This document shows, piece by piece, positions 1-64,000 of a stretch of DNA of 64,000 nucleotides (positions within the stretch are counted from its first letter, which is position 1; every line of letters starts with the position of its first letter). Origin of the DNA: a virus; the IMG/VR virus record IMGVR_UViG_3300031857_000005, positions 186,001 through 250,000 of that record; one strand, 5' to 3'. A program made the translations under genes and the position numbers. The notes beneath the pieces were generated by a model. That model was not told the DNA's origin and did not search any database. It saw only the letters and a program-made list of their open reading frames with translations.

Positions 1-1
1 T

Positions 2-2095
2 GAATTAAAAATCGCATTAAACGTTGGTGATATATTATATTCGGCAGGAACTGGAACCGACTCAACTGTAAGAGTAGACAATGGAAATTTTGCAAATGGT
101 AACTGCTCAATTGTTGCTGGAGGAAGTGGAAATATTAGTGATAGTCAATATTCAACAATCGGTGGTGGATGTAATAACACAATAAATAATTTTACAACAA
201 ATTCTAACTATTATTCGGTAGTTGGGAATTTAATTGGTGGGGGTAATCGTAATACAATTGATTCTAATACGTTAAATGATGCCGATGTTGGTGGATCAGT
301 AATTGGTGGTGGTTATGTAAATCAATTGATTTCACCTTTTTATGGTTTCAACACGGTTAATGGTGGGGTTTTAAATAGAACATTTTTTGATTATAGTACA
401 ATTGGTGGTGGAGCAATCAATGTTAACTTAGATTCGTTTACAACAATCGGTGGTGGAGCATTTAATACAAACTCAAGTTATACATCAACAATCGGTGGTG
501 GTAATAATAATACAATTGGAACTTTATCTTCTTATTATAATGATCCTATTATTGGTCAAACTATAGGTGGTGGATCTTGTAATACAATGTCATCTTATAG
601 TGCTCAGTATTATAATGGTGGTAGTACAATTAGTGGTGGATATTGTAACACAACAGTTTCTTCATATTATGGAGGGCAAACTATATCAGGAGGGTTTAAT
701 AATATAACATCAAGTGATTATGCAACAGTTGGTGGAGGGGTTAGAAACACATCAAGTGGTTATTATTCAACTGTAAGTGGTGGGATTAACAATACATCAA
801 GTTGTGGTGGTTCATTTATTGGTGGTGGTTGTAACAACACATCAAGTTGTAATTATTCTACCGTAAGTGGAGGTTATAGAAATACATCAAGTTGTTGTAA
901 TTCAACAATAGGTGGTGGTAGAAGTAACACAGTAAGTTCTTGTTATTCAACTGTTAGTGGGGGTCGTAACAACGTATCCGGAATTAGCGGAACTATATCA
1001 GGAATTTATGATCAAACATATAATGGAGGAACATTTAGTGGTTATTATGGGTCATATTCACCAACCTCAACATCTTCAGGGTTTGGTAATGGAGGAACAT
1101 TCTCATTTAATTTTAATACGGGAACATTGTCTAACGTTTATGTTAACACAATTGGTCAAAGTTATGTTCAAGGAGATACGTTATTATTTGACGGTACTTT
1201 ATTTGGTGGATCAAGTGGTACTGATGATGTGACAATTAAAATTAATGTGACATCAAGTGGTAATAATTCTACCGTAAGTGGAGGTTATTGTAATACATCA
1301 ATTGGTAGTAGTTCAACAGTAAGTGGTGGTAAAAGAAACACATCAAGTGGTAGTTATTCAACAATTGGAGGTGGTAATGTTAACACATCAAGTTGTTATT
1401 ACTCAACCGTTGGTGGTGGTAGAAATAACACGTCAAGCGATTATTGTTCAACCATTGGTGGTGGTTTTAATAATAAAATTAATCCAGCATCATCCGATAG
1501 TGGTACTATATACGCATCAACAATAGGAGGAGGATCTTGTAATACAATCGGAACATTATCGGCATATTATGATGTATATGGTGCAACAATAGGTGGGGGA
1601 ACTTGTAATACAGTTGGGACATTATCCTCTTATTGTGGTGTGTATAGCTCAACAATTGGTGGAGGTTCCTTTAATATAATATCATCCTACAGTGGATACT
1701 ATGAAATGTATGGTAATACAATAGCTGGTGGTACTTTTAATACAACGGTATCTTCAGAATACAACGGACAAACAATTGGTGGAGGTCGTGGTAATGTAAC
1801 AAGGTATAATTATTCAACTGTAAGTGGGGGTAGAACTAACACATCAAGTGGTTATTATTCAACAATTGGTGGTGGTATAAATAACACATTAATAAATGGT
1901 TGTTCGGCAATACTTGGAGGAATATGTAATACGTCACAACACGATTGTTCATTTATTGTTGGTAGTGGTATATGTAGTACTGCCGCAAACACAACACACG
2001 TAAATTGTCTACATTTCAGTAACATACCTACATCGTCAGCAGGACTTGCACCAGGTACTGTATATAGTGATTCGTGTGTATTAAAAATAGTATAA
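2..2095 (+). CDS. Phage fibre/adhesin with beta-roll repeats (5' end outside window)
   Basis: The reading frame is open from base 2, so the start lies upstream; 697 residues are visible. Nearly all of it is a 15-residue repeat of the form S-T-[IV]-[GS]-G-G-x-x-N-T-S-S-x-x-Y, like the left-handed beta-roll of YadA-type trimeric adhesin heads. The repeats are rich in Ser, Thr, Asn and unusually Cys (pairs such as SSCCN). A non-repeat insert at about 1000-1250 contains a YVQGDTLLFDG-type stretch seen in phage fibre modules. The C-terminus (SAGLAPGTVYSDSCVLKIV) is the usual ending of phage fibre proteins. I infer a trimeric tail or head fibre. The following genes encode glycosyltransferases, one of a family that modifies beta-helical autotransporter adhesins. 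The fibre role is well supported; the receptor is unknown. Confidence 0.75.
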   Translation, partial: ELKIALNVGDILYSAGTGTDSTVRVDNGNFANGNCSIVAGGSGNISDSQYSTIGGGCNNTINNFTTNSNYYSVVGNLIGGGNRNTIDSNTLNDADVGGSVIGGGYVNQLISPFYGFNTVNGGVLNRTFFDYSTIGGGAINVNLDSFTTIGGGAFNTNSSYTSTIGGGNNNTIGTLSSYYNDPIIGQTIGGGSCNTMSSYSAQYYNGGSTISGGYCNTTVSSYYGGQTISGGFNNITSSDYATVGGGVRNTSSGYYSTVSGGINNTSSCGGSFIGGGCNNTSSCNYSTVSGGYRNTSSCCNSTIGGGRSNTVSSCYSTVSGGRNNVSGISGTISGIYDQTYNGGTFSGYYGSYSPTSTSSGFGNGGTFSFNFNTGTLSNVYVNTIGQSYVQGDTLLFDGTLFGGSSGTDDVTIKINVTSSGNNSTVSGGYCNTSIGSSSTVSGGKRNTSSGSYSTIGGGNVNTSSCYYSTVGGGRNNTSSDYCSTIGGGFNNKINPASSDSGTIYASTIGGGSCNTIGTLSAYYDVYGATIGGGTCNTVGTLSSYCGVYSSTIGGGSFNIISSYSGYYEMYGNTIAGGTFNTTVSSEYNGQTIGGGRGNVTRYNYSTVSGGRTNTSSGYYSTIGGGINNTLINGCSAILGGICNTSQHDCSFIVGSGICSTAANTTHVNCLHFSNIPTSSAGLAPGTVYSDSCVLKIV
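146..1960 (+). repeat. Tandem ~45-bp coding repeats (TIGGGxxNT units)
   Basis: Degenerate tandem units of about 45 bases, with recurring cores such as acaattggtggtgg and aacacatcaagt, encode the 15-residue beta-roll repeat. Longer variants with an extra 10-15 residues, containing SSYY or GTLS, interrupt the register. The repeats are in frame throughout, so they are protein repeats rather than a CRISPR array or an origin. Confidence 0.8.
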
Positions 2096-2152
2096 AAAAT
2101 AATATCAAAAAACATTTCTTAAGAGGAATAAATAAATAAAAAACAAATAAAA

Positions 2153-2344
2153 ATGGAAAACAGAGAAATTAAATTATTGTTTAAATATGAGACACCAGTT
2201 ACTATTGGTGAACATAAAGTAATTGCAATTAGACAAACACCAAAAGGTATTAGATTTAGAACTGAAAATGGTCCTATTTTAAAGGAGGTTGAACGTAAAG
2301 AAACATGGACTGAACAAGAATTGCATGATTTATTGTTGAGTTAA
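2153..2344 (+). CDS. Small hypothetical protein, 63 aa
   Basis: A 63-residue charged protein starting MENREIKLLFKYETP. It has no signal peptide, membrane segment or motif I recognise. The pattern of short hydrophobic strands (KLLFKYE, HKVIAIRQT, GIRFRTENG) followed by a helical tail (WTEQELHDLLLS) suggests a small beta-barrel-like fold with a C-terminal helix. It sits alone between the fibre gene and the first glycosyltransferase, with 57 bases before and 52 after. The ATG follows an A-rich leader without a clear Shine-Dalgarno. Probably a real gene; function unknown. Confidence 0.55.
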   Translation: MENREIKLLFKYETPVTIGEHKVIAIRQTPKGIRFRTENGPILKEVERKETWTEQELHDLLLS

Positions 2345-2396
2345 TATTTTAAAAAAAATACATATACTTTTACAAACATATTATTAAAATTGTAAT

Positions 2397-3140
2397 ATGT
2401 TTGTAACTGTATGTAATAAAGAATATCTTATTGGTTTTGAGGTAATGTTAAAATCTCTTGTGGAGAATAACCCAAGAGTTATTGAGGAAGATATCCCATT
2501 CACAATTATTAGTAATGATTTAACATCAGATGATTTAATAGTTGCGAGAAAAATTCATAATAATATTTCATTAAAAACCTATGATTCATCAAAATATTAT
2601 GAAATTGATGAGTTAAAAAAACAACAGATGTCGTTTGGTGATTACGCCAAATATGAAATATTTTCTATTGAGGATGTTGATAAAATCATATTTCTTGATT
2701 CCGATACTTTAATATTAGGGAACATTGATAGATTAATTGACTCTGATTATAATTTTGGTGCTGTTAGAGAATTGTATATTGACCAATACAATACCGGAGT
2801 AATAGTCATTTCAAAGAAATATTTAAACCCTAAAATCACAAATGATTTAATCAATTTAACAAAAGTTTATGGAATAACTGAACATTCCGATCAGGATATT
2901 ATAAATCATTACTTTGAAGACGTTATTAAAGATTTCCCAATTGAATATAATTTTTTAAAAACATACAATAAAAAAGTATTCCAAAACACAGGGTTACCTA
3001 AGTACATCAAAATATTACACTACATAGTTAAAAAACCTTGGCAACAAAAAGAATTAGTGTCTTTAGAAGAAGGGACTTTATGGACTGAAAGATATTGGTT
3101 TGATTATTATTCAAAAATACTTAAACTAAAAAATGATTAA
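2397..3140 (+). CDS. GT8-type glycosyltransferase
   Basis: A 247-residue protein with the layout of GT8 (glycogenin/LgtC-like) retaining glycosyltransferases. The N-terminus (MFVTVCNKEYLIGFEVMLKSL) is the nucleotide-binding first strand and helix. The metal-binding DxD motif is LDSDTLILG (D101, D103). An acceptor-side NTGVIVIS stretch and the SDQDIINHYF motif follow. Members transfer a sugar from a nucleotide sugar (often UDP-glucose or UDP-galactose) to a glycan or protein. It overlaps the next gene by 8 bases, so the two are probably translated together. It is the first of a series of sugar-transfer genes beside the fibre gene; donor and acceptor cannot be read from the sequence. Confidence 0.82.
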   Translation: MFVTVCNKEYLIGFEVMLKSLVENNPRVIEEDIPFTIISNDLTSDDLIVARKIHNNISLKTYDSSKYYEIDELKKQQMSFGDYAKYEIFSIEDVDKIIFLDSDTLILGNIDRLIDSDYNFGAVRELYIDQYNTGVIVISKKYLNPKITNDLINLTKVYGITEHSDQDIINHYFEDVIKDFPIEYNFLKTYNKKVFQNTGLPKYIKILHYIVKKPWQQKELVSLEEGTLWTERYWFDYYSKILKLKND

Positions 3141-4041
3141 AAGACATTACGATAAAAGTGAGTTATTAAACTACGTTGAGTTAGATAAGGATACAACAAC
3201 ATTAGAGAATAAAGTAATATTATTACATTTAGATTCTTTTTGTTTGGGGGATACTATTTGTTTTGCGTCATTTATTGATTCATTTATAGATTACCACAAC
3301 CCAAAAAAAGTTATTGTATCCACATTTTTTCCTCATTTATTAATATCAAATAATGAAAAATGTGAAATTATTAACGCCAATCAACAAAAAAAATTAACAA
3401 TAGATAAATTAATTGATGTTGGTTATGATAAAAATAATATGTCACATACTTTGGGTGGTATGTTGTATGCAACCAAAGATACAATGATGATACCACAATC
3501 AACCGAACCAAAAAAACCAACATTAATACCAAAATTTAAAAACGTTAAATCAAATAAAATAACTATTGCTCCCGAATCATTAAAATCAATTGCTCAATGG
3601 GATAGAGATGGTTGGCAGTTAGTTGTTGATTCTTTGGTTAATTCTGGTTTTGAGGTTTTTAATGTCTCTTACGAAGATACATTAAAATTAAATAATGTTA
3701 AAGGATATCACGGATTTGATGATATCAACGTCTCGTTAAATCACATATTAGAATCAAGATTGTTTATTGGGCTATCTTCGGGATTATCTTGGTTGGCATG
3801 GGCGTATGATGTTCCAGTTGTTATGATTTCAGGTTTTACAAAAGAACACAATGAATTTGATTGTTTTAGAGTTATTAATAAAAACGTTTGTAATGGGTGT
3901 TTTAATTTATTTCCAAATATTAGCACTAAATGTCCGATATTTTTAAATACAGAAAGAGAAAACGAATGTCATAAAAAAATAACACCAAAAATGGTTATAG
4001 AACAAATAAACAAGGCAATTATGTTTACAAACAATAAATAA
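3133..4041 (+). CDS. TibC/Aah-like (autotransporter heptosyltransferase family) glycosyltransferase
   Basis: A 302-residue GT-B-fold protein. An N-terminal LDSFCLGDTICFASFI segment is followed by a nucleotide-sugar site region (TIAPESLKSIAQWDRDGW, then FIGLSSGLSWLAWAYDVPVVMISG). Near the C-terminus are four cysteines, C253-x2-C256-x10-C267-x11-C279. This layout resembles bacterial autotransporter heptosyltransferases such as TibC and Aah, whose conserved cysteines bind iron and which O-glycosylate Ser residues of beta-helical adhesin repeats. That fits its position next to a Ser-rich beta-roll fibre. The family call is from memory of motifs; the sugar may not be heptose. It overlaps the preceding GT8 gene by 8 bases. 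Confidence 0.7.
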   Translation: MIKRHYDKSELLNYVELDKDTTTLENKVILLHLDSFCLGDTICFASFIDSFIDYHNPKKVIVSTFFPHLLISNNEKCEIINANQQKKLTIDKLIDVGYDKNNMSHTLGGMLYATKDTMMIPQSTEPKKPTLIPKFKNVKSNKITIAPESLKSIAQWDRDGWQLVVDSLVNSGFEVFNVSYEDTLKLNNVKGYHGFDDINVSLNHILESRLFIGLSSGLSWLAWAYDVPVVMISGFTKEHNEFDCFRVINKNVCNGCFNLFPNISTKCPIFLNTERENECHKKITPKMVIEQINKAIMFTNNK

Positions 4042-4058
4042 AATATTATTATAAATTT

Positions 4059-4946
4059 ATGGAAAAAAAATATTCAATATTTCATATAGAAGGTGGGTTA
4101 GGAAAACATATATGTGCAACTGCGGTTGCAAAATGTATTAAGAATAATTTCCCTGAAAGAGAGTTGATTGTGGTATGTGCTTACCCTGAAATATTTTTAA
4201 ATTTAGAATTTATTGATAGAGTGTATAGAATTGGTAACACACCATATTTCTACGATGACTTCATTAATGATAAAGATTCAAAAATATTTAAACATGAACC
4301 TTATTTCACTGATGAACACATACATAAAAAATTACCTCTAATTGAGAATTGGTGCAAACTGTTTAATTTGAATTATTTAGGAGAGAAACCTGAATTAGTA
4401 TTTAATCTTAGGCAAAAACAAACAGGTATTAACAAATGGAAAAGAGATAAACCTGTGATGGTAATCCAAACAAACGGAGGACCCTTAAATGATCAACCTT
4501 ATCCATATTCTTGGACTAGAGATATTCCGTATGATGTTGCTCAACATTTAGTTAATTATTTTTCACCACAATATCACATAATTCAAATATGTAGAAATGA
4601 AAAAAATGCAATTGCAGGATGTGAAGTTATTACAGAACAAATGTCTAACATGGAATTGTTTTCACTATTGTTTATGTCTGAAAAAAGAATTTTAATTGAT
4701 TCTTGTTTGCAACACGCATCTGCGGCAATGGGAATACCATCAACTGTTTTATGGATAGGTACATCGCCAGTTATGTTTGGTTATAACACACACAAAAATA
4801 TTATTGCAAAATTACCTAACACGGTGAAATTACCTGATAGTTATTTGTTTGATTATAATTTTAATGGGTTAACACATGAATGTCCTTTAATAGATACCGA
4901 TATTTTTGATATCGACGAAATAATATATAATATAAATAATTTTTAA
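4059..4946 (+). CDS. GT9/GT-B-like glycosyltransferase
   Basis: A 295-residue protein with an N-terminal HIEGGLGKHICATAVAKCI loop and helix, resembling the donor-binding start of GT-B (heptosyltransferase-like, GT9) enzymes. A second half carries VMVIQTNGGP and ILIDSCLQHASAAMGIPSTVLWIGTSP, resembling the GT9 SxxxHxAAAxGxPT region with Gln-His in place. It lacks signal peptide and membrane segments, so it is cytoplasmic. It is followed after one base by the sulfotransferase gene, suggesting translational coupling. Substrate unknown; it may extend the sugar added by the preceding TibC-like enzyme, which is an inference from gene order. Confidence 0.65.
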   Translation: MEKKYSIFHIEGGLGKHICATAVAKCIKNNFPERELIVVCAYPEIFLNLEFIDRVYRIGNTPYFYDDFINDKDSKIFKHEPYFTDEHIHKKLPLIENWCKLFNLNYLGEKPELVFNLRQKQTGINKWKRDKPVMVIQTNGGPLNDQPYPYSWTRDIPYDVAQHLVNYFSPQYHIIQICRNEKNAIAGCEVITEQMSNMELFSLLFMSEKRILIDSCLQHASAAMGIPSTVLWIGTSPVMFGYNTHKNIIAKLPNTVKLPDSYLFDYNFNGLTHECPLIDTDIFDIDEIIYNINNF

Positions 4947-4947
4947 T

Positions 4948-5769
4948 ATGGTAGAAAAGATATTTTTTCAAAGCTCATTACCAAGAGCTGGTTCAACATT
5001 ATTACAAAACATAATGGGGCAAAATCCTGATTTTTATGTTACACCAACTTCAGGTGTTTTAGAACTTGTATATGCCGCAAGAAACAATTACACTAACTCG
5101 CCTGAATTTAAGGCTCAAGATTCTAAATTAATGAAAGATGGGTTCATATCATTTTGTAAAAATGGTATGGAGGGATTTTTTAATGGTGTAACAGATAAAC
5201 CTTATGTTTTAGATAAAAGTAGAGGGTGGGGAGTTCACTATGGTTTTTTAAATTCTTTTTATCCTGAACCTAAAATAATTTGTATGGTTAGAGATCCAAG
5301 ATCAATTTTTGCGTCAATGGAGAAAAATTTTAGGAAAAGTCAACATTTAGATTCAGGATTGGTTAATCATGCTCAAATGGCAGGAACAACGACTGAAAAG
5401 AGAATTGATATATGGGCTCAATCACAACCTGTTGGTTTGGCTTTAGAAAGATTACAACAAATTTTTAGAGAAGGGGTAAACGACAAAATATTGTTTGTTA
5501 GATTTGAGGATTTAACCTCAAGTCCTAAAACAGAAATAGAAAGAATTTATACCTATTTAGGATTACCGTATTATGAAGGTCATGACTTTAATAACGTAAC
5601 TCAAATTACAAAAGAAGATGATTCAATTTATGGTATTTACGGTGATCATGTCATTAAACAACGAATAGAACCTACCAAAAAAGATTATCGGGATATCTTA
5701 GGTGATGATGCTTCTAATTGGATAAAAAACAGATACAAATGGGTATTTAATCAATTTGGTTATTTTTAA
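4948..5769 (+). CDS. PAPS-dependent sulfotransferase
   Basis: A 273-residue cytosolic-type sulfotransferase. The 5'-phosphosulfate-binding loop is at residues 9-19 (SSLPRAGSTLL). The 3'-phosphate-binding motif is at about 112-124 (CMVRDPRSIFASM), with Arg115 and Ser119 in the expected places. A further conserved FVRFEDLTSSPKTEIERIYTYLG segment is split here for length: VRFEDLTSSP, then IERIYTYLGL. The family moves sulfate from PAPS to hydroxyls or amines of glycans, proteins or small molecules. The next gene encodes APS kinase, which makes PAPS. Together with the surrounding glycosyltransferases this suggests sulfation of a glycan on a virion protein, although a host target is possible. Confidence 0.85.
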   Translation: MVEKIFFQSSLPRAGSTLLQNIMGQNPDFYVTPTSGVLELVYAARNNYTNSPEFKAQDSKLMKDGFISFCKNGMEGFFNGVTDKPYVLDKSRGWGVHYGFLNSFYPEPKIICMVRDPRSIFASMEKNFRKSQHLDSGLVNHAQMAGTTTEKRIDIWAQSQPVGLALERLQQIFREGVNDKILFVRFEDLTSSPKTEIERIYTYLGLPYYEGHDFNNVTQITKEDDSIYGIYGDHVIKQRIEPTKKDYRDILGDDASNWIKNRYKWVFNQFGYF

Positions 5770-5774
5770 TTATT

Positions 5775-6233
5775 ATGGAGAATAAAATTTATTGGTTTAC
5801 CGGTCAGCCAGGTGCGGGAAAGACAGTTTTGTCTTTAATGTTAAAAACGGTTTTAGAACTTGACAATAGTAATAAAGTATTTCATATTGATGGAGATGAA
5901 TTAAGAAGTCTTTTTAATAATCAAAAATACGGTAGAGAAGGTCGTGAAGAGAATATAAAACGAGCACAAGATATTGCTAAATTTATATTAGCTCAAGGAC
6001 ATAGTGTTGTTGTTAGTTTGGTTGCACCATACAAAGAACTTAGAGAAAGTCTTAAACAAGAGTTGGGTAATTTGCTTGTTGAGTTTTATGTTCACACTAC
6101 AGATATTAGAGGTAGAGAACATTTTCACACCGACGAATATGAAAAACCAACAGAAAATTATTTAGATATTAATACAACTAATGTTGACCCACAAATATCA
6201 CTAAACCAAATAATAGAACACATTTCAAAATGA
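5775..6233 (+). CDS. cysC: Adenylylsulfate (APS) kinase
   Basis: A 152-residue P-loop kinase. The Walker A is at residues 10-17 (GQPGAGKT), the family's DGDELR motif at about 40-45, then REENIKRAQDIAKFI and a Walker B-like strand VVVSLVAPYKELR. APS kinase phosphorylates adenylyl sulfate to PAPS, the donor for the sulfotransferase encoded directly upstream (5 bases away). It is shorter than E. coli CysC (about 200 residues), with a trimmed C-terminus, as phage versions often are. It overlaps the nucleotidyltransferase gene by 4 bases (ATGA), so the sulfate-activation genes form one coupled unit. Confidence 0.87.
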   Translation: MENKIYWFTGQPGAGKTVLSLMLKTVLELDNSNKVFHIDGDELRSLFNNQKYGREGREENIKRAQDIAKFILAQGHSVVVSLVAPYKELRESLKQELGNLLVEFYVHTTDIRGREHFHTDEYEKPTENYLDINTTNVDPQISLNQIIEHISK

Positions 6234-6694
6234 ATTGGGAAGTAAAAAATCACGGAGGAGAACCTACAACAAACGAAAGTAAAAAATATGCAATATTTGT
6301 TGGTAGATACCAACCATACCATTATGGACATATTGAGTTAATACAACAAAAATTAAATCAAGGAATTCCTGCTCTTATTATGGTTAGGGATATTGAACCT
6401 GACGAAAAAAATCCATTTACCACTGAACAAACGGTAAAGATGATTGAGGAATATCATAACTCAAAAGGTGATGATGTTAAAGTTGTTATTATTCCTGATA
6501 TTGAATCTGTTAATTACGGTAGAGGTGTTGGGTATGAAATAAATGAATTCACACCACCAGATAATATTGGATTCATATCTGCAACAGGAATAAGAAACTC
6601 AATTGCTAAAGGTGACGACAAATGGAAAGATATGGTGGACGAATCAATACAAGATTATATAATTAATTTTTTAACATATGCAAATACAAAGTAA
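6230..6694 (+). CDS. HxGH nucleotidyltransferase (NadM/cytidylyltransferase-like)
   Basis: A 154-residue protein of the HxGH nucleotidyltransferase superfamily. The catalytic loop GRYQPYHYGHIELI, a NPFTTEQTVKMIEEY helix and the C-terminal ISATGIRNSIAKG motif are all present. By sequence style it looks like NMN/NaMN adenylyltransferases (NadM) or generic cytidylyltransferases. ATP sulfurylase belongs to the same superfamily, and this gene overlaps cysC, so a role in making APS is possible but unproven. Its first 17 or so residues (MNWEVKNHGGEPTTNES) form an extra N-terminal arm. It overlaps the DUF2061 gene by 17 bases. Confidence 0.75.
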   Translation: MNWEVKNHGGEPTTNESKKYAIFVGRYQPYHYGHIELIQQKLNQGIPALIMVRDIEPDEKNPFTTEQTVKMIEEYHNSKGDDVKVVIIPDIESVNYGRGVGYEINEFTPPDNIGFISATGIRNSIAKGDDKWKDMVDESIQDYIINFLTYANTK

Positions 6695-7118
6695 AACTTA
6701 TCAAATCAGATTTAACACAGATTCAAAAACTGATGATGAAAGATGGAGATTAATTGAAAACGGTAACGAGACATTAGTTTCAGACATCATTATTGATGGA
6801 CACACTCAAACAACTAAAGATTGGTTACCGGAAATTAATGATTATAAATGGCATGTTAGTTGTGTTGGTTATTGTAGTATTGAGAATAATGTTGCATATA
6901 TAAAAACCATAAAAGAAGAATCTGTATTAATTAGACATATTTTAAAAACAGTTAGTTATAGATTTTTAGGAACCTTAACTACAGTTGTTGTTGCATATTC
7001 GTTAGGGGCAACAATTGAGGTTTCGGCATTGCTTGGTGTTGGTGAACTTATTATGAAACCATTTATATATTTTGGTCACGAAAGATTGTGGTATAAATAT
7101 ATAAGAATTAAAAAATAA
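6678..7118 (+). CDS. Membrane protein with unknown N-domain fused to DUF2061
   Basis: A 146-residue protein in two parts. Residues 1-75 form a soluble domain with RWRLIENGNE, TTKDWLPE and KWHVSCVGYC, which I do not recognise functionally. Residues 80-146 match the DUF2061 pattern: RHILKTVSYRFLGTLTTVVV, a short second hydrophobic helix, then YFGHERLWYK. Two transmembrane helices are likely (about 92-110 and 113-130). DUF2061 has no firm function. Position after sulfotransferase, APS kinase and nucleotidyltransferase genes, with start overlap, suggests a link to sulfate supply or activation; that is inference. The domain fusion is the odd point. Confidence 0.65.
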   Translation: MQIQSKTYQIRFNTDSKTDDERWRLIENGNETLVSDIIIDGHTQTTKDWLPEINDYKWHVSCVGYCSIENNVAYIKTIKEESVLIRHILKTVSYRFLGTLTTVVVAYSLGATIEVSALLGVGELIMKPFIYFGHERLWYKYIRIKK

Positions 7119-7131
7119 CTTTCTTTCATTG

Positions 7132-7139
7132 TATTTATA
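7132..7139 (+). promoter_or_regulatory. TATTTATA late-promoter-like element
   Basis: An exact TATTTATA lies 7 bases before the ATG at 7147, preceded by TTG. The same octamer stands upstream of at least ten other genes here, mostly structural ones. It is the reverse complement of the T4 late promoter core TATAAATA. The promoter role is inferred. Confidence 0.5.
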
Positions 7140-7146
7140 AGATACA

Positions 7147-7641
7147 ATGGAGCAATCAATTACTATACAAAGTATTAATTATGACGGTGAACTTGCTAAT
7201 ATCTTATTTAAACCAGATATTAGCGAAACCGTATATAATTTAGGTGATCAGTTTTTACCTTTTGTGTTTAATTCAAACACAATTAACCCTAATTTAGAAG
7301 TATTTGGGACATATACTATATTAATTTTATTTAATAAATGCCCATATTTTTTAAATGTCCCAAGACTTACTCCTACACCGACACCTACAAATACGCCAAC
7401 TAGAACACCAACACCTACACCAACACCTACGATTACACCTACACCTACGTTCGATCCTTGTAAGGTACCAACACCAACACCAACGGTTACTACAACGCCT
7501 ACGATTACACCTACAAATACACCAACTCCAAGTGTGACTTGTACAAATCCTTGTGGTTGTCCTGAACCAAGTAAAACACCAAAACCAAGTAAAACACCAA
7601 AACCGACACCTACTTGTACAAGTCCTTGTGGTTGCCCATAA
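7147..7641 (+). CDS. Pro-Thr-rich surface protein, 164 aa
   Basis: Residues 1-73 form a small folded domain ([20 protein letters not shown] onward, with [20 protein letters not shown]). Residues 75-135 are almost entirely Pro-Thr repeats ([20 protein letters not shown]). The C-terminus has two copies of a Cys motif, CTNPCGCP and CTSPCGCP, separated by [13 protein letters not shown]. No signal peptide is visible, so export is not expected and a virion location is more likely. The mucin-like composition makes it a candidate substrate for O-glycosylation by the enzymes encoded on either side. It has its own TATTTATA element. Function otherwise unknown. Confidence 0.6.
7366..7537 (+). repeat. Low-complexity Pro-Thr coding repeat
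   Basis: Runs of acacct, acaccaac and related hexamers encode (Pro-Thr)n. Shorter tracts of the same kind occur in the next gene near 7918-7970 and 8193-8219, where they link folded domains. The mixture of synonymous codons shows this is selected protein sequence rather than a simple microsatellite. Confidence 0.8.
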
Positions 7642-7672
7642 ACAATTTAATTTTTGATTAAATGTTTTATTG

Positions 7673-7680
7673 TATTTATA
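7673..7680 (+). promoter_or_regulatory. TATTTATA late-promoter-like element
   Basis: An exact TATTTATA preceded by TTG, 14 bases before the ATG at 7695, in the 53-base gap between two surface-protein genes. The spacing resembles that of the copies at 32653 and 45107. Confidence 0.5.
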
Positions 7681-7694
7681 TAATGTAATTTAAA

Positions 7695-9632
7695 ATGATA
7701 CATCAAATTTCAATAACAGGAGTAACAGGAACTCCACCATATTCAATATCGGTATGTGATTCAACATACACATATTGTTATTTGGTTACAGGTTCAACAA
7801 CAATACCACCAACATTTACTTTTGATGTTCCATCACCTTTAGATGGAGTTAATAATTTAATTGTAAAAATAACTGATTCTACAGGATGCGAATACTTTGA
7901 ACCTTATAGTTGTCCTCCTACACCGACACCAACACCTACTCTAACACCGACACCAACACCTACCCCAACCGATTTGTGTTATTGTTTAATGGCAGTTAAT
8001 TCATCCATGATGGATGGTTCGTTTGATTATATAGATTGTGATGGATTATCACAATTAAATATTCATGTCCCAAGTGGAATAACATATTATACTTGTGGAT
8101 CTAACCCGACAAACATAATTAATTTATCAATCGGAATAGGTGATTTATGTTCTTTATCCAGTTGTAATCCACCTTTACCTTCATTATCGGCAACACCAAC
8201 TCCTACTCCCACACCTTCGTCATTACCTTTTGCGTTTATTTCAGTTTGGTCGGCATCAACTACAATTGAACTTCCGTATTCACCAACTGGAACTTATTCA
8301 GGAATAATAGATTGGGGTGATGGTAATACATCTGTTAACTCATATGCAAATAGAACTCATACATATTCGATAACAGGTGATTATACTGTAACAATTACAG
8401 GTACAATTGAGGGTTGGGATTTTAATAATTATGCGACATCTTATAAAAACAATATAAAAGAAATATTAAGGTGGGGTCCACTAAAAGGAGAATCAGGTTC
8501 AAACAATGGCATGTTCTATGGTTGTCAAAATTTAATTATAACAGGTGTAACAGATACTATTAATTTAATTGGAATAACAAATTTGAGTAGTATGTTTTTT
8601 GGTTGTACTAGTTTAACTACCGTAAATAATATGGATAGTTGGGATGTATCATCTGTTAATAATATGTCGGGTATGTTTACATTGACATCTAATTTCAATC
8701 AACCAATAGGAAGTTGGGATGTTTCAAATGTTACAAATATGGCATCTATGTTCTCGTTATCCACAAACTTTAACCAAAACATCGGAAGTTGGGATGTTTC
8801 AAACGTTACCAATATGTTGGCTATGTTTTTAGCCGCGGCAAATTTCAATCAACCAATAGGAGGATGGGATGTTTCAAATGTTATCAATATGTCAGCTATG
8901 TTCGCAGGTTCTCAAAATTTCAATCAACCAGTAGGAAGTTGGGATGTTTCAAATGTTACCAATATGTCGTCTATGTTTGGTAATGCAACAAACTTCAATC
9001 AGACAATTGGGGGTTGGGATGTGTCAAATGTTACCAATATGGGTAATATGTTTGGTAATGCAACAAACTTTAACCAAAACATCGGAAGTTGGGATGTTTC
9101 AAATGTTACCGATATGAATGGTATGTTTTTATCGGCAATAAACTTTAACCAAAACATCGGAAGTTGGGATGTTTCAAATGTTACCGTTATGAATGGTATG
9201 TTTAATAATGCTACAAGTTTTAACAATGGAGGTTCTCCAAGTATAAATTTATGGAATGTTTCAGGTGTGACAAATATGTCATTTACTTTTTATACCGCAA
9301 CAAATTTCAATCAACCAATAGGAGGATGGGACGTATCTAATGTAACAAATATGGAAAATATGTTATCATTGGCAACAGTTTTTGATCAACCAATCGGAGG
9401 ATGGGATGTTTCATCAGTAACTAATATGAGTTTTATGTTAAATGGTACGTCATTATCAACACCTAATTATGATTTACTACTCAATGGATGGGCATCATTA
9501 GGAGGTTCATTACAACCCTCAGTTAATTTTAATGCCGGTACTTCTGTATATACGATTGCAACGGCTGGTGTGAGTAGAAATTATTTGACAGGAACCAAGT
9601 TATGGAATATAACTGACGGGGGAGGAATTTAA
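7695..9632 (+). CDS. Modular surface protein: PT linkers, PKD domain and BspA-like repeats
   Basis: A 645-residue modular protein. Residues 1-74 are a small beta domain ending in Cys-rich CEYFEPYSCPP. A PTPTP linker follows (about 75-97), then a second Cys-containing domain (98-165) and another PT linker. A PKD domain covers about 185-242 (IDWGDGN, HTYSITGDYTVTITG). From about 312 to 592 there are eleven 25-residue repeats with cores such as GSWDVSNVTNM and xMF, the BspA/DUF285 surface-protein repeat. There is no signal peptide or anchor, as expected for a phage-encoded virion adhesin rather than a bacterial surface protein. It probably mediates host or matrix binding. The Pro-Thr linkers and Ser/Asn-rich repeats are possible glycosylation targets for neighbouring enzymes. 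Confidence 0.75.
   Translation: MIHQISITGVTGTPPYSISVCDSTYTYCYLVTGSTTIPPTFTFDVPSPLDGVNNLIVKITDSTGCEYFEPYSCPPTPTPTPTLTPTPTPTPTDLCYCLMAVNSSMMDGSFDYIDCDGLSQLNIHVPSGITYYTCGSNPTNIINLSIGIGDLCSLSSCNPPLPSLSATPTPTPTPSSLPFAFISVWSASTTIELPYSPTGTYSGIIDWGDGNTSVNSYANRTHTYSITGDYTVTITGTIEGWDFNNYATSYKNNIKEILRWGPLKGESGSNNGMFYGCQNLIITGVTDTINLIGITNLSSMFFGCTSLTTVNNMDSWDVSSVNNMSGMFTLTSNFNQPIGSWDVSNVTNMASMFSLSTNFNQNIGSWDVSNVTNMLAMFLAAANFNQPIGGWDVSNVINMSAMFAGSQNFNQPVGSWDVSNVTNMSSMFGNATNFNQTIGGWDVSNVTNMGNMFGNATNFNQNIGSWDVSNVTDMNGMFLSAINFNQNIGSWDVSNVTVMNGMFNNATSFNNGGSPSINLWNVSGVTNMSFTFYTATNFNQPIGGWDVSNVTNMENMLSLATVFDQPIGGWDVSSVTNMSFMLNGTSLSTPNYDLLLNGWASLGGSLQPSVNFNAGTSVYTIATAGVSRNYLTGTKLWNITDGGGI
8632..9470 (+). repeat. 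Eleven ~75-bp BspA/DUF285 repeats
   Basis: Tandem coding units of 75 bases share near-identical stretches such as agttgggatgtttcaaatgt. The most similar units lie between about 8690 and 9200, while the unit at about 9240 (LWNVSGVTNM) is diverged and carries a 3-residue insertion. The high DNA identity suggests recent unit duplication or ongoing recombination. Confidence 0.8.
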
Positions 9633-9679
9633 AAACATTTATTGAGTTTTATTTTTATTTTTTTATTATTAAAATAAAA

Positions 9680-10927
9680 ATGAAAATTTTCATCCAAATC
9701 GCTTCTTATAGAGATCCCCAACTTATACCAACAATTAAAGATTGTATTGATAAATCAAAAAAACCTGAAAATTTAAGATTTGGTATTTGTAGACAATTTC
9801 ATCCTGAAGATGGTTTTGATAATTTAACAGAATATGAGAATGATGATAGATTCAGAATTTTAAATATTCCATATCAAGAATCAACAGGCGTGTGTTGGGC
9901 AAGAAACCAAGTACAACAATTATATAAAGGAGAAAAATACACTCTACAGTTAGATTCTCATATGAGATTTGAACAAGATTGGGATGATACTTTAATTAAA
10001 ATGATTAAAGGATTACAAAAGAATGGCTATAAAAAACCATTATTAACTGGTTATGTCTCATCATTTGATCCTGAAAATGATCCTCAAGGTAGGGTTACCG
10101 ATCCGTGGAGAATGACATTTGATAGATTTACACCTGAAGGTGTTGTATTCTTTTTACCTGAAGTAATTCCTAATTGGAGGGAATTTAGTGAACCAATACC
10201 TTCAAGATTTTACTCCGCACATTTTGCATTTACATTAGGGGAGTTTTCTAAAGAAGTTCAACATGATCCTGAATACTATTTTCACGGTGAAGAAATTTCA
10301 ATTGCAGTAAGAGCATACACTCATGGATATGATTTATTTCATCCACATAGAGTTGTTATTTGGCACGAATACACAAGGAAGGGTAGAACTAAACAATGGG
10401 ACGATGATAAAGAGTGGTATAAAAAAAACGAATCTTGTCATAAAAAGAATAGACAAATACTTGGTATTGATGGAGAATCTTATGAAGGGGATTTAGGTAA
10501 ATATGGTTTTGGTACCGAAAGGACAATTAGAGATTATGAAAAATATTCAGGTATCCTATTTTCTAAAAGAGCAATACAACAATATACAATAGATAAAAAT
10601 TATCCTCCTAATTCATACGATTATGAAACTGAAGAACAATGGTTAGATAGTTTTACAACAATATTCAAACATTGTATTGATATATCATTTGATGGAGTTC
10701 CTGAAAATGATTACGATTTTTGGGTTGTTGCATTTCATAATGAAAAAGATGAAACTTTATTTAGACAAGATGCCGACTCAAACGAAATAAATAGAATGAT
10801 GCAAGATCCTGACAGATACTGTAAAATATGGAGAGAATTCCACACAAAAGAAAAACCTAAGTATTGGGTTGTGTGGCCGTATAGTAAATCAAAAGGATGG
10901 TGTCCAAGATTAACAGGTAATTTATAA
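9680..10927 (+). CDS. GT60-like polypeptide GlcNAc-transferase
   Basis: A 415-residue protein matching the GlcNAc-transferase (Skp1-type, GT60) family. It begins FIQIASYRDPQLIPTIKDCI, continues with LRFGICRQF and ARNQVQQLYKGEKYTLQLDS, and has the metal-binding DSHMRFEQDWD motif. Later come a HFAFTLGEF segment and HGEEISIAVRAYTHGYDLF. Eukaryotic members add alpha-GlcNAc to hydroxyproline of Skp1 or to Thr of Pro/Thr-rich trypanosome mucins. Here it follows two genes for Pro-Thr-rich proteins, so those are plausible acceptors (inference). Its start ATG follows a T-rich then A-rich intergenic stretch, and the gene ends 5 bases before the next. Confidence 0.8.
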   Translation: MKIFIQIASYRDPQLIPTIKDCIDKSKKPENLRFGICRQFHPEDGFDNLTEYENDDRFRILNIPYQESTGVCWARNQVQQLYKGEKYTLQLDSHMRFEQDWDDTLIKMIKGLQKNGYKKPLLTGYVSSFDPENDPQGRVTDPWRMTFDRFTPEGVVFFLPEVIPNWREFSEPIPSRFYSAHFAFTLGEFSKEVQHDPEYYFHGEEISIAVRAYTHGYDLFHPHRVVIWHEYTRKGRTKQWDDDKEWYKKNESCHKKNRQILGIDGESYEGDLGKYGFGTERTIRDYEKYSGILFSKRAIQQYTIDKNYPPNSYDYETEEQWLDSFTTIFKHCIDISFDGVPENDYDFWVVAFHNEKDETLFRQDADSNEINRMMQDPDRYCKIWREFHTKEKPKYWVVWPYSKSKGWCPRLTGNL

Positions 10928-10932
10928 TTTAT

Positions 10933-11643
10933 ATGGTAACATTTAATGATGTAAAAATAGCTGATGTTGGGTATTATATAAATTTGGATAGTAGGGTTGA
11001 CAGAAAAGATAACCTTGAGTCACAGTTTAATAAATTTAACATAAAGGGGGTTAATAGATTTTCGGCATTTTCAAGTTACCCAAGTAATCCCTCAAATTGT
11101 AAAAAAAGTCATTATCAATTATTTGAATTGTTTTTACAATCAAATTACAATACTATGTTAGTATTAGAAGATGATTGTAAGTTTTTAGATTTTTTAAAGG
11201 ATGAGTCAACCGAAATTTTTGATAAAATTTTAAATACTGATTGGGATTTATTTTGGTTAGGATGTAGAAATAGAAAACCACCAAAAAATTATATTAATAA
11301 TTGTTATTTTACCTCATCAACTTCCGGAGCTCAATCTTACATTATAACAAAAAGATTTGTTGAGTATCTATTATCTACTTTCCCTATTGAACCTAACGAT
11401 AATTTAAGGAACACATCAATTGATGAACTACTGTGTTTATCAATATATGATATTGATGTGGTTAATAACCCAAATAAATATAATTTTTATAATTTAGATC
11501 AACCTTTAGATAATCTACAAACTAAATTTAAATCATTGTGTTATGAAAAGGCACTTACAACACAATATCTTTCATATAGTGATTTATGGGGTACTACTAC
11601 CGATTTAGAATATTATATGATATCATCACACCCAAAACAATAA
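10933..11643 (+). CDS. GT25-family glycosyltransferase
   Basis: A 236-residue protein resembling GT25 enzymes (LPS galactosyltransferases and the collagen galactosyltransferase relatives). It shows the YYINLDSRVDRKDNLESQF start, CKKSHYQLFELFL, and LVLEDDCKFLDF with the EDD metal-binding site. TSGAQSYIITKRFVEYLL and SIDELLCLSIY follow. These enzymes usually transfer galactose or glucose from a UDP-sugar. No membrane segment is seen. It lies between the GT60-like enzyme and a methyltransferase, with 4-5 bases between genes, so all belong to one transcription unit that decorates a shared glycan, most likely on virion proteins. Confidence 0.78.
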   Translation: MVTFNDVKIADVGYYINLDSRVDRKDNLESQFNKFNIKGVNRFSAFSSYPSNPSNCKKSHYQLFELFLQSNYNTMLVLEDDCKFLDFLKDESTEIFDKILNTDWDLFWLGCRNRKPPKNYINNCYFTSSTSGAQSYIITKRFVEYLLSTFPIEPNDNLRNTSIDELLCLSIYDIDVVNNPNKYNFYNLDQPLDNLQTKFKSLCYEKALTTQYLSYSDLWGTTTDLEYYMISSHPKQ

Positions 11644-11647
11644 TAAT

Positions 11648-12241
11648 ATGAACGGACACTTTATTTACAAAAATTTAATTATTAGTCAACATCCAAATGT
11701 TGGGGAAAAGTTTAAAACACTTATTGACGAATACAAACCATCAAGAGTTTTAGAAATAGGAACTGCGGATGGCGGATTAACATTATTAATAAGAGATTTA
11801 TTAGATAGTGTGGGATTAACTAATACAATAGTACGAACTTATGATGTTAATGAACAAAAAAATTTAAAGTTAAAAGAAAGAAATATTGAGATAATCACAA
11901 AAGATGTTTTTAATTATCCATATTCAGATTTAGAATATCCTGATGAAATCAGAGACTTTATACAAAGTAATGGTAAAACTTTAGTTCTTTGCGATGGAGG
12001 GAGTAAAAAAAATGAATTTAGATTATTATCTCAATTTTTAAAATATGGTGATATTATTATGGCTCACGATTATGCACCAAATGAAAATTATTTTAATGAA
12101 AATATAAAAGATAAAATATGGAATTGGTTAGAAATACAAGATTTTGATATTAATGAAAGTTGTTTAACTTATAATCTTAAACCATATATGGAAGATGAAT
12201 TTCGTTCTGTTGTATGGGTATGTAAAATAAAAGAACAATGA
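11648..12241 (+). CDS. SAM-dependent methyltransferase
   Basis: A 197-residue class I methyltransferase-like protein. The SAM-binding motif I is VLEIGTADGGLTLLI at about residues 35-49. An acidic strand-end YDVNEQ follows, then VLCDGGSKKNEFRLLSQFL and IIMAHDYAP, similar to cephalosporin-hydroxylase-like and rhamnosyl-type methyltransferases. It overlaps the next glycosyltransferase by 4 bases (ATGA). O-methylation of a sugar is the likely reaction given the neighbours, but the acceptor is not visible from sequence. Confidence 0.7.
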   Translation: MNGHFIYKNLIISQHPNVGEKFKTLIDEYKPSRVLEIGTADGGLTLLIRDLLDSVGLTNTIVRTYDVNEQKNLKLKERNIEIITKDVFNYPYSDLEYPDEIRDFIQSNGKTLVLCDGGSKKNEFRLLSQFLKYGDIIMAHDYAPNENYFNENIKDKIWNWLEIQDFDINESCLTYNLKPYMEDEFRSVVWVCKIKEQ

Positions 12242-13920
12242 TTACATTAGTAACTGGTTTATGGGATATTGGTAGAGGTGATTTACAGGAAGGTTGGTCA
12301 CGATCATATCAACACTATTTAGGTAAGTTTGAAGAACTACTAAAAGTAGATAGTAACCTTATTATTTTTGGTGATAAAGAGTTACAAGATTTTGTATCTC
12401 AAAGAAGACAGGTTGAAAACACTCAATTTATTTTGAGGGATTTGAATTGGTTTAAAAATAACGAATATTTCCAATTAATACAAACTATACGAACAAATCC
12501 TGATTGGTTTAACCAAGTTGGGTGGTTAAAGGACTCAACTCAATCTAAATTAGAAATGTATAACCCTTTGGTTATGTCTAAAATGTTTTTACTTAATGAT
12601 GCAAAAATTTTAGATAAATTTAATTCAGATAAACTATTTTGGGTTGATGCCGGTTTAAGTAATACCGTACATATGGGTTATTTTACGCATGATAAAGTTA
12701 TGGATAAAATAGATAAATTATCTGACAAATTTTTATTTATTTGTTTTCCATATAACGCAGAAACTGAAGTTCATGGATTCAAGTATGAAGAAATGAAACG
12801 ATTAACAAACTCAACACCTGATATTGTTGCTCGCGGAGGATTCTTTGGTGGGGATAAGGATTTAATATCACAAATGAATAGTTTGTATTATGGGATATTA
12901 ATTGACACCCTTAAACGAGGTTTTATGGGTACTGAAGAAAGTTTATTTACAATATTAACATACCAATACCCTAACATAATTGATTACTGTGAAATAGAAT
13001 CTAATGGATTAGTTTATAAATTTTTTGAGGATGTTAAAAACAATTTAGTTGTAATAAAAAACTTTGACTCAAAACCAACAATCGTTAAAACTAATTTAGA
13101 AATTAACTCAAATGGGATTGGTTTATATATTATAACATTTAATTCACCAAATCAATTTGAGACATTAATCCAATCAATGTTGAACTATGATACTGATTTT
13201 ATCACAAGAACCAAAAAGTTTTTACTTGATAATTCAACAGATACATCAACAACCCCAAGGTATTTGGAACTTTGTGAACAATATGGTTTTACTCACATAA
13301 AAAAAGATAATATTGGTATAACTGGTGGAAGACAATTTATTGCGGAACATTTTAATGAACAAGAAGATTTAGGTTATTATTTCTTCTTTGAGGACGATAT
13401 GTTATTTCACTCAGGTAAAACCGATGTGTGTAAAAATGGTTTTGGTAGGTATGTTAAAAAACTATTTACCAAATCTTTAAACATACTAAAAAGAGAATCT
13501 TTTGATTTCTTAAAATTAAATTTTACAGAATTTTATGGTTCTAATGATAAACAATGGTCTTGGTATAATGTTCCCCAAGATTTTAGACAATCCCATTGGC
13601 AGAACAATCCAAGGTTACCACAACAAGGGTTGGATCCAAATTCACCAAACACAGAATTCAAATATATTAAATCATTACAGGGGTTACCATATGCGAGTGG
13701 AGAAATCTATTTGTGTAACTGGCCGATTCTAATGTCAAAAGAAGGTAATTATAAGTGTTATTTAAAAACAAAATTTGATCATCCATTTGAACAAACTTTA
13801 ATGTCCCAATGTTTCCAAGAAACCATTAAGGGTAATATCAATCCGGGTTTATTATTAATAACCCCAACTGAACACAATCGTTTCGATCATTATGAATCCT
13901 CATTAAGAAAAGAATGTTAA
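12238..13920 (+). CDS. Two-domain glycosyltransferase (HtrL/YibB-like plus GT2-like)
   Basis: A 560-residue fusion. Residues 1-260 match the HtrL/YibB/WlaTC pattern: MITLVTGLWDIGRGD, YNPLVMSKMFLLNDA, KLFWVDAGLSN, ARGGFFGG and GTEESLFTIL. Residues 295-560 look like a second transferase of GT2 type (GIGLYIITFNSPNQFETLI, then GITGGRQFIAEHF and YYFFFEDDMLFH with an acidic EDD site). Two catalytic domains in one chain could build a disaccharide or keep two steps together. It overlaps the methyltransferase gene and is the last gene of the glycosylation cluster. Both domain calls rest on motif recognition. Confidence 0.72.
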   Translation: MITLVTGLWDIGRGDLQEGWSRSYQHYLGKFEELLKVDSNLIIFGDKELQDFVSQRRQVENTQFILRDLNWFKNNEYFQLIQTIRTNPDWFNQVGWLKDSTQSKLEMYNPLVMSKMFLLNDAKILDKFNSDKLFWVDAGLSNTVHMGYFTHDKVMDKIDKLSDKFLFICFPYNAETEVHGFKYEEMKRLTNSTPDIVARGGFFGGDKDLISQMNSLYYGILIDTLKRGFMGTEESLFTILTYQYPNIIDYCEIESNGLVYKFFEDVKNNLVVIKNFDSKPTIVKTNLEINSNGIGLYIITFNSPNQFETLIQSMLNYDTDFITRTKKFLLDNSTDTSTTPRYLELCEQYGFTHIKKDNIGITGGRQFIAEHFNEQEDLGYYFFFEDDMLFHSGKTDVCKNGFGRYVKKLFTKSLNILKRESFDFLKLNFTEFYGSNDKQWSWYNVPQDFRQSHWQNNPRLPQQGLDPNSPNTEFKYIKSLQGLPYASGEIYLCNWPILMSKEGNYKCYLKTKFDHPFEQTLMSQCFQETIKGNINPGLLLITPTEHNRFDHYESSLRKEC

Positions 13921-13935
13921 AATAGATTATTGATA

Positions 13936-13943
13936 TATTTATA
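13936..13943 (+). promoter_or_regulatory. TATTTATA late-promoter-like element
   Basis: An exact TATTTATA within TATATTTATAG, 13 bases before the ATG at 13957. It separates the glycosyltransferase cluster from the next small structural-type gene. Confidence 0.5.
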
Positions 13944-13956
13944 GTAAAAACTATAG

Positions 13957-14373
13957 ATGGAATTCTACATTAAAAAAAATGCAACTCTTCCTGTTTTAAA
14001 GATACAAGTTGTAAAAGACGGAAGAAGTGATTATAATAATTTTATGGAGATGATTGAGGAATCTGCCATATTTTTTTCTATGGTAAATGTAGAAACTGGT
14101 ATCCCTAAAATAACAACAAGACCCGCAGGATTTGTGGAAAAAATTCAAATAGAACCAAACGCAACTCCCGAATATTATATCTACTATAGATTTACCTCAA
14201 AAGACACAAGTAAAGTTGGTAGATATGAAGCACAATTCTTATTGAGAAATAATGACGGAACTTTAATTTTACCAATAAGAGAAAGATTATTTATAAATGT
14301 CCAAGAGAGTTATATTGCGGATGATTTATTATATCAAAATCCTTATATAGTAGATTTCCCTTGTTGTGGGTAA
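13957..14373 (+). CDS. Hypothetical virion-type protein, 138 aa
   Basis: A 138-residue mostly beta protein beginning MEFYIKKNATLPVLKIQVVK and ending with a PYIVDFPCCG tail. The pattern resembles an immunoglobulin-like or phage baseplate-type beta sandwich (YYIYYRFTSKDTSKVGRYEA, then RERLFINVQESYI), but I cannot assign a family. It has its own TATTTATA element, as do most structural genes here. The next gene starts from a separate sigma70-like promoter. Likely a virion protein; low certainty. Confidence 0.5.
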   Translation: MEFYIKKNATLPVLKIQVVKDGRSDYNNFMEMIEESAIFFSMVNVETGIPKITTRPAGFVEKIQIEPNATPEYYIYYRFTSKDTSKVGRYEAQFLLRNNDGTLILPIRERLFINVQESYIADDLLYQNPYIVDFPCCG

Positions 14374-14402
14374 TTGACATTAATGTAATAATAAGATATA
14401 TT
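14374..14402 (+). promoter_or_regulatory. Sigma70-like promoter for DNA polymerase
   Basis: TTGACA (14374-14379), a 17-base spacer and TATATT (14397-14402), 63 bases before the polymerase ATG. The -35 box is a perfect consensus and the -10 box matches in five of six positions. A sigma70-type host promoter would suit early or middle expression. The leader downstream has a possible hairpin at 14409-14429. Confidence 0.65.
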
Positions 14403-14465
14403 TAAGAGTGTAAGGTAAATGTCGTTACATACGGCAGTTAATAAACCAAACTTAAATATATACAA

Positions 14466-17399
14466 ATGATATCAGAAGAAGAAATTAAATCCTTCTTAGA
14501 AGGTGCCGACCCAGAACAATTCATAGTGTCGGTAGAGTATGATTACGCTGCTAATTGCGTTTATAAAATCAAAGAAACACCAGGAAAAGGAAAATCAATA
14601 CATAAAGAATCTTTTAGTTCTTTTGGTTGGGTAGGTGACTTGCGTGGTATGAATTTTTACCAAGGTTCTAAAGAATTACAAAAAGAGGCAATGACTAAAT
14701 ACGGTATTATCATTGAGAAACTAAGGACTGATGGTAATGAAAGATTAGAAAATGGACTAACATTCTTAGTTAAATCAATCAAAGGATATAGAGAACTAAT
14801 TCAATTTTTTAGAGACGGTGGTATAGATCCTTGGGGTGAAAAAACCAAAGATAAAATAATGATTCTACCTCCTGTAGAACAATACCTCATCTCAAAAGAA
14901 AAACGACTATTTAAAGGATTTGAAGAATACAATGATATTACAAGACTTGTATTTGACTTGGAGACGACTGCTTTAGAACCTAAAGACGGTCGTATTTTTA
15001 TGATTGGAATTAAGACAAATAAGGGACACTTAAAAGTAATTGAGTGTAAAGATGCTGACGAAGAAAGACGAGGTATCGTTGAATTTTTCAGAATCATAGA
15101 TGAGATAAAACCTTCAATCATTGGGGGTTACAACTCAGCAAACTTTGACTGGCATTGGATTTTTGAGAGATGTAAAGCTCTTAACATTGACTTAAAGAAA
15201 ATCCCAACCTCATTAAACCACTCAAAACCTATTGCACAAAAAGAGTCAATGTTAAAATTGGCAAATGAAGTTGAGCGATATAACCAAGTACAAATGTGGG
15301 GATACAATGTTATTGATATCATCCATTCAGTTCGTAGAGCTCAAGCAATCAACTCAAGTATTAAAGAGGCGGGACTTAAATATATTACCAAATATATTGA
15401 TGCCGAAGCGAAAGATCGTATTTACATCGATCACACAAAAATTGGTCCGATGTATGCAAACAAGGACGAATATTGGTTAAATACCGAAAACGGTAAATAC
15501 AAGAAGGTTGGTGTTGATCAAAAAATTGATGAGGTATGTTTTAGACGAGGTGACATTTATCTTAAAACCACAGGTGATAACATTGTTGAGAGATATCTTG
15601 ACGATGACTTGGAGGAAACCTTAATTGTTGACGATGAATTCAATCAAGGATCATTCCTACTTGCATCACTACTCCCAACAACATATGAACGAGTATCAAC
15701 AATGGGTACCGCAACATTATGGAAAATGTTAATGTTAGCTTGGTCATATAAACATAAATTGGCGATACCTCAAAAACAAGAAAAAGGAAACTTTGTTGGT
15801 GGTTTATCAAGACTATTAAAAGTTGGGTATTCAAAAGATGTACTGAAACTTGACTACTCATCACTATACCCATCAATTCAGTTGGTTCACGATGTGTTTC
15901 CTGAATGTGATATAACAGGAGCAATGAAAGGATTATTAACTTACTTTAGAAATACTCGTATCAAGTATAAAAATTTGGCATCAGAATTTAAAAGTAAGGA
16001 TAAAAAACTTTCCTTATCTTACGATAGAAAACAATTACCAATTAAAATCTTTATCAACTCATTGTTTGGTGGTTTAAGTGCCCCACAAGTATTCCATTGG
16101 GGTGATATGAACAAGGGGGAACAGATTACCTGTACGGGTAGACAATATCTTAGACAGATGTTAAAATTCTTTAGTAAAAGAGGATATAGTCCTTTGGTGT
16201 GTGATACTGATGGTATGAACTTCTCATTGCCTGAAGGTGGTGTAGAAGATAGAGTATACATTGGTAAAGGATTAAATTGGTTGGTTAAGGAAGGTAAAGA
16301 ATATCGTGGTTATGATGCGGATGTTGCCGAGTTTAATGATTTATTTATGAGAGGTGCGATGGGTCTTGATTGTGACGGTACTTGGGATTCTTGTATTAAC
16401 TTAGCTCGTAAAAATTACGCAACTATGGAACAAAACGGTAAGATTAAACTTACAGGTAATAGTATCAAGTCCAAAAAGATGCCAAAGTATATTGAGAAGT
16501 TCTTGGATAAAGGGATTAAACAATTACTTAAAGGTGAGGGTAAAGAATTTATTGAGTGGTATTACGAATACATTCAAAAGATATTTGATCAAAAGATTCC
16601 TTTGGCGGAAATTGCGTCTAAAGCAAAAGTTAAATTGAGTGTTGATGATTACATTAAACGCAGTAAACAAACTACCAAGGCAGGTTCGTTGATGTCAAGA
16701 CAGGCACATATGGAACTTATTATAAGAGATGGGATTCAGTCAAATCTTGGTGATATGATTTTCTATGTGAATAACGGAACAAAGGCTTCACACGGAGATG
16801 TTCAGAAAGTTAATAAACCAAAGAAAGGGTGGACAGAAGAACAAATAAGTTTGTTCTTTTCGGATAGTTCAAAAAATAATTTAGATTATAAACAGAAAGA
16901 AAAATTTTTAATTAACAACGGTTGGGAAACTTCTTGGTCTGATGATAATTGGGTAAGAAGTGATTCACCGTACAAAGAAGCAAATACTGGTATACCGACA
17001 GATGTTGCATATAAAGTCGCTAGTTCAGATTCTGTTATACAACTTAATTGTTATCGTATTGAACCTTCGGATTTGGAAAACAATCCTGAGATGTTAGGTG
17101 AGTACAATATCCAAAGAGCGATTGCAACATTCAATAAACGAGTGGAACCTTTATTAATTGTTTTTGACGATGAGGTAAGAGATTCACTATTGGTTAAAAA
17201 TCCTGAAGATAGAAATTTCTATACAACAGAACAATGTAAATTGATTAATGGAAAACCATTCAGTCCTGAAGATCAAGATGATGTATATGAAAATCTATTA
17301 AAGATGGAACAAGGTGAGGTTGAATTTTGGAACCGTGTTGGTATCAACCCTGATTATATTTATGAGTTAGCAGATGAGGGATGGGAGGAGTTAATTTAA
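14466..17399 (+). CDS. Family B DNA polymerase
   Basis: A 977-residue replicative polymerase of the T4 gp43 type, somewhat longer than gp43 (898). The 3'-5' exonuclease motifs are present: Exo I DLE at 164-166, Exo II NSANFDW with D228, and Exo III Y377-x3-D381. Polymerase motif A is DYSSLYPSI from D463, motif B RKQLPIKIFINSLFGG from R521, and motif C CDTDG with D580 and D582. All catalytic acidic residues are therefore present, so it should both polymerise and proofread. A thumb-like region follows (TGNSIKSKKMPKYIEKF). It has a sigma70-like promoter. Its stop codon overlaps the end of the convergent gene by 9 bases. Confidence 0.95.
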   Translation: MISEEEIKSFLEGADPEQFIVSVEYDYAANCVYKIKETPGKGKSIHKESFSSFGWVGDLRGMNFYQGSKELQKEAMTKYGIIIEKLRTDGNERLENGLTFLVKSIKGYRELIQFFRDGGIDPWGEKTKDKIMILPPVEQYLISKEKRLFKGFEEYNDITRLVFDLETTALEPKDGRIFMIGIKTNKGHLKVIECKDADEERRGIVEFFRIIDEIKPSIIGGYNSANFDWHWIFERCKALNIDLKKIPTSLNHSKPIAQKESMLKLANEVERYNQVQMWGYNVIDIIHSVRRAQAINSSIKEAGLKYITKYIDAEAKDRIYIDHTKIGPMYANKDEYWLNTENGKYKKVGVDQKIDEVCFRRGDIYLKTTGDNIVERYLDDDLEETLIVDDEFNQGSFLLASLLPTTYERVSTMGTATLWKMLMLAWSYKHKLAIPQKQEKGNFVGGLSRLLKVGYSKDVLKLDYSSLYPSIQLVHDVFPECDITGAMKGLLTYFRNTRIKYKNLASEFKSKDKKLSLSYDRKQLPIKIFINSLFGGLSAPQVFHWGDMNKGEQITCTGRQYLRQMLKFFSKRGYSPLVCDTDGMNFSLPEGGVEDRVYIGKGLNWLVKEGKEYRGYDADVAEFNDLFMRGAMGLDCDGTWDSCINLARKNYATMEQNGKIKLTGNSIKSKKMPKYIEKFLDKGIKQLLKGEGKEFIEWYYEYIQKIFDQKIPLAEIASKAKVKLSVDDYIKRSKQTTKAGSLMSRQAHMELIIRDGIQSNLGDMIFYVNNGTKASHGDVQKVNKPKKGWTEEQISLFFSDSSKNNLDYKQKEKFLINNGWETSWSDDNWVRSDSPYKEANTGIPTDVAYKVASSDSVIQLNCYRIEPSDLENNPEMLGEYNIQRAIATFNKRVEPLLIVFDDEVRDSLLVKNPEDRNFYTTEQCKLINGKPFSPEDQDDVYENLLKMEQGEVEFWNRVGINPDYIYELADEGWEELI

Positions 17400-17750
17400 C
17401 TTCAACCCATCACTGCTGATAATGTACCAATTTCCCTCAACAAAACTTAAATGAACACAAGCACCTTTTTCAAGTAAAAGTTCATCCCATTCTTCATCAA
17501 TTAAACCAATATCAGGTTTAATTAAAACGGTAGTCAAAGATTTTATGGTTACCGTTTTATTTTTTTCTGAACTTAAAGTAACTTCTGAACTTTCAATATC
17601 TTTAACAATAACTAAAATTTCTTCATCAACTTGATGTGTCTCTGTTGTTACAATTTTGTCCTCAACAATTTTAGCTGGTGTAGGCGGAATGTGTGTTCTG
17701 TATCTAACCACATTTTTTCTCGGTGAAATATTTTCAATTTTAAAACTCAT
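17391..17750 (-). CDS. Hypothetical protein, 119 aa
   Basis: A 119-residue protein, beta-rich and acidic, starting MSFKIENISPRKNVVRYRTH. No catalytic motif or membrane segment is visible. The end (GNWYIISSDGLKLN) and repeated Glu/Lys/Val strands suggest a small structural beta domain. Its start overlaps the end of the upstream 376-residue gene by 4 bases (ATGA), so the two are translationally coupled and probably act together. It converges with the polymerase gene. Function unknown; a virion (neck) role is inferred from its partner. Confidence 0.55.
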   Translation of the reverse strand: MSFKIENISPRKNVVRYRTHIPPTPAKIVEDKIVTTETHQVDEEILVIVKDIESSEVTLSSEKNKTVTIKSLTTVLIKPDIGLIDEEWDELLLEKGACVHLSFVEGNWYIISSDGLKLN

Positions 17751-18877
17751 ATAACATAAATTTGTCTAGGCATTGCCCTGAACTTTAAAGATTTGTTAAG
17801 ATTCTCCGCAAGTAAAGCCTCTCGTTCTAAAACTTTATCAGGTCTTAATCTTGTTAACTTACCTTCAGCCCCTGTTAATTCTTCTATTAGTTTAGTTTTT
17901 TCGTCTTTACCTTCAGTTGCTAATGACTGATAATCCATTGTAAGTTCTGAATCCGGTGTTTTGATATTACCACTAAATTTACCTCTAACTTTTGATAGAG
18001 TTTCTTTACAACTTGCGATAAACCAATTTCTAACCCAAACTTGTGCGGGATGATTTAAATCAACCCAAGAAAGTTTATCAATCGGAACATCAGATGGTAA
18101 TTTAATAATATCAGGATTATCTTTTAAACATTTGTCTCTACCTCCTTCAGTAGTATCATAGTACCAATACCATACTTTTCCTTTAGTCATTGTTCCATTA
18201 CCAAAATCAAACTTACCACCAGGAGTGTTCATTAAATGTATAGCTTTTTTACCACCTGGTAATGCGGTAATTCTATATGTTAAATCACCAGCAATAATTC
18301 TTCTTTGAATGTTTATTTCTTGCATTCTCAATAACATATCAAAAGCCGGCATCATAAAATATGAACCTGCCATATTACCACCCATTTGTGCGAGACCTCC
18401 ACCTCCACCAAGACCTCCACCATATCCTAATGAACCAAATGACCATGGATCAAACATTGTGTTGTTTAGTGTTGCAGGAGTAAACCATAGTAGTTCATTA
18501 ATTTCTCTTCCTTCAGGTATTTCGTATATTTGTTGGTTTTTGACTAATTGGATGTAATCCTTTTTAAGTTCCCACTCTCCACCCGCTTGTAACCCAACGA
18601 TTTTAGAATATGCGTATGTGTATCTTGTTTCGTAATCTAAACTTTTTGTTACAAAGGCTCTTGATAACGATTGAGTTTCAAGATTCAAATTCCATAAACT
18701 TGTCCATTGAGATTCAATCAACCAATCATTAACTTTTTGAGAATACTCATCTATTGAGAATTCAAGAAGGGTATCCATTTGTTCGTCCTCTAATTCAACA
18801 CTCCTTAACGGTGCTCCGAGTATGTGTCTAATTTTAGTGTATAATTCACTTCTTTGTGGTTCTGGTATAATTCCCAT
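17747..18877 (-). CDS. Structural-type protein, possible neck/head-completion protein
   Basis: A 376-residue protein. The helical N-terminus (LYTKIRHILGAPLRSVELED, then LEFSIDEYSQKVNDWLI) resembles the helical start of phage head-tail connector or neck proteins. The middle has a Gly-rich loop (GYGGGLGGGGGLAQMGGNMA) and aromatic strands (KVWYWYYDTTEGG). A helical DLNHPAQVWVRNWFIASCKETL segment follows, and the chain ends AMPRQIYVI. It has an upstream TATTTATA element on the minus strand, typical of structural genes here. A gp13/gp14-like neck role is a guess from architecture and the absence of another neck candidate; confidence in protein-coding status is high. Confidence 0.55.
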   Translation of the reverse strand: MGIIPEPQRSELYTKIRHILGAPLRSVELEDEQMDTLLEFSIDEYSQKVNDWLIESQWTSLWNLNLETQSLSRAFVTKSLDYETRYTYAYSKIVGLQAGGEWELKKDYIQLVKNQQIYEIPEGREINELLWFTPATLNNTMFDPWSFGSLGYGGGLGGGGGLAQMGGNMAGSYFMMPAFDMLLRMQEINIQRRIIAGDLTYRITALPGGKKAIHLMNTPGGKFDFGNGTMTKGKVWYWYYDTTEGGRDKCLKDNPDIIKLPSDVPIDKLSWVDLNHPAQVWVRNWFIASCKETLSKVRGKFSGNIKTPDSELTMDYQSLATEGKDEKTKLIEELTGAEGKLTRLRPDKVLEREALLAENLNKSLKFRAMPRQIYVI

Positions 18878-18891
18878 AGTAATAGTTTTAT

Positions 18892-18899
18892 TATAAATA
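18892..18899 (-). promoter_or_regulatory. TATTTATA late-promoter-like element (minus strand)
   Basis: Plus-strand TATAAATA at 18892-18899 reads TATTTATA on the minus strand, 14 bases before the ATG of the gene starting at 18877. It shows that the element keeps the same orientation relative to its gene on both strands. Confidence 0.5.
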
Positions 18900-18900
18900 T

Positions 18901-19992
18901 TTATTTCTTCATTCTTAATTCGTATAACTCATTGACGAATTCCCAATTAACACAATTCCAAAAGTTTTTAATGTACTGATCCCTCTTGTTTCTGTATCTC
19001 AAATAATAAGCATGTTCCCAAACATCAAGTCCAAGAAGTGGATAACCACCACCCTCAACAACATTCATTAATGGATTGTCTTGATTTGGGGTTGACATAA
19101 TTTTTAATCTACCTGTTTTAGTTAATACTAACCAAGCCCACCCTGAACCAAATCTATCTAATGCGGTTTTATTAAATTCTTCTTTAAATTTGTTAAATGA
19201 ACCGTATTGTTTTTTTATTTTCTCAAAAACAATACCTTTAGGTGTTTGTTTTGTTGGGGATAACATTTTCCAAAATAATGCATGGTTGAAAGCTCCTCCA
19301 GCATTGTTTCTAACTTTAGTATCAAATTTACTAATGGATTTAACAATGTCCTCAAGTTCCATATCACCTTTTCTACTTGATAAAGCGTCGTTTAATTTTT
19401 TTACATATCCTTTGTAGTGTTTGTTATAATGAATATCCATTGTCTCAGGATCTACAAATTTTTTAATTGCTGAATATGAATAAGGTAATTTCTCAATACC
19501 TATTTTTTTCATTTCAGTTAAAAACTGTTTTTGGATGTTTTCTTTTTCTTTAAGGACTATCTGTTCTGATATGATATCTAATTTATTGGATATTGATTTA
19601 AACCCCTCAAATATTGTTTTTTCATAATTTGGATAGTCTTTCTCAAACATTTTAACAATTTGACCCGCAAACGCATTTGCTTCATCTTCATTTTTCCCAC
19701 CAATGTCCGGACCTTTATCTCTATCTAAAACTCCGTGTTGATATTCGTGAACCCATTCGTGAGCAAGAGTTCTCATAATATCTCTATTTAATCTATTTTT
19801 TGCGAGTATCTTTAATATATGTTTGTTAGTCCTACTACCAGTACTCATTTTACCATATCTTTCACCCGTAAAAACTATTTCTATATCATCAACCAACGGC
19901 AATTTTTTACTTAAGAATTTTATAAAATCCTCAAATAATTTGTAATCTTTTTTTGGGATATCCGATTTAAGATATTTTATTGAAACTTTCAT
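18901..19992 (-). CDS. Zinc metallopeptidase-like domain fused to Mn/Fe superoxide dismutase
   Basis: A 363-residue fusion. Residues 1-120 carry LAHEWVHEYQHG (HExxH at 78-82) followed by EDEANAFAGQIV, a HExxH plus ExxANxFA layout reminiscent of M78/ImmA-IrrE-like metallopeptidases. After a helical linker (about 125-165), residues 170-361 are a complete Fe/Mn superoxide dismutase. Its metal ligands are H188, H237, D323 and H327. The NNAGG-x2-NH and STPNQDNPLM segments resemble the Mn type. The enzyme would convert superoxide to peroxide; the peptidase target is unknown. I chose the ATG at 19992 (MKVSIKYLKS) over a TTG six bases upstream. It lies in a minus-strand block with helicase and neck-type genes. 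Confidence 0.85.
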   Translation of the reverse strand: MKVSIKYLKSDIPKKDYKLFEDFIKFLSKKLPLVDDIEIVFTGERYGKMSTGSRTNKHILKILAKNRLNRDIMRTLAHEWVHEYQHGVLDRDKGPDIGGKNEDEANAFAGQIVKMFEKDYPNYEKTIFEGFKSISNKLDIISEQIVLKEKENIQKQFLTEMKKIGIEKLPYSYSAIKKFVDPETMDIHYNKHYKGYVKKLNDALSSRKGDMELEDIVKSISKFDTKVRNNAGGAFNHALFWKMLSPTKQTPKGIVFEKIKKQYGSFNKFKEEFNKTALDRFGSGWAWLVLTKTGRLKIMSTPNQDNPLMNVVEGGGYPLLGLDVWEHAYYLRYRNKRDQYIKNFWNCVNWEFVNELYELRMKK

Positions 19993-19996
19993 TAAC

Positions 19997-20004
19997 AATA
20001 AATA
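19997..20004 (-). promoter_or_regulatory. TATTTATT element abutting the SOD fusion start
   Basis: Reads TATTTATT on the minus strand and ends 4 bases before the ATG at 19992. This close spacing also occurs at 28310 and 55202. If it is a -10 element, the message would be nearly leaderless. Confidence 0.35.
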
Positions 20005-20020
20005 TCTTCAAATGAAAGTT

Positions 20021-21784
20021 TTATCTTCTCTTGTTAATTGAATTGAGTATTTCCTCTACAACATCTCCACCATTTTCAAGTAAGTCATCACCCATCACGG
20101 TATTTATGATTTGTTTTTTTCTAGTAAGAATATCATATATTGCGCCCTCAATTGAGTTATCAAATAATGGGTAATAAACAAGAACATTATTTTTTTGTCC
20201 GTAACGATACGCTCTATCCTCAGCCTGTGCGTGTTCCGCAGGGACAAATGATAAGTCATTCATTATTACCACTTCTGCCGATGTTAATGTTAAACCAACA
20301 CCTGCCGCTTTAAGGTTACCTACAAATACTTTAATTTTTTCATTATCTTGAAACTGATCTACGGCATATTGTCTTTGAGGTTTAGTACAACTACCATCCA
20401 AGTAAACAGACTGTTTCCCAAAATGATTATGTATCATTTGTAATGTATCCGTAAAATTTGTGAATATGATAACCTTTTTACCTTGTTCAATTATGTTCTC
20501 AACAAATTCAATTGTGTGTTTGATTTTTTCGTTTGCAATAATTTTTCTAACTTTCATCAATTTACTAAACTGAATAGTCAAAGATGATGATTCGTCAGAT
20601 TTGTTTTCATACCAATCATAATATTCTCCCATCATTTCTTCGTAGTCTTTAGAAACTAATCTTAGATATATTGGTGAAATAATTTTATCTGGTAAATCAA
20701 GGACATCTTCTTTCAATCGTCTTAACATCTGTTTTGAAGTCCTGTCTCTTAATTCCTCAAGATTTGATGCTCCTTGTACATTCCATACTTTTCTTTTCCC
20801 TGCCATGAATTGATATCCCTGACAGTATCGGATAGCATAAGCCATCCAATTCTGTGCTACGGGACTTTCGATGATACTCAAAAGATTATAGTAATTCATG
20901 GGACGAGATGTCATTGGTGTTCCTGTCAACAACCACACTCGTTTAATATCTTTAACGAATGAATTAATAATTTTAGTTCGTTGAGCTTGTGGATTTGATA
21001 TCATATGTGCCTCATCCAAAATAACCAAGTCAAAATTTGAATTATGTATGATTGAATTGTCTTTATTTTTTGTATCGTAGAAATTTTTAAGAATGTCGTA
21101 ATTAACAATCGTAAAGTCTTCTTCTGTAGAGAATTTTTTACCTTCACTAATATAAACACTACGATCAGTATAATTTTCAATCTCTCGTTGCCAATTTATT
21201 TTTAATGATGCGGGACATACAATTAAAATTCTTTTTGCACCTGTTTCTAAAGCGGCAATTATTGTGGAAGTTGTTTTACCAAGTCCCATATCATCCGCAA
21301 GAATAAATCTTTTAGAACCAACTAATTTCTCAATCGCTTCTTTTTGGTGGGTAAGTGGTGGTCTATGTTCGTATTTAGAATAATCAATATCAACTTTCTC
21401 TATTGTGTGGGTTTTAATTAATGCGGATTTAGGAACCCAAAATTCAGTTAAATCATCCTTCTCAAAAAATTTACCCCAAATATGATATGACTTTTCTTTT
21501 TCCACTAAAAGTTTCTCAACATAAACAGTTTCAGGAACTTCTAATAGATATTTTTCTTCAGCAAATTTCTTTGCGAAGTATGAATCCAAGTCAACCCATT
21601 TACGAGCAACTTTTGGTTTTACATCATGATAAGTATTTATATAATCTGATTGTGATCTAGTAGGAAAGAATTTTTTACTCTTTTCTTTTTTAGTTTTTAA
21701 AGATAAAATATAGTTATTCGCACCTGAATATACCTCAAGTACTTCTAATGCTTTTTGCTCTATCGTTTTCGTTAGAATATCCAA
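20021..21784 (-). CDS. SNF2-family DNA helicase/translocase
   Basis: A 587-residue SF2 helicase of the SNF2 type, similar in layout to SMARCAL1-like annealing helicases. Motifs in order are I (ADDMGLGKTTS), Ia (ILIVCPASLKINWQREI), II (LVILDEAHMI), III (WLLTGTPMTSRPMNYY), IV (VIIFTNFTDTLQMI), V (GVGLTLTSAEVVI) and VI (AEDRAYRYGQ). It likely remodels replication or recombination intermediates, as UvsW does in T4. The start is a TTG (21784), because no in-frame ATG occurs before motif I that would keep the N-terminal region. A sigma70-like promoter lies upstream on the minus strand. Confidence 0.88.
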   Translation of the reverse strand: MDILTKTIEQKALEVLEVYSGANNYILSLKTKKEKSKKFFPTRSQSDYINTYHDVKPKVARKWVDLDSYFAKKFAEEKYLLEVPETVYVEKLLVEKEKSYHIWGKFFEKDDLTEFWVPKSALIKTHTIEKVDIDYSKYEHRPPLTHQKEAIEKLVGSKRFILADDMGLGKTTSTIIAALETGAKRILIVCPASLKINWQREIENYTDRSVYISEGKKFSTEEDFTIVNYDILKNFYDTKNKDNSIIHNSNFDLVILDEAHMISNPQAQRTKIINSFVKDIKRVWLLTGTPMTSRPMNYYNLLSIIESPVAQNWMAYAIRYCQGYQFMAGKRKVWNVQGASNLEELRDRTSKQMLRRLKEDVLDLPDKIISPIYLRLVSKDYEEMMGEYYDWYENKSDESSSLTIQFSKLMKVRKIIANEKIKHTIEFVENIIEQGKKVIIFTNFTDTLQMIHNHFGKQSVYLDGSCTKPQRQYAVDQFQDNEKIKVFVGNLKAAGVGLTLTSAEVVIMNDLSFVPAEHAQAEDRAYRYGQKNNVLVYYPLFDNSIEGAIYDILTRKKQIINTVMGDDLLENGGDVVEEILNSINKRR

Positions 21785-21802
21785 ACTAATTAGTTTTTTA
21801 TA

Positions 21803-21831
21803 ATAATAATCAATATTTAGATATTTATCAA
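21803..21831 (-). promoter_or_regulatory. Sigma70-like promoter for SNF2 helicase (minus strand)
   Basis: On the minus strand, TTGATA (21831-21826), a 17-base spacer and TATTAT (21808-21803), about 20 bases before the TTG start. It overlaps the TATTTATC element that serves the divergent plus-strand gene at 21845, so early and late promoters may compete in this 60-base divergent region. Confidence 0.5.
21822..21829 (+). promoter_or_regulatory. TATTTATC late-promoter-like variant
   Basis: TATTTATC 15 bases before the ATG at 21845. It differs from the common octamer only in the last base and overlaps the -35 box of the minus-strand helicase promoter. Confidence 0.4.
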
Positions 21832-21844
21832 TAAAACTGTTTTT

Positions 21845-22357
21845 ATGTCAAATAAAGTACCTATTACAAGACTGGGTAAGTTTTTCGGAGAAAATGATTT
21901 TAACCTTGATATCTCAATGGGAGAAGAATGGTTAGTCGGGGATATGAACTTTACTTGTGTTCTTTATCGTATTGATAGATATAAAACAAAAACTGATGAT
22001 GTTTATGGTGAGACTGTTGAGGACGGAATTAAATTCTTACCTCCTGTTGAGTTCAATGCGTTTGTACAAGTATCGGCACCTGAAAATAAAATGATGGGAA
22101 CTACAAGAATTGATCAGATGGAACCTGGTAATATTAGAGTGTCTGTTTATCAAAAAACATTAGATGATTTGGAAATTGATATAAATTTTGGTGATTATAT
22201 AGGTTACTATGAAAGTGAAACTTTGGTTAGATATTATACGGTTAATAACGATGGTCGTGTAGTTTCTGATAATAAACATACATACGGTGGGTATAAACCT
22301 TTTTATCGTACAATATCGGCATCTCCTGTTGGACCTAATGAATTTAGAGGATTATGA
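21845..22357 (+). CDS. Hypothetical virion protein, 170 aa
   Basis: A 170-residue beta-rich protein starting MSNKVPITRLGKFFGENDFN. It has several strands rich in aromatic residues (FTCVLYRIDRYKTK, GDYIGYYESETLVRYYTVN) and ends PVGPNEFRGL. No enzyme motif is visible. It opens the plus-strand cluster that leads to the tail sheath and overlaps the next gene by 4 bases. A head-completion or tail-completion role would fit T4 gene order, where neck genes precede sheath and tube, but I do not recognise the family. Confidence 0.55.
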   Translation: MSNKVPITRLGKFFGENDFNLDISMGEEWLVGDMNFTCVLYRIDRYKTKTDDVYGETVEDGIKFLPPVEFNAFVQVSAPENKMMGTTRIDQMEPGNIRVSVYQKTLDDLEIDINFGDYIGYYESETLVRYYTVNNDGRVVSDNKHTYGGYKPFYRTISASPVGPNEFRGL

Positions 22358-23358
22358 GAAAAATGAAAATAATGTTGTCTGAGTCACAATATTTTAAAGT
22401 GATGAGGTTAGTGAATGAAGAAGAAGAAATTGATATCATTGATGAACCAACAAAATATACTTATTTGAGTGTGAATCCTTGGCAGAAAGGAACTACCAAA
22501 AAATATTTTTTTAATAAGGTAAGATCAGTACCTGATAAATCACCAATACCAGGAAAAATTAAATTGGTTGGTAACCGTGGGGAGTTTATTTTCAATAAAA
22601 GTGATTTAAGATTTAATGTTGAAAAAGAAACCATAAGTGTTGATCAATGGTTATTAGATAAAGATTTTAATTTGGGGGAAGGCGCTAATGAACCTCAAAA
22701 TATGGGAATTACTCCGAATAATATTAGAAAGGCATTGAGTTTGGCGTTTCCTAATAATTGGATGTCTGAGGATGATATATATAGTGCGGGTTTAAGAGGT
22801 GTTTACACTATTGGTGATAAAATTAATGATCAAACAGAAGATTGGTCTATTATGAATTATTTTGATACCAAGCCCGAAATTCATGATTTGATATTTTTAA
22901 GATATAAAGAACAAGACAGTAATGAAGATATTATTGATTGGATGATAAATTTATTTAAAAATGATGATGCATTCACACAACTTTTAGTTGATAGACAATG
23001 GCAGTCAATTGAAAATGGGTTAAAATTAGAGAGGGATTCCGTTAAATACCTTTTAACCAAACTTAAAAGTGCTTCTATTACTTTTTATCCTCACGGTTCT
23101 AAAATGGATAGATGGTACGGTATTGATGTAACAATTAACGGGATTAATTGTCAAGTTAAACCATTAACATCATATTTTGAAAAAGATGGAGTTTATACCG
23201 TTTATACTTACGGTATGAGAGATTATTCATCTAAAAAAATGGTAAATAAAATAATTTTTGCAAATAATAAAGAAATACTAATATTTGATAATAAAAATTA
23301 TTCTGTTAACTCAAGATCAAAAGCAACTTTTAATGAACAACCAAAAATAGTAAAATAA
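22354..23358 (+). CDS. Possible packaged nuclease (PD-(D/E)XK-like C-terminus), 334 aa
   Basis: A 334-residue protein of unknown family. The N-terminus (MKIMLSESQYFKVMRLVNEE) is an amphipathic helix ending in Val-Asn-Glu, like T4-type capsid-targeting peptides that end at [LIV]-x-E. The middle is helical. The C-terminal part has E(RD)SVKYLLTKLKSA followed by WYGIDVTINGINCQVKPL. That gives an Asp then a Gln-x-Lys spaced as in PD-(D/E)XK nucleases that carry Gln in place of Glu. I infer a possible nuclease packaged with the DNA, at low confidence. It overlaps the upstream gene by 4 bases and is 1 base from the next. Confidence 0.45.
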   Translation: MRKMKIMLSESQYFKVMRLVNEEEEIDIIDEPTKYTYLSVNPWQKGTTKKYFFNKVRSVPDKSPIPGKIKLVGNRGEFIFNKSDLRFNVEKETISVDQWLLDKDFNLGEGANEPQNMGITPNNIRKALSLAFPNNWMSEDDIYSAGLRGVYTIGDKINDQTEDWSIMNYFDTKPEIHDLIFLRYKEQDSNEDIIDWMINLFKNDDAFTQLLVDRQWQSIENGLKLERDSVKYLLTKLKSASITFYPHGSKMDRWYGIDVTINGINCQVKPLTSYFEKDGVYTVYTYGMRDYSSKKMVNKIIFANNKEILIFDNKNYSVNSRSKATFNEQPKIVK

Positions 23359-23359
23359 A

Positions 23360-24397
23360 ATGCCGATACCTAAAAAAATAAAAAAAACATTACCACTTAC
23401 TCAATCTAAAACTTTATATCCAAGAAGAGAGGAACTTAAAGAAATGATTGAAAGGGATGGTACTTACCTACCAAAGTCGTTACTCCATGCGGATTTGGAT
23501 AGAGGTTTTTTAGATTTTGTACGAGATGAATTAAAATGTGTCGTTGAGGGTAAAACGGTACCAATGGTTGATATACTAATCTCAACTCAAAATTGGAGTC
23601 AGTTTGTTGAAACATGGGATTTCCAAAACATTGATAAAAATGCGGAACCCCCATTTATTACAGTAATTAGAACACCTGAAGTTAAATACGGATCAAATCC
23701 TGCATTAAGATGGAACATTCCAAATAGAAGACAATATTATTATGCTCAAGTACCAACATGGGATGGACAACGACACGGAATGGACATTTATAAAATTCCA
23801 CAACCAGTACCTGTTGATATAAAATATACGGTTGCGATCATTTGTAACAGAATGAGAGAACTAAATAAGTTTAATCAGATTATACTTGAGAAGTTTTCAT
23901 CAAGACAAGCGTATCAAAATATTAAAGGACATTATATTCCAATTGTTAATGATGATATTACTGATGAATCAGTTTTAGATCTTGAGAAAAGAAAAGTTTA
24001 TATTCAGAAGTATTCATTCACTATGTTAGGATTTCTTATTGATGAAGAGGAATTTGAAGTACAACCTGCGGTTACAAGGATATTCCAAATGTTTGAAGTG
24101 GACACTCAAACAAGAAAACGAAAACCAAGAAGAGAAGAACCGGCACCACCTTCATTATATACAACAACATATCCTGACGGAGTCACTGAAACGATACAAA
24201 CTTTTGAGTACACTGCAAACCTATATTTAACCGATACTTATAATGTTGATAATTTTAGTGTGTATATAAATGGTGATTATTATGGTGATACTTTGGAGGA
24301 ATTTCAAATAAATACTAATGACATTTTAACCTTATTAGTGAATAAAATTAATCCATTGGAAGAGAGTAGAATATCATATACTCAAACATTATTATAA
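23360..24397 (+). CDS. Probable neck/tail-completion protein, 345 aa
   Basis: A 345-residue protein. The first 230 residues form a domain with WDFQNIDKNAEPPFITVIRT, VDIKYTVAIICNRMRELNKF and YIQKYSFTMLGFLID, consistent with a tail terminator or connector fold. After a charged hinge (TRKRKPRREEPAPPS) a small C-terminal beta domain follows (about 265-345). It sits directly before the sheath gene, where T4 places gp15 (tail terminator), so an equivalent role is plausible. No strong sequence motif proves this. It ends one base before the convergent small gene at 24398. Confidence 0.5.
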   Translation: MPIPKKIKKTLPLTQSKTLYPRREELKEMIERDGTYLPKSLLHADLDRGFLDFVRDELKCVVEGKTVPMVDILISTQNWSQFVETWDFQNIDKNAEPPFITVIRTPEVKYGSNPALRWNIPNRRQYYYAQVPTWDGQRHGMDIYKIPQPVPVDIKYTVAIICNRMRELNKFNQIILEKFSSRQAYQNIKGHYIPIVNDDITDESVLDLEKRKVYIQKYSFTMLGFLIDEEEFEVQPAVTRIFQMFEVDTQTRKRKPRREEPAPPSLYTTTYPDGVTETIQTFEYTANLYLTDTYNVDNFSVYINGDYYGDTLEEFQINTNDILTLLVNKINPLEESRISYTQTLL

Positions 24398-24559
24398 CTA
24401 CTCCCCGTATATATCCTTTTTTTCTTTACACTTTTCTGTAATTAGATTTTCTAAAAATCTATACATTTTAATTCCGCGCTTATCACAATACTTTTTTAGT
24501 ATATCGTGAACCTCAACAGAAATCTTAAGATTCTTTATTTTTTTAGGTGTTTCTTTCAT
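24398..24559 (-). CDS. Small ribbon-helix-helix-like protein, 53 aa
   Basis: A 53-residue basic protein with LKISVEVHDILKKYCDKRG followed by MYRFLENLITEKCKE. A short strand followed by two helices is the pattern of ribbon-helix-helix DNA-binding proteins. I use the ATG at 24559; an upstream GTG at 24592 would add 11 residues. It is antisense to the surrounding tail genes, abuts the end of the upstream plus-strand gene, and has a minus-strand TATTTATA element 35 bases upstream. A transcriptional regulator is the likely role; target unknown. Confidence 0.6.
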   Translation of the reverse strand: MKETPKKIKNLKISVEVHDILKKYCDKRGIKMYRFLENLITEKCKEKKDIYGE

Positions 24560-24594
24560 AGGTAGAATAAAGGCAGAATAAAATCTCACCAAAG

Positions 24595-24602
24595 TATAAA
24601 TA
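24595..24602 (-). promoter_or_regulatory. TATTTATA element (minus strand)
   Basis: Plus-strand TATAAATA reads TATTTATA on the minus strand, inside the imperfect palindrome AAGTATAAATACTTT. It lies 35 bases upstream of the ATG at 24559. The sheath gene on the other strand has its own copy at 24639. Confidence 0.4.
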
Positions 24603-24638
24603 CTTTATCAGAAGTAAAGTTTTTGCCTAATTCACCAA

Positions 24639-24646
24639 TATTTATA
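24639..24646 (+). promoter_or_regulatory. TATTTATA element before the tail sheath
   Basis: An exact TATTTATA 35 bases before the sheath ATG. The A-rich leader between them (aaaaaataaatctataaac) has no clear Shine-Dalgarno. Confidence 0.5.
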
Positions 24647-24681
24647 TATAAAAAATAAATCTATAAACAAAAAAAAACAAA

Positions 24682-27600
24682 ATGGCAACTAACAGTAAAG
24701 TATTTGTATCACCAGGTGTCTATACTTCAGAAGTTGATTTGAGTTTCGTTGCTCAAAGTGTGGGTGTTACCACATTGGGTATTGCGGGAGAGACTTTAAA
24801 AGGACCTGCATTCGAACCGATATTCATTAGAAACTTCGATGAATTCACGACATACTTCGGTGGTACTTCTCCTGAAAAATTTGTAAATACTCAAATTCCT
24901 AAATATGAAGCAGCATACATCGCAAAGGCGTATTTACAACAATCAAATCAATTATTTGTAACAAGAATCCTTGGATTATCGGGTTATGATGCGGGACCAT
25001 CTTGGTCAGTAGTTACAGTTGCAAATGTTGATCCAACGACTGTTGGGTTTGATTGTGCAAGTGGTGTAACCGTTGATTGTGTTTTTGAATGTACTTCAGC
25101 TAATACTATTGATTTTACGGTACCTTTTAGTGGATGTAACAGTACTGACGGGACAGTTAACTTTTTAAGTGATTTTCCTACAGTAATACAAAGTATGTTA
25201 ACAGAATCATACCAACAATTTGACGGAGGAACCTCATCAATAGATGCTGATATTACAAGTACAATTTTTAGTATTATCTCTTTAGATGATCCAACTACAG
25301 GACAGACAGTAATTGATTATTTTGGTTCTATTGATCCTGATGATTATTCAGGATTTACTAATCCTACTTTTTCTGCGGGAACTCAAAACAATAGATTTGA
25401 TGTACCTTCAGTTGATTTAGCTCAAACTGATTTAACATCACCATTAAATGATTCTTGGTATTACGCTTTATTTGATAATACAGGTAATGGTAATTACACA
25501 GGATTCTCATTTTACTCATATGTAACAGGAGTTACTGCAACTACAACAACAAGTAATTGTGCATCATTCTACGACTATTCAATTAGTGGAACATCCGCAA
25601 GTATAAACTATAATACTAATGTTATTAGTGTTTGTTTACCATCAGGGTTTACAGGTAATTTATCGGCATTAACTCCGACATTCAGTGCGTGTACAACAGG
25701 GGTTAGTGTTAATAGTGTTACACAGGTAAGTAATTCCACAGTGGTAAACTTCTCAGCAGGTACTGTGGAATATGTGTTAACATCGGGAGATGGATCAGTT
25801 ACAACAACTTGGACTGTAAATGTTTATGAATACGATCCTTGTTTAACTTGTCCTGGTTCTAACGGTGGATCACAAAATGTTGGTGAATTTACAACTTGTT
25901 ATTCAGGTAATGTCGTTGGTAAAATTTATCTTTACACAGGTAATTCATTCACTGATTACGATGATTTAGTCGTAACAACATTAAGATCAAGAGGTGTATC
26001 TAATTATACTGATGGAAATAACCCAACTTGGGAAGTGACAGGAATTACTGACGTAACTCTTGATATGACAGGACCTTATTCAGGGGTTTCTAAAAATCCT
26101 TATTTACCATTTGTGGTTAATGTTACCAACTACCAAGGAGATTCATTCTCGTTTGAAACATCAATGAGTATATCAGACGCTAAATATGTAACTAAAGTAT
26201 TTGGTACTAGTAATTTTGGTAAACCTAGAACAACAGTTCCATTAATGGTTGAGGAAAGATTCCAATCATTATTAAATTACGCATATAGAAAAGGTTATAT
26301 TAGAGGATTAAATTCTGAGTTAATTTCACTTGATTCCGCTCAAAGTCAAAGTTCTACATCTATTGGGTGGTACTTAGATAGATATCAATCACCAAGTTCC
26401 CCTTGGGTTGTATCCGAAGTAAGAGGTAGTAAAGTTTATAACTTATTCAAATTCTATACAATTGCTGACGGTAATGATGCAAACACAAGTGTAAAACTTT
26501 CAATTACAGATATTTCATTCGCTAATCAAACATTTACAGTGTTAGTTAGAGATTATTTTGATACAGATTCTGCACCTACAGTTCTTGAGAAATTCACTAA
26601 CTGTTCAATGGATCCAAGTCAAAATAGTTTTATTGCTAAAAAAATTGGTACATTAGATGGTGAATACGAATTGAACTCTAAATATGTTATGGTTGAAATG
26701 AATGAGGATGCTCCTATTGATTCACTACCTTGTGGATTTGAAGGGTTTAACTTCAGAGAGTACTCAGGTGCTAGATCTCCATTCCCAATCTTTAAAACAA
26801 AATACGATTTCCCTGGTGAAGTAATTTATAACCCACCATTTGGTTTACCAACAGGAGGAGATAACGCAACTACAACAGGTGGTGATAATGTTAGAAGAAC
26901 ATATTTGGGTATGTCTAATTTCTGGGGTTACGATCCTGACTTCTTTGAGTATGTTGGTAAAAGAAATCCAATTTCTACTTGCGACATTGAGGGAGGACAG
27001 TGGTCTTACAGAACAAGAGGATTCCACATGGATAAAAACGCAAGTGGTATTACTATCGGAAGTGCGTTCTCAACAAGTGGAACACCAAGATTCTATGTAG
27101 GTGATGCACCGTTTGCTTCAGAACCTATAAATGAAACAAGTCCTTACTACAGATTGTTCTCAAGAAAATTCACTTTGTTTGTACAAGGAGGGTTTGATGG
27201 ATGGGACATATATAGAGAAAGAAGAACAAATAGTGATAGATATGTTTTAGGTAGAATCGGATTCTTAAATGGTTCTTGTCCTACAGATAGATATCCTGAT
27301 GCTAAAGGATGGGGAGCGTTTAAACAAATTTCTATCGGTGACGGTACAAGAACTTGGGCAAATACTGACTACTACGCATATTTGTTGGGTATTAGAACAT
27401 TCTCTAACCCTGAAGCGGTAAACATTAATGTATTCGTAACTCCTGGTATTGATTATGTAAATAATTCAGACTTGGTTGGTGATGCGGTTGAGATGATTGA
27501 GTTTGAGAGAGCTGATTCATTGTATATTACAACAACACCTGACTACGATTTATTATTACCGACAACGACAGGAACTGATGGTTTAATCTATCCTACTGAA

Positions 27601-28254
27601 GCGGTTGATAATTTGGAGACTGCGGGAATTGACTCTAACTATACTTGTACTTACTATCCTTGGGTATTAACTCGTGATACTGTTAATAACACACAAATCT
27701 ATATCCCAGCAACAGCTGAGGTAACTAGAAACTTGGCGTTGACAGATAATATCGCATTCCCTTGGTTCGCCGCGGCGGGTTACACTCGTGGTATTGTTAA
27801 CTCAATCAAAGCTCGTAAGAAGTTGACTCAAGAAGATAGAGACACATTATATGTAGGTAGAATCAACCCAATCGCAACCTTCTCTGATGTTGGTACAGTA
27901 ATTTGGGGTAACAAAACTCTACAAGTTAGAGAGTCAGCACTTGACAGAATCAATGTTAGACGATTGTTACTACAAGCTCGTAAATTGATTTCAGCGGTTT
28001 CTGTGAGATTGTTGTTCGATCAAAACGATGAACAAGTTAGACAAGACTTCTTAAATGCGGTTAACCCTATCTTGGATTCAATCAGAAGAGACAGAGGTTT
28101 ATATGATTTCCGTGTGACAGTTTCAAGTGATACTGCAGACTTAGATAGAAATCAGTTAACAGGTAAGATTTATGTGAAACCTACTCGTTCACTTGAATTT
28201 ATTGATATCACATTCTACATTACCCCAACAGGAGCGTCGTTTGAGAATATCTAA
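24682..28254 (+). CDS. Tail sheath protein (gp18-like, enlarged)
   Basis: A 1190-residue contractile sheath protein. The N-terminus (FVSPGVYTSEVDLSFVAQ, then GIAGETLKGPAFEPIFI and FDEFTTYFGG) and C-terminal region (NIAFPWFAAAGYTRGIV, RINPIATF, GTVIWGNKTLQ, LLFDQNDEQVRQDFLNAV) are typical. T4 gp18 is 659 residues, so about 500 are extra, mostly between residues 110 and 480. Residues 290-385 of the insert resemble a DUF5018/Ig-like module (VISVCLPSGFTGNLSALTPT, then VEYVLTSGDGSVTTTWTVNV), probably exposed on the sheath surface. A TATTTATA element precedes it and a strong terminator follows. Confidence 0.93.
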   Translation: MATNSKVFVSPGVYTSEVDLSFVAQSVGVTTLGIAGETLKGPAFEPIFIRNFDEFTTYFGGTSPEKFVNTQIPKYEAAYIAKAYLQQSNQLFVTRILGLSGYDAGPSWSVVTVANVDPTTVGFDCASGVTVDCVFECTSANTIDFTVPFSGCNSTDGTVNFLSDFPTVIQSMLTESYQQFDGGTSSIDADITSTIFSIISLDDPTTGQTVIDYFGSIDPDDYSGFTNPTFSAGTQNNRFDVPSVDLAQTDLTSPLNDSWYYALFDNTGNGNYTGFSFYSYVTGVTATTTTSNCASFYDYSISGTSASINYNTNVISVCLPSGFTGNLSALTPTFSACTTGVSVNSVTQVSNSTVVNFSAGTVEYVLTSGDGSVTTTWTVNVYEYDPCLTCPGSNGGSQNVGEFTTCYSGNVVGKIYLYTGNSFTDYDDLVVTTLRSRGVSNYTDGNNPTWEVTGITDVTLDMTGPYSGVSKNPYLPFVVNVTNYQGDSFSFETSMSISDAKYVTKVFGTSNFGKPRTTVPLMVEERFQSLLNYAYRKGYIRGLNSELISLDSAQSQSSTSIGWYLDRYQSPSSPWVVSEVRGSKVYNLFKFYTIADGNDANTSVKLSITDISFANQTFTVLVRDYFDTDSAPTVLEKFTNCSMDPSQNSFIAKKIGTLDGEYELNSKYVMVEMNEDAPIDSLPCGFEGFNFREYSGARSPFPIFKTKYDFPGEVIYNPPFGLPTGGDNATTTGGDNVRRTYLGMSNFWGYDPDFFEYVGKRNPISTCDIEGGQWSYRTRGFHMDKNASGITIGSAFSTSGTPRFYVGDAPFASEPINETSPYYRLFSRKFTLFVQGGFDGWDIYRERRTNSDRYVLGRIGFLNGSCPTDRYPDAKGWGAFKQISIGDGTRTWANTDYYAYLLGIRTFSNPEAVNINVFVTPGIDYVNNSDLVGDAVEMIEFERADSLYITTTPDYDLLLPTTTGTDGLIYPTEAVDNLETAGIDSNYTCTYYPWVLTRDTVNNTQIYIPATAEVTRNLALTDNIAFPWFAAAGYTRGIVNSIKARKKLTQEDRDTLYVGRINPIATFSDVGTVIWGNKTLQVRESALDRINVRRLLLQARKLISAVSVRLLFDQNDEQVRQDFLNAVNPILDSIRRDRGLYDFRVTVSSDTADLDRNQLTGKIYVKPTRSLEFIDITFYITPTGASFENI

Positions 28255-28271
28255 TAAAAGAATAATAAAAG

Positions 28272-28299
28272 AAAAGGGAGATAAATTCTCCCTTTTTTT
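28272..28299 (+). terminator. Intrinsic terminator after tail sheath
   Basis: A 9-bp stem AAAAGGGAG / CTCCCTTTT (28272-28280 with 28288-28296), a 7-base loop and a T-run. It is 17 bases after the sheath stop codon, and would separate abundant sheath mRNA from the HAD gene. Confidence 0.85.
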
Positions 28300-28309
28300 A
28301 TTTATTGAA

Positions 28310-28317
28310 TATTTATT
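28310..28317 (+). promoter_or_regulatory. TATTTATT element abutting the HAD gene start
   Basis: TATTTATT ends only 3 bases before the ATG at 28321, directly after the sheath terminator. Use as a promoter would give a leaderless or near-leaderless message. Confidence 0.35.
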
Positions 28318-28320
28318 AAT

Positions 28321-29220
28321 ATGAATTATAGTGTTTTAACAAGACAAATCATCAAAGAGATGGTTAACGAAGTTGAGGAAAAAAAATACGGTGTGAAATA
28401 TTATGCATTTGACTGGGATGATAATCTTATGAAAATGCCAACTCAAATTATTTTAATGAGTGAAGGTGGTGATGAGGTTGGTATGTCAACTGAAGATTTT
28501 GCGGAATATAGAACTGACATTGGAAAAACTCCTTTTGAATATGACGGGGAGACTATTGTTGGTTTTGCTGAAAACCCGTTCAGATTTTTTGGAACTCAAG
28601 GGGATTCAAAGTTTATGAGGGATATTGAAAACGCCCCGTTAGTTAGAGGACCTTGGTCGGATTTTATTGAGGCAATTAATAACGGTTCAGTATTTTCAAT
28701 CATTACCGCAAGAGGACATCACCCAAATACACTTAAAAAAGGTGTGTTAAAATTAATTTTGATGGGTAGAGGTGGACTTGATAAAGAAAAACTTGTGGAG
28801 AGTCTTATTAGATACAGGGAGATTATGGGATTAAAACCAATTAAAGATGAAAATTGGTTAATCAGAGATTATCTTGATAGATGTAAATTTTACCCTGTGA
28901 GTTATGGTGCGGGTTCCGCGACTAATCCTGAAGAAGGTAAAGTTAAAGCAATGGAGGAATTTATTAATTATGTTAAAAGAATGTCAATTAGATTACAGAA
29001 AAAAGAATATCAATTCATAAATGATGTAAGTAATAACTTTGTTCCTAAAATGCCTATGGTAGGTTTTTCAGATGATGATATAAGAAATGTAGAAGTAATG
29101 AAAAAACATTTTGAAAAGAAACCAGATAATATATTAAGAACTTATCATACAAAAGATGATGAAAAAACTATGATGGAGCAACTAGTTAAAAGAACAATAT
29201 TGAAAATTAAATCAAAGTAA
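28321..29220 (+). CDS. HAD-superfamily hydrolase
   Basis: A 299-residue protein. HAD motif I is YAFDWDDNLMKMP (Asp-x-Asp at about 30-32), motif II is FSIITARGHHPN, and a motif IV-like GFSDDDIRNVEVMKKHF lies near residue 240. The family includes phosphatases, often acting on nucleotides, DNA ends or sugars. The first 20 residues (VLTRQIIKEMVNEVEEKK) form a helix ending in Val-Asn-Glu, similar to the N-termini of the genes at 22354 and 45357 and to capsid-targeting peptides. Placement between sheath and tube genes is unusual for an enzyme, and packaging into the virion is possible. Confidence 0.72.
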   Translation: MNYSVLTRQIIKEMVNEVEEKKYGVKYYAFDWDDNLMKMPTQIILMSEGGDEVGMSTEDFAEYRTDIGKTPFEYDGETIVGFAENPFRFFGTQGDSKFMRDIENAPLVRGPWSDFIEAINNGSVFSIITARGHHPNTLKKGVLKLILMGRGGLDKEKLVESLIRYREIMGLKPIKDENWLIRDYLDRCKFYPVSYGAGSATNPEEGKVKAMEEFINYVKRMSIRLQKKEYQFINDVSNNFVPKMPMVGFSDDDIRNVEVMKKHFEKKPDNILRTYHTKDDEKTMMEQLVKRTILKIKSK

Positions 29221-29243
29221 ATAGAAAAAATTTTACAACGATA

Positions 29244-29251
29244 TATTTATA
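29244..29251 (+). promoter_or_regulatory. TATTTATA element before the tail tube
   Basis: An exact TATTTATA 34 bases before the ATG at 29286, within TATTTATAAATA, which also contains the T4-orientation core TATAAATA at 29248-29255. Confidence 0.5.
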
Positions 29252-29285
29252 AATAAAAATAAACAAAAATTTAAAAGAAAAAATT

Positions 29286-29774
29286 ATGGCTGATTTGTTA
29301 ATGAAAATGCCAGTTCCTTACGAACCGAAAAGACAGAACCGATTTATATTAAGATTCCCATCTTCATTGGGTATAAATGAGTGGTTTGTAGAGAGTGCGT
29401 CTAGACCATCTATCAAAATCGGTTCAACTGAGATACAGTTCTTAAATACTTCAACATTCGTTGCAGGTAGATTCAACTGGGATCCAATTACAGTTAAATT
29501 CCGTGACCCTATCGGACCATCTGCATCACAAGCATTAATGGAGTGGGTTCGTTTATGTGCGGAGTCTGTAACAGGTCGTATGGGTTATGCTGCTGGTTAC
29601 AAAAAGAATGTTGACATTGAGATGTTAGATCCAACAGGTGTTGTTGTTGAGAAGTGGATTTTGGAAGGTACATTTATGACTGATGTAAACTTTGGTTCAT
29701 TGTCTTATTCACAAGATGCGTTGGCAGATATTTCGGCAACACTTCGTATGGATCGTTGTATCCTTGTGTACTAA
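29286..29774 (+). CDS. Tail tube protein (gp19-like)
   Basis: A 162-residue tube subunit, close to T4 gp19 in length (163). Family features include the start PVPYEPKRQNRFILRFP, FVESASRPSIKIG, FNWDPITVKFRDP and the end LSYSQDALADISATLRMDRC. It polymerises inside the sheath to form the channel for DNA. It has its own TATTTATA element and a terminator directly downstream, consistent with high late expression. Confidence 0.93.
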   Translation: MADLLMKMPVPYEPKRQNRFILRFPSSLGINEWFVESASRPSIKIGSTEIQFLNTSTFVAGRFNWDPITVKFRDPIGPSASQALMEWVRLCAESVTGRMGYAAGYKKNVDIEMLDPTGVVVEKWILEGTFMTDVNFGSLSYSQDALADISATLRMDRCILVY

Positions 29775-29796
29775 AAATATATTTTATATGAAATAC

Positions 29797-29828
29797 ATCC
29801 CATATGGTTTATTCCGTATGGGATTTTT
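29797..29828 (+). terminator. Intrinsic terminator after tail tube
   Basis: An 8-bp stem ATCCCATA / TATGGGAT (29797-29804 with 29817-29824) with a 12-base loop, followed by TTTTATTT. It lies 23 bases after the tube stop codon. Confidence 0.75.
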
Positions 29829-29873
29829 ATTTACAAAAAATATAAGTAAAGTATCTTTATAATAAAAAAGATT

Positions 29874-30638
29874 ATGGAAAACAATGTTGCACAATATGGA
29901 CAAATGGATTTTAACTTACCACACGATGTGGTTAAATTACCATCAGGAGGAATTTTTTATAAATCTAAAAAGAAGAGTGTTAAAGTTGGTTATTTAACTG
30001 CGTCTGACGAAAACATTTTGTCAAATATTAATCCTAATAAATCAATTAGGGAAAGTATTATTCTACCTTTATTAAGAAATAAAATTTACGAACCTGATTT
30101 AAGACCTGATGAATTATTAGATGGTGATATTGAAGCGTTAATGATATTTTTAAGGAACACTTCATTTGGACCTGAATATAACATATCAATAAAGGATCCT
30201 GCAACAAACAAAGGATTTGAAACAACTATTTTATTAGATGAATTAAACATTAAAAAAACAGATGTTGATCCTGATGAAAATGGGTATGTTACAACAACAT
30301 TACCAAGAAGCGGTAATTCCGTTAAACTTAAATTTTTAAATGTTAGAGATTTAATTGAAATTGAAGAAATTATTGATCAATACCCTGCAGGTAGAATACC
30401 ACCGTCACAAACAATTAGATTGAATAAAATGATTGTTTCCATTGACGGAAATGAAGATAGAAGTCACATTTCTAAGTTTATTGAGTCAATGCCAATTATG
30501 GATTCAAAACATATTAAAAAGTTTGTTTTAGATAATGAACCAAGATTAGACTTAACAAAACAAGTAATAGCCCCGTCAGGAGAAAAGGTAATGGTTAACA
30601 TTGCGTTTGGGGTTGAATTTTTTCGGCCTTTTTTCTGA
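29874..30638 (+). CDS. Tail assembly/baseplate chaperone (gp26-like), frame 0 product
   Basis: A 254-residue protein of the T4_baseplate (gp26) type. The N-terminus has HDVVKLPSGGIFYKSKKKSV and VGYLTASDENILSN, matching the LPSkGxfY and ltxxdE layout. The rest is helical (DLIEIEEIIDQYPAG) with a C-terminal VNIAFGVEFFRPFF. Such proteins help assemble the baseplate hub and tape measure and sit just before the tape measure gene, as here. Near the stop, TTT TTT CGG at 30618-30626 allows a +1 slip into a 50-residue extension, giving a longer second product. See the entry for the extension. Confidence 0.8.
   Translation: MENNVAQYGQMDFNLPHDVVKLPSGGIFYKSKKKSVKVGYLTASDENILSNINPNKSIRESIILPLLRNKIYEPDLRPDELLDGDIEALMIFLRNTSFGPEYNISIKDPATNKGFETTILLDELNIKKTDVDPDENGYVTTTLPRSGNSVKLKFLNVRDLIEIEEIIDQYPAGRIPPSQTIRLNKMIVSIDGNEDRSHISKFIESMPIMDSKHIKKFVLDNEPRLDLTKQVIAPSGEKVMVNIAFGVEFFRPFF
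30621..30626 (+). promoter_or_regulatory. Probable +1 frameshift site (TTT-CGG)
   Basis: In frame 0 the codons are TTT (30621-30623) then CGG (30624-30626). A +1 slip re-pairs tRNA-Phe from UUU to UUC, and the next codon becomes GGC. The slow codon would be CGG, which appears uncommon in these AT-rich genes. A second run, CCT TTT TTC TGA (30627-30638), is an alternative site. The exact site is inferred. Confidence 0.6.
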
Positions 30639-30777
30639 TTACACAAAAATTTTACTTGACGAATATTATATCCTTGCAAAAATTCTGAGAACATCATATT
30701 CAGACTTTCTATCTATGCCAACATATATCCGAAGATATTTAATTAATAAAATTATTGAGGAACATAAAAGTGAATAA
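30625..30777 (+). CDS. +1-frame extension of tail chaperone (frameshift product C-terminus)
   Basis: An open frame of 50 codons in the +1 frame relative to the gp26-like gene, ending TAA at 30775-30777. It encodes GLFSDYTKILLDEYYILAKI and later SMPTYIRRYLINKIIEE. This is the helical, charged make-up of the small second domain of phage tail assembly chaperones (GT-type), where a 'MPTYxRRxLxxxxxEE' ending is common. The frame has no early ATG before the coding-like part, and the next ATG would leave only 20 residues. Translation by frameshift from the upstream gene is therefore the best explanation. It fills what would otherwise be an empty 167-base gap. Confidence 0.7.
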   Translation, partial: GLFSDYTKILLDEYYILAKILRTSYSDFLSMPTYIRRYLINKIIEEHKSE

Positions 30778-30781
30778 TTAA

Positions 30782-30789
30782 TATTTATA
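30782..30789 (+). promoter_or_regulatory. TATTTATA element before the tape measure gene
   Basis: An exact TATTTATA 16 bases before the ATG at 30806, directly after the stop of the frameshift extension. Confidence 0.5.
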
Positions 30790-30805
30790 TAGAAATACAA
30801 TTTAA

Positions 30806-32638
30806 ATGTTAGCAACAAACGATTCTGGTGATGTAGATAAAGAAGAAACAGGTGCGGGTAGTTACGGGTTTACAGGTATTGATGTTGCCACACAATTATC
30901 TACTGCCGCCAAAGATTTATCAGGAATACCTGCTCAAATAGGTTCGTTAATTAGTACTAATTTAGGTTTAACTGCAATGTTTAGAGCAGCAACTGACTTA
31001 GATAAAAAGAGTGCGGATATCGTAAAAACATTAGGGACTGGATTCGAAAGAAGTATAGAACTTCAAAGAACTCTCACACTTGCAATCCCACAATTTGTTG
31101 GGATGGGTTTGAAGGCGGATGATGCATCTGCTCTTTATGAAAACCTAATTAAAAAATTCAATATTAATTTAAAACTAAGTGACAAACAATTAGTTGAGTT
31201 GGCGGCGACAAGTAAAGTTACTGGTGTTGCGGCTGATGAATTAGCACTTAATTTTAAAGATGTTGGTTTTAGTATTGAATCTGTTGGTGACAATATGTTG
31301 GAGGTTGCAAAAATTGCTAATCAAGCGGGGGTTACCGTCGCTAGTGTTGCGGGTGCGGTAAGTAAAAACCTTGAAAAACTTAATTTGTTTAATTTTGATA
31401 ATGGTGTTAAAGGACTTGCTAAAATGGCGGCGCAAGCATCAAGATTAGGTGTTGATATGGAAAAAATATTTGCCAAATCTGAAGACCTATTAAGTCCCGA
31501 AAAAGCAATTGATTTCGCAGCATCATTACAAAGATTAGGAGTCACCTCAAGTGAGTTATTAGATCCGTTAAGAGCAATGGATTTGGCTCAAAATGATCCT
31601 GTTGAGTTACAAAATCAAATTGTTAATTTAAGTAAAGATTTTGTTAGATTTAATGAACAAAATAATCAATTTGAAATTTTACCTGGTGCAAAAAGGAGAA
31701 TGAGGGAAGTTGCGACTGAATTAGGTATGTCTGCGGCTGAATTCTCAAAAATGGCAATCAACGCCGCATCATTTGATGAAAAATTAAAAAAGATTAAATT
31801 TAGTCCTGAAGTAAATGAAGACGATAGAGAATTGGTGGCGACAATGGCTCAGTTTAGTAAAAGTGGCGTTGCTCAGGTTAAAGTTAAAACATTTGATGAA
31901 ACAACAGGTAAATTAACAGGTGACGAAGAATTAGTTGATGTTAGTAAATTAACTGCGGAACAAATAGAATCACTTAAGGCGGAACAAGCATTACAAGGTA
32001 AAACCATGGAAGAAATTGCGGTTGATCAATTAAGTGAAATGTCAAAAACAAATGCAATACTTAATGAGAGATTGGCAGCGTATCAATATGGTATGGCACA
32101 AGGAGCTGCTCAACCTATTTATAGCGGTGCATTATCTAAAACAAGAGATCTTGTAAAAGAACTCCCAACCGACCCTATGGTTTATATTAAAACCATAGAA
32201 GATGTTGAAAAAAAAGTGGGAGAAATATTAAAAGATTTAGGTGTTGATTTTGGAGTTGTAATTGAAGAATTTGGGAAGGCTAAAGATGTTGTATATAATT
32301 GGTTTAGTGATGCTGCAACAACTATTAAAGATATTTATAATTCTGTTATTGGTACAACAACTTCCTCCGCAACATCAACTGCAACACCATCGGCATCAAA
32401 TGTGGTATCATCAACTGCAACAACAACAGTAGGTGGAGGAGGTACTGAAACCGCCTCAACCAATACACAACCAACAAATATGAACATAACCCACACATTT
32501 AATTTTTCAAATATGCCAAGTTATGTAACATCAACTGAGGTTGAACGAATATTAAAAGAATATACTCAAAATTCTCAAAATGCTCTTGCAATGGTAATGG
32601 CGGCAGGAAAAATAAATGCCGGATTAACAACAACATAA
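30806..32638 (+). CDS. Tape measure protein candidate (gp29-like)
   Basis: A 610-residue, mostly helical, Ala-rich protein (QLSTAAKDLSGIPAQIGSLI, AQAGVT-type helices, EVATELGMSAAEFSKMAINA). It has a Ser/Thr/Ala-rich stretch at about 515-560 and a short C-terminal domain. Its position after the tail chaperone and before large baseplate genes is where the tape measure is expected. T4 gp29 is 590 residues, so the tail may be similar in length. It lacks obvious transmembrane helices apart from mildly hydrophobic Ala/Val helices (VTVASVAGAVSKNL). Assignment rests on composition, order and size. Confidence 0.72.
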   Translation: MLATNDSGDVDKEETGAGSYGFTGIDVATQLSTAAKDLSGIPAQIGSLISTNLGLTAMFRAATDLDKKSADIVKTLGTGFERSIELQRTLTLAIPQFVGMGLKADDASALYENLIKKFNINLKLSDKQLVELAATSKVTGVAADELALNFKDVGFSIESVGDNMLEVAKIANQAGVTVASVAGAVSKNLEKLNLFNFDNGVKGLAKMAAQASRLGVDMEKIFAKSEDLLSPEKAIDFAASLQRLGVTSSELLDPLRAMDLAQNDPVELQNQIVNLSKDFVRFNEQNNQFEILPGAKRRMREVATELGMSAAEFSKMAINAASFDEKLKKIKFSPEVNEDDRELVATMAQFSKSGVAQVKVKTFDETTGKLTGDEELVDVSKLTAEQIESLKAEQALQGKTMEEIAVDQLSEMSKTNAILNERLAAYQYGMAQGAAQPIYSGALSKTRDLVKELPTDPMVYIKTIEDVEKKVGEILKDLGVDFGVVIEEFGKAKDVVYNWFSDAATTIKDIYNSVIGTTTSSATSTATPSASNVVSSTATTTVGGGGTETASTNTQPTNMNITHTFNFSNMPSYVTSTEVERILKEYTQNSQNALAMVMAAGKINAGLTTT

Positions 32639-32652
32639 AAACATATTTTATG

Positions 32653-32660
32653 TATTTATA
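32653..32660 (+). promoter_or_regulatory. TATTTATA element
   Basis: An exact TATTTATA preceded by ATG, 14 bases before the ATG at 32675, in a 36-base intergenic gap. Confidence 0.5.
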
Positions 32661-32674
32661 GGAAAAGATAAAAT

Positions 32675-35600
32675 ATGTCAGAGAGTGTATTATCATTTGC
32701 ATCGTCATCTACATTTAGAAATACTTTAATTGCTAGAAATTTAGCACCTTATCAAGTACAAGGTGTGTACACACCTCCTGCAGGTAATGTAACATATGAA
32801 GTATCACCACTTAGTAACAGTAATGTAATTGATTCACCTGATACATTAATATCTACAAATCAAGGTGCTAATCAACTTTATTCATTAAATGAATACGGAC
32901 CTGAAGGTGGTTTCATTGGTAAATATACTATACCTGGAGCTCCATATCCCGTTGAATCAAATAAAGGACCTTATGACCCAGGAGACACAATTTTAGATTT
33001 GGTTAATGAATTCTATATTGATGCGGCATATATACAAAATAAATACGGACCTGAGAGTGGGTTTAAAGATTTATATGTTATTACAGATGTAATCACATCA
33101 AATAAGATGTACCAACCTTATTGGGATCCATCAATATTTGTACCATCATTTTATAGTCCGTATGAGATATTAACAAGTACCAACCCAACAGGATCTGATG
33201 GTTCTTTATCACAAGATTCGTATTTAGCTAAGATTGGTGCGGCACAACTTAAAGGATATTTTGAAGATAGAATTGCATCAGAGTTAGAACAGTTAACAAT
33301 AGGTTCTATTAACCTTGATACATTATCTGATCCATTTAGTGCGAGTTTATTAGCATCAGGACAACAACCATTCTTTATTAAGAATTGGAAAATTACTGTA
33401 CCTGAAAATCCTTTATTAGCTGCGGTATCGTTTGCAAATAGATTATCAGGAACTTATTTTCCTGTATCATTTATTCCTGGTGATTATTTTGATGAAAACA
33501 ATCCTGAAGGTAATGTATCGGGAGCATTAAATACCGCAAACAATTTAACGGCAGGTGCATTAGGTGGAATTTTAAATAAATTTAGAAATCCTTCTGAATT
33601 ATTTTTGGCAAATACAGGTAATGGACAACAATCAGTTTTATTTGGTAACTTAAATTATAACTTATATAGACCTGTATATCAAAAAAATCTAATACAAGGA
33701 GCGTCACAAGCAATTAATAACCTATTCAACGGGGATAACGGTGGAGGAGGTTATTATATCGGTAGTGAAAATGCGGAACCTGGATTAATAACAAACCCAT
33801 CTAATGAGGTTGCAACCGATAGATTTGGTAAACAACAAGGAACACTTGTTTATGGACCTGACGAGTTAGGTAAATTGTATGAAGGTAATGATGGTAAACT
33901 TAATTTTGGATTAGGTGGTAAATCACATCACGATGGTGATGGTATAGATGGTAGATTCGTTTGGACATCACCAAAGTATAGACCAAATGCGGGATTCAAA
34001 GTAGGTAGAGGTGGAGAAACCTTCCAACAGGACGCTGAATTTAATATTGTTGAGGCTCAATACAGTCAAGATCAATCAATTGATGTTGAATTTAAGGGGG
34101 GTTCTATATTAGATAATACGCAAAGAATTATTAATGCTGCCGATAATGTTCAAGGGGCAAAACGACTTAAACACGTCGGTAACGCAATAAATCAAGTGTC
34201 AAAAGTTTTTAATGATGGTTATAAAGAATTAACAAAAGGTTCTCAAGTAATTGCATATTACGACTCAAGTACAGGTAGTAATGTAATTGGTGAAAGTGGA
34301 TTTGAAGTTGGTAGAGAATATTGTAGAATCTTCCAAAAAGATACTCCATATTACACTTACGCTGATTTACAAAAAACTGATGGTATAACTACTTCAGGTA
34401 GAAGATTTAATAATTCAGTATTTGATAATACTTACAATTTAAATATTGCACCTTTAAGAAACCCTGGATCAACTAACATTGTTGATAATAAAGTGAAAAA
34501 ATATATGTTCTCACTTGAAAATTTAGCTTGGAGAACATCAAGTGAACCTGGGTTTAGATATGATGATTTACCTGTTTGTGAGAAAGGACCGAATGGTGGT
34601 AGAATTATGTGGTTTCCACCATATAATATAACATTCAGTGAAGACAGTAAGGCAGGTTGGAACCCTACATCATTTTTAGGTAGACCTGAACCAATATATA
34701 CATATAAAGATAGTACAAGAACGGGTTCATTAAGTTGGACAATAATTGTGGATCATCCATCAGTTATGAATACAATTATTAGAGAACAACTTAAAACTAG
34801 AACACCACAAGAAATTAATTCAATAATGGATTCATTTTTTGCGGGTTGTGTTAAATATGACATATATGATTTGGCAATAAAGTTTAATAACATACCAACA
34901 TCTGATTTATATACATACCAACAACTTTTAAATGAACCAAGAAAAACTCAAGAAGAACTTCAAAATATATTAACAAAAATCCCAGTCGACAATTCAATAC
35001 CTGGGGGTAATAGTACAGGTACTCAAGGAGATGCTGAGGTTAGTCAAACAACTAACACCACAAATGATGTTAAACCCGGACCTACAGTTGAAGAGGTTGT
35101 TACTTCTTCAGAACTTAATGATAATTTTTCAGAATATGCGTTTTATTTTGAAAACGATTCACCATATTTTAATAATCCAATAAAAAATCCTTCAGATCCT
35201 GCGGAATGGAAAGTTGCGGGTGCGGCATCAAGAGATTTCCCTAATTTAGGTAATAATGCAAATTGGGATTATGATAATTATTACGATTTTTATATAGGTT
35301 TAAGAAATCAAAAATATGTAACTAATGCACCTGCAAAATGTTTTGCTCAAGGACAAACTGATCCTTTCTTAAAGGAAGGAGTACAAAACTTTTTTGATAA
35401 TGTTGTTGTGGACAATTTTAGTGTAATTAAAAATGAGTTATTACCAAAAATTAAAGAATTTATTGTTGACAAAAAAGGACAAATAACAATTGAATTAGTT
35501 GGTTCAGCATCACCAATACAAGCTAGTTTACAATATAATGAATATCTTTCTGATAGAAGAATTGATTCTGTTGTAAAATGGTTTAAAAAACAAAATGTTG

Positions 35601-37813
35601 CTGGAGAAAATTTCCAAAAGTTTTTTGATGAAGGAAAATTAATTGTTAAATCAGCATCTTTAGGTGAAGTTGCTCAAGTTTCACCAAAAAGTAAAGATGG
35701 TACAAATTTCTCAATAAACTGTAATGTAAACATACTTGATGGAGCTACTTTAGCAACTGCTAAGACTAATGATTATGGTGGTGAATGGTATTCAGTACCC
35801 GCAATGGCTTGTAGAAAAGTTAGAATTGCGTCAATAATTGCAACATATGTACAAGAAGTTAAACCTGAAGATCCAATTCAAGAACCAATAATAGATGTTG
35901 TTGTGATACCTAATCAGTCAGGAACAACAGGAACAACAACTATTGAAATACCTCCACTTAAAATTATAGAACAACCAGATCCGATTCAAAAGGTTAAAGA
36001 CGGTATTTCCAAAAAAATATTAAGACATCTATTTTCTGAATGTGATTATTTTGATGTGTTAAAAGAAAGTGATCCTATGGTATTTGAAAGTATTAAAGAT
36101 AGGATAAAATACTTTACACCGGCATTTCACTCAATAACACCTGAAGGATTAAATGCAAGACTTACATTCTTACAACAATGTATGAGACCGGGACAAACAA
36201 TTCCTGTTATTGGACCTGATGGTAAACCAAAATATAATGATGCTCAAAATACTGCGTTTGGAGCACCACCTGTATTGGTATTAAGAATTGGTGATTTTTA
36301 TCACACAAAAATAATTCCTAATACATTAGGTATACAATATGATCCTTTGGTTTTTGATATAAATCCTGAAGGAATTGGGGTACAACCAATGTTAGCCAAA
36401 ATTTCATTAGGATTTGACTTTATTGGTGGACATGGATTAGCTGGACCAGTTAAACAATTACAGAACGCATTATCATTCAATTACTATGCGAATACTGAAA
36501 TATATGATGAAAGATCAGTTGCAACAGAAAGTACAGAAGAAAGAGATAAACAAATGGTTGCTAAAATAGTTAAAGGTGCGGGAACATCAACACCTACGGT
36601 TGGATCTAATACGGTTGCTAACCAACAATCACAAAAAGGTGGAGGAACTATTGGAACTATATTGTCAACAAACTACGAAAATAATAATGAAGTTGAAGTT
36701 GGTGACATGGACTATTCAGGATTAATTAAAGAATTATCTGAAGGGACTAAAAATTATTTTACAACAATAACAAATCAACTTAAAACAATGACAAGTACAA
36801 CTAATATGGGTATTGTCGGATTAGCAAGTAGTGAAAGAAAATTTAATAATGGTGAGTTAAATGAATATGATGTACCATTACCTGATGTTCCATTGTATGG
36901 TAGATCATTAGAAATTGAAAAAAATGTAAGTAAATTAATTAAAGAAACATTATCAGATGTTAAAAATGATAAGGATCCAATTTCATATTATGTTAATAAG
37001 GATTCTAACCAATATAGTGCGGTAAATTCTGAGTTAAGAGAATTAAGAGCAAAATTAGAAGAAGAGGTAACCAAAATGGAAACTGAAATAAATAATATTG
37101 TTATTGAACCTGCTAACACAATGACTTCATATCAAGAAAACTATAATTATACTTTAAGAAAAATGGATATGATTTGTGGTAAAATTGATGGTATCAAATT
37201 AGGTACCGGAGATTACAAAGTTTACACATTAAGTGGTGACAACATTGATAATATTATTAAAGTATATACCACTAATACAAATCCTGTTTCCGTAGGATTT
37301 AAATTAACGGATTATAATAATAAAATATTAGATGTTGATTCTAATAGTATCTTAAAAAAGATTAACTATCAGGATAATAATTTTGATCCAATAACTAAAG
37401 TTTTCTCTGGTTTTGGTGATGATACGGCAACTAGAAGGTTCTATATGACTATGTCCCCAATATTTTTGGATGATAATAAATTTAACGCTTTTGTCACTAA
37501 TTTAACTTCTGGGCCTAAAATATCTAAAAATCAAAAATTAATTGATGGTATTAAAAAAATATCAAATGAATTTAAAGGGAAATGTAAAGAAGAATATGAT
37601 GCCGAATTAAAATTCTTTGATACTTTAATGAATGGTAGTGATTATCAAACATATGAAAAATATGAGATAACTGAATTTGATTCCAAAGTACAATACACAA
37701 CGGATAATGTTGGTAACAACCTACAAAAGAAGAATAGATTAAAAGATTTGTATTTAGATGTAAATGTAAAAACAAGTAATAAAACTTATAATGGAAAAGT
37801 AACTTTCACTTAA
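32675..37813 (+). CDS. Very large baseplate/tail-tip protein with OmpA-like domain, 1712 aa
   Basis: A 1712-residue structural protein. A segment near residues 630-700 (GGRIMWFPPYNITFSEDSKA, then YTYKDSTRTGSLSWTII) looks like a tail-tube-initiator or baseplate core domain. Residues about 905-1010 resemble an OmpA-like domain (ITIELVGSASPIQ, then NEYLSDRRIDSVVKWFKK), which in other proteins binds peptidoglycan. A second core-like stretch follows at about 1200-1265 (FGAPPVLVLRIGDFY, PLVFDINPEGIGVQPMLAKI). The last 350 residues are helical and then beta. T4 gp48 and gp54, at a similar position, are about 320-360 residues each; this may combine their roles. The gene is followed by a LysM protein after 2 bases. 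Confidence 0.65.
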   Translation: MSESVLSFASSSTFRNTLIARNLAPYQVQGVYTPPAGNVTYEVSPLSNSNVIDSPDTLISTNQGANQLYSLNEYGPEGGFIGKYTIPGAPYPVESNKGPYDPGDTILDLVNEFYIDAAYIQNKYGPESGFKDLYVITDVITSNKMYQPYWDPSIFVPSFYSPYEILTSTNPTGSDGSLSQDSYLAKIGAAQLKGYFEDRIASELEQLTIGSINLDTLSDPFSASLLASGQQPFFIKNWKITVPENPLLAAVSFANRLSGTYFPVSFIPGDYFDENNPEGNVSGALNTANNLTAGALGGILNKFRNPSELFLANTGNGQQSVLFGNLNYNLYRPVYQKNLIQGASQAINNLFNGDNGGGGYYIGSENAEPGLITNPSNEVATDRFGKQQGTLVYGPDELGKLYEGNDGKLNFGLGGKSHHDGDGIDGRFVWTSPKYRPNAGFKVGRGGETFQQDAEFNIVEAQYSQDQSIDVEFKGGSILDNTQRIINAADNVQGAKRLKHVGNAINQVSKVFNDGYKELTKGSQVIAYYDSSTGSNVIGESGFEVGREYCRIFQKDTPYYTYADLQKTDGITTSGRRFNNSVFDNTYNLNIAPLRNPGSTNIVDNKVKKYMFSLENLAWRTSSEPGFRYDDLPVCEKGPNGGRIMWFPPYNITFSEDSKAGWNPTSFLGRPEPIYTYKDSTRTGSLSWTIIVDHPSVMNTIIREQLKTRTPQEINSIMDSFFAGCVKYDIYDLAIKFNNIPTSDLYTYQQLLNEPRKTQEELQNILTKIPVDNSIPGGNSTGTQGDAEVSQTTNTTNDVKPGPTVEEVVTSSELNDNFSEYAFYFENDSPYFNNPIKNPSDPAEWKVAGAASRDFPNLGNNANWDYDNYYDFYIGLRNQKYVTNAPAKCFAQGQTDPFLKEGVQNFFDNVVVDNFSVIKNELLPKIKEFIVDKKGQITIELVGSASPIQASLQYNEYLSDRRIDSVVKWFKKQNVAGENFQKFFDEGKLIVKSASLGEVAQVSPKSKDGTNFSINCNVNILDGATLATAKTNDYGGEWYSVPAMACRKVRIASIIATYVQEVKPEDPIQEPIIDVVVIPNQSGTTGTTTIEIPPLKIIEQPDPIQKVKDGISKKILRHLFSECDYFDVLKESDPMVFESIKDRIKYFTPAFHSITPEGLNARLTFLQQCMRPGQTIPVIGPDGKPKYNDAQNTAFGAPPVLVLRIGDFYHTKIIPNTLGIQYDPLVFDINPEGIGVQPMLAKISLGFDFIGGHGLAGPVKQLQNALSFNYYANTEIYDERSVATESTEERDKQMVAKIVKGAGTSTPTVGSNTVANQQSQKGGGTIGTILSTNYENNNEVEVGDMDYSGLIKELSEGTKNYFTTITNQLKTMTSTTNMGIVGLASSERKFNNGELNEYDVPLPDVPLYGRSLEIEKNVSKLIKETLSDVKNDKDPISYYVNKDSNQYSAVNSELRELRAKLEEEVTKMETEINNIVIEPANTMTSYQENYNYTLRKMDMICGKIDGIKLGTGDYKVYTLSGDNIDNIIKVYTTNTNPVSVGFKLTDYNNKILDVDSNSILKKINYQDNNFDPITKVFSGFGDDTATRRFYMTMSPIFLDDNKFNAFVTNLTSGPKISKNQKLIDGIKKISNEFKGKCKEEYDAELKFFDTLMNGSDYQTYEKYEITEFDSKVQYTTDNVGNNLQKKNRLKDLYLDVNVKTSNKTYNGKVTFT

Positions 37814-37815
37814 TT

Positions 37816-38139
37816 ATGGCATTACAATACTATAACAGATATAATCAGTTTTTACAAAATGGACAACAAACAGTTGTTCCTTATGTAGAATTACCCGTAA
37901 AAACTTCTGATAAAACATATATCTATAAAGTTGGTACATCAAGATTGGATAAAGTATCACAACAATTTTATGGTTCACCACTGTTTGGGTGGTTAATAAT
38001 GTTGGCGAATCCACAGTTTACTGGGTTTGAATTCAACATACCTGATGCTGCTATATTGACTATACCGTATCCTTTACTAACTTCATTACAAGACTATAAA
38101 TCAACATTAGAAACACATTTCTTCTACTATGGTAGATAA
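37816..38139 (+). CDS. LysM-like baseplate protein (gp53/tail protein X type)
   Basis: A 107-residue protein with TYIYKVGTSRLDKVSQQFYG followed by SPLFGWLIMLANPQ, the layout of LysM-like domains in T4 gp53 and tail protein X. Such small proteins clamp baseplate wedges or the hub. It is 2 bases after the 1712-residue gene and overlaps the 2319-residue gene by 11 bases, so the three are co-translated. Confidence in the LysM-like fold is good; the exact T4 counterpart is less certain. Confidence 0.75.
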   Translation: MALQYYNRYNQFLQNGQQTVVPYVELPVKTSDKTYIYKVGTSRLDKVSQQFYGSPLFGWLIMLANPQFTGFEFNIPDAAILTIPYPLLTSLQDYKSTLETHFFYYGR

Positions 38140-41100
38140 CGGAGAAAACATATTGGTAGAATTTGACTACCAAAACATATCGGTAATTGATCCAAACAAA
38201 GTGATTGATGAAAATGGTATGGCTAGAGAACGACTTGTCAATCAAGAAGACTTGGTGTTCTATGCAAATTTAGAATGTTCGGTTTTACCGAGAACAAAAT
38301 TGGCGATAGGTGTTCCATTGGAAGATTCTGTTAGAACAATATCTGTGGGTAAAATTAATTTTTTGAATCCTGGAGATAGTAAATTTTTAGAAGAAATTTA
38401 TGTTGATGAAATAACAGGTAAAGATTCATTACAGGGTAAAGGTATTAATCAACAAAAAATAGATAAAATTACTAATCCTAATCAGAGTGATGACTATTTT
38501 TATAGACAAACAACATTAACTAATGGTAATCCTGGTTCAACAGATACAGGAATGTTAGGTATAACTCAAATTAATATCTCTTATGGTACGGACTTCTTAC
38601 CTGTTATTGATATTACAATGGAAGATGTTAAGGGTAGAGCATTATTTGAAGCAGGTAGTAATTCACCATATGCCGCATTCTTCCAATTACCGTATCCATT
38701 ATTTTATCTAACAATAAAAGGATACTTAGGTAAAGCGGTTAGATTACCATTGATGTTAAGAACCTTTAATGCAAGTTTTGATCCTAGCAGTGGGAATTTT
38801 AGGGTTCAACTACAAATGTACACATATAAGTACACGATATTATCTTCAGTGAATTGGCAGGCGATGATGTCAACTCCATTGATGTTCCAGTCAGCAATAG
38901 AGACAGTACCACAAACAACAACAGGAAACGGAAACAAAAATGACAAAGTTGAAAGTGGTTGGTCAAGTAAAGGATATTCTAAAATAAAAGAATTGTATGC
39001 TGAGTATAAATCAAAAGGGTTGATATCAGATAATTTTCCTGAAATAACCATTCAGGAACTACAGATAAATTTAAATACTTTTTTAAAAAATATCATTGAT
39101 AATTACCCTAAAACTAATTTAGACACTCTTAATAGTTTATCTGACTACTCAAAAGTATTAGATAGATATGAACAAGAAGTTTATTTGTATTCGGGTGTGG
39201 ATTCTTGGTATGGAAAATATTTGGACACCAAAAACCCATTTGTTACATTCCCACCTACGGGACAAAAAGACGGGTATGTGTTATACCAATTTAAAGAAGA
39301 ATATAAATCATCTCAAAAACAACAAGAAGCATTAACCGAATTATCGGGTATTGTTAAAAGAAATAACGAATCATTGAGAGGTAATACTGTTTTAGGTGAT
39401 GGTAAACCAAACAGTATACCTGTAGATATTTTTGTAGATTTACAAAAAAATACTAGTACATTTTTTTATAATACTGATGTAAATAATATTGATATAAATA
39501 AAACTTATGCTCAGAGAAACGGTAAAGAAATATCATTTACCGCAACCACTTCAGTTCAGAACCAAATAAGAACACAGTTTGATTCCTCACCAAAATTCTT
39601 TTTTAAGGGTACGGCATCTTTTATTGATAAAACAACTACAATAAGAGAAAATTATCAAACAAAAAAACAGGCAATAGAAGAACAATTATCTAAAGATTTA
39701 ATCTTAAATATAAGTAAAAGTGCTAGTGAAGGTGGAATTGGATTTTCACCAACAATAAGAAATGTATTAGCGGTATTTTTTGCTCAAGGAGAGGCGTTTT
39801 TAAGATTACTTGATGAGGTTCATGCAAAAGCTTGGGACTTAAGAGATGATACAATTAGAAAGGCTGCGGTTTTATCAACCTCATCAGGTGCGAATAGTGT
39901 TGATTTAAAAGATTTAACAGTTTTAGAAACACCAATATATCCTTGGCCTCAAGTTATTGTTGAGAACAATCTAAAAGAAGGTGAACGATATGAATTGAAA
40001 TACCCTGGAGATACGAGTATTGCAACTAAAATTAGGGCTTATCAACCTGAAATATGGCCGGAAGTAGAATTTGTTGAAGATTTTATAAAGGCGACATACG
40101 AAAGAAAAGTTCCTGAAAAATTCCCAACCGACACTAACAATCAACAACTTAAACCAAATAGATTAAGTTTTAATGCAATTGAATTTCCAATTAATAATCA
40201 AGTATATCAAAATGTTGAAGAAGTTAAATTTTTCTATGAAATATATGAAAGATTATTAATTAATGCTTTCTATAGTAAATTAAGTAGGGATTCTAATAAA
40301 ACATTTAATATGACTGAATATTATTCTGAGTCAGAAGTGTTAAATATGTTAGAATCATTAGGTGATGATAATCCATTCCTAACTAAGAAGTTAAAAGAAT
40401 ATAATTTAAACTCAGGAATTTACTTATCATTTTTAAGACACATTTCAAATGGGGGAACTGGAGAATCTTGGCAAAATTATATCAGAGGAGAATTTAACAC
40501 ATCATATATTAAAAATGATGTTAGTACATCATTCAAGTTGTACAATCAAGATATTCTAACTAATGAAAAATCACAACCATTATTATCCATTAAAGATAAT
40601 TCATATGCTAAAGAATATTTTGGTAATGCAAACATTGTAGAGAATTTTGATTTTACTGACACATATCCAATAACTAATTTGAGTTGGATAAAAAATTATT
40701 TAGCGGACGGAAAGGACATTCAAAAGAAAGAAGATGTTTTTAAAACTAATCAAGTTTTAGAATATAATACAATTATAAAAAGTATAACAAATTATGATGA
40801 TACTGTAGATGCTAAAGACAAACAACCTGTAACAAGTTTTAATTATAAATCAAACAATAGTGGGACATTTAATCAACCAATTATTTTGGCGGATTTAAAA
40901 ACTTTTTATAATACGAGAACAATAAAAAATCAATACACTACTGAAGGTAACATTTCATATTTTGATTATGACAATAAATTGGTGTCAGAACAAACGACAT
41001 CAATTCTAAATACACCTTATTTTATTAATGCAATTCAAAAAGGGGTGTATGATTTTAGATATACAGATAACCTATATCCGTTTAAATCCGCATCATATCT

Positions 41101-44100
41101 ATTCTTGAATAGTTTACCATTGGCAACTTTAAGAGAAAAATATAAAGAAGATAATGATGGTAGTTTTTCAGATTTAAATTACATTATATCCACATTTAAA
41201 AAATATGGTGGAATCCATAAAATACCATATGCGTGGGTACTTAAATATGGATCTATCTGGCATAGATATAAAACTTGGACAGAAGATGGGGTTGATATTC
41301 TTGATGATGCGTGGACTAATTTTAATTATTCAGATAATTATGATCCCCAAAATAGTGCGGTTACTAAAACATATTCATTAGTTATTGATGGAATACCACA
41401 AGACATCGTTTTACAAGACACTATTATTAATGGGTTAAGTGAACAAACAAGAATTAATACAGGATTTTATCCTAAGTTAATTGATGACTTTAATGTATTT
41501 TACCAAGGTAAAAGAGTATTTGAAACTCAAGTACAAATTTCAGGTACTGCAACAATATTGGGTAATGTATTAACTGTTAGTACGGTTAGTGGTAATGATT
41601 TATTTGATGGTGCTATTCTATCAGGTAATGGTATTACTTTAGGCACCACAATTACGGGACAAACTAGCGGTACTTTGGGTGGTGTTGGTGTTTACGGTAT
41701 TAATATACCACAAACCGCAACAACGGCAATTAGTTTTTATGTCACTAACCCACCGGCACAGTCATATTCAAATAGTGAGATACAAAGTGTTTTAGATGAT
41801 AATATTTTATATTTAAAATCCGCAGCAGGATCAACAATAAATAAATTACCAGGATTTGATTTAAGTAATTTAAATCGTTCTTTAAGTTTGAAATCTTGGA
41901 GTTGTTTTGTTACAACATCAGATGGTAACAATATATTCCCAATACCATCATTTGGATCTTCAGTGAATCAAACTAAAGATGAATGTTTTAAAATTAATGG
42001 TGATTTAGCAACAGAAGTTGTTGATAACCCCGCAGTTTATAATGGTTCAGTTAGATTATTTTGGAAAGCACCAAATTATGGATATTTTGATAATGATAGA
42101 TTAATTAAACCATCACCAAACAGTTATTTAAAACATATTAAAAATGACGAATCAATACAACAGGCATTCTCAATTAATGGGGTATCGTCTGAATATACAA
42201 AAATAAGTGAGTTATTTACAACATTTGAAAAAGATATTTTAGACATAATGGAGAACGAGTTTTTAAATTTTAGCCGTTCTGTATATGATTATAACTCAAA
42301 TATAAAATCAACTCTTGGGGTTGATACTGACACTGAAATTACAAACAATAATTTCCAATCTCTAATGAGATCGTTAATGAAAGTTCCAAAACCAAAAGAT
42401 AACATAAATGGATCGGTTGTTATTAATGAAATACAAGAATCACAAATTAGTAACTTCAAACAAGTGTTAGGAACATTTATGGATTATAAAGTTACCATGA
42501 AATACGGTAACCCATCAAATTTTGATAAGAAATTGTTTTACACATATTCAAATCAAATCTTAATTGATACATATAGTTTCCAAGGGTATAATGTCGGTTC
42601 ACCAAATAGTTTACCAAGTGCTGGCGGGTCAATAACTTTATCACAGTCTAAAGCACAAAATCCTGAAACTTGGAAAACTTTAGAAACTTATGTAGGATTT
42701 TCTGAGATACCGGAATTAGTTTATAGTGATAACGGTTCATACATTACCGATTTCTTTTTAGATATGAATATTGAATTTACTGAAAATTCAATTAAGACAT
42801 TATCACCGTTAATTAAAATATATGCCACTCAAAAATTAGAAGACAACAATTTTAATTCCACAAAGTTTAGGACTTTAATGGATGGTTATATTAATAAAAG
42901 TAATACATATATTAATACTTTATTAGATTTAGAAATGACTAGATTGAGGAAAGAACTTCCTGATGTTAATATTAGTCAAACAAACACTAAAGTTAGGGCG
43001 GATTATGAAGGTGATCAAACTAGATATGAATTATGGGAATTATTTAAAACCATTAACGACACATGGATTTCAGGTACCGACTTTAAAAGTAAGACTTTAT
43101 TTGAAGATGTACTTTTAATGGACAGAGCCAGTAGAGATGTAGGACAACAAATATATGTGGACATCTTCAAATTAAAAACATTAATTGATAGTTCTCTTGT
43201 TAAAAATAATATGTTGGATATTGTACAAACAATATTGACTGAAAATAATTTTGTTAACTTTGTTATTCCCGCATTTGCGAATTTTTATAATGTTAGAGAT
43301 GTTAGTAAAAATGCGGTACCAAGACCTGAAGGCACTTTAGAATTTGCCAATACTTTATTTGGTACTTATTTAAATGTTGATTATAGAGAAACAGGTTCAA
43401 AGTTTGTTTGTTTATATGCTAATAAACCAAGTGAACATTTAGCACTTAACGATAATGTTGATTACAGATATAGAGATGATGCGTTTGATTTGAGAAGAGC
43501 AACTGACAATCCGTTATTAGAAAATCAAGAAAACAAAACAAATTGGGCAACATCAAATAAAGTTGTTGGATTCAATGTTGATATTGGACCACAAAATCAA
43601 CAAATTTTTAAACAAATTGATGTATCTCAAGATCCTGGATTACCAACTACCGAATCATTGGAAGTTCTAAACCAAATGGCTAATCAGGATAGAAACAGAG
43701 GTAGTTATACTCAAAGTGTTTCATTATATAATCTATATAAAAATAGAAGTTATAAATGTTCTATTGATATGATGGGTAATGCGTTGATACAACCTATGAT
43801 GTACTTTAATTTAAGAAATGTTCCTTTATTTAGTGGACCTTATATGATATTAAAAGTAAGTCATAGAATTTCTCAAAATGGGTTTGACACGACATTTGAA
43901 GGGCAAAGACAACCTTTTTATAGTATACCTAAAATAGAAAGTTTCATACAATCAATCAGTACTAAAATACTAAAAGATATTCAAGAAAGGATTAAACAGA
44001 ATGAAGAAACAAAGACACAACAATCTGTGAATACATTATCTCAAACGGCAACTAAATTGGATAATGTTAGTGAAACTAATACCACTCTTAATGTTAATCA

Positions 44101-45088
44101 AGCTTGTTCTTCGGCACTTAATGAGTCATATAAAAACTTTACAAATGCTACTGGTGATCCATTAATGATAATGAGTTCTAGTGAAATAAATAAAAAAGAT
44201 GCGGCAAATAAAATAAACGAATTAATTATTGCGAACGGTTCTTATAATAGTAATGACTCAAAAACTTTGGCATCATTTATATATAGTATTATGACGGTTG
44301 CCACAAAACCATCTGAGATTTTTAAGACTTATGGTAATAATTATGGGTTAATACCTTTGAATACTAATTATGGTGGTTCTTTTGTTTTATTTGAAAACAA
44401 ATACTATTGTAATAGTAAGAACATACCTATGGCGGTATTTTCATCATTTGATCAATTTGTGAATTTTATGATTGCCAAGTATGGACCTCAATTAGGTACC
44501 ATAAAAAATTATGTATCAACAAATAATAATATTTCCGATCAAATCAAATATGGTAAGGCATTTGCAACATTCTATATGGACAATTACCCAACCAATGAGG
44601 GACAATCATTATTTGATACTTTAATTGAAGAAAATAAAAATAAATTAGAAAAACTTTTTGGTAATGCTTATACTGATTATGTTAGTTCACAAAGACAATT
44701 TACATCACAATCAAGTACTACCACACCAAAACCTGCTAAACAAGTTGTCCAAGCCAATGGTGATCAGTTAATTCAAATGCAAATAGTAATATCACCTAAT
44801 TCAGGAAAATGGAATATTGATTCGGCTGAAATTATATTTAATAAAAAACCTGAAGAATGTACTGCAACAATAGGTGTAAAAATTAATGTACCAACATTCA
44901 TTGCGACGAATAAACAGTCGTTTACAATGACAGCACAAGATTTACTTACTACGATAGGATGTACCCAAAATGGATCATACAACATTCAATTCAATGTTAA
45001 CTCTATTCCAGTATTAGAAGATGGAATTACTACGGATACGACAAGAGCAATAGTTCCACAATCGTTTTTAATTAAATGTCTTCTTTAA
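38129..45088 (+). CDS. Giant baseplate hub-type protein, 2319 aa
   Basis: A 2319-residue protein. The N-terminal 260 residues have ITQINISYGTDFLPVIDITM, RALFEAGSNSPYAAFFQLPY and YPLFYLTIKGYLGKAVRLPL, resembling hub-type beta-barrel domains. At about residues 1870-1920, CSIDMMGNALIQPMMYFNLR and FSGPYMILKVSHRISQNGFD match the end of gp27/gpD-like hub proteins. Between them lie more than 1500 residues of unrecognised sequence, including a Gly/Thr-rich beta insert near 1135-1190 (GNGITLGTTITGQTSGTLGG). The C-terminal 300 residues contain a helical domain (ALNESYKNFT onward), possibly enzymatic, and a terminal beta domain. T4 gp27 is 391 residues. It probably forms hub and host-contact parts in one chain. 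Confidence 0.65.
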   Translation: MVDNGENILVEFDYQNISVIDPNKVIDENGMARERLVNQEDLVFYANLECSVLPRTKLAIGVPLEDSVRTISVGKINFLNPGDSKFLEEIYVDEITGKDSLQGKGINQQKIDKITNPNQSDDYFYRQTTLTNGNPGSTDTGMLGITQINISYGTDFLPVIDITMEDVKGRALFEAGSNSPYAAFFQLPYPLFYLTIKGYLGKAVRLPLMLRTFNASFDPSSGNFRVQLQMYTYKYTILSSVNWQAMMSTPLMFQSAIETVPQTTTGNGNKNDKVESGWSSKGYSKIKELYAEYKSKGLISDNFPEITIQELQINLNTFLKNIIDNYPKTNLDTLNSLSDYSKVLDRYEQEVYLYSGVDSWYGKYLDTKNPFVTFPPTGQKDGYVLYQFKEEYKSSQKQQEALTELSGIVKRNNESLRGNTVLGDGKPNSIPVDIFVDLQKNTSTFFYNTDVNNIDINKTYAQRNGKEISFTATTSVQNQIRTQFDSSPKFFFKGTASFIDKTTTIRENYQTKKQAIEEQLSKDLILNISKSASEGGIGFSPTIRNVLAVFFAQGEAFLRLLDEVHAKAWDLRDDTIRKAAVLSTSSGANSVDLKDLTVLETPIYPWPQVIVENNLKEGERYELKYPGDTSIATKIRAYQPEIWPEVEFVEDFIKATYERKVPEKFPTDTNNQQLKPNRLSFNAIEFPINNQVYQNVEEVKFFYEIYERLLINAFYSKLSRDSNKTFNMTEYYSESEVLNMLESLGDDNPFLTKKLKEYNLNSGIYLSFLRHISNGGTGESWQNYIRGEFNTSYIKNDVSTSFKLYNQDILTNEKSQPLLSIKDNSYAKEYFGNANIVENFDFTDTYPITNLSWIKNYLADGKDIQKKEDVFKTNQVLEYNTIIKSITNYDDTVDAKDKQPVTSFNYKSNNSGTFNQPIILADLKTFYNTRTIKNQYTTEGNISYFDYDNKLVSEQTTSILNTPYFINAIQKGVYDFRYTDNLYPFKSASYLFLNSLPLATLREKYKEDNDGSFSDLNYIISTFKKYGGIHKIPYAWVLKYGSIWHRYKTWTEDGVDILDDAWTNFNYSDNYDPQNSAVTKTYSLVIDGIPQDIVLQDTIINGLSEQTRINTGFYPKLIDDFNVFYQGKRVFETQVQISGTATILGNVLTVSTVSGNDLFDGAILSGNGITLGTTITGQTSGTLGGVGVYGINIPQTATTAISFYVTNPPAQSYSNSEIQSVLDDNILYLKSAAGSTINKLPGFDLSNLNRSLSLKSWSCFVTTSDGNNIFPIPSFGSSVNQTKDECFKINGDLATEVVDNPAVYNGSVRLFWKAPNYGYFDNDRLIKPSPNSYLKHIKNDESIQQAFSINGVSSEYTKISELFTTFEKDILDIMENEFLNFSRSVYDYNSNIKSTLGVDTDTEITNNNFQSLMRSLMKVPKPKDNINGSVVINEIQESQISNFKQVLGTFMDYKVTMKYGNPSNFDKKLFYTYSNQILIDTYSFQGYNVGSPNSLPSAGGSITLSQSKAQNPETWKTLETYVGFSEIPELVYSDNGSYITDFFLDMNIEFTENSIKTLSPLIKIYATQKLEDNNFNSTKFRTLMDGYINKSNTYINTLLDLEMTRLRKELPDVNISQTNTKVRADYEGDQTRYELWELFKTINDTWISGTDFKSKTLFEDVLLMDRASRDVGQQIYVDIFKLKTLIDSSLVKNNMLDIVQTILTENNFVNFVIPAFANFYNVRDVSKNAVPRPEGTLEFANTLFGTYLNVDYRETGSKFVCLYANKPSEHLALNDNVDYRYRDDAFDLRRATDNPLLENQENKTNWATSNKVVGFNVDIGPQNQQIFKQIDVSQDPGLPTTESLEVLNQMANQDRNRGSYTQSVSLYNLYKNRSYKCSIDMMGNALIQPMMYFNLRNVPLFSGPYMILKVSHRISQNGFDTTFEGQRQPFYSIPKIESFIQSISTKILKDIQERIKQNEETKTQQSVNTLSQTATKLDNVSETNTTLNVNQACSSALNESYKNFTNATGDPLMIMSSSEINKKDAANKINELIIANGSYNSNDSKTLASFIYSIMTVATKPSEIFKTYGNNYGLIPLNTNYGGSFVLFENKYYCNSKNIPMAVFSSFDQFVNFMIAKYGPQLGTIKNYVSTNNNISDQIKYGKAFATFYMDNYPTNEGQSLFDTLIEENKNKLEKLFGNAYTDYVSSQRQFTSQSSTTTPKPAKQVVQANGDQLIQMQIVISPNSGKWNIDSAEIIFNKKPEECTATIGVKINVPTFIATNKQSFTMTAQDLLTTIGCTQNGSYNIQFNVNSIPVLEDGITTDTTRAIVPQSFLIKCLL

Positions 45089-45106
45089 TTTTTCATAATG
45101 TTATGA

Positions 45107-45114
45107 TATTTATA
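45107..45114 (+). promoter_or_regulatory. TATTTATA element
   Basis: An exact TATTTATA, here within TATTTATAAATA as before the tail tube gene, 13 bases before the ATG at 45128. Confidence 0.5.
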
Positions 45115-45127
45115 AATAAAAATAGAT

Positions 45128-45355
45128 ATGAGTAATACTAAATTAATTTTGGATAACTACTTGGGTAAAAACACAAGAGTTACGGAGAAAGATAAAGGAA
45201 ATGGGTATAAAGAAGTTTGTGATTTGGATACTGGAGACTGTTATACTATCAGAATGAAAGACGGACTAATAGAAAGAGTTGATAATACAATGAACACTAA
45301 TAAAAAAATCCAAGTGGAAACCAAAACAGGTATAAAACAATTATTAAATGGTTAA
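45128..45355 (+). CDS. Small hypothetical protein, 75 aa
   Basis: A 75-residue charged protein beginning MSNTKLILDNYLGKNTRVTE, with YKEVCDLDTGDCYTIRMKDG in the middle and ending TKTGIKQLLNG. No known motif. It has a TATTTATA element and overlaps the alternative start of the next gene, so it is likely a late virion-related protein. Function unknown. Confidence 0.55.
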   Translation: MSNTKLILDNYLGKNTRVTEKDKGNGYKEVCDLDTGDCYTIRMKDGLIERVDNTMNTNKKIQVETKTGIKQLLNG

Positions 45356-45356
45356 T

Positions 45357-46013
45357 ATGAAAATAGATAAAAAAATATTAGAAGAAATTAACAGATATAA
45401 GTCAATTAATAATTATATAATGGAACAAGACGCTCCTGTTGAACCAGACCCTGCGGCGGCTCCACTACCGGCACCTGATGCTGGATTACCACCTGCACCT
45501 GGAGCTGAGACACCTGCTCCCGGAGCTTTACCTCCACCACCCGCACCTGAAGCTGAGACACCACAACCAATTGATGTGGCGCAAGACCCTGATGTTGAAG
45601 AAGTTGGTAAAGATGAAGAGGATAAAGAAGAACTTGAAATCACTGACTTAGTAAATAGTCAAAAAAATATTGAAACAAAACAAGATGAATATTTTGACAA
45701 TCTATTTAAACAACTTGAAAATTTAGAAAGTAAATTGGGTGAAATGGATAATTTAATGTCTGCGGTTAATTCATTAGAACAAAAAATTGAAAAATATCGA
45801 CCTAAAACACCTGAAGAAAAACTTGAATTAAGAAGTTTAGATTCTGGTCCTTTTAATCAAAAACTATCTGATTATTTTGAAGATAAAGAAGATCAGTTTG
45901 AAAAACAAGGTAGAGAAGAATATATTCTAACAACTGATGAGGCTGAAGATTTTTCACCAAAACAAATTAAAGATACTTTTGATACATACGATGACGATGA
46001 TATGATGCCTTAA
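45357..46013 (+). CDS. Pro/Ala-rich coiled-coil virion-type protein
   Basis: A 218-residue protein from the ATG at 45357 (an in-frame ATG nine bases earlier overlaps the previous gene). The N-terminal helix (MKIDKKILEEINRYKSIN, then NYIMEQ) ends Ile-Met-Glu, like capsid-targeting peptides. A Pro/Ala-rich segment follows (about 25-70), then an acidic stretch (EEVGKDEEDKEELEITDLV) and a coiled coil (about 105-140, FDNLFKQLENLESKLGEMDN). An acidic tail ends YDDDDMMP. A scaffold, internal or head-associated protein is plausible; no family recognised. A hairpin terminator follows. Confidence 0.55.
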   Translation: MKIDKKILEEINRYKSINNYIMEQDAPVEPDPAAAPLPAPDAGLPPAPGAETPAPGALPPPPAPEAETPQPIDVAQDPDVEEVGKDEEDKEELEITDLVNSQKNIETKQDEYFDNLFKQLENLESKLGEMDNLMSAVNSLEQKIEKYRPKTPEEKLELRSLDSGPFNQKLSDYFEDKEDQFEKQGREEYILTTDEAEDFSPKQIKDTFDTYDDDDMMP

Positions 46014-46019
46014 TTAAGG

Positions 46020-46050
46020 GAGGGACATCCGTGTCCCTCTCAAAATTTTT
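46020..46050 (+). terminator. Hairpin terminator before gp32-like gene
   Basis: A perfect 8-bp stem GAGGGACA / TGTCCCTC (46020-46027 with 46032-46039), a TCCG tetraloop and, after six bases, a run of five T. It closes the tail gene block. Confidence 0.7.
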
Positions 46051-46059
46051 GAATACATA

Positions 46060-46088
46060 TTGACTGCGACACTTTTTTAATTTATACT
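46060..46088 (+). promoter_or_regulatory. Sigma70-like promoter for gp32-like gene
   Basis: TTGACT (46060-46065), a 17-base spacer and TATACT (46083-46088), 31 bases before the ATG at 46120. It follows directly after the terminator of the structural block and would start the replication gene block. Confidence 0.65.
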
Positions 46089-46119
46089 TCCTATTGTAAA
46101 CTTTTAATAACACAAATAT

Positions 46120-46983
46120 ATGGCGACAAACAATGTTTTAGATGCAGTTTTGGCTCAGTACGAGAACTCAAAACAAGGTAGTTCATCTTCTACCTCAAAA
46201 ATGACACAAGATGAGAGAATGAAAAAATATTTTGCTGCAATTCTTAAAGACAGTGAAAAACAAGGTCAGAAACGACTACGAATTCTACCAACAACCGATG
46301 GATCATCTCCTTTTAAAGAGGTTTGGTTTCATGAAGTTAAAGTAGATGGAAAATGGGTTAAACTTTACGATCCAGGTAAAAACGACAATGAGCGTTCACC
46401 ATTAAATGAAGTTCACGATGATTTAATGTCAACAGGTAAAGATTCCGATAAGGAAATTGCCAAACAATATAAAGCTCGTAAATTTTATATCGTTAAAGTT
46501 ATTGATCGTGACAACGAACAAGACGGTGTTAAATTTTGGAGATTTAAACACAATTACAAACAAGAAGGTATTCTTGACAAAATCATTCCTATTTGGAAAG
46601 CAAAAGGTGATGTTACCGATGCTGATAAAGGTAGAGATTTGATTTTGGAGTTGACAAAGGCAAAAACAAATGCGGGAATTAACTATACTGTAATTCAAAC
46701 TGTTATGTATGATGATCCAGCACCACTTCACGAAGACACGGACACTATGAAAGAATGGGTTAGTGATGAATTGACTTGGGAGGATGTCTACTCTAAAAAA
46801 CCTGTAGAATATCTTGAAGCAATTTCTCGTGGAGAAACACCAAGATGGGATTCTGATAAAGGTGGGTATGTTTATGCTAATGATGAGGTTGCTGAAACTT
46901 CTATCGGAGGTACTAAATCAAAACCAACACCTGTTGTTGATCCTCAACAAAATGAGGAAATTGACGAAGAGTTACCATTCTAA
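46120..46983 (+). CDS. Single-stranded DNA-binding protein (gp32-like)
   Basis: A 287-residue protein matching T4 gp32 in size (301) and layout. The N-terminal helix (VLDAVLAQYENSK) and basic segment are followed by an OB-fold core (QKRLRILPTTDGSSPFKEVW, RKFYIVKVIDRDNEQDGVKF, IPIWKAK) and an acidic tail (NEEIDEELPF). The protein contains no cysteine, so the zinc site of T4 gp32 (one His, three Cys) is absent. The tail end resembles the DDDIPF tip of bacterial SSB, a partner-docking peptide. It coats ssDNA for the polymerase, UvsX and helicase encoded nearby. It has its own sigma70-like promoter and a terminator. Confidence 0.88.
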   Translation: MATNNVLDAVLAQYENSKQGSSSSTSKMTQDERMKKYFAAILKDSEKQGQKRLRILPTTDGSSPFKEVWFHEVKVDGKWVKLYDPGKNDNERSPLNEVHDDLMSTGKDSDKEIAKQYKARKFYIVKVIDRDNEQDGVKFWRFKHNYKQEGILDKIIPIWKAKGDVTDADKGRDLILELTKAKTNAGINYTVIQTVMYDDPAPLHEDTDTMKEWVSDELTWEDVYSKKPVEYLEAISRGETPRWDSDKGGYVYANDEVAETSIGGTKSKPTPVVDPQQNEEIDEELPF

Positions 46984-47003
46984 AAAAAAGAACCTATAGT
47001 GTA

Positions 47004-47035
47004 GGTAGTGATTTACAAAGTCACTACCTTTTTTT
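47004..47035 (+). terminator. Intrinsic terminator after gp32-like gene
   Basis: An 8-bp stem GGTAGTGA / TCACTACC (47004-47011 with 47021-47028), a 9-base loop and a run of seven T. Partial read-through would feed uvsX, which has no clear promoter of its own between the hairpin and its ATG. Confidence 0.85.
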
Positions 47036-47058
47036 ATCTTTTAACAAAACAAACTATT

Positions 47059-48048
47059 ATGGCAATTAAAAAGAAAGAAGTATCATTTGATAGTATCAAA
47101 AGTAAATTTTCTACAAAGACAAAATACAAACCTGAAAGTTTTTATAACTGTGGTGAGGCGTTTATGGAGGCTTGTGGATTACCAGGTCCTGTAATGGGAG
47201 GTATTAATATGTTCTTGGGACACTCAAACACATCAAAAACAACGGCAATGATTCTTGCTGCTGCTGATGCTCAAAGAAAAGGACATTTACCTGTTCTTAT
47301 TATTACTGAAAAGAAATGGTCATGGGAACACGCAATTGAACTTGGATTACAAGTTGAAAAAACTGAAGATGGTGAATATGATGGTATGTTCATTTTTAAC
47401 GATTCTTTTGATGTGATTGAACAAGCAACTGAGTTCATTAATGATATCCTTGACGCACAAGAAAAAGGTGACATCCCTTATAGTTTATTATTCCTTTGGG
47501 ATAGTATCGGATCAATCCCTTGTCAAATGACATTTGATGGTAAAGGTGGTGGAATGCACAATGCGAAAGTATTAGCGGACAAAATTGGTATGGGAATCCA
47601 TTCTCGTATCTCTAAATCAAAAAAAGAAGATTACCCATATTACAACACTTTAGTGGTGTTAAATCAACCTTGGGTACTACTTCCCGATAATCCATTCGGA
47701 CAACCTGAGATTCAAGCAAAAGGAGGAACTGCAGTATGGTTAGCAAGTAGTTTAGTATTCTTATTTGGTAATCAAAAGAAAGCGGGTATCAGTCATATTG
47801 ATGCAACTAAAAATGGTAGAAAAGTATCATTTGCAATTAGAACAAAAATCTCTATTTTGAAAAACCATGTTAATGGTATTGGATATAAAGATGGTAAAAT
47901 AATTGCAGTACCTCATGGATATATAACCGATACAAAAGATTCTTTGGATAAATATAAAAAAGAATATTCGGATTATTGGGTACAAAAAATGGGGGATTCA
48001 AACTATACATTAGATGAGTCTGTTGCATATGATGAAGAAGTAGAGTAA
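47059..48048 (+). CDS. uvsX: RecA-like recombinase (UvsX)
   Basis: A 329-residue recombinase, shorter than T4 UvsX (391). The Walker A at residues 54-61 is GHSNTSKT, the non-standard phage form. The Walker B strand is LLFLWDSIGSIP. A VVLNQPWVLLP segment and a KGGTAVWLASSLVFLF stretch match the UvsX/RecA core. It catalyses strand exchange for recombination-dependent replication with the gp32-like protein. I chose the ATG at 47059 rather than a GTG at 47008, because the latter lies inside the terminator hairpin and would add a non-homologous sequence. Confidence 0.9.
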   Translation: MAIKKKEVSFDSIKSKFSTKTKYKPESFYNCGEAFMEACGLPGPVMGGINMFLGHSNTSKTTAMILAAADAQRKGHLPVLIITEKKWSWEHAIELGLQVEKTEDGEYDGMFIFNDSFDVIEQATEFINDILDAQEKGDIPYSLLFLWDSIGSIPCQMTFDGKGGGMHNAKVLADKIGMGIHSRISKSKKEDYPYYNTLVVLNQPWVLLPDNPFGQPEIQAKGGTAVWLASSLVFLFGNQKKAGISHIDATKNGRKVSFAIRTKISILKNHVNGIGYKDGKIIAVPHGYITDTKDSLDKYKKEYSDYWVQKMGDSNYTLDESVAYDEEVE

Positions 48049-48076
48049 TATTGTAGAACGAATTAATCGTATTAAA

Positions 48077-49093
48077 ATGACCAAGACACTTATTGTTGAT
48101 GGTAACAATTTATTAAAAATAGGTTTTCACGGAGTTAAAGATTTCTTTAATGAAGGAGAACACATTGGAGGAACTTGGCATTTTCTTAATACTTTGCGCA
48201 AATTCTTAGAAGAATCCAATTTTAACAAAGTAGTTGTTTTTTGGGACGGTGATGAAAATTCGTCCCAAAGAAAATTACTTTATCCGAAATATAAGGGTAA
48301 TAGAAAATCATCTTATACTGAAGAAAAAACATATTCATTTAATACCCAAAAACAGAGAGTAAAACAATATCTTGAAGAGATGTTTGTTAGACAATTAGAA
48401 GTTGATAATTCTGAAGCGGATGATTTAATTGCTTATTATTGTCAAATATCTGAAGATGAGGATAAAACAATATTTTCATCAGATAAGGATCTTACACAAC
48501 TTATTTCCGAAAAGGTGACAATATATTCACCACAACAAAAAAAATACTATAAAAATGGGGATAAAATAAAAATCAAAGATTATAGTATTCCACATTATAA
48601 CATAATGACATTTAAGATAGTTGCTGGTGACACCTCAGATAATATTGATGGTATCAGTTTACTTGGTGAGAAAACTTTAGTCAAATTATTTCCTGAGATA
48701 CTTGATTCGCAAGTATCATTTACCGATATTTTAAACAAAGGTAGGAAGTTGTTAGAGAATCAAAATAAAAGTGTAGTTTTGAATAATCTATCAAGTGGAA
48801 AAACCAAAGAAGGGGTACTTGGGGAAAAGTTCTTCAGCGTGAATCAAATATTAGTTGATTTATCCAACCCGTTAATAAATGAAGAAGGGAAAAAGTTAGT
48901 TGAATTATATTATTCAGAAACTTTGGATCCTGATGGGAGAGGATACAGAAACTTAATAAAGATGATGATGGAAGATGGATTCTTTAGGTATCTACCAAAG
49001 GGTGATGATGCTTGGGTAAATTTCTTAAAACCATTTTTAAAATTAACAAGAAAAGAAAAAACAAATTACAGAAACAAAAAAACAAATTTATGA
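48077..49093 (+). CDS. rnh: 5'-3' exonuclease / RNase H (FEN family)
   Basis: A 338-residue FEN/PIN nuclease like T4 RNase H (305). The acidic residues are in the expected segments: LIVDGNNLL near the start, VVFWDGDEN, VDNSEADDLIAYY, TIFSSDKDLTQLI and VAGDTSDNIDGI with its helix-hairpin-helix-like GISLLGEKTLVKLF. It removes RNA primers and flaps during lagging-strand synthesis. It overlaps the next small gene by 4 bases (ATGA) and lies between uvsX and the helicase gene. Confidence 0.87.
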   Translation: MTKTLIVDGNNLLKIGFHGVKDFFNEGEHIGGTWHFLNTLRKFLEESNFNKVVVFWDGDENSSQRKLLYPKYKGNRKSSYTEEKTYSFNTQKQRVKQYLEEMFVRQLEVDNSEADDLIAYYCQISEDEDKTIFSSDKDLTQLISEKVTIYSPQQKKYYKNGDKIKIKDYSIPHYNIMTFKIVAGDTSDNIDGISLLGEKTLVKLFPEILDSQVSFTDILNKGRKLLENQNKSVVLNNLSSGKTKEGVLGEKFFSVNQILVDLSNPLINEEGKKLVELYYSETLDPDGRGYRNLIKMMMEDGFFRYLPKGDDAWVNFLKPFLKLTRKEKTNYRNKKTNL

Positions 49094-49539
49094 AAGATTT
49101 AGATTTTACAAAAGTGGAATTCCTATTGAAATGTAACGAAAACATTATCGTTCAGAGATTCTTTAATGTTAGGGGATTTAATCCTAAGTCAAGAAATTCG
49201 TTTAATGTATATGAATACATTGGAGATTTGTGTGACAAATTGAAAAGCGATTTAAAGATGAGAACGATTGTTTATATGTTAGACAATCAGTATGAAATTC
49301 AGGAGAATCCTGATGTTCTTAACACATCAAATACTGATGGTGATGAGAACTTTCACATGATAATTAGAGTTGGAGATATGACAATTTGTCATAGAGTGTT
49401 TGAGGCTAAAGTATACCCTCCGAAGGTAAGATATACCGTGGACCTACGCCCACAACTAAAAGGGATATTATCCGACCTAACTGACATTTTTTCAGGTAAA
49501 AAATTTAATATTGAGTATGCTGGATTTAGTTTAGTTTGA
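49090..49539 (+). CDS. Hypothetical protein between RNase H and helicase, 149 aa
   Basis: A 149-residue protein from the ATG at 49090, which overlaps the RNase H stop (ATGA). An upstream start at 49012 would only read the RNase H tail in another frame. Sequence features are KVEFLLKCNENIIVQRFFNV, then YIGDLCDKLKSDLKMRTIVY and YTVDLRPQLKGILSDLTDIF. No motif is known to me. Being embedded in the replication operon it may be a small replisome accessory protein, perhaps a helicase-loading or polymerase-related factor, but the sequence does not show this. Confidence 0.6.
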   Translation: MKDLDFTKVEFLLKCNENIIVQRFFNVRGFNPKSRNSFNVYEYIGDLCDKLKSDLKMRTIVYMLDNQYEIQENPDVLNTSNTDGDENFHMIIRVGDMTICHRVFEAKVYPPKVRYTVDLRPQLKGILSDLTDIFSGKKFNIEYAGFSLV

Positions 49540-49552
49540 TACTATTTATCTT

Positions 49553-49560
49553 AACAAACA
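49553..49560 (+). promoter_or_regulatory. TATTTATC variant before helicase gene
   Basis: TATTTATC 12 bases before the ATG at 49573. It shows that the octamer variant is not limited to structural genes, which weakens a purely late reading. Confidence 0.3.
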
Positions 49561-49572
49561 AATTAAAAAACT

Positions 49573-50952
49573 ATGGCGACACACAAAAACTTTGATTATT
49601 TAGGTAACAATTTTCAGATTCAATTGCTGAATCAAATTATTTTAGACAAGGATTTTTCACACTCAATTATTGATGTGATTGAACCAAGTTATTTTGAAAA
49701 CAAGTATTTCAAAATCATCATTCAAATGGTGAAAGAGTATTATAAAAAATACAATCATACACCATCATTTGATACATTAGAACAAGTTACAAAATCAGAA
49801 CTACAACAAGAAATGGCATCTAAAGTTGTTTTGGATATGATTACCAAAATTAAGGATGCACCTATCGAGGGAGGGGATTTTGTACAAGAGAAGGCTCTTA
49901 AGTTTTGTAAACAACAAGAGGTAGTAAAAGTAATGAGTAAGGCTCAAAAAATCATTGACGGTGGTGAATTTGAAAACTATGACACCATTGAAGAAATGTT
50001 TAGAGGAGCGATTCAAGTAGGAGAGAAAGACACAAGTACTTCAAGTGTTTTTAGTAACTTGGATCAAGTCTTGGATGACGACTATAGACATCCAATCCCA
50101 ATGGGAATTCCTGGTATTGACAGACTGTTAAAAGGAGGTTTAGCAAAAGGCGAAATCGGTGTTGTTTTGGCACCAACTGGTGTTGGTAAATCAACCCTTT
50201 TAACTAAGATTGCGAACCATGCATTTAACATGGGAAACAGTGTACTTCAAATATTTTTTGAAGACAACCCAAAGATAATTCAAAGAAAACATTTTACTCT
50301 TTGGACTAAAATACATCCTGACGATTTGTCAGAAAAAAGAGATGAGGTAACATCTAGGGTTAGGGAAATTGAAGAGACTATGCCTAACAAACTAATTATG
50401 AAAAAATTGCCATCAGATACTGTGACGATGTTGCAAATTAAAAATCAAGTTAGGAAAATGATTGCTGATGGGACAAAAATTGATATGATTTTATTAGATT
50501 ATATTGATTGTGTTGTACCTGACAAAAATTTAGGTGATGAGTGGAAAAGTGAGGGTTCTGTAATGAGAGGTTTTGAGGCGATGTGTCACGAACTTAACAT
50601 TGTAGGATGGACTGCTACTCAAGGTAATAGAAATTCCATTTCTTCTGAAGTTGTAACAACTGATCAAATGGGTGGTTCTATTAAAAAGGCACAAGTAGGT
50701 CATGTTATTATTTCTGTGGCTAAGACATTACAACAAAAAGAAATGAAATTAGCAACAATCGCCATAACTAAATCAAGAATTGGTGATGACGGTATCGTAT
50801 TTGAAAACTGTAAATTTGATAACGGTATGTTAGAAATTGATACCGAAAGTTCAATGACTTTCTTAGGAGTTGAGGAACAAAAAGAAGAAAGACAGCGTCA
50901 GCGTGTTAAAGAGTTGATGGAGAAAAGAAAACAAAAAGAACAAAATAATTGA
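49573..50952 (+). CDS. Replicative DNA helicase (gp41/DnaB-like)
   Basis: A 459-residue helicase close to T4 gp41 in length (475). The N-terminal helical domain (NFQIQLLNQIILDKDFSHSI) is followed by a RecA-like motor. The Walker A is LAPTGVGKSTLLTKIA near residue 200, and a Walker B-like IDMILLDYIDCVVP lies near 310. TATQGNRNS and TKSRIGDDG complete the DnaB-family motifs. It unwinds DNA at the replication fork as a hexamer. A basic, Gln-rich C-terminal tail (EERQRQRVKELMEKRKQKEQ) may contact partners. It ends the core replication genes. Confidence 0.9.
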   Translation: MATHKNFDYLGNNFQIQLLNQIILDKDFSHSIIDVIEPSYFENKYFKIIIQMVKEYYKKYNHTPSFDTLEQVTKSELQQEMASKVVLDMITKIKDAPIEGGDFVQEKALKFCKQQEVVKVMSKAQKIIDGGEFENYDTIEEMFRGAIQVGEKDTSTSSVFSNLDQVLDDDYRHPIPMGIPGIDRLLKGGLAKGEIGVVLAPTGVGKSTLLTKIANHAFNMGNSVLQIFFEDNPKIIQRKHFTLWTKIHPDDLSEKRDEVTSRVREIEETMPNKLIMKKLPSDTVTMLQIKNQVRKMIADGTKIDMILLDYIDCVVPDKNLGDEWKSEGSVMRGFEAMCHELNIVGWTATQGNRNSISSEVVTTDQMGGSIKKAQVGHVIISVAKTLQQKEMKLATIAITKSRIGDDGIVFENCKFDNGMLEIDTESSMTFLGVEEQKEERQRQRVKELMEKRKQKEQNN

Positions 50953-50993
50953 AAATTTAAGTAAGTTAGTGATATTAAAAATATATTTACCTG

Positions 50994-51001
50994 TATTTAT
51001 A
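50994..51001 (+). promoter_or_regulatory. TATTTATA element before homing endonuclease
   Basis: An exact TATTTATA preceded by CTG, 11 bases before the ATG at 51013. Phage homing endonuclease genes often carry their own late promoters, which fits. Confidence 0.45.
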
Positions 51002-51012
51002 TTATAAAATCT

Positions 51013-51744
51013 ATGGATATGGAAAAAATATTTATATATGGGATATATAACCCTGATGAACCTGAAATAATAAGATATGTCGGTAAAACTAAAAAAAATG
51101 TTAATAAAAGATTAAAAGAACACATTTATTTAGGTGAAAAAAAAGTTAAAAGACCGTTATATTTGTGGATAAATAAATTATTGAAAAAGAATAAAAAACC
51201 TGAAATAATAATAATTGAGGAAACAAATAATAAAGAATGGGCCAATAAAGAGATTTTTTGGATAAAAAAATATAAAAAAACTAATAATTTATTAAATTTA
51301 ACCGATGGTGGGGAATCAAATCTTAATTACATACCTAATGAAGAGACAAGAAAAAAAATTTCATTAAATAATATTGGCAAACATAGTTATTGGAAAAATA
51401 AAAAATTAAGTAAAGAACATAAAGATAATATCGGCAAATCTTTAGTTGGGAAAAAAAGAAGTGATAAAACTAAAAAAAATATAAGTGAGTCGTTAAAAGG
51501 AAGAAAACTTTCTGAAGAACATAAATTAAAATTAAGCGTTTTAAGTCCTAATAAGGGTAAACCGGCTAAAAATATTAAATCGGTTAATAAAATATGTTTA
51601 GAAACTGGTAATATTATTGAAACATATATGTCTTTAGAAATAGCAGCAAAAGAAAATAATATAAAAAATAAAGGTAACATTGTTATGGTCTGCCAAGGTA
51701 AAAGAAATAAATGTGGTGGATTTTTATGGAAATATGTAAATTAA
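51013..51744 (+). CDS. GIY-YIG homing endonuclease (Seg-like)
   Basis: A 243-residue freestanding homing endonuclease. The GIY-YIG catalytic part is IYGIYNPDEPEIIRYVGKTK with a following Arg-x-x-x-His and a Glu-containing ETNNKEWANKEIFWIKKY. NUMOD-like DNA-binding repeats follow (NEETRKKISLNNIGKHS, SKEHKDNIGKSLVGKKRSDK, SEEHKLKLSVLSPNKGKP). The C-terminal IENR-type domain (SVNKICLETGNIIETYMSLE, AAKENNIKNKGNIVMVCQGK) matches NUMOD1/IENR1. It is much richer in Lys, Asn and A/T than neighbours, a sign of transfer. It separates helicase from nrdB, and likely cuts that junction in related phages. Confidence 0.87.
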   Translation: MDMEKIFIYGIYNPDEPEIIRYVGKTKKNVNKRLKEHIYLGEKKVKRPLYLWINKLLKKNKKPEIIIIEETNNKEWANKEIFWIKKYKKTNNLLNLTDGGESNLNYIPNEETRKKISLNNIGKHSYWKNKKLSKEHKDNIGKSLVGKKRSDKTKKNISESLKGRKLSEEHKLKLSVLSPNKGKPAKNIKSVNKICLETGNIIETYMSLEIAAKENNIKNKGNIVMVCQGKRNKCGGFLWKYVN

Positions 51745-51750
51745 AAAAAA

Positions 51751-52701
51751 ATGGAAGAGAAAATTTTAAAAACTAACCCCTCAAGATTTGTTATATTCCC
51801 TATTGAGCACAACGATATTTGGGAATATTACAAACAACATCAAGCGGCATTTTGGACTGCTGAAGAAGTTGATTTAACCAATGATATTCGTGATTGGGAA
51901 AAATTAACTGATAATGAAAAATATTTTGTTAAAAATGTATTATCATTCTTTGCAGCATCTGATGGTATTGTTAACGAAAACTTGGCGGAAAATTTCTACC
52001 GAGAAGTACAATATCCTGAAGCAAAATTCTTCTACGGATTCCAGTTGGCAATGGAAAATATTCACTCACTAATGTACTCATTGTTGATTGATACCTATAT
52101 CAGTAACGCTAAAGAAAAAGACGAATGTTTCAATGCAATTGACAGATTACCTGCAGTTCAGAAGAAAGCAAAATGGGCGTTGGATTGGATTGAAAATGCG
52201 TCATTCCAAGAACGATTGGTAGCATTCGCAGCGGTTGAAGGAATTTTCTTCTCAGGTTCATTCTGCTCAATCTTTTGGTTGAAATCAAGAGGTATCATGC
52301 AAGGATTATGTAATGCGAATTCATTAATCTTTAAAGATGAAAACTTACATTGTGATTTTGCAATTCACTTGTTGAATAACCATTGCGAAAACAAACCGTC
52401 TGAAAAACGAATTAAAGAGATTTTATTATCGGCACTTGAAATTGAAAAAGAATTCATCACAGAATCACTACCAGTATCACTTATCGGTATGAACTCTAAC
52501 TTGATGAAACAATACCTTGAGTTTGTTGTTGATGGATTATTGGTTAAGTTTGGATGTAAGAAACAATTTAATGTTGAACAACCATTCAAGTTTATGGAAC
52601 AAATTGCGGTTGAAACAAAAGGTAACTTCTTTGAATCAAGAACAATGGAATACCAAAAAGCAAAATTGAACGAAACAATTTCATTTACAGACGATTTCTA
52701 A
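51751..52701 (+). CDS. nrdB: Ribonucleotide reductase small (beta) subunit
   Basis: A 316-residue class I R2 protein. Di-iron and radical-site segments are present: [46 protein letters not shown] (His ligand and the Tyr region), [18 protein letters not shown] and [15 protein letters not shown]. It holds the di-iron/tyrosyl radical and passes it to NrdA, encoded 14 bases downstream. It supplies deoxynucleotides for phage replication. It starts 6 bases after the homing endonuclease stop. Confidence 0.94.
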
Positions 52702-52715
52702 AAAAATAAAAAATT

Positions 52716-55145
52716 ATGTCATTAAAAATTATTAAAAGAGGTGGGGATTCGGTTGCATTTAACCCACAAAAAATTTACAATCGTGTAAAACGAGCATCAA
52801 AAGGTTTGAATGTTAATTCGGACGAAATATTCATTAAGGTTATTACCTCGGTACCAACTGAAGGAGAAATAACAACAAAAGAATTAGATAAACTTGTATA
52901 TGAGATTGCTGCGGCTTATACTGGTAGTCACCACGACTATTCAAGGTTAGCATCTTCAGTTGCAATATCTTCATATCATAAAGAAACTAATGATAGTTTT
53001 TCACAAACTATGGAATTGTTGTATGATGATGGAGTGGTTAATGAAAAATTAATTAACACAATTAATGAATATGGTGCTGAGATTATTGATGCGGTAATCA
53101 ATCACGATAACGACTATAACTTTGATTATTTTGCTTGGAGATCATTACAAGAAATGTATTTGTTGAAACGACCAACAGGTAAGGTAATTGAACGACCACA
53201 ACATATGTATATGAGAGTTGCGTTGTGGGTAACCAATACAATGGAAGAGGCTTTTGATTATTATAAGTCGTTGTCTGAACAACGTATATCACCCGCAACA
53301 CCAATTATGATTAATTCAGGAACAAAAATTCCTCAATTGGCGTCTTGTGTGTTACATTACAACAACTCTGACTCAAGAATGGGATTGTTGGAAACATTGA
53401 ATGATATCTCAACTTATTCTGCGGATGCTGCGGGTATTGGATTGTGTATGTCAAATCAAAGAAGTAAAGAAAGTCGTATTAATAGTTCAGGTGGTTATGC
53501 TGGTGGTTTATTGAAATACCTTAAAATTGTTAACGAATCTTTACGATTCTTTAATCAACAAGGTAGAAGACCTGGGTCGGCAGCAATTTATTTAGAACCT
53601 TGGCATAAAGATATTATGGATCTTCTTGACATCAAAAAGAATACAGGTGCTGAAGAATTAAGAGCGAGAGATTTGTTTACCGCACTTTGGATTCCTGATA
53701 ACTTTATGAGAGCCGTTAAAAATAATGGTGATTGGTATTTGTTCTGTCCTAACGACATTAATAAATCTGGACTTAAACCATTACAAGAATGTTATGGTGA
53801 TGAATATGAAAGTGTTTATCGTGAAGCGGTGGCACTTGGTTTAGGTAAAAAAGTTAAAGCTCAAGATGTTTGGACTAAAATTATTGAATCACAAGTTGAG
53901 ACTGGTGTTCCTTATTTATGTTCTAAAGATAGTGCTAATAGAAAGACTAACCACCAAAATATCGGTGTGATTAAACAGTCAAACTTGTGTAATGAAATAT
54001 ACCAATATACTGACGAAGAGACTACTGCAATTTGTACATTGTCCTCAATGGTATTGAAGAACTTCATTCAAGGTAATAAGTTTGATTTCCAATTACTTTT
54101 TACTGAAGTTAGAAAAGTGGTTAGAGCGTTAAATAAAGTCGTTAACATTAATAGTTACTCAACAGACAAAGGGTTAAAAGGTGGGTTAGAACAACGAGCA
54201 ATTGCAATTGGAACTCAAGGATTGGCAGATGTATTTTATCTACTTGATTTAATATTCACCGAAGAAGAAGCAAGAATCTTAAATAAACAAATTTTTGAAA
54301 CCATTTATTACGGTGCTATCTATGAAAGTAATAAACTTTGTAAAAATGGGGAGTATCTACCATATAAATTCTTTGAAGGATCGCCAATGTCACAAGGTAT
54401 ATTCCAATTTGATATGTGGGGATTGAATGAAAGTGATTTATCAGGATACTGGGATTGGAACCAACTTAAAGAAGATGTAAAAGAATTTGGGGTATGTAAT
54501 TCATTATTCACGGCACAAATGCCTGTAGCATCTTCAGCGAAAATTACAGGTTCATTTGAAATGACAGAACCCGCACATTCAGCATTGTTTAACAGAAGAG
54601 TGGTAGGTGGTGAAATTATGATTGTGAATAAATACCTCATTAATGACTTTGAAAAAATGGGTATTTGGTCTGAGGATTTGAAGAATGAAATTATTATCAA
54701 TGAGGGATCGATTCAAAACATTAACTTTAACAATTATTTAGATACTGAAGATAAACACTACAATAAGAAAGTTAAACGAATTGAGCATTTGATTCCAAAG
54801 TATAAAACAATTTGGGAGATTTCACAAAGAGAATTGATTGATATGGCGGCAGACAGAGCACCATTTATTGATCAATCACAATCAATGAATATCTATATGG
54901 CGAACCCAACATTGTCAAAGATTACATCATCACATTTCCACTCGTGGGAAAAAGGTTTGAAAACTCTTTGTTATTATGTTAGAACCAAGGCAATTTCCAC
55001 AGGGGCAAAACACTTGGCGGTTGATATGTCAAAAGTAGAAAAACCAAAAGCAACACCATTTGTTCCCAAAGTGGACTATTCAAACATGAATCTACCACCA
55101 AAACCTGAAAATAGTGAATTTGATTGTTTTGGATGTTCATCCTAA
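52716..55145 (+). CDS. nrdA: Ribonucleotide reductase large (alpha) subunit
   Basis: An 809-residue class I R1 protein. An ATP-cone covers about residues 1-90 (IIKRGGDSVAFNPQKIYNRV). The catalytic parts are ASCVLHYNNSD with the first active-site Cys, NLCNEIYQYTDEETTAICTL with the thiyl-radical region, and MPVASSAKITGSFEMTEP-type loop. The tail ends FDCFGCSS, a CxxC pair that passes electrons from thioredoxin or glutaredoxin. The ATP-cone predicts allosteric control by ATP/dATP. It pairs with NrdB upstream and is followed by a strong terminator. Confidence 0.95.
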   Translation: MSLKIIKRGGDSVAFNPQKIYNRVKRASKGLNVNSDEIFIKVITSVPTEGEITTKELDKLVYEIAAAYTGSHHDYSRLASSVAISSYHKETNDSFSQTMELLYDDGVVNEKLINTINEYGAEIIDAVINHDNDYNFDYFAWRSLQEMYLLKRPTGKVIERPQHMYMRVALWVTNTMEEAFDYYKSLSEQRISPATPIMINSGTKIPQLASCVLHYNNSDSRMGLLETLNDISTYSADAAGIGLCMSNQRSKESRINSSGGYAGGLLKYLKIVNESLRFFNQQGRRPGSAAIYLEPWHKDIMDLLDIKKNTGAEELRARDLFTALWIPDNFMRAVKNNGDWYLFCPNDINKSGLKPLQECYGDEYESVYREAVALGLGKKVKAQDVWTKIIESQVETGVPYLCSKDSANRKTNHQNIGVIKQSNLCNEIYQYTDEETTAICTLSSMVLKNFIQGNKFDFQLLFTEVRKVVRALNKVVNINSYSTDKGLKGGLEQRAIAIGTQGLADVFYLLDLIFTEEEARILNKQIFETIYYGAIYESNKLCKNGEYLPYKFFEGSPMSQGIFQFDMWGLNESDLSGYWDWNQLKEDVKEFGVCNSLFTAQMPVASSAKITGSFEMTEPAHSALFNRRVVGGEIMIVNKYLINDFEKMGIWSEDLKNEIIINEGSIQNINFNNYLDTEDKHYNKKVKRIEHLIPKYKTIWEISQRELIDMAADRAPFIDQSQSMNIYMANPTLSKITSSHFHSWEKGLKTLCYYVRTKAISTGAKHLAVDMSKVEKPKATPFVPKVDYSNMNLPPKPENSEFDCFGCSS

Positions 55146-55150
55146 AATAT

Positions 55151-55177
55151 AATCCCGACTTATGTTGGGATTTTTTA
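55151..55177 (+). terminator. Intrinsic terminator after nrdA
   Basis: A 9-bp stem AATCCCGAC / GTTGGGATT (one G-T pair; 55151-55159 with 55164-55172), a TTAT loop and a T-run to 55176. It ends the replication/nucleotide block. An exact TATTTATA follows at 55176-55183. Confidence 0.85.
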
Positions 55178-55201
55178 TTTATATAAAACTTCCCAACATT
55201 A

Positions 55202-55209
55202 TATTTATT
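55202..55209 (+). promoter_or_regulatory. TATTTATT element before gp25-like gene
   Basis: TATTTATT ends 4 bases before the ATG at 55214. A second, exact TATTTATA lies at 55176-55183, 30 bases before the start, so either could serve the wedge operon. Confidence 0.4.
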
Positions 55210-55213
55210 AGAT

Positions 55214-55672
55214 ATGGCAAATGGAGTAACATATGGAATAAATTTCCCCTTTCAAAATTCGTATGTGGGAAAGTATTTAGATTGTTCTGATACAACAGAT
55301 GAAGAAGTGAGGAGTAATCTTATTCATTTACTTTTAACAAGAAAAGGTACTAGGTATTTTTTACCTGATTTTGGTACTAGACTATATGAATATATTTTTG
55401 AACCATTGGATGGACCTACATTTTCGGAAATAGAATCAGAGATTAGAGATTCGGTATCAACTTATATGCCAGGTTTAACTGTTACTAATGTTAAAATAAC
55501 AGATGCCTCAATGGAAGAAGAAAATAAAGGAACATACATAAATGGTGAGGATAAAAGAGAATATACTGTCTCAAATATATCACAATTAGAACACACGGCA
55601 AAAATTAGAATTGATTATAAAACGACTAATACCGCTTTTGAATCAAGTGATTTTGTTATTATTAATATTTAA
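55214..55672 (+). CDS. Baseplate wedge protein (gp25-like)
   Basis: A 152-residue protein of the gp25/lysozyme-like wedge family, slightly longer than T4 gp25 (132). Family features are DEEVRSNLIHLLLTRKGTRY, FLPDFGTRLYEYIFEPLD and EIESEIRDSVSTYMPGLTVT. The EPR-type core motif appears as the FEP stretch. It joins sheath to the wedge. It starts the second baseplate block and is 6 bases from the gp6-like gene. Confidence 0.9.
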   Translation: MANGVTYGINFPFQNSYVGKYLDCSDTTDEEVRSNLIHLLLTRKGTRYFLPDFGTRLYEYIFEPLDGPTFSEIESEIRDSVSTYMPGLTVTNVKITDASMEEENKGTYINGEDKREYTVSNISQLEHTAKIRIDYKTTNTAFESSDFVIINI

Positions 55673-55678
55673 TAGTAT

Positions 55679-57517
55679 ATGGCAAATAAAAAAATATCGT
55701 ACACAACGAGAGATTTTCAGGGGATAAGAACTGAGTTAATAAATTTTACAAGAACTTATTATCCTGATTTAGTTCAGAATTTTAATGATGCTGGAATATT
55801 TTCGGTAATGTTAGACTTAAATGCCGCAGTAACCGACAACCTACATTTTAATATTGATAGAAGTATCCAAGAAACCGTATTACAATACGCACAACAAAAA
55901 TCATCAATCTATAATATTGCAAGAACTTATGGTTTAAAAATACCTGGGTTGAGACCTTCAGTTGCATTGGTTGACTTCTCAATTACAGTTCCTGCGTTTG
56001 GGGATAGAGAAGATTTAAGATATTGTGGTATTTTGAGAAGAGGTTCACAAGTTAATGGTGCTGGACAACCTTTTGAAACTGTATATGATATTGATTTTGC
56101 ATCGGCAATTAATGCTGAAGGATCACCAAATAGATTAAAAATACCTAATTTTGATGGTAGTGGTAAATTAGTTAACTATACAATTGTAAAAAGAGAAGTG
56201 GTAGTTAATGGAGTAACAAAAGTATTTAGAAGAGTTGTAACTCCAAATGATGTTAAACCATTCTTTGAACTTTTCTTACCTGAAAAAAATGTATTGGGAA
56301 TCACAAGTGTATTATTAAAAGATGGTACACAATATTCTACGGTACCAAGTCCACAGGAGTTTTTAGGTTTAGAAAATAGATGGTATGAAGTACCTGCTTT
56401 AGTTGAGAATAGAGTGTTTATTGAAGACCCTACAAAGGTATCTGATCAACCAGGAGTTAAAGTCGGTAAATACATAACCACAGATAATAAATTAATTACT
56501 GAATATACACCTGAAGGGTTTATGAAATTAACTTTTGGTGGTGGTAATGTTTCTGCAGACGAACAATTAAGAGATTTTGCAAGAAATGGATATCAATTAG
56601 ATTTAAGTAAATATATTAATAATTTAGCTTTGGGTGCGGCTTTAAAATCTAACTCAACACTATTCATACAATATAGAGTCGGTGGTGGACAAGGAACGAA
56701 TTTAGGTGTTAATATTATAAATCAAATAGGTACCGTTTCATTTTATGTGAATGGACCGTCACAATCCGTAAATACTACTGTTATTAATTCATTATCATGT
56801 AATAATGTTACTGCGGCAATTGGAGGGGCAAATGCTCCATCAACAGAAGAAGTTAGACAATATGTGACATATAATTTTGCCGCACAAAATAGAGCGGTAA
56901 CTATAAATGATTATGAATCCATTTTAAGAAATATGCCGTCACAATTTGGGGCACCTGGTAAAGTTGCAATTACGGAAGAAAACAACAAAATTAAAATTAA
57001 AATGTTATCTTACGACGCTGAAGGTAAATTAACTGAAGTAATATCAAATACATTAAAAAATAATGTCGCCAATTACCTTTCTAATTATAGAATGATAAAT
57101 GACTATATCTCAATTGAAACTGCAAATGTTATTGACTTAAGTGTTAATGTTGATGTAGTATTAGATGCGAGTCAAAATCAAGGTGCGGTAGTTACTAAAA
57201 TAATTGATATTATATCAAACTATTTTAGTCCATTACAAAGACAGATGGGTGAGAATGTTTATGTATCCGAAATAAGACGATTAATTCAAAATGAAAATGG
57301 GGTTATTAGTATTTCCGATATAAGTTTTATTAATAATGTTGGAGGACAATATTCATCATCACAAACATCACAACCTTACTCTGATTCGGCAACTAAAGAG
57401 ATTGGATTAATTACTGACACTATATTTGCAGAACCAACTCAAATTTACCAAATTAGATATCCAAATAAAGATATTAATGTTAGAGTTCTTAATTTAAAAA
57501 CGGTGAATTTCTCTTGA
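55679..57517 (+). CDS. Baseplate wedge protein (gp6/baseplate J-like)
   Basis: A 612-residue protein close in size to T4 gp6 (660). Features are SYTTRDFQGIRTELINFTRT and FNDAGIFSVMLDLNAAVTDN at the start, a QKSSIYNIARTYGLKIPGLR stretch, and a core with STEEVRQYVTYNFAAQNRAV and the YESILRNMPSQFG motif. These are standard in gp6/BaseplateJ proteins. A C-terminal domain with VDVVLDASQNQGAVVTKIID follows. It forms the wedge dimers of the inner baseplate ring. The gene follows the gp25-like one, as in many contractile systems. Confidence 0.88.
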   Translation: MANKKISYTTRDFQGIRTELINFTRTYYPDLVQNFNDAGIFSVMLDLNAAVTDNLHFNIDRSIQETVLQYAQQKSSIYNIARTYGLKIPGLRPSVALVDFSITVPAFGDREDLRYCGILRRGSQVNGAGQPFETVYDIDFASAINAEGSPNRLKIPNFDGSGKLVNYTIVKREVVVNGVTKVFRRVVTPNDVKPFFELFLPEKNVLGITSVLLKDGTQYSTVPSPQEFLGLENRWYEVPALVENRVFIEDPTKVSDQPGVKVGKYITTDNKLITEYTPEGFMKLTFGGGNVSADEQLRDFARNGYQLDLSKYINNLALGAALKSNSTLFIQYRVGGGQGTNLGVNIINQIGTVSFYVNGPSQSVNTTVINSLSCNNVTAAIGGANAPSTEEVRQYVTYNFAAQNRAVTINDYESILRNMPSQFGAPGKVAITEENNKIKIKMLSYDAEGKLTEVISNTLKNNVANYLSNYRMINDYISIETANVIDLSVNVDVVLDASQNQGAVVTKIIDIISNYFSPLQRQMGENVYVSEIRRLIQNENGVISISDISFINNVGGQYSSSQTSQPYSDSATKEIGLITDTIFAEPTQIYQIRYPNKDINVRVLNLKTVNFS

Positions 57518-57567
57518 TGATTTATTTTTAGAATAAAAGAATTATTTTTTGAAAATAGGAAATAAAC

Positions 57568-57575
57568 TATTTATC
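57568..57575 (+). promoter_or_regulatory. TATTTATC late-promoter-like variant
   Basis: TATTTATC 14 bases before the ATG at 57590, in a 72-base A/T-rich intergenic gap that shows no terminator hairpin. Confidence 0.35.
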
Positions 57576-57589
57576 AAAAAAAGAATTTA

Positions 57590-60500
57590 ATGCCAAAATC
57601 ATATAGAATTAGAACCGAGCCAGGTGTAGATAAATCCATAAAAATACAATTAGATCAGGATTTTGAATACTTGGAGATTTTATCTTTGAAGATATTTCAA
57701 AATGATATATACACTCGTATGTGTTCTGATTACGGTGTTGTTGTAGGTAGAGTATTAGTTAACGGAGGTTTTGGGGTACCAAACGCTAAAGTATCGGTGT
57801 TCATCCCAATAACTGACGAAGATGAACAAAACCCAATTATTTCTCAATTATATCCATATAAAAACATTGATGATTTAAATGACGATGGTTATAGATATAA
57901 TTTATTACCTTATGAACCTTCATATCAAGGACATTCAGCAACAGGTACATTTCCAAGTAGAGAGGATGTTTTAACCGATGCAGCATTAGTTGAGGTATAC
58001 GACAAATATTATAAGTTTACTGTAAAAACAAATGAAAGTGGTGACTATATGATATTTGGGGTACCAACTGGAGAACAAACAATATTTATGGATGTTGATT
58101 TATCCGATATTGGGTGTTTCTCATTATCACCACAAGATTTAATTAACTCAGGATTAGCAACAGAAACTCAAGTTGATGGGAACAAGTTCAAAACTTCAAC
58201 CAACTTACGAGAATTACCACAAGTTAAAACATTAAATAAAATAGTTCAAGTACAACCATTATGGGGTGAACCTGAAATTTGTTTATTGGGTATCACAAGA
58301 GTTGATTTTGATTTAACGGCATCTGCTAATGTAAACATACAACCGACTTCTGTGTTTATGGGTTCAATGTTCTCAACAACAAATGAGGATGCGGTTAAGA
58401 AAAGTTGTAAACCAAAGATTAACACAGGAAATATGTGTGAACTAATTGCGGGTCCTGGACAAATATTGGCAATTAGACAAACAATTAATACTGATGATAA
58501 TGGATATCCTGTTCTTGAACAATATAGATTAGAACAGGATGGTAAGATAATTGATGGTGAGGGTACTTGGTTGGTTAATTTACCAATGAATTTGGATTAT
58601 GTAACAACAAATGAATTTGGTGAACAGGTATTATCTAACGATCCAAAAGTGGGAATACCAACCACTTCAAAGTACAGATTTAAAATTAAGTGGCAAAACG
58701 AAGAGGGTTTGCAAAATAACTTTATGAGAGGTAACTATTTGGTACCTAATATTAAAGAACACGGATGGAATAGTACTGATGAGAATAATGATCCATTTAA
58801 AAATTCTGATACATATACAAGTGAATATCAAGCGTCAATACCTGTTGGATCAACATCATTGTCTGTTGGACCAATACCTAGAGGGGGGTTCTTTCTTAAT
58901 AGTGTGGTAAATACACAACAATTAACAATTGAAGTAAACGGAGTTCCATATTATGGTAGTTTGGATAGTGTACCATTACCCAATGTCAACAATATAATTA
59001 CATTTAATGCAATACCAATAGATAATACACAACCTATTGATATTGTGTTCACAATATATGACGAACCACTATTTAACCTATTAAGATCTTACGCATTCAG
59101 TTTAGATTGGGATGATTATTATGATACTCAAGCGGCAATTGATTGTGAGGATAGTTTTTATAAATTTCATTACAATAAAGTTTATACCGTAAGTTCATTT
59201 ATTGATAGGTATAAAAATGGTAGCAATAGAGCCAGACATCTTGGGATTAAAGAAATTACAAATAGAACTTGTCAGAGTGAAAATAACAAATTACCTGTTA
59301 ATGATTTAGTTAGGAATTTTGACTTCATATTCTTCTTATTCACTTTGTTACTTGCAATAGTATCACCAATGATTGTTATTATAATAGTTGTAAATCACGT
59401 ATTGGCATTAATATATCCAATAATAGTTGCAATAGCTAACTTTGTTATAAAATTAGTTAATGGTATTGTTTATAACATATGTAAAATTGTTAAAAATTTA
59501 GGAGGTAATGTTGAATGTAAAAAAGAAACATTAGAACCAATGAGTGAAGATAACCCATTCAAAAGGTTATCATTACCAATGATGACATATCCTGATTGTG
59601 AGGCTTGTTCTTGTCCTGATGAGAGTTTGGTAACATCAAGTTCTGTTGCGGGTTCTTGGAATGCCGCGGCGTTAGGTATTAATATATCAATATTAAGTGA
59701 TTTAGGTACTTTAGGTAGTTATAGTACTTGGACATTGAATCCCACAAACAATCCTTGCGGATTAACCTTTTCCTCAACTCCGGACCAAACGGCTTGGGAT
59801 CAAGGTTCTCAACAATTATTTGCTGGGGCAGTTAATCCCGCTAGAGTTTATTATAAAGTACCAATATGGGAGGAATTAGGTCCTGATGGTGCTAGTGCTA
59901 ATTCGGGACAATTGTTTAAAAGATTTGGTGATGGTATGACATTGGCTCAATCAATGAACATGGCTAATCTTAGATCGAGATACTTTGATATTACCGCTAG
60001 AAACAGAATCACAGTAACACCAAACCCAACATTGGTTGGTACAACAACTTTAGGTGTTGGTGGTAATTCATATCAAGATTTATCAATGATAATGTTAGCG
60101 GATCAGGGCACAATTAGTCAGTTAGTGGGTAAAGTAATTTCTTTTACTAATCCGGTGAATACTAATGACTTTAATGTTACAGGTGGTACCGAAAATCAAT
60201 TTGGGGGAAATGCAATAACAGGGACTACATTAGGGGTTGGCACATATACAGTACCTTTAACTTATATGAATGACTTAGGTGTTAATATAACATCAGATAT
60301 AACTGTTGTTGGTACTGAAAGTGAAAAGGAATATTTATATAAATCAGGTATAGAGTATTTCCAAGTAGTTGCCGGATATACATGGGATGAACTTGTATCC
60401 ACAGGTCCATTACAACCACAAGGTACCTATGTTGGATCAACAGTAACTAATTCAGGAGTGTTGTGGAAGTACTTCTTTCAAAATAAAATAAGCTATTTAA

Positions 60501-62854
60501 ATCCAACGGCAAGTTCTCACACACCACCTTGGTTTTGGTTTAATGATTATCAACAACAAGAAATTTTAATATTAGTTAGAGGTGTTGATCCATATACTGA
60601 AAAACAAGAAATAAAATACGATTTATCTGAATTATTTGGACAACCATTGGGTACCACAACAGTTACGGGAGAATATTTTTTAAATATTCCGATACAACAA
60701 AATTCTGGTAACCCGACATATTATTATGATCAACAAACACCTGAATCACATAGTTTAGCAACATCAAACTCAAATACATTTTTATTTCATCAACCAATAG
60801 GATTTACGGTAGATACCTCGGCGTTTACTGCATTCACAACCGATTCACCACGATATTACATATCAACAGATAAATCAACAATATCTTATATTCACGGTTC
60901 GTATGATGCGGGGTATCCTATGTCAAACTGGATAGAGGCAAATGGTAGAGTTGAGAATGGTAATGGACTACCTCAAATTTTTAGATGGAAAAGTACTATT
61001 GGTGCAACAACAATATTAAGTGATTTTATAGGTAGAGTTGATGGTGGCTCATTTACGGTTACAAATGCAATTAACTATATTTGTTATGATGGAGGACTTG
61101 GACTTATTGGTCCACCGGTATTCTCAACAACCAGCCCATTAGCAAGATGTTACGCACCTGCATATCATGTGAGTGCAAATGGTAATATACCATTAACAAC
61201 AAATATAACCCCAAGTCAAAATTTAATATTTAGATCAGATAGGTTACCTACATCTGACTCAACAGATACTGTTGGATATAACTCATTCCCATTACATCAA
61301 AATAATAACTTTACATTCTACGCAATTGATGAACAAGGACAGGTAACTAACTTTAACGCTTCAGGTGATGGAGTACAAGGATTAAATGATTTAGATGCGT
61401 TTAGTGAATTAGGAACAGGATCTACGTCAACAATTGTGGAAACATTTAGTTGTGAAGGAATGGTTCCATTAAAATGTTATTCAGGTGCGGGAATTAATTT
61501 TGGTGTTTCAGATCCTTGTACTTTTAATCAAACAGGAGAAAATGGTGTAAATAAAAGAGTTAATGGTGGATGTTATTATTTTGTTGATGACAAATTAGTG
61601 AAAACTATTAAAGATGACATTAAGTATTTAGCGGAATGGAGAACAAGATTTAGAATCATATTTGGAGCTTGTAGAGGAGTGTTTGGGCATATGTTCCAAA
61701 ACAATTGGATTAACGGTACATTATATATGCCAACATTCAATAAACAAACAACGTATAATATAATAGGACAACCTAATTATAATTTCTGTGAAGATATTGT
61801 AATGTTTAATGATATTAGTAATAACTTCTATTATAGAAGTACTCCATATGCGGATAATATAGGTGAATTTATTGGTGGACCTCAACCAACCATAAGTAAC
61901 TTCTTCACTAATTTGACAGGATATCAACCACAAGATGATTCACAAAATACAAGACAAATTCTATTCCCAACTACAATTATGGATTTAGGAAAAAGAGACG
62001 AATTTATATCAGAGATTTGTGGGGATCCGGACTTCAGTGGTAAATATTTAGCGAATACAATAAAAAGTACTTCATATCAAGATAGTTCAGATGTATTACA
62101 GTTAGCAATAATCTCAAGAATAGTAAACTCAACATTCTTAGAACAAGTACTATCTATCCAAAATGGTGGTATTGAACAATTCTTTAATCGACCTGGAGAT
62201 AGAATTGATGGAGATATTGCACAATCCTTCTCAATAAATTCGGAATATCAAGTCAATCCGTTTATCGGTGGTAACTATCCTGATGATTATATATGGGTTG
62301 CACAAAATACAAATGGGGAACCTGTTTTTGGGATATTCTATAATACAAGTGAAAACGAATATAGAAATAGGAGAGCATTGTCACCTGGGTATAATATTTA
62401 CAGTTTCCAAACCAATCCTCCATTACAAACATATATAGGATACCCTGATACACAAGAAGTTCCATTATATAAATGGAAAATTGACACAAGTAACGCCAAT
62501 AGTATTTTTGGAAATCAAGACAATACATGGTATACCGATAGTAGTGGTGGTGGTTTTTATAAAAGAGGATATCAAGATTTAGACGCAGTATCGGACGATT
62601 ATTTTAAGACTTCTGATATGTCTCAGACATTCCCTAACATTTATTATGGGTTTATTACAAATTTTGCGGTACCGCCAGCACCACCCGCAATACCACCCGC
62701 AGTACCACCCGCACAACCTAACCCATCTACCGTATTACCATCGGCTAATGGAGTTTTAGTTGGTTCACCAAACCATTTCTATTTTGGATTAAAAAACGGA
62801 AAAACCGCATTAAATAGATTTATAAAAATATATATAGATACAGAATTAGACTAA
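57590..62854 (+). CDS. Giant baseplate wedge-type protein with internal hydrophobic segment, 1754 aa
   Basis: A 1754-residue structural protein. Residues about 45-175 look like a carboxypeptidase-regulatory/SdrD-type beta domain (VVGRVLVNGGFGVPNAKVSV, then FTVKTNESGDYMIFGVPTGE). At about 577-637 a strongly hydrophobic block occurs (FIFFLFTLLLAIVSPMIVII, then LALIYPIIVAIANFVIKLVN), enough for two membrane helices, followed by Cys-rich CKKETLEP and CEACSCPDES. The rest is beta-rich, with a Pro-rich stretch near the end (PPAPPAIPPAVPPAQPNP). Gene order after gp25- and gp6-like genes suggests a gp7-type wedge role. A tail protein with membrane-like helices might insert into the host membrane. It overlaps the next start by one base (TAATG). 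Confidence 0.6.
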   Translation: MPKSYRIRTEPGVDKSIKIQLDQDFEYLEILSLKIFQNDIYTRMCSDYGVVVGRVLVNGGFGVPNAKVSVFIPITDEDEQNPIISQLYPYKNIDDLNDDGYRYNLLPYEPSYQGHSATGTFPSREDVLTDAALVEVYDKYYKFTVKTNESGDYMIFGVPTGEQTIFMDVDLSDIGCFSLSPQDLINSGLATETQVDGNKFKTSTNLRELPQVKTLNKIVQVQPLWGEPEICLLGITRVDFDLTASANVNIQPTSVFMGSMFSTTNEDAVKKSCKPKINTGNMCELIAGPGQILAIRQTINTDDNGYPVLEQYRLEQDGKIIDGEGTWLVNLPMNLDYVTTNEFGEQVLSNDPKVGIPTTSKYRFKIKWQNEEGLQNNFMRGNYLVPNIKEHGWNSTDENNDPFKNSDTYTSEYQASIPVGSTSLSVGPIPRGGFFLNSVVNTQQLTIEVNGVPYYGSLDSVPLPNVNNIITFNAIPIDNTQPIDIVFTIYDEPLFNLLRSYAFSLDWDDYYDTQAAIDCEDSFYKFHYNKVYTVSSFIDRYKNGSNRARHLGIKEITNRTCQSENNKLPVNDLVRNFDFIFFLFTLLLAIVSPMIVIIIVVNHVLALIYPIIVAIANFVIKLVNGIVYNICKIVKNLGGNVECKKETLEPMSEDNPFKRLSLPMMTYPDCEACSCPDESLVTSSSVAGSWNAAALGINISILSDLGTLGSYSTWTLNPTNNPCGLTFSSTPDQTAWDQGSQQLFAGAVNPARVYYKVPIWEELGPDGASANSGQLFKRFGDGMTLAQSMNMANLRSRYFDITARNRITVTPNPTLVGTTTLGVGGNSYQDLSMIMLADQGTISQLVGKVISFTNPVNTNDFNVTGGTENQFGGNAITGTTLGVGTYTVPLTYMNDLGVNITSDITVVGTESEKEYLYKSGIEYFQVVAGYTWDELVSTGPLQPQGTYVGSTVTNSGVLWKYFFQNKISYLNPTASSHTPPWFWFNDYQQQEILILVRGVDPYTEKQEIKYDLSELFGQPLGTTTVTGEYFLNIPIQQNSGNPTYYYDQQTPESHSLATSNSNTFLFHQPIGFTVDTSAFTAFTTDSPRYYISTDKSTISYIHGSYDAGYPMSNWIEANGRVENGNGLPQIFRWKSTIGATTILSDFIGRVDGGSFTVTNAINYICYDGGLGLIGPPVFSTTSPLARCYAPAYHVSANGNIPLTTNITPSQNLIFRSDRLPTSDSTDTVGYNSFPLHQNNNFTFYAIDEQGQVTNFNASGDGVQGLNDLDAFSELGTGSTSTIVETFSCEGMVPLKCYSGAGINFGVSDPCTFNQTGENGVNKRVNGGCYYFVDDKLVKTIKDDIKYLAEWRTRFRIIFGACRGVFGHMFQNNWINGTLYMPTFNKQTTYNIIGQPNYNFCEDIVMFNDISNNFYYRSTPYADNIGEFIGGPQPTISNFFTNLTGYQPQDDSQNTRQILFPTTIMDLGKRDEFISEICGDPDFSGKYLANTIKSTSYQDSSDVLQLAIISRIVNSTFLEQVLSIQNGGIEQFFNRPGDRIDGDIAQSFSINSEYQVNPFIGGNYPDDYIWVAQNTNGEPVFGIFYNTSENEYRNRRALSPGYNIYSFQTNPPLQTYIGYPDTQEVPLYKWKIDTSNANSIFGNQDNTWYTDSSGGGFYKRGYQDLDAVSDDYFKTSDMSQTFPNIYYGFITNFAVPPAPPAIPPAVPPAQPNPSTVLPSANGVLVGSPNHFYFGLKNGKTALNRFIKIYIDTELD

Positions 62855-64000
62855 TGGGTATTGATAACGAAACAAGAATTATTTTAGGATCTCTGAGAAA
62901 TAAAGTTTCTCCTAATGTTGATATGCTATCTAATATAACATTAGAACAGACACAAAGAGAAAATATTGAATTTGATAGAACTGCGGATGTAAATTTACAA
63001 CAACTTTATATTAATGAAAGGGAAGCGTCTCAAATTTTTAGACCTACTTGTAAATTTTCATTCATATTTAAAAATAATTATGTTGGATCTACAAACTATA
63101 CTCCGTTTAAAAATAATATGTTTTATGCAAACGCAATACAAAATGCGGTTACCGCAACTGTAAACCCAAATTTACCTTGGGATGGTTATCCTCAGTATTT
63201 TGAATTTGATTTTATTAGAACGGATAATAATAATCCTGGATACACACAACCCCCAAATAATCATTTGACTTTTGTTAATAAAAGTGCGACTACATATAAT
63301 TGGACTCATTACATGAGTTATGCTTATGATAATAACCCAAACAAACAATTAGAAGCGGTTGATCAACAAACAACAACATCTTGGTCGTGGGTGGCATCTG
63401 ATGGTATCCCATTTATTATTGTTGTTGGAAGTAATGACAATACAAGAGTTATATCTTTTAGATGTGTTATGCCACATGGGTTAAATATAGGGGATTATGT
63501 TTATTTATCTTTTGATTATTTTGGAGATCAGTTGTTTTTAGTATCTAGTTTAGGTGATACGGGGTTTGGTAGTGAAGAGTACATTTTCAACATAGACAAC
63601 ATAGGTTATATCGGTACAACATTTAATCAGGGAGTTACTGGTACTTTTAAAAAAGTATTGGATGATGCGAATTCAGGGGAAACAATGTCAACTTATTATG
63701 TGAGAAGACATAAAATACTCACAAGTTCTGATAACGCAGTGTTGGTTAAAGCCGGATTTGAACAAAATATATTTACATCAAAAAGTAAGTTAGAACCTGC
63801 AGTTTTAACCCCAAATAATCTTGTAAGAACATCTGTTAAGGAAGGTAATCAATCTTACACATTAACATTTAATTCTGACATTGATATAACAGGATTAATT
63901 GATAATCAAAAACGACCTTTAAGTGAATTATACTTCACTACTATATGGAAAGGTTATTTTGGGTGGACAAACCCATTAAAGGAAGGATTTACATTCAACC
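62854..64000 (+). CDS. Large structural protein, 3' end outside window
   Basis: An open frame of 382 codons from the ATG at 62854 to the end of the window. It starts MGIDNETRIILGSLRNKVSP and includes FDRTADVNLQQLYINEREAS and TYYVRRHKILTSS-type strands. The composition is beta-rich with many aromatic residues, like a baseplate or fibre-attachment protein. Its start overlaps the previous stop by one base, so translation is coupled. T4 has gp8 after gp7 in this region, but I see no motif that would support that call. Confidence 0.6.
   Translation, partial: MGIDNETRIILGSLRNKVSPNVDMLSNITLEQTQRENIEFDRTADVNLQQLYINEREASQIFRPTCKFSFIFKNNYVGSTNYTPFKNNMFYANAIQNAVTATVNPNLPWDGYPQYFEFDFIRTDNNNPGYTQPPNNHLTFVNKSATTYNWTHYMSYAYDNNPNKQLEAVDQQTTTSWSWVASDGIPFIIVVGSNDNTRVISFRCVMPHGLNIGDYVYLSFDYFGDQLFLVSSLGDTGFGSEEYIFNIDNIGYIGTTFNQGVTGTFKKVLDDANSGETMSTYYVRRHKILTSSDNAVLVKAGFEQNIFTSKSKLEPAVLTPNNLVRTSVKEGNQSYTLTFNSDIDITGLIDNQKRPLSELYFTTIWKGYFGWTNPLKEGFTFN

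Follow-up and report, generated by a model that had tools for sequence, protein, structure and literature searches.

Why should a phage carry, in one polypeptide, a metallopeptidase-like domain of the zincin kind and a superoxide dismutase (SOD), and what would such a protein do in an infection? The question is raised by a gene in a 64,000-nucleotide stretch of DNA (the window, G000:C1:186001-250000) from a phage record of 304,365 bases (304 kb). The gene is read on the minus strand from 19992 to 18901, stop codon included, as 363 amino acids with no interruption, and sits in a minus-strand block within a cluster of structural genes (Table 1). With a probability of about 0.7, we read its product as a precursor that is packaged in the phage head and cut during maturation, and that would deliver SOD and other cargo together with the DNA, as T4 does with its internal proteins.

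Table 1. Features of the fusion locus, in window coordinates; a slash within a motif marks a predicted cleavage point.
Feature	Position	Strand	Evidence
Small protein, 119 aa, last of the minus-strand group	17391..17750	-	ORF list, synteny
Head-tail connector-like protein	17747..18877	-	PHROG 211, E 1e-9; downstream of the fusion in all relatives with enough flank
Fusion gene, zincin + leader-like linker + Mn-type SOD	18901..19992	-	56 distinct relatives
SOD domain, residues 161-363	18904..19512	-	Ligands H188, H237, D323, H327; Q304 in STPNQDNPLM
Linker / leader-like propeptide, residues 130-160	19513..19605	-	Conserved L/I-x-E; helix 142-162
Predicted prohead-protease site 2, LTE/M, residues 158-160, directly before SOD	19513..19521	-	[LI]xE in 55/56
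Possible extra site LKE, residues 147-149	19546..19554	-	[LI]xE in 44/56
Predicted prohead-protease site 1, ISE/Q, residues 141-143	19564..19572	-	[LI]xE in 53/56
N-terminal zincin domain, residues 1-129	19606..19992	-	HEWVH 78-82, third ligand E102, zincin fold
HEWVH motif, residues 78-82	19747..19761	-	Sequence; H78, E79, H82 invariant
SNF2-type helicase	20021..21784	-	PHROG 62, E 3e-114; always upstream of the fusion (synteny)
Stand-alone cargo gene	22354..23358	+	Leader MRKMKIMLSESQYFKVMRLVNEEEE / MKIMLSESQYFKVMRLVNEE; weak, sub-threshold match to MjaI restriction endonuclease

Relatives of the fusion were collected by a scan of IMG/VR, which found 315. The best 80 of these 315 loci (66-100 % identity) were examined and nearly all of them kept the whole fusion; 56 distinct full fusions were aligned for the counts given below, which are not independent because the sequences are related. 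Residues H78, E79, H82 and E102 of the zincin and H188, H237, Q304, D323 and H327 of the SOD were invariant in 56/56. Replacement changes were few relative to silent ones in the zincin domain, the linker and the SOD, and dN/dS was about 0.02-0.11 for the SOD and 0.15-0.38 for the N-terminal domain, values obtained with silent sites near saturation. The preliminary description had placed both domains in one reading frame, named sequencing error as a possible source of a false fusion and proposed a search for other proteins with both domains. Its coordinates were correct, the search yielded the 56 distinct full fusions in viral loci, and an error of sequencing or assembly is excluded by these fusions and their conserved gene neighbourhood. 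One near-identical copy of the window gene (L005, 7986-8981) has a deletion of about 36 residues across the start of the SOD, with loss of the first metal-ligand region.

A single scan across bacterial and archaeal genomes turned up no cellular contig with the fusion, by which an origin as a host gene or prophage was ruled out; the nearest cellular SODs in that scan were Bacteroidota enzymes at about 50 % identity. A literature search, with preprints outside its coverage, returned no description of a zincin paired with an SOD or of an SOD in polyvalent proteins, and no paper on phage SOD in virions. UniProt holds a 501-aa relative (A0A6J5L953, 67 % identity over the SOD) that is already named superoxide dismutase.

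The C-terminal domain was matched by both Fe/Mn SOD families of Pfam (PF00081, E 1e-20, residues 167-245; PF02777, E 1e-41, residues 252-355) and has the three His and one Asp ligands, which bears out the complete SOD that had been described from these four residues. The Mn-type assignment made from STPNQDNPLM also held, as a sequence signature, with the invariant Q304 and GG at 232-233. The start of the domain, MKKIGIEKLPY, is invariant or nearly so and abuts the last linker site. A quick tree grouped all sampled fusion SODs in a single clade (support 0.48), whose sister was a phage SOD from contig L172; the same sequence (100 %) is present in L192, a phage contig of 222 kb. L172 was found in a Fluviicola MAG bin; it probably represents a phage that was binned wrongly, and it hints at the host group. 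MT839568 (H10), considered as a further phage SOD, was set aside because it looks like a bacterial contig.

What the fusion might do is suggested by the linker between its domains. The prohead protease of T4, gp21, cleaves at the motif L/I-X-E (PMC9026906), and only three columns of the 363-aa alignment carry [LI]xE in at least half of the 56 fusions, all of them in the linker. The middle residue of each of the three varies freely (about 2 bits of entropy), and the 3 fusions without site 1 read LLEQ, in which [LI]xE is displaced by one position. The SOD-proximal site was found in 108/111 fused and zincin-less forms, with V-x-E in two others. A structure model of the whole protein gave pLDDT below 50 for residues 130-162, and its two domains were not docked (pTM 0.55). 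From these positions we infer that the linker would be a leader that targets proteins to the capsid, as in the internal proteins of T4, and that would direct entry into the prohead, and that a gp21-type prohead protease would cut after E143, E160 and perhaps E149 in head maturation. Two products would result, a zincin of residues 1-143 and a mature Mn-SOD with M161 as its first residue. Both would be carried inside the head together with the DNA and be injected into the host, where the SOD would destroy superoxide early, within the first minutes and ahead of phage gene expression; the zincin may be cargo, an aid to processing or an enzyme directed at a host target. The proposal of head packaging and prohead proteolysis is made because of these linker sites together with the third modules and the leader family on many proteins that are described below.

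A plainer account would have the product act uncut, as a two-domain auxiliary enzyme in the host cytosol, where the SOD would be protective, the zincin would have a separate job and the L/I-x-E motifs would merely reflect the helical nature of the linker. L, I, K and E are frequent in the linker, an E/K/L-rich helix easily yields such motifs, and L/I-x-E is short enough to be present in 27 % of 25-aa windows of these proteins. What argues against the uncut enzyme, which we hold to be unlikely, is that exact columns with a free middle residue are conserved in the linker only.

The sequence beyond the SOD bears on the same choice. In many relatives the reading frame extends beyond the SOD and encodes a third module; these modules are of several unrelated kinds, and none was named by PHROGs or Pfam. 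A [LI]xE lies within 30 aa of the SOD end in all 74 of the 74 forms with a third module and in none (0/41) of those ending at the SOD; a site after the SOD that recurs exactly when a further module follows is not what an uncut cytosolic enzyme would lead one to expect. On the head-packaged precursor reading, the third modules would be extra cargo behind the SOD with the same kind of leader, released in the same manner. Stand-alone copies of third modules adjoin the fusion gene, each with its own N-terminal leader. At locus L020 the fused junction KKKNIITENQSDKIN (also KKKNIITENQSDKINERVRSTVEKFG) equals the leader of the stand-alone module, MKIIITENQSDKIN (also MKIIITENQSDKINHRIKSTVEKFG), and at L022 and L028 the junction between SOD and module is likewise the leader of a stand-alone copy. 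In the window, the C-terminal half of the product of the stand-alone cargo gene resembles the third module behind the SOD in L068 and L077.

Tandem arrays of at least three leader-bearing paralogous cargo genes were observed in L020 (9589-10959) and in L022 and L028 (around 7000-10970). They flank the fusion on one or both sides, as a site of gene duplication.

The zincin is dispensable to this arrangement in some phages. We found 11 distinct SOD proteins without it, and most of those with known flanks lie between the helicase and the connector gene. Most begin with a leader that ends in L/I-x-E before the SOD, as in L252 (MKNLVNKIEALKEEVTLVETKKTQKFFLSE/MKRIGIEKLPYSY; leader, site, SOD) and L265 (...VLFLNE/MKKIGIDKLPYSY). 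Because these proteins keep the leader and the SOD-proximal site, their sequences suggest that the linker belongs to the SOD as its propeptide and that a zincin was gained or lost ahead of it. Two cases count against packaging: L203 (4001-4645) encodes, at this locus, an SOD that lacks both zincin and leader (MEEFKAVRLPYGY), and the leader of the sister phage SOD (L192/L172) is only a divergent one. Judged by L203 and L192, phage SODs need not be packaged, and leaderless cytosolic use also occurs. Together with L203, the uncut cytosolic enzyme finds support in the stand-alone Fe/Mn SODs that jumbo phages encode without a zincin (PA5oct/MIJ3-type Pseudomonas phages and Vibrio phage 2.275.O), which differ from the SODs described here in length (about 180-190 aa) and share 27-28 % identity with them.

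Head-maturation genes of the kind that the head-packaged precursor would depend on are present in the same record: a gp21-type prohead protease (Peptidase_S77, PF03420, E 3e-23) at 135771-136499 and a Gp23-type capsid protein (PF07068, E 1e-74) at 138300-140177. The capsid protein itself has INE/A (INE, residues 58-60) where its propeptide ends and its mature-like part starts. As a control we used a fetched 15 kb of T4, in which IPII and IPIII start with MKTYQEFIAE/A and IPI has TITE/A near its start. By strict patterns, at least 26 proteins of the record have such leaders (for example MKKVIRLTESDLTRIVKRVINE, MKIIITENQ and IITEEEKSRILGMHK), against 0.06 on average with shuffled N-termini; the patterns were written after the sequences of this record had been viewed, so that the 26 describe a common signal and are not an independent test of it. 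After removal of their first 35 residues, no two of the 26 match each other. Over all proteins, the frequency of [LI]xE was 0.024-0.029 in the first 20 residues and 0.013 in the bodies, an approximately twofold difference. The leader proteins are likely to be a large set of head-packaged, injected proteins, to judge by these N-termini, and the same kind of leader on unrelated proteins is a further argument against the uncut cytosolic enzyme.

These proteins are small, unrelated and mostly clustered, for example at 13668-14653, 59979-73022 and 109452-111040 of the record, outside the window. The nearest relatives of the capsid protein were found in uncultured phage LR756508, Microcystis phage Mel-JY01 and Flavobacterium phage immuto (40-43 %); a search for a virion proteome found none. 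A tblastn search of a phage collection with one 23-aa leader gave no match, and hence no link to a phage whose virion content is known, which is weak evidence given so short a query.

The comparison with the internal proteins of T4 (IPI, IPII, IPIII and Alt) carries the packaging reading. Both systems have a leader ending in L/I-x-E that is common to otherwise unrelated proteins, and a gp21-type protease and a Gp23 capsid protein within the same genome; in T4, enzymes of foreign origin that bear the signal are packaged and delivered (PMC9026906). The systems differ in the position of the leader, and this difference counts against packaging: T4 targeting sequences are N-terminal, whereas the leader in the window's protein is internal, behind the zincin, and N-terminal only in the zincin-less relatives. 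They differ further in that several cargoes can be strung together here, and in that an SOD has not been described among the contents of T4 heads. The inner-body and ejection proteins of phiKZ and SPN3US are also numerous head proteins, with propeptides cut after x-x-E by a relative of gp21. Their motif is S/A-x-E or A-x-E, in contrast to the L/I-x-E found here, and no SOD polyprotein has been described for them (PMC9026906, PMC5694885).

Cleavage might also be the work of the protein's own zincin, not of the prohead protease, in an injected protein of the polyvalent type. For the zincin-bearing polyvalent proteins of phages and of plasmids and conjugative elements, processing has been ascribed to the zincin (PMC5512222). 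The invariance of the zincin active site in all 56 fusions fits such self-cleavage, as do zincins joined to other enzymes among the predicted proteins of uncultured phages. The likeness extends to the general plan, since the polyvalent proteins are multidomain, combine a zincin with interchangeable effector domains and are thought to enter the host early (PMC5512222), and the present protein has a zincin and effector-like modules in one polypeptide. It differs in that none of the domain families of that paper was matched here, no Pfam domain of the class among them, and the word superoxide is absent from the paper. We regard self-cleavage as improbable; the same sites persist in the zincin-less forms and in stand-alone leader proteins, and they match the gp21 motif.

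The zincin itself was assessed from motif and structure. No Pfam family reached the cut-off for the N-terminal domain. An AlphaFold (AF2) model of residues 1-143 (pLDDT 89, pTM 0.85) has a zincin fold, and the invariant residues supply the HExxH helix and the third acidic ligand, so that the domain is, on the model, a small zincin of the HExxH...E kind. Foldseek against solved structures gave no match below 0.001; the best were M61, YbeY and IrrE, the last with E 0.04. A structural aligner (VIA) gave Z up to 9.8 with YbeY, M1, M30 and Wss1 chains. Among predicted viral structures, those named IrrE-like or SprT-like matched at E 1e-4 to 1e-5, the IrrE-like ones at about 1e-5.

The preliminary description had called this domain M78/ImmA-IrrE-like and had supposed that an IrrE-type peptidase couples damage control to proteolysis. 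The zincin active site is borne out, and the assignment to M78 goes no further than a resemblance: HExxH, a third Glu in an ExxAN motif and the zincin fold are shared, whereas no family match passes the cut-off and no regulatory partner was seen. That the zincin cleaves a repressor for stress or defence regulation, with the SOD as linked damage control, is most improbable, for the HExxH...ExxAN pattern and the weak structural likeness to IrrE-like predicted proteins are set against the lack of a repressor partner nearby, SOD loci without a zincin and stand-alone zincins not linked to SOD.

If the head-packaged precursor reading is true, phages bring a ready-made antioxidant enzyme into the host along with the DNA, and this would hint that superoxide is of consequence within minutes of the start of infection. 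The odds lean slightly towards a broader statement, that widespread uncultured large phages load modular enzymes through such leaders, as polyproteins of zincin, SOD, nuclease-like and other modules that are assembled at one recombining locus, cut by the prohead protease and co-injected; the T4 internal-protein system would then have a polyprotein version, with a virion-delivered antioxidant enzyme. A short leader would then predict injected effectors, counter-defence candidates included, among the proteins of large uncultured phages. Fusions, separate genes and swaps also form a natural series at this locus, in which the evolution of cargo polyproteins in phages can be read directly.

Zincins of this kind are also found in other phages as stand-alone genes of 139-149 aa, away from any SOD. 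In L101 (6001-6966) the zincin is joined to a different C-terminal part with a VAGNTRL motif reminiscent of ParB-type domains; in L116 a part related to this C-terminal part is a separate downstream gene. In L112 the gene downstream of a stand-alone zincin gene, a few bases away, has a leader-like start (MKLHEEISRIKSILYED); this arrangement offers a plausible view of how such fusions come about.

Follow-up and report, generated by a model that had tools for sequence, protein, structure and literature searches.

The locus considered here raises the question of how a reading frame that overlaps the end of a phage tail gene, and is shifted by +1 relative to it, comes to be translated. The DNA analysed, called the window in the following, is a stretch of 64,000 nucleotides from an IMG/VR virus record of 304,365 bases. 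In it, a frame-0 ORF ends with ...GVEFFRPFF and the stop codon TGA at 30636–30638, just as given in the original prediction, and the +1 frame runs from a first codon GGC at 30625–30627 to the stop codon TAA at 30775–30777. That prediction proposed a programmed +1 frameshift in a tail assembly chaperone, and the proposal is supported by the conserved +1 ORF, the site, the rare codons and the PF12322/phrog_150 family of the gene. We consider it very likely that this one gene yields both a short protein (G, 254 aa) and a G-T fusion (300 aa) by a programmed +1 frameshift at UUU_UUU_CGG, the fusion presumably being the rarer product. The features needed for the discussion are the following:

24682..28254, + strand: tail sheath protein gene (PF17482, E 7e-9 at the C-terminus)
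29286..29774, + strand: tail tube protein gene, upstream neighbour (phrog_4542 tail tube, E 3e-27)
29874..30638, + strand: frame-0 ORF, G protein, putative T4 gp26-like tail/hub assembly chaperone, 254 aa (PF12322, phrog_150)
30568..30615, + strand: conserved upstream RNA hairpin (covariation, folding z-scores)
30618..30626, + strand: candidate shift site UUU_UUU_CGG (invariant core, rare A-site codon)
30625..30777, + strand: +1-frame ORF, T extension, 50 codons and stop, taken to form the C-terminal end of the G-T fusion (selection, conservation, AlphaFold2)
30806..32638, + strand: probable tape measure protein gene, downstream neighbour (from position)

The frame-0 ORF matches PF12322 (T4_baseplate) with an E-value of 5e-10 and 39.9 bits, which is above the curated cut-off of 24.5, and phrog_150 (baseplate hub) with 8e-14. 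It is the only PF12322 gene of the 304-kb genome; a second one, as T4 has, was sought across the whole genome and not found. The order of genes in the window is sheath (24682), tube (29286), the gp26-like gene (29874) and the next large ORF (30806). For this last ORF, neither the profile searches nor a BLAST comparison with the tape measure protein of Flavobacterium phage immuto gave a match. In immuto, Listeria phage LIS04 and Bacillus phage SP-15, however, the annotated order is tube, gp26-like gene, tape measure, with the annotated tape measure gene being the next large ORF after the gp26-like one, and the ORF at 30806..32638 is from its position probably the tape measure gene. As in a G/GT pair, the gp26-like gene is thus located between the tail tube and tape measure genes, with the latter assigned by position in the window.

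Two observations on the neighbouring genes can be mentioned here. The sheath protein (24682–28254) has 1190 residues, of which the recognised sheath domains cover 911–1181 only, and domain matches assign no role to its very long N-terminal part. Between the sheath and the tube there is a gene for a 299-aa protein (28321–29220) without a Pfam or NCBIfam match, while in immuto (L174) the sheath directly adjoins the tube with no intervening gene.

We turn now to the +1 frame itself. A total of 357 relatives were found in viral contigs, of which 80 were kept, and more were added by profile search. At all 105 unique readable sites of close relatives the +1 ORF is open, with 48–54 codons, and the same is true for one relative beyond these 105 (L162), the site of which is TTTTTTCGCCCG. 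The ORF is also present at each of the 120 sister-clade sites that could be located, and a T-domain profile, which includes the query phages' own T sequences, was found in the +1 frame in 122/122 unique relatives of Microcystis phage Mel-JY01, immuto and SP-15. In the +1 frame the mean pN/pS values are 0.28/0.58 (median dN/dS of 0.20 for close pairs), while in the other two frames they are 0.30/0.29 and 0.32/0.23, without such a synonymous excess. Since the excess is found in the ORF's own frame, the +1 ORF evolves as a translated sequence. Judged from these alignments, there is a conserved downstream ORF in a shifted frame that overlaps the end of the upstream gene, as in the G/GT arrangement, and its conservation is far beyond chance. 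The coding-like character of the 50 codons, noted from a single sequence in the original prediction, is therefore borne out by purifying selection, and the alignment of homologues that it suggested as a check shows the frame to be kept in all readable relatives. A single-base assembly error, named there as a way to refute the frameshift, is ruled out, as the same frame is found on many independent contigs.

The slip site proposed earlier, TTT|CGG, was confirmed as TTT_TTT_CGG at 30618–30626. Among the 105 unique close relatives, TTTTTTCG[GCA]CC is invariant, the in-frame form being TTTTTTCG[GCA]CCTTT, and the core TTT_TTT_CG[GCA]_CC, that is TTT_TTT_CGV_CC, shows no variation. An in-frame UUU_CGN (TTT_CGG, TTT_CGC or TTT_CGA) is accordingly found at the overlap in 105/105, with the A-site codon being CGG or CGC in all but one, where it is CGA. 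In the whole genome, TTTTTTCGGCC occurs a single time. Counts over 291 ORFs (about 87,000 codons) are 17 for CGC and 19 for CGG, which makes them the two rarest sense codons of the phage, together 36 of 2885 arginine codons. Among the 24 tRNAs of the phage are Phe-GAA, Arg-ACG and Arg-UCU, but there is no Arg-CCG, and no reader of CGG is thus expected in this set. According to the established wobble rules, Arg-ICG decodes CGU, CGC and CGA, while CGG is outside its range. The tRNA for this codon may come from the host, and CGG in the A site is presumably slow. The rarity of CGG and CGC, together with the invariant TTT_TTT_CGV, supports the suggested slip from UUU to UUC before a slow CGG codon. 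It is important to point out that a rare A-site codon is not general, because the sister clades mostly have UGG (Trp) at this place rather than a rare arginine codon, which is a point against the proposed mechanism.

In terms of pairing, UUC is available to a P-site tRNA-Phe that leaves UUU, as is UUU when the slip takes place at the first Phe codon, and a +1 slip from either Phe codon gives EFFGL, while a −2 slip would give EFFFGL. The window does not have the classical −1 arrangement, in which an in-frame slippery heptamer (X_XXY_YYZ) comes with a −1-frame T; its T is in the +1 frame. As a side observation, the phage also encodes a tmRNA with the tag EKEQTLIIRG (tRNA/tmRNA loci L183:2951-14715 and L184:178-580).

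Directly upstream of the site there is a conserved RNA hairpin with the following elements:

30568–30575 with 30608–30615, + strand: outer stem (CCCC 30571–30574 pairing with GGGG 30609–30612)
30576–30584, + strand: 9-nt bulge
30585–30593 with 30599–30607, + strand: inner stem
30594–30598, + strand: loop

The outer stem pairs AGCCCCG (30569–30575) with TGGGGTT (30608–30614), and the gap between the end of the helix and TTT_TTT is 2–5 nt. Both of its arms are strongly constrained. Namely, GGG is invariant (101/101) at the Gly codon five from the end of the unshifted reading, although it makes up 11% of the Gly codons of the genome, the Ala codon 18 from that end is GCC in 98/98, and the CCCC arm is invariant in 79/79. 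Over 79 distinct sequences, 89.9% of the cells are paired. Cells with both sides changed amount to 92, compared to 39.7 ± 4.8 in shuffles (0/500), which do not preserve relatedness, and to at most 45 when the partners are slid by 1–3 columns, a control that does preserve it; the inner stem is favoured over the slid controls, as it was proposed from single-sequence folds of the same sequences in which the pairs were then counted. The main covarying columns are 32:50 (AU 44, GC 19), 35:47 (AU 37, GC 22) and 38:44 (GC 29, AU 11, UA 9).

Folding energies point in the same direction. The 60 bases that precede the site reach a mean z of −2.4 against dinucleotide shuffles in 15 diverse relatives, whereas other windows of the gene are mostly near 0, the lowest one upstream being −1.5; the window's own hairpin sequence has a z of −2.09. 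A scan with the hairpin model gave one strong site in the genome and none in distant phages. With RNAalifold on the full alignment, the outer stem alone was reported and no covariation, and an Rfam search of the hairpin returned no family, the best match being a sub-threshold CRISPR repeat with an E-value of 0.26. Another option considered was a stem downstream of the site, but pseudoknot-free folding shows no excess stability there, with z of 0.48 for 0–60 and −0.26 for 30–90, and this stimulator was rejected. The sister clades have a 5-bp stem at the same distance from the site with some excess pairing, picked from many candidates, and it is no more than suggestive of a short upstream hairpin also in the Mel-JY01 and immuto groups. 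At the sister loci (L191–L351), such a hairpin, for which the evidence is weak, may end 5–6 nt upstream of the site, and it would be 100% paired in the immuto-like group. The site, the gene and the direction given in the original prediction have all gained support, but it missed both this hairpin and the relation to T4 gp26 and gp51 discussed below.

The mechanism that we propose is as follows. The ribosome would stall with tRNA-Phe on UUU in the P site while CGG, hardly ever used by the phage and without an expected reader among its tRNAs, waits in the open A site. The hairpin, melted by the translation of its own sequence, would refold at the mRNA exit once the ribosome has passed it and pull on the mRNA, in a manner likened to the internal Shine–Dalgarno duplex of prfB. 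The tRNA-Phe would then slip from UUU to UUC, and reading would resume at GGC. We propose this role for the hairpin because refolding hairpins upstream of a starved A-site codon stimulate +1 shifting in E. coli extracts, with 70S ribosomes, and act like an internal Shine–Dalgarno duplex (PMC6321510), and the one in the window phage may be a stimulator of the same kind. The two products, G and GT, would assist tail assembly as chaperones of the tape measure and the tail tube, like gpG and gpGT of lambda.

The element most open to another interpretation is the stimulator. While the +1 shift would stand, the upstream GGGG could be an internal Shine–Dalgarno sequence as in prfB, with the hairpin having another role. 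The invariance of GGG at its Gly codon would fit with this, as would the computed pairing of −7.6 to −9.4 kcal mol−1, which is among the strongest 2–5% of random windows for an assumed anti-Shine–Dalgarno sequence, and the retention of the prfB shift, together with a perfect Shine–Dalgarno-like element, in Flavobacterium johnsoniae (PMC8710568). However, the other arm of the stem is nearly as fixed (CCCC and the GCC Ala codon), the inner stem covaries, and the pairing in prfB is stronger, −12.6 to −13.5 with the same assumption about the anti-Shine–Dalgarno sequence. Strong pairing about 3 nt before the P codon, as for a prfB-type stimulator, was not found, the GGGG ending 8 nt before the second UUU and 5 nt before the first. 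Furthermore, Shine–Dalgarno motifs precede 16 of the 291 phage genes (5.5%), below the 12.1% of random positions. Such a depletion is expected for Bacteroidota hosts. We regard the internal Shine–Dalgarno interpretation as unlikely, but as one to be kept in mind.

The other alternatives concern the origin of T itself. T could be a separate small protein, started inside G at the TTG at 30601 or at another start and translationally coupled to G. The original prediction saw no suitable start, which is not entirely accurate for the window, since this TTG is in the +1 frame and at least one such TTG is found just upstream of the site in every close relative, a point that speaks against the frameshift. 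The TTG is, however, a by-product of the conserved Phe-Gly(-Val) codons of G, and in 37 of the 120 sister loci the stretch from the last +1-frame stop to the site holds no ATG, GTG or TTG, which means that a start of its own cannot yield the complete T region there; the next such codon comes 8 to 44 codons into T, and is missing altogether from two loci. It would also leave the invariant TTT_TTT_CGV, the two rarest codons and the covarying hairpin unexplained, and gp51 of T4 appears to be a continuous G+T-like protein. We find a separate start highly improbable. A −2 slip, mentioned in the original prediction next to +1, would reach the same frame with one extra Phe, and the P-site tRNA-Phe could indeed re-pair two bases back in the T6 run; reaching the +1 frame by −2 is also a known event (PMC5009743). 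Yet at 30 sister loci the second codon is CTT or CTA, which is compatible with re-pairing for +1 and not with re-pairing for −2, and a stalled A-site codon with an upstream duplex is a known +1 setting (PMC6321510, PMC10885494). Of the two directions, +1 is thus the one supported, and −2, the product of which would be nearly the same, appears very improbable. Finally, the RNA polymerase could slip on the T6 run, such that the frame change lies in the mRNA, and a transcript lacking one U would encode the same product. Six bases is a short run for polymerase slippage, though, and the 30 sister loci have TTTCTTTGG, TTTCTATGG or TTTCTTTAC, in which the longest run is three. Since this scenario does not account for the rare codon either, we consider it extremely unlikely, and the programmed +1 frameshift by the ribosome is retained below.

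The family assignment connects the locus to T4. There, gp26 and gp51 match PF12322 with E-values of 9e-64 and 4e-52, respectively, and both match phrog_150, gp51 covering its C-terminal part, up to position 280 of 282. The two proteins have been listed as hub assembly chaperones (PMC3004832). In a single profile–profile comparison, the T extension aligns in register, with moderate support, with the C-terminal tail of gp51 (P 5e-5, probability 68%), while a sequence HMM did not separate the gp51 tails from decoys. These results suggest that T4 would make G and GT as the paralogous genes 26 and 51, and that the window group would make them from one +1-shifted gene. A G/GT reading of gp26 and gp51 was not found in the openly licensed literature. 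The AlphaFold2 model of the fusion has a pLDDT of 87 and a pTM of 0.82, with predicted T helices at 256–271, 275–280 and 283–297 (pLDDT about 80–94). Compared with a viral structure library, its named matches are mostly baseplate hub proteins, including that of SP-15, and a fold search of the PDB gave no match. A tail-chaperone function of the gene pair, of the G/GT type, would be consistent with these data.

It is instructive to compare the locus with known systems. With lambda gpG/gpGT it shares a short protein and a longer fusion, a frame-shifted T part and a location next to the tape measure gene within the tail operon, but in lambda the shift is −1, while here it would be +1 at a rare-codon site with an upstream hairpin; the window's G protein belongs to the gp26 family and is set beside gpG by gene arrangement. 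With T4 it shares the protein family, in which gp51 is the longer form and may carry a T-like tail, aligned in register, but T4 uses two separate genes without a frameshift where the window phage would use a single +1-shifted gene. Influenza A PA-X and the amalgaviruses also have UUU_CGN as a +1 site (PMC5052127), with the same core and the same re-pairing from UUU to UUC before a CGN codon. These are, however, eukaryotic RNA viruses with 80S ribosomes, and no stimulatory signal is evident for PA-X (PMC5009743), whereas the present case is a phage with an upstream hairpin. In prfB (RF2) the ribosome stalls on its A-site codon and slips forward, a duplex lying upstream of the P site, and CUU_UGG in part of the sister clade resembles its CUU_UGA, but prfB stalls at a stop codon and uses mRNA–rRNA pairing, while the window phage would stall at a rare arginine codon and the duplex is probably an mRNA hairpin. 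The statement in the original prediction that tail chaperones usually shift by −1 and that +1 is unusual is only partly right, as 350 of the 2718 positive slippery-site cases of one phage data set, that of PRFect, are forward (PMC10885494). The actinobacteriophages treated there have tail assembly chaperones with a forward shift, and are similar by function and direction, but no such hairpin is described in the passages considered (PMC10885494). In addition, the shift of HSTV-2 is very likely +1 (PMC5009743).

A gp26-like gene with a shifted T was also found in Mel-JY01, immuto, RM378, LR756508, SP-15, LIS04 and GXN1, and among the annotations examined none gives the gene as a fusion. Mel-JY01 has two overlapping ORFs and the site TTT_TTT_TGG_CCT, immuto has TTT_CTT_TGG_CCT, Rhodothermus phage RM378 has TTT_TTT_TGG and the uncultured LR756508 has TTT_CTA_TTC; SP-15, LIS04 and Streptococcus phage GXN1 (TTC_TTT_CGT) have the same arrangement. 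A T profile built from the window's own group ranks Mel-JY01 (E 1e-9), the −1-frame T of LR756511 (1e-8), LR756508 (1e-4) and immuto (6e-4) ahead of all decoys. The T extension of the gp26-like gene lies in the −1 frame in LR756511 (L177, around 2236) and in Agrobacterium phage Atu_ph07 (L176, around 2284), in the latter preceded by a classical heptamer, U_UUU_UUC. Members of the family thus differ in the direction of the shift, and a few jumbo phages would make T by a −1 shift.

Frameshifted tail chaperones, including +1 cases, are already known. A search of the openly licensed literature turned up neither a frameshift in the gp26/gp51 family nor a phage with a UUU_CGG site, and no covarying hairpin upstream of a site of this type either; these three elements are new as far as we have searched. 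We see roughly even chances for the broader picture, in which a large group of T4-type contractile phages, probably of Bacteroidota, has a new +1 signal, consisting of a covarying hairpin upstream of UUU_UUU_CGG and a stall codon that is avoided and absent from the phage tRNA set, such that tRNA supply could set the G:GT ratio, and in which the family makes the pair by +1, by −1 or from two paralogues (T4 26 and 51). If true, T4 genes 26 and 51, the roles of which in hub assembly are still unclear, would gain a testable function as G and GT tail chaperones. The hairpin would be a natural, conserved upstream element that may drive +1 shifting on bacterial ribosomes, the examples in the papers cited above being reporter constructs. 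Phage annotations would also be truncated or split at the gp26-like gene, as in immuto, Mel-JY01, SP-15 and LIS04, where the fused product is missing.

Elsewhere in the window, at 51013–51744 and just upstream of ribonucleotide reductase-like genes, there is a group I intron/homing-type endonuclease (TIGR01453, E 2e-15; NUMOD3).
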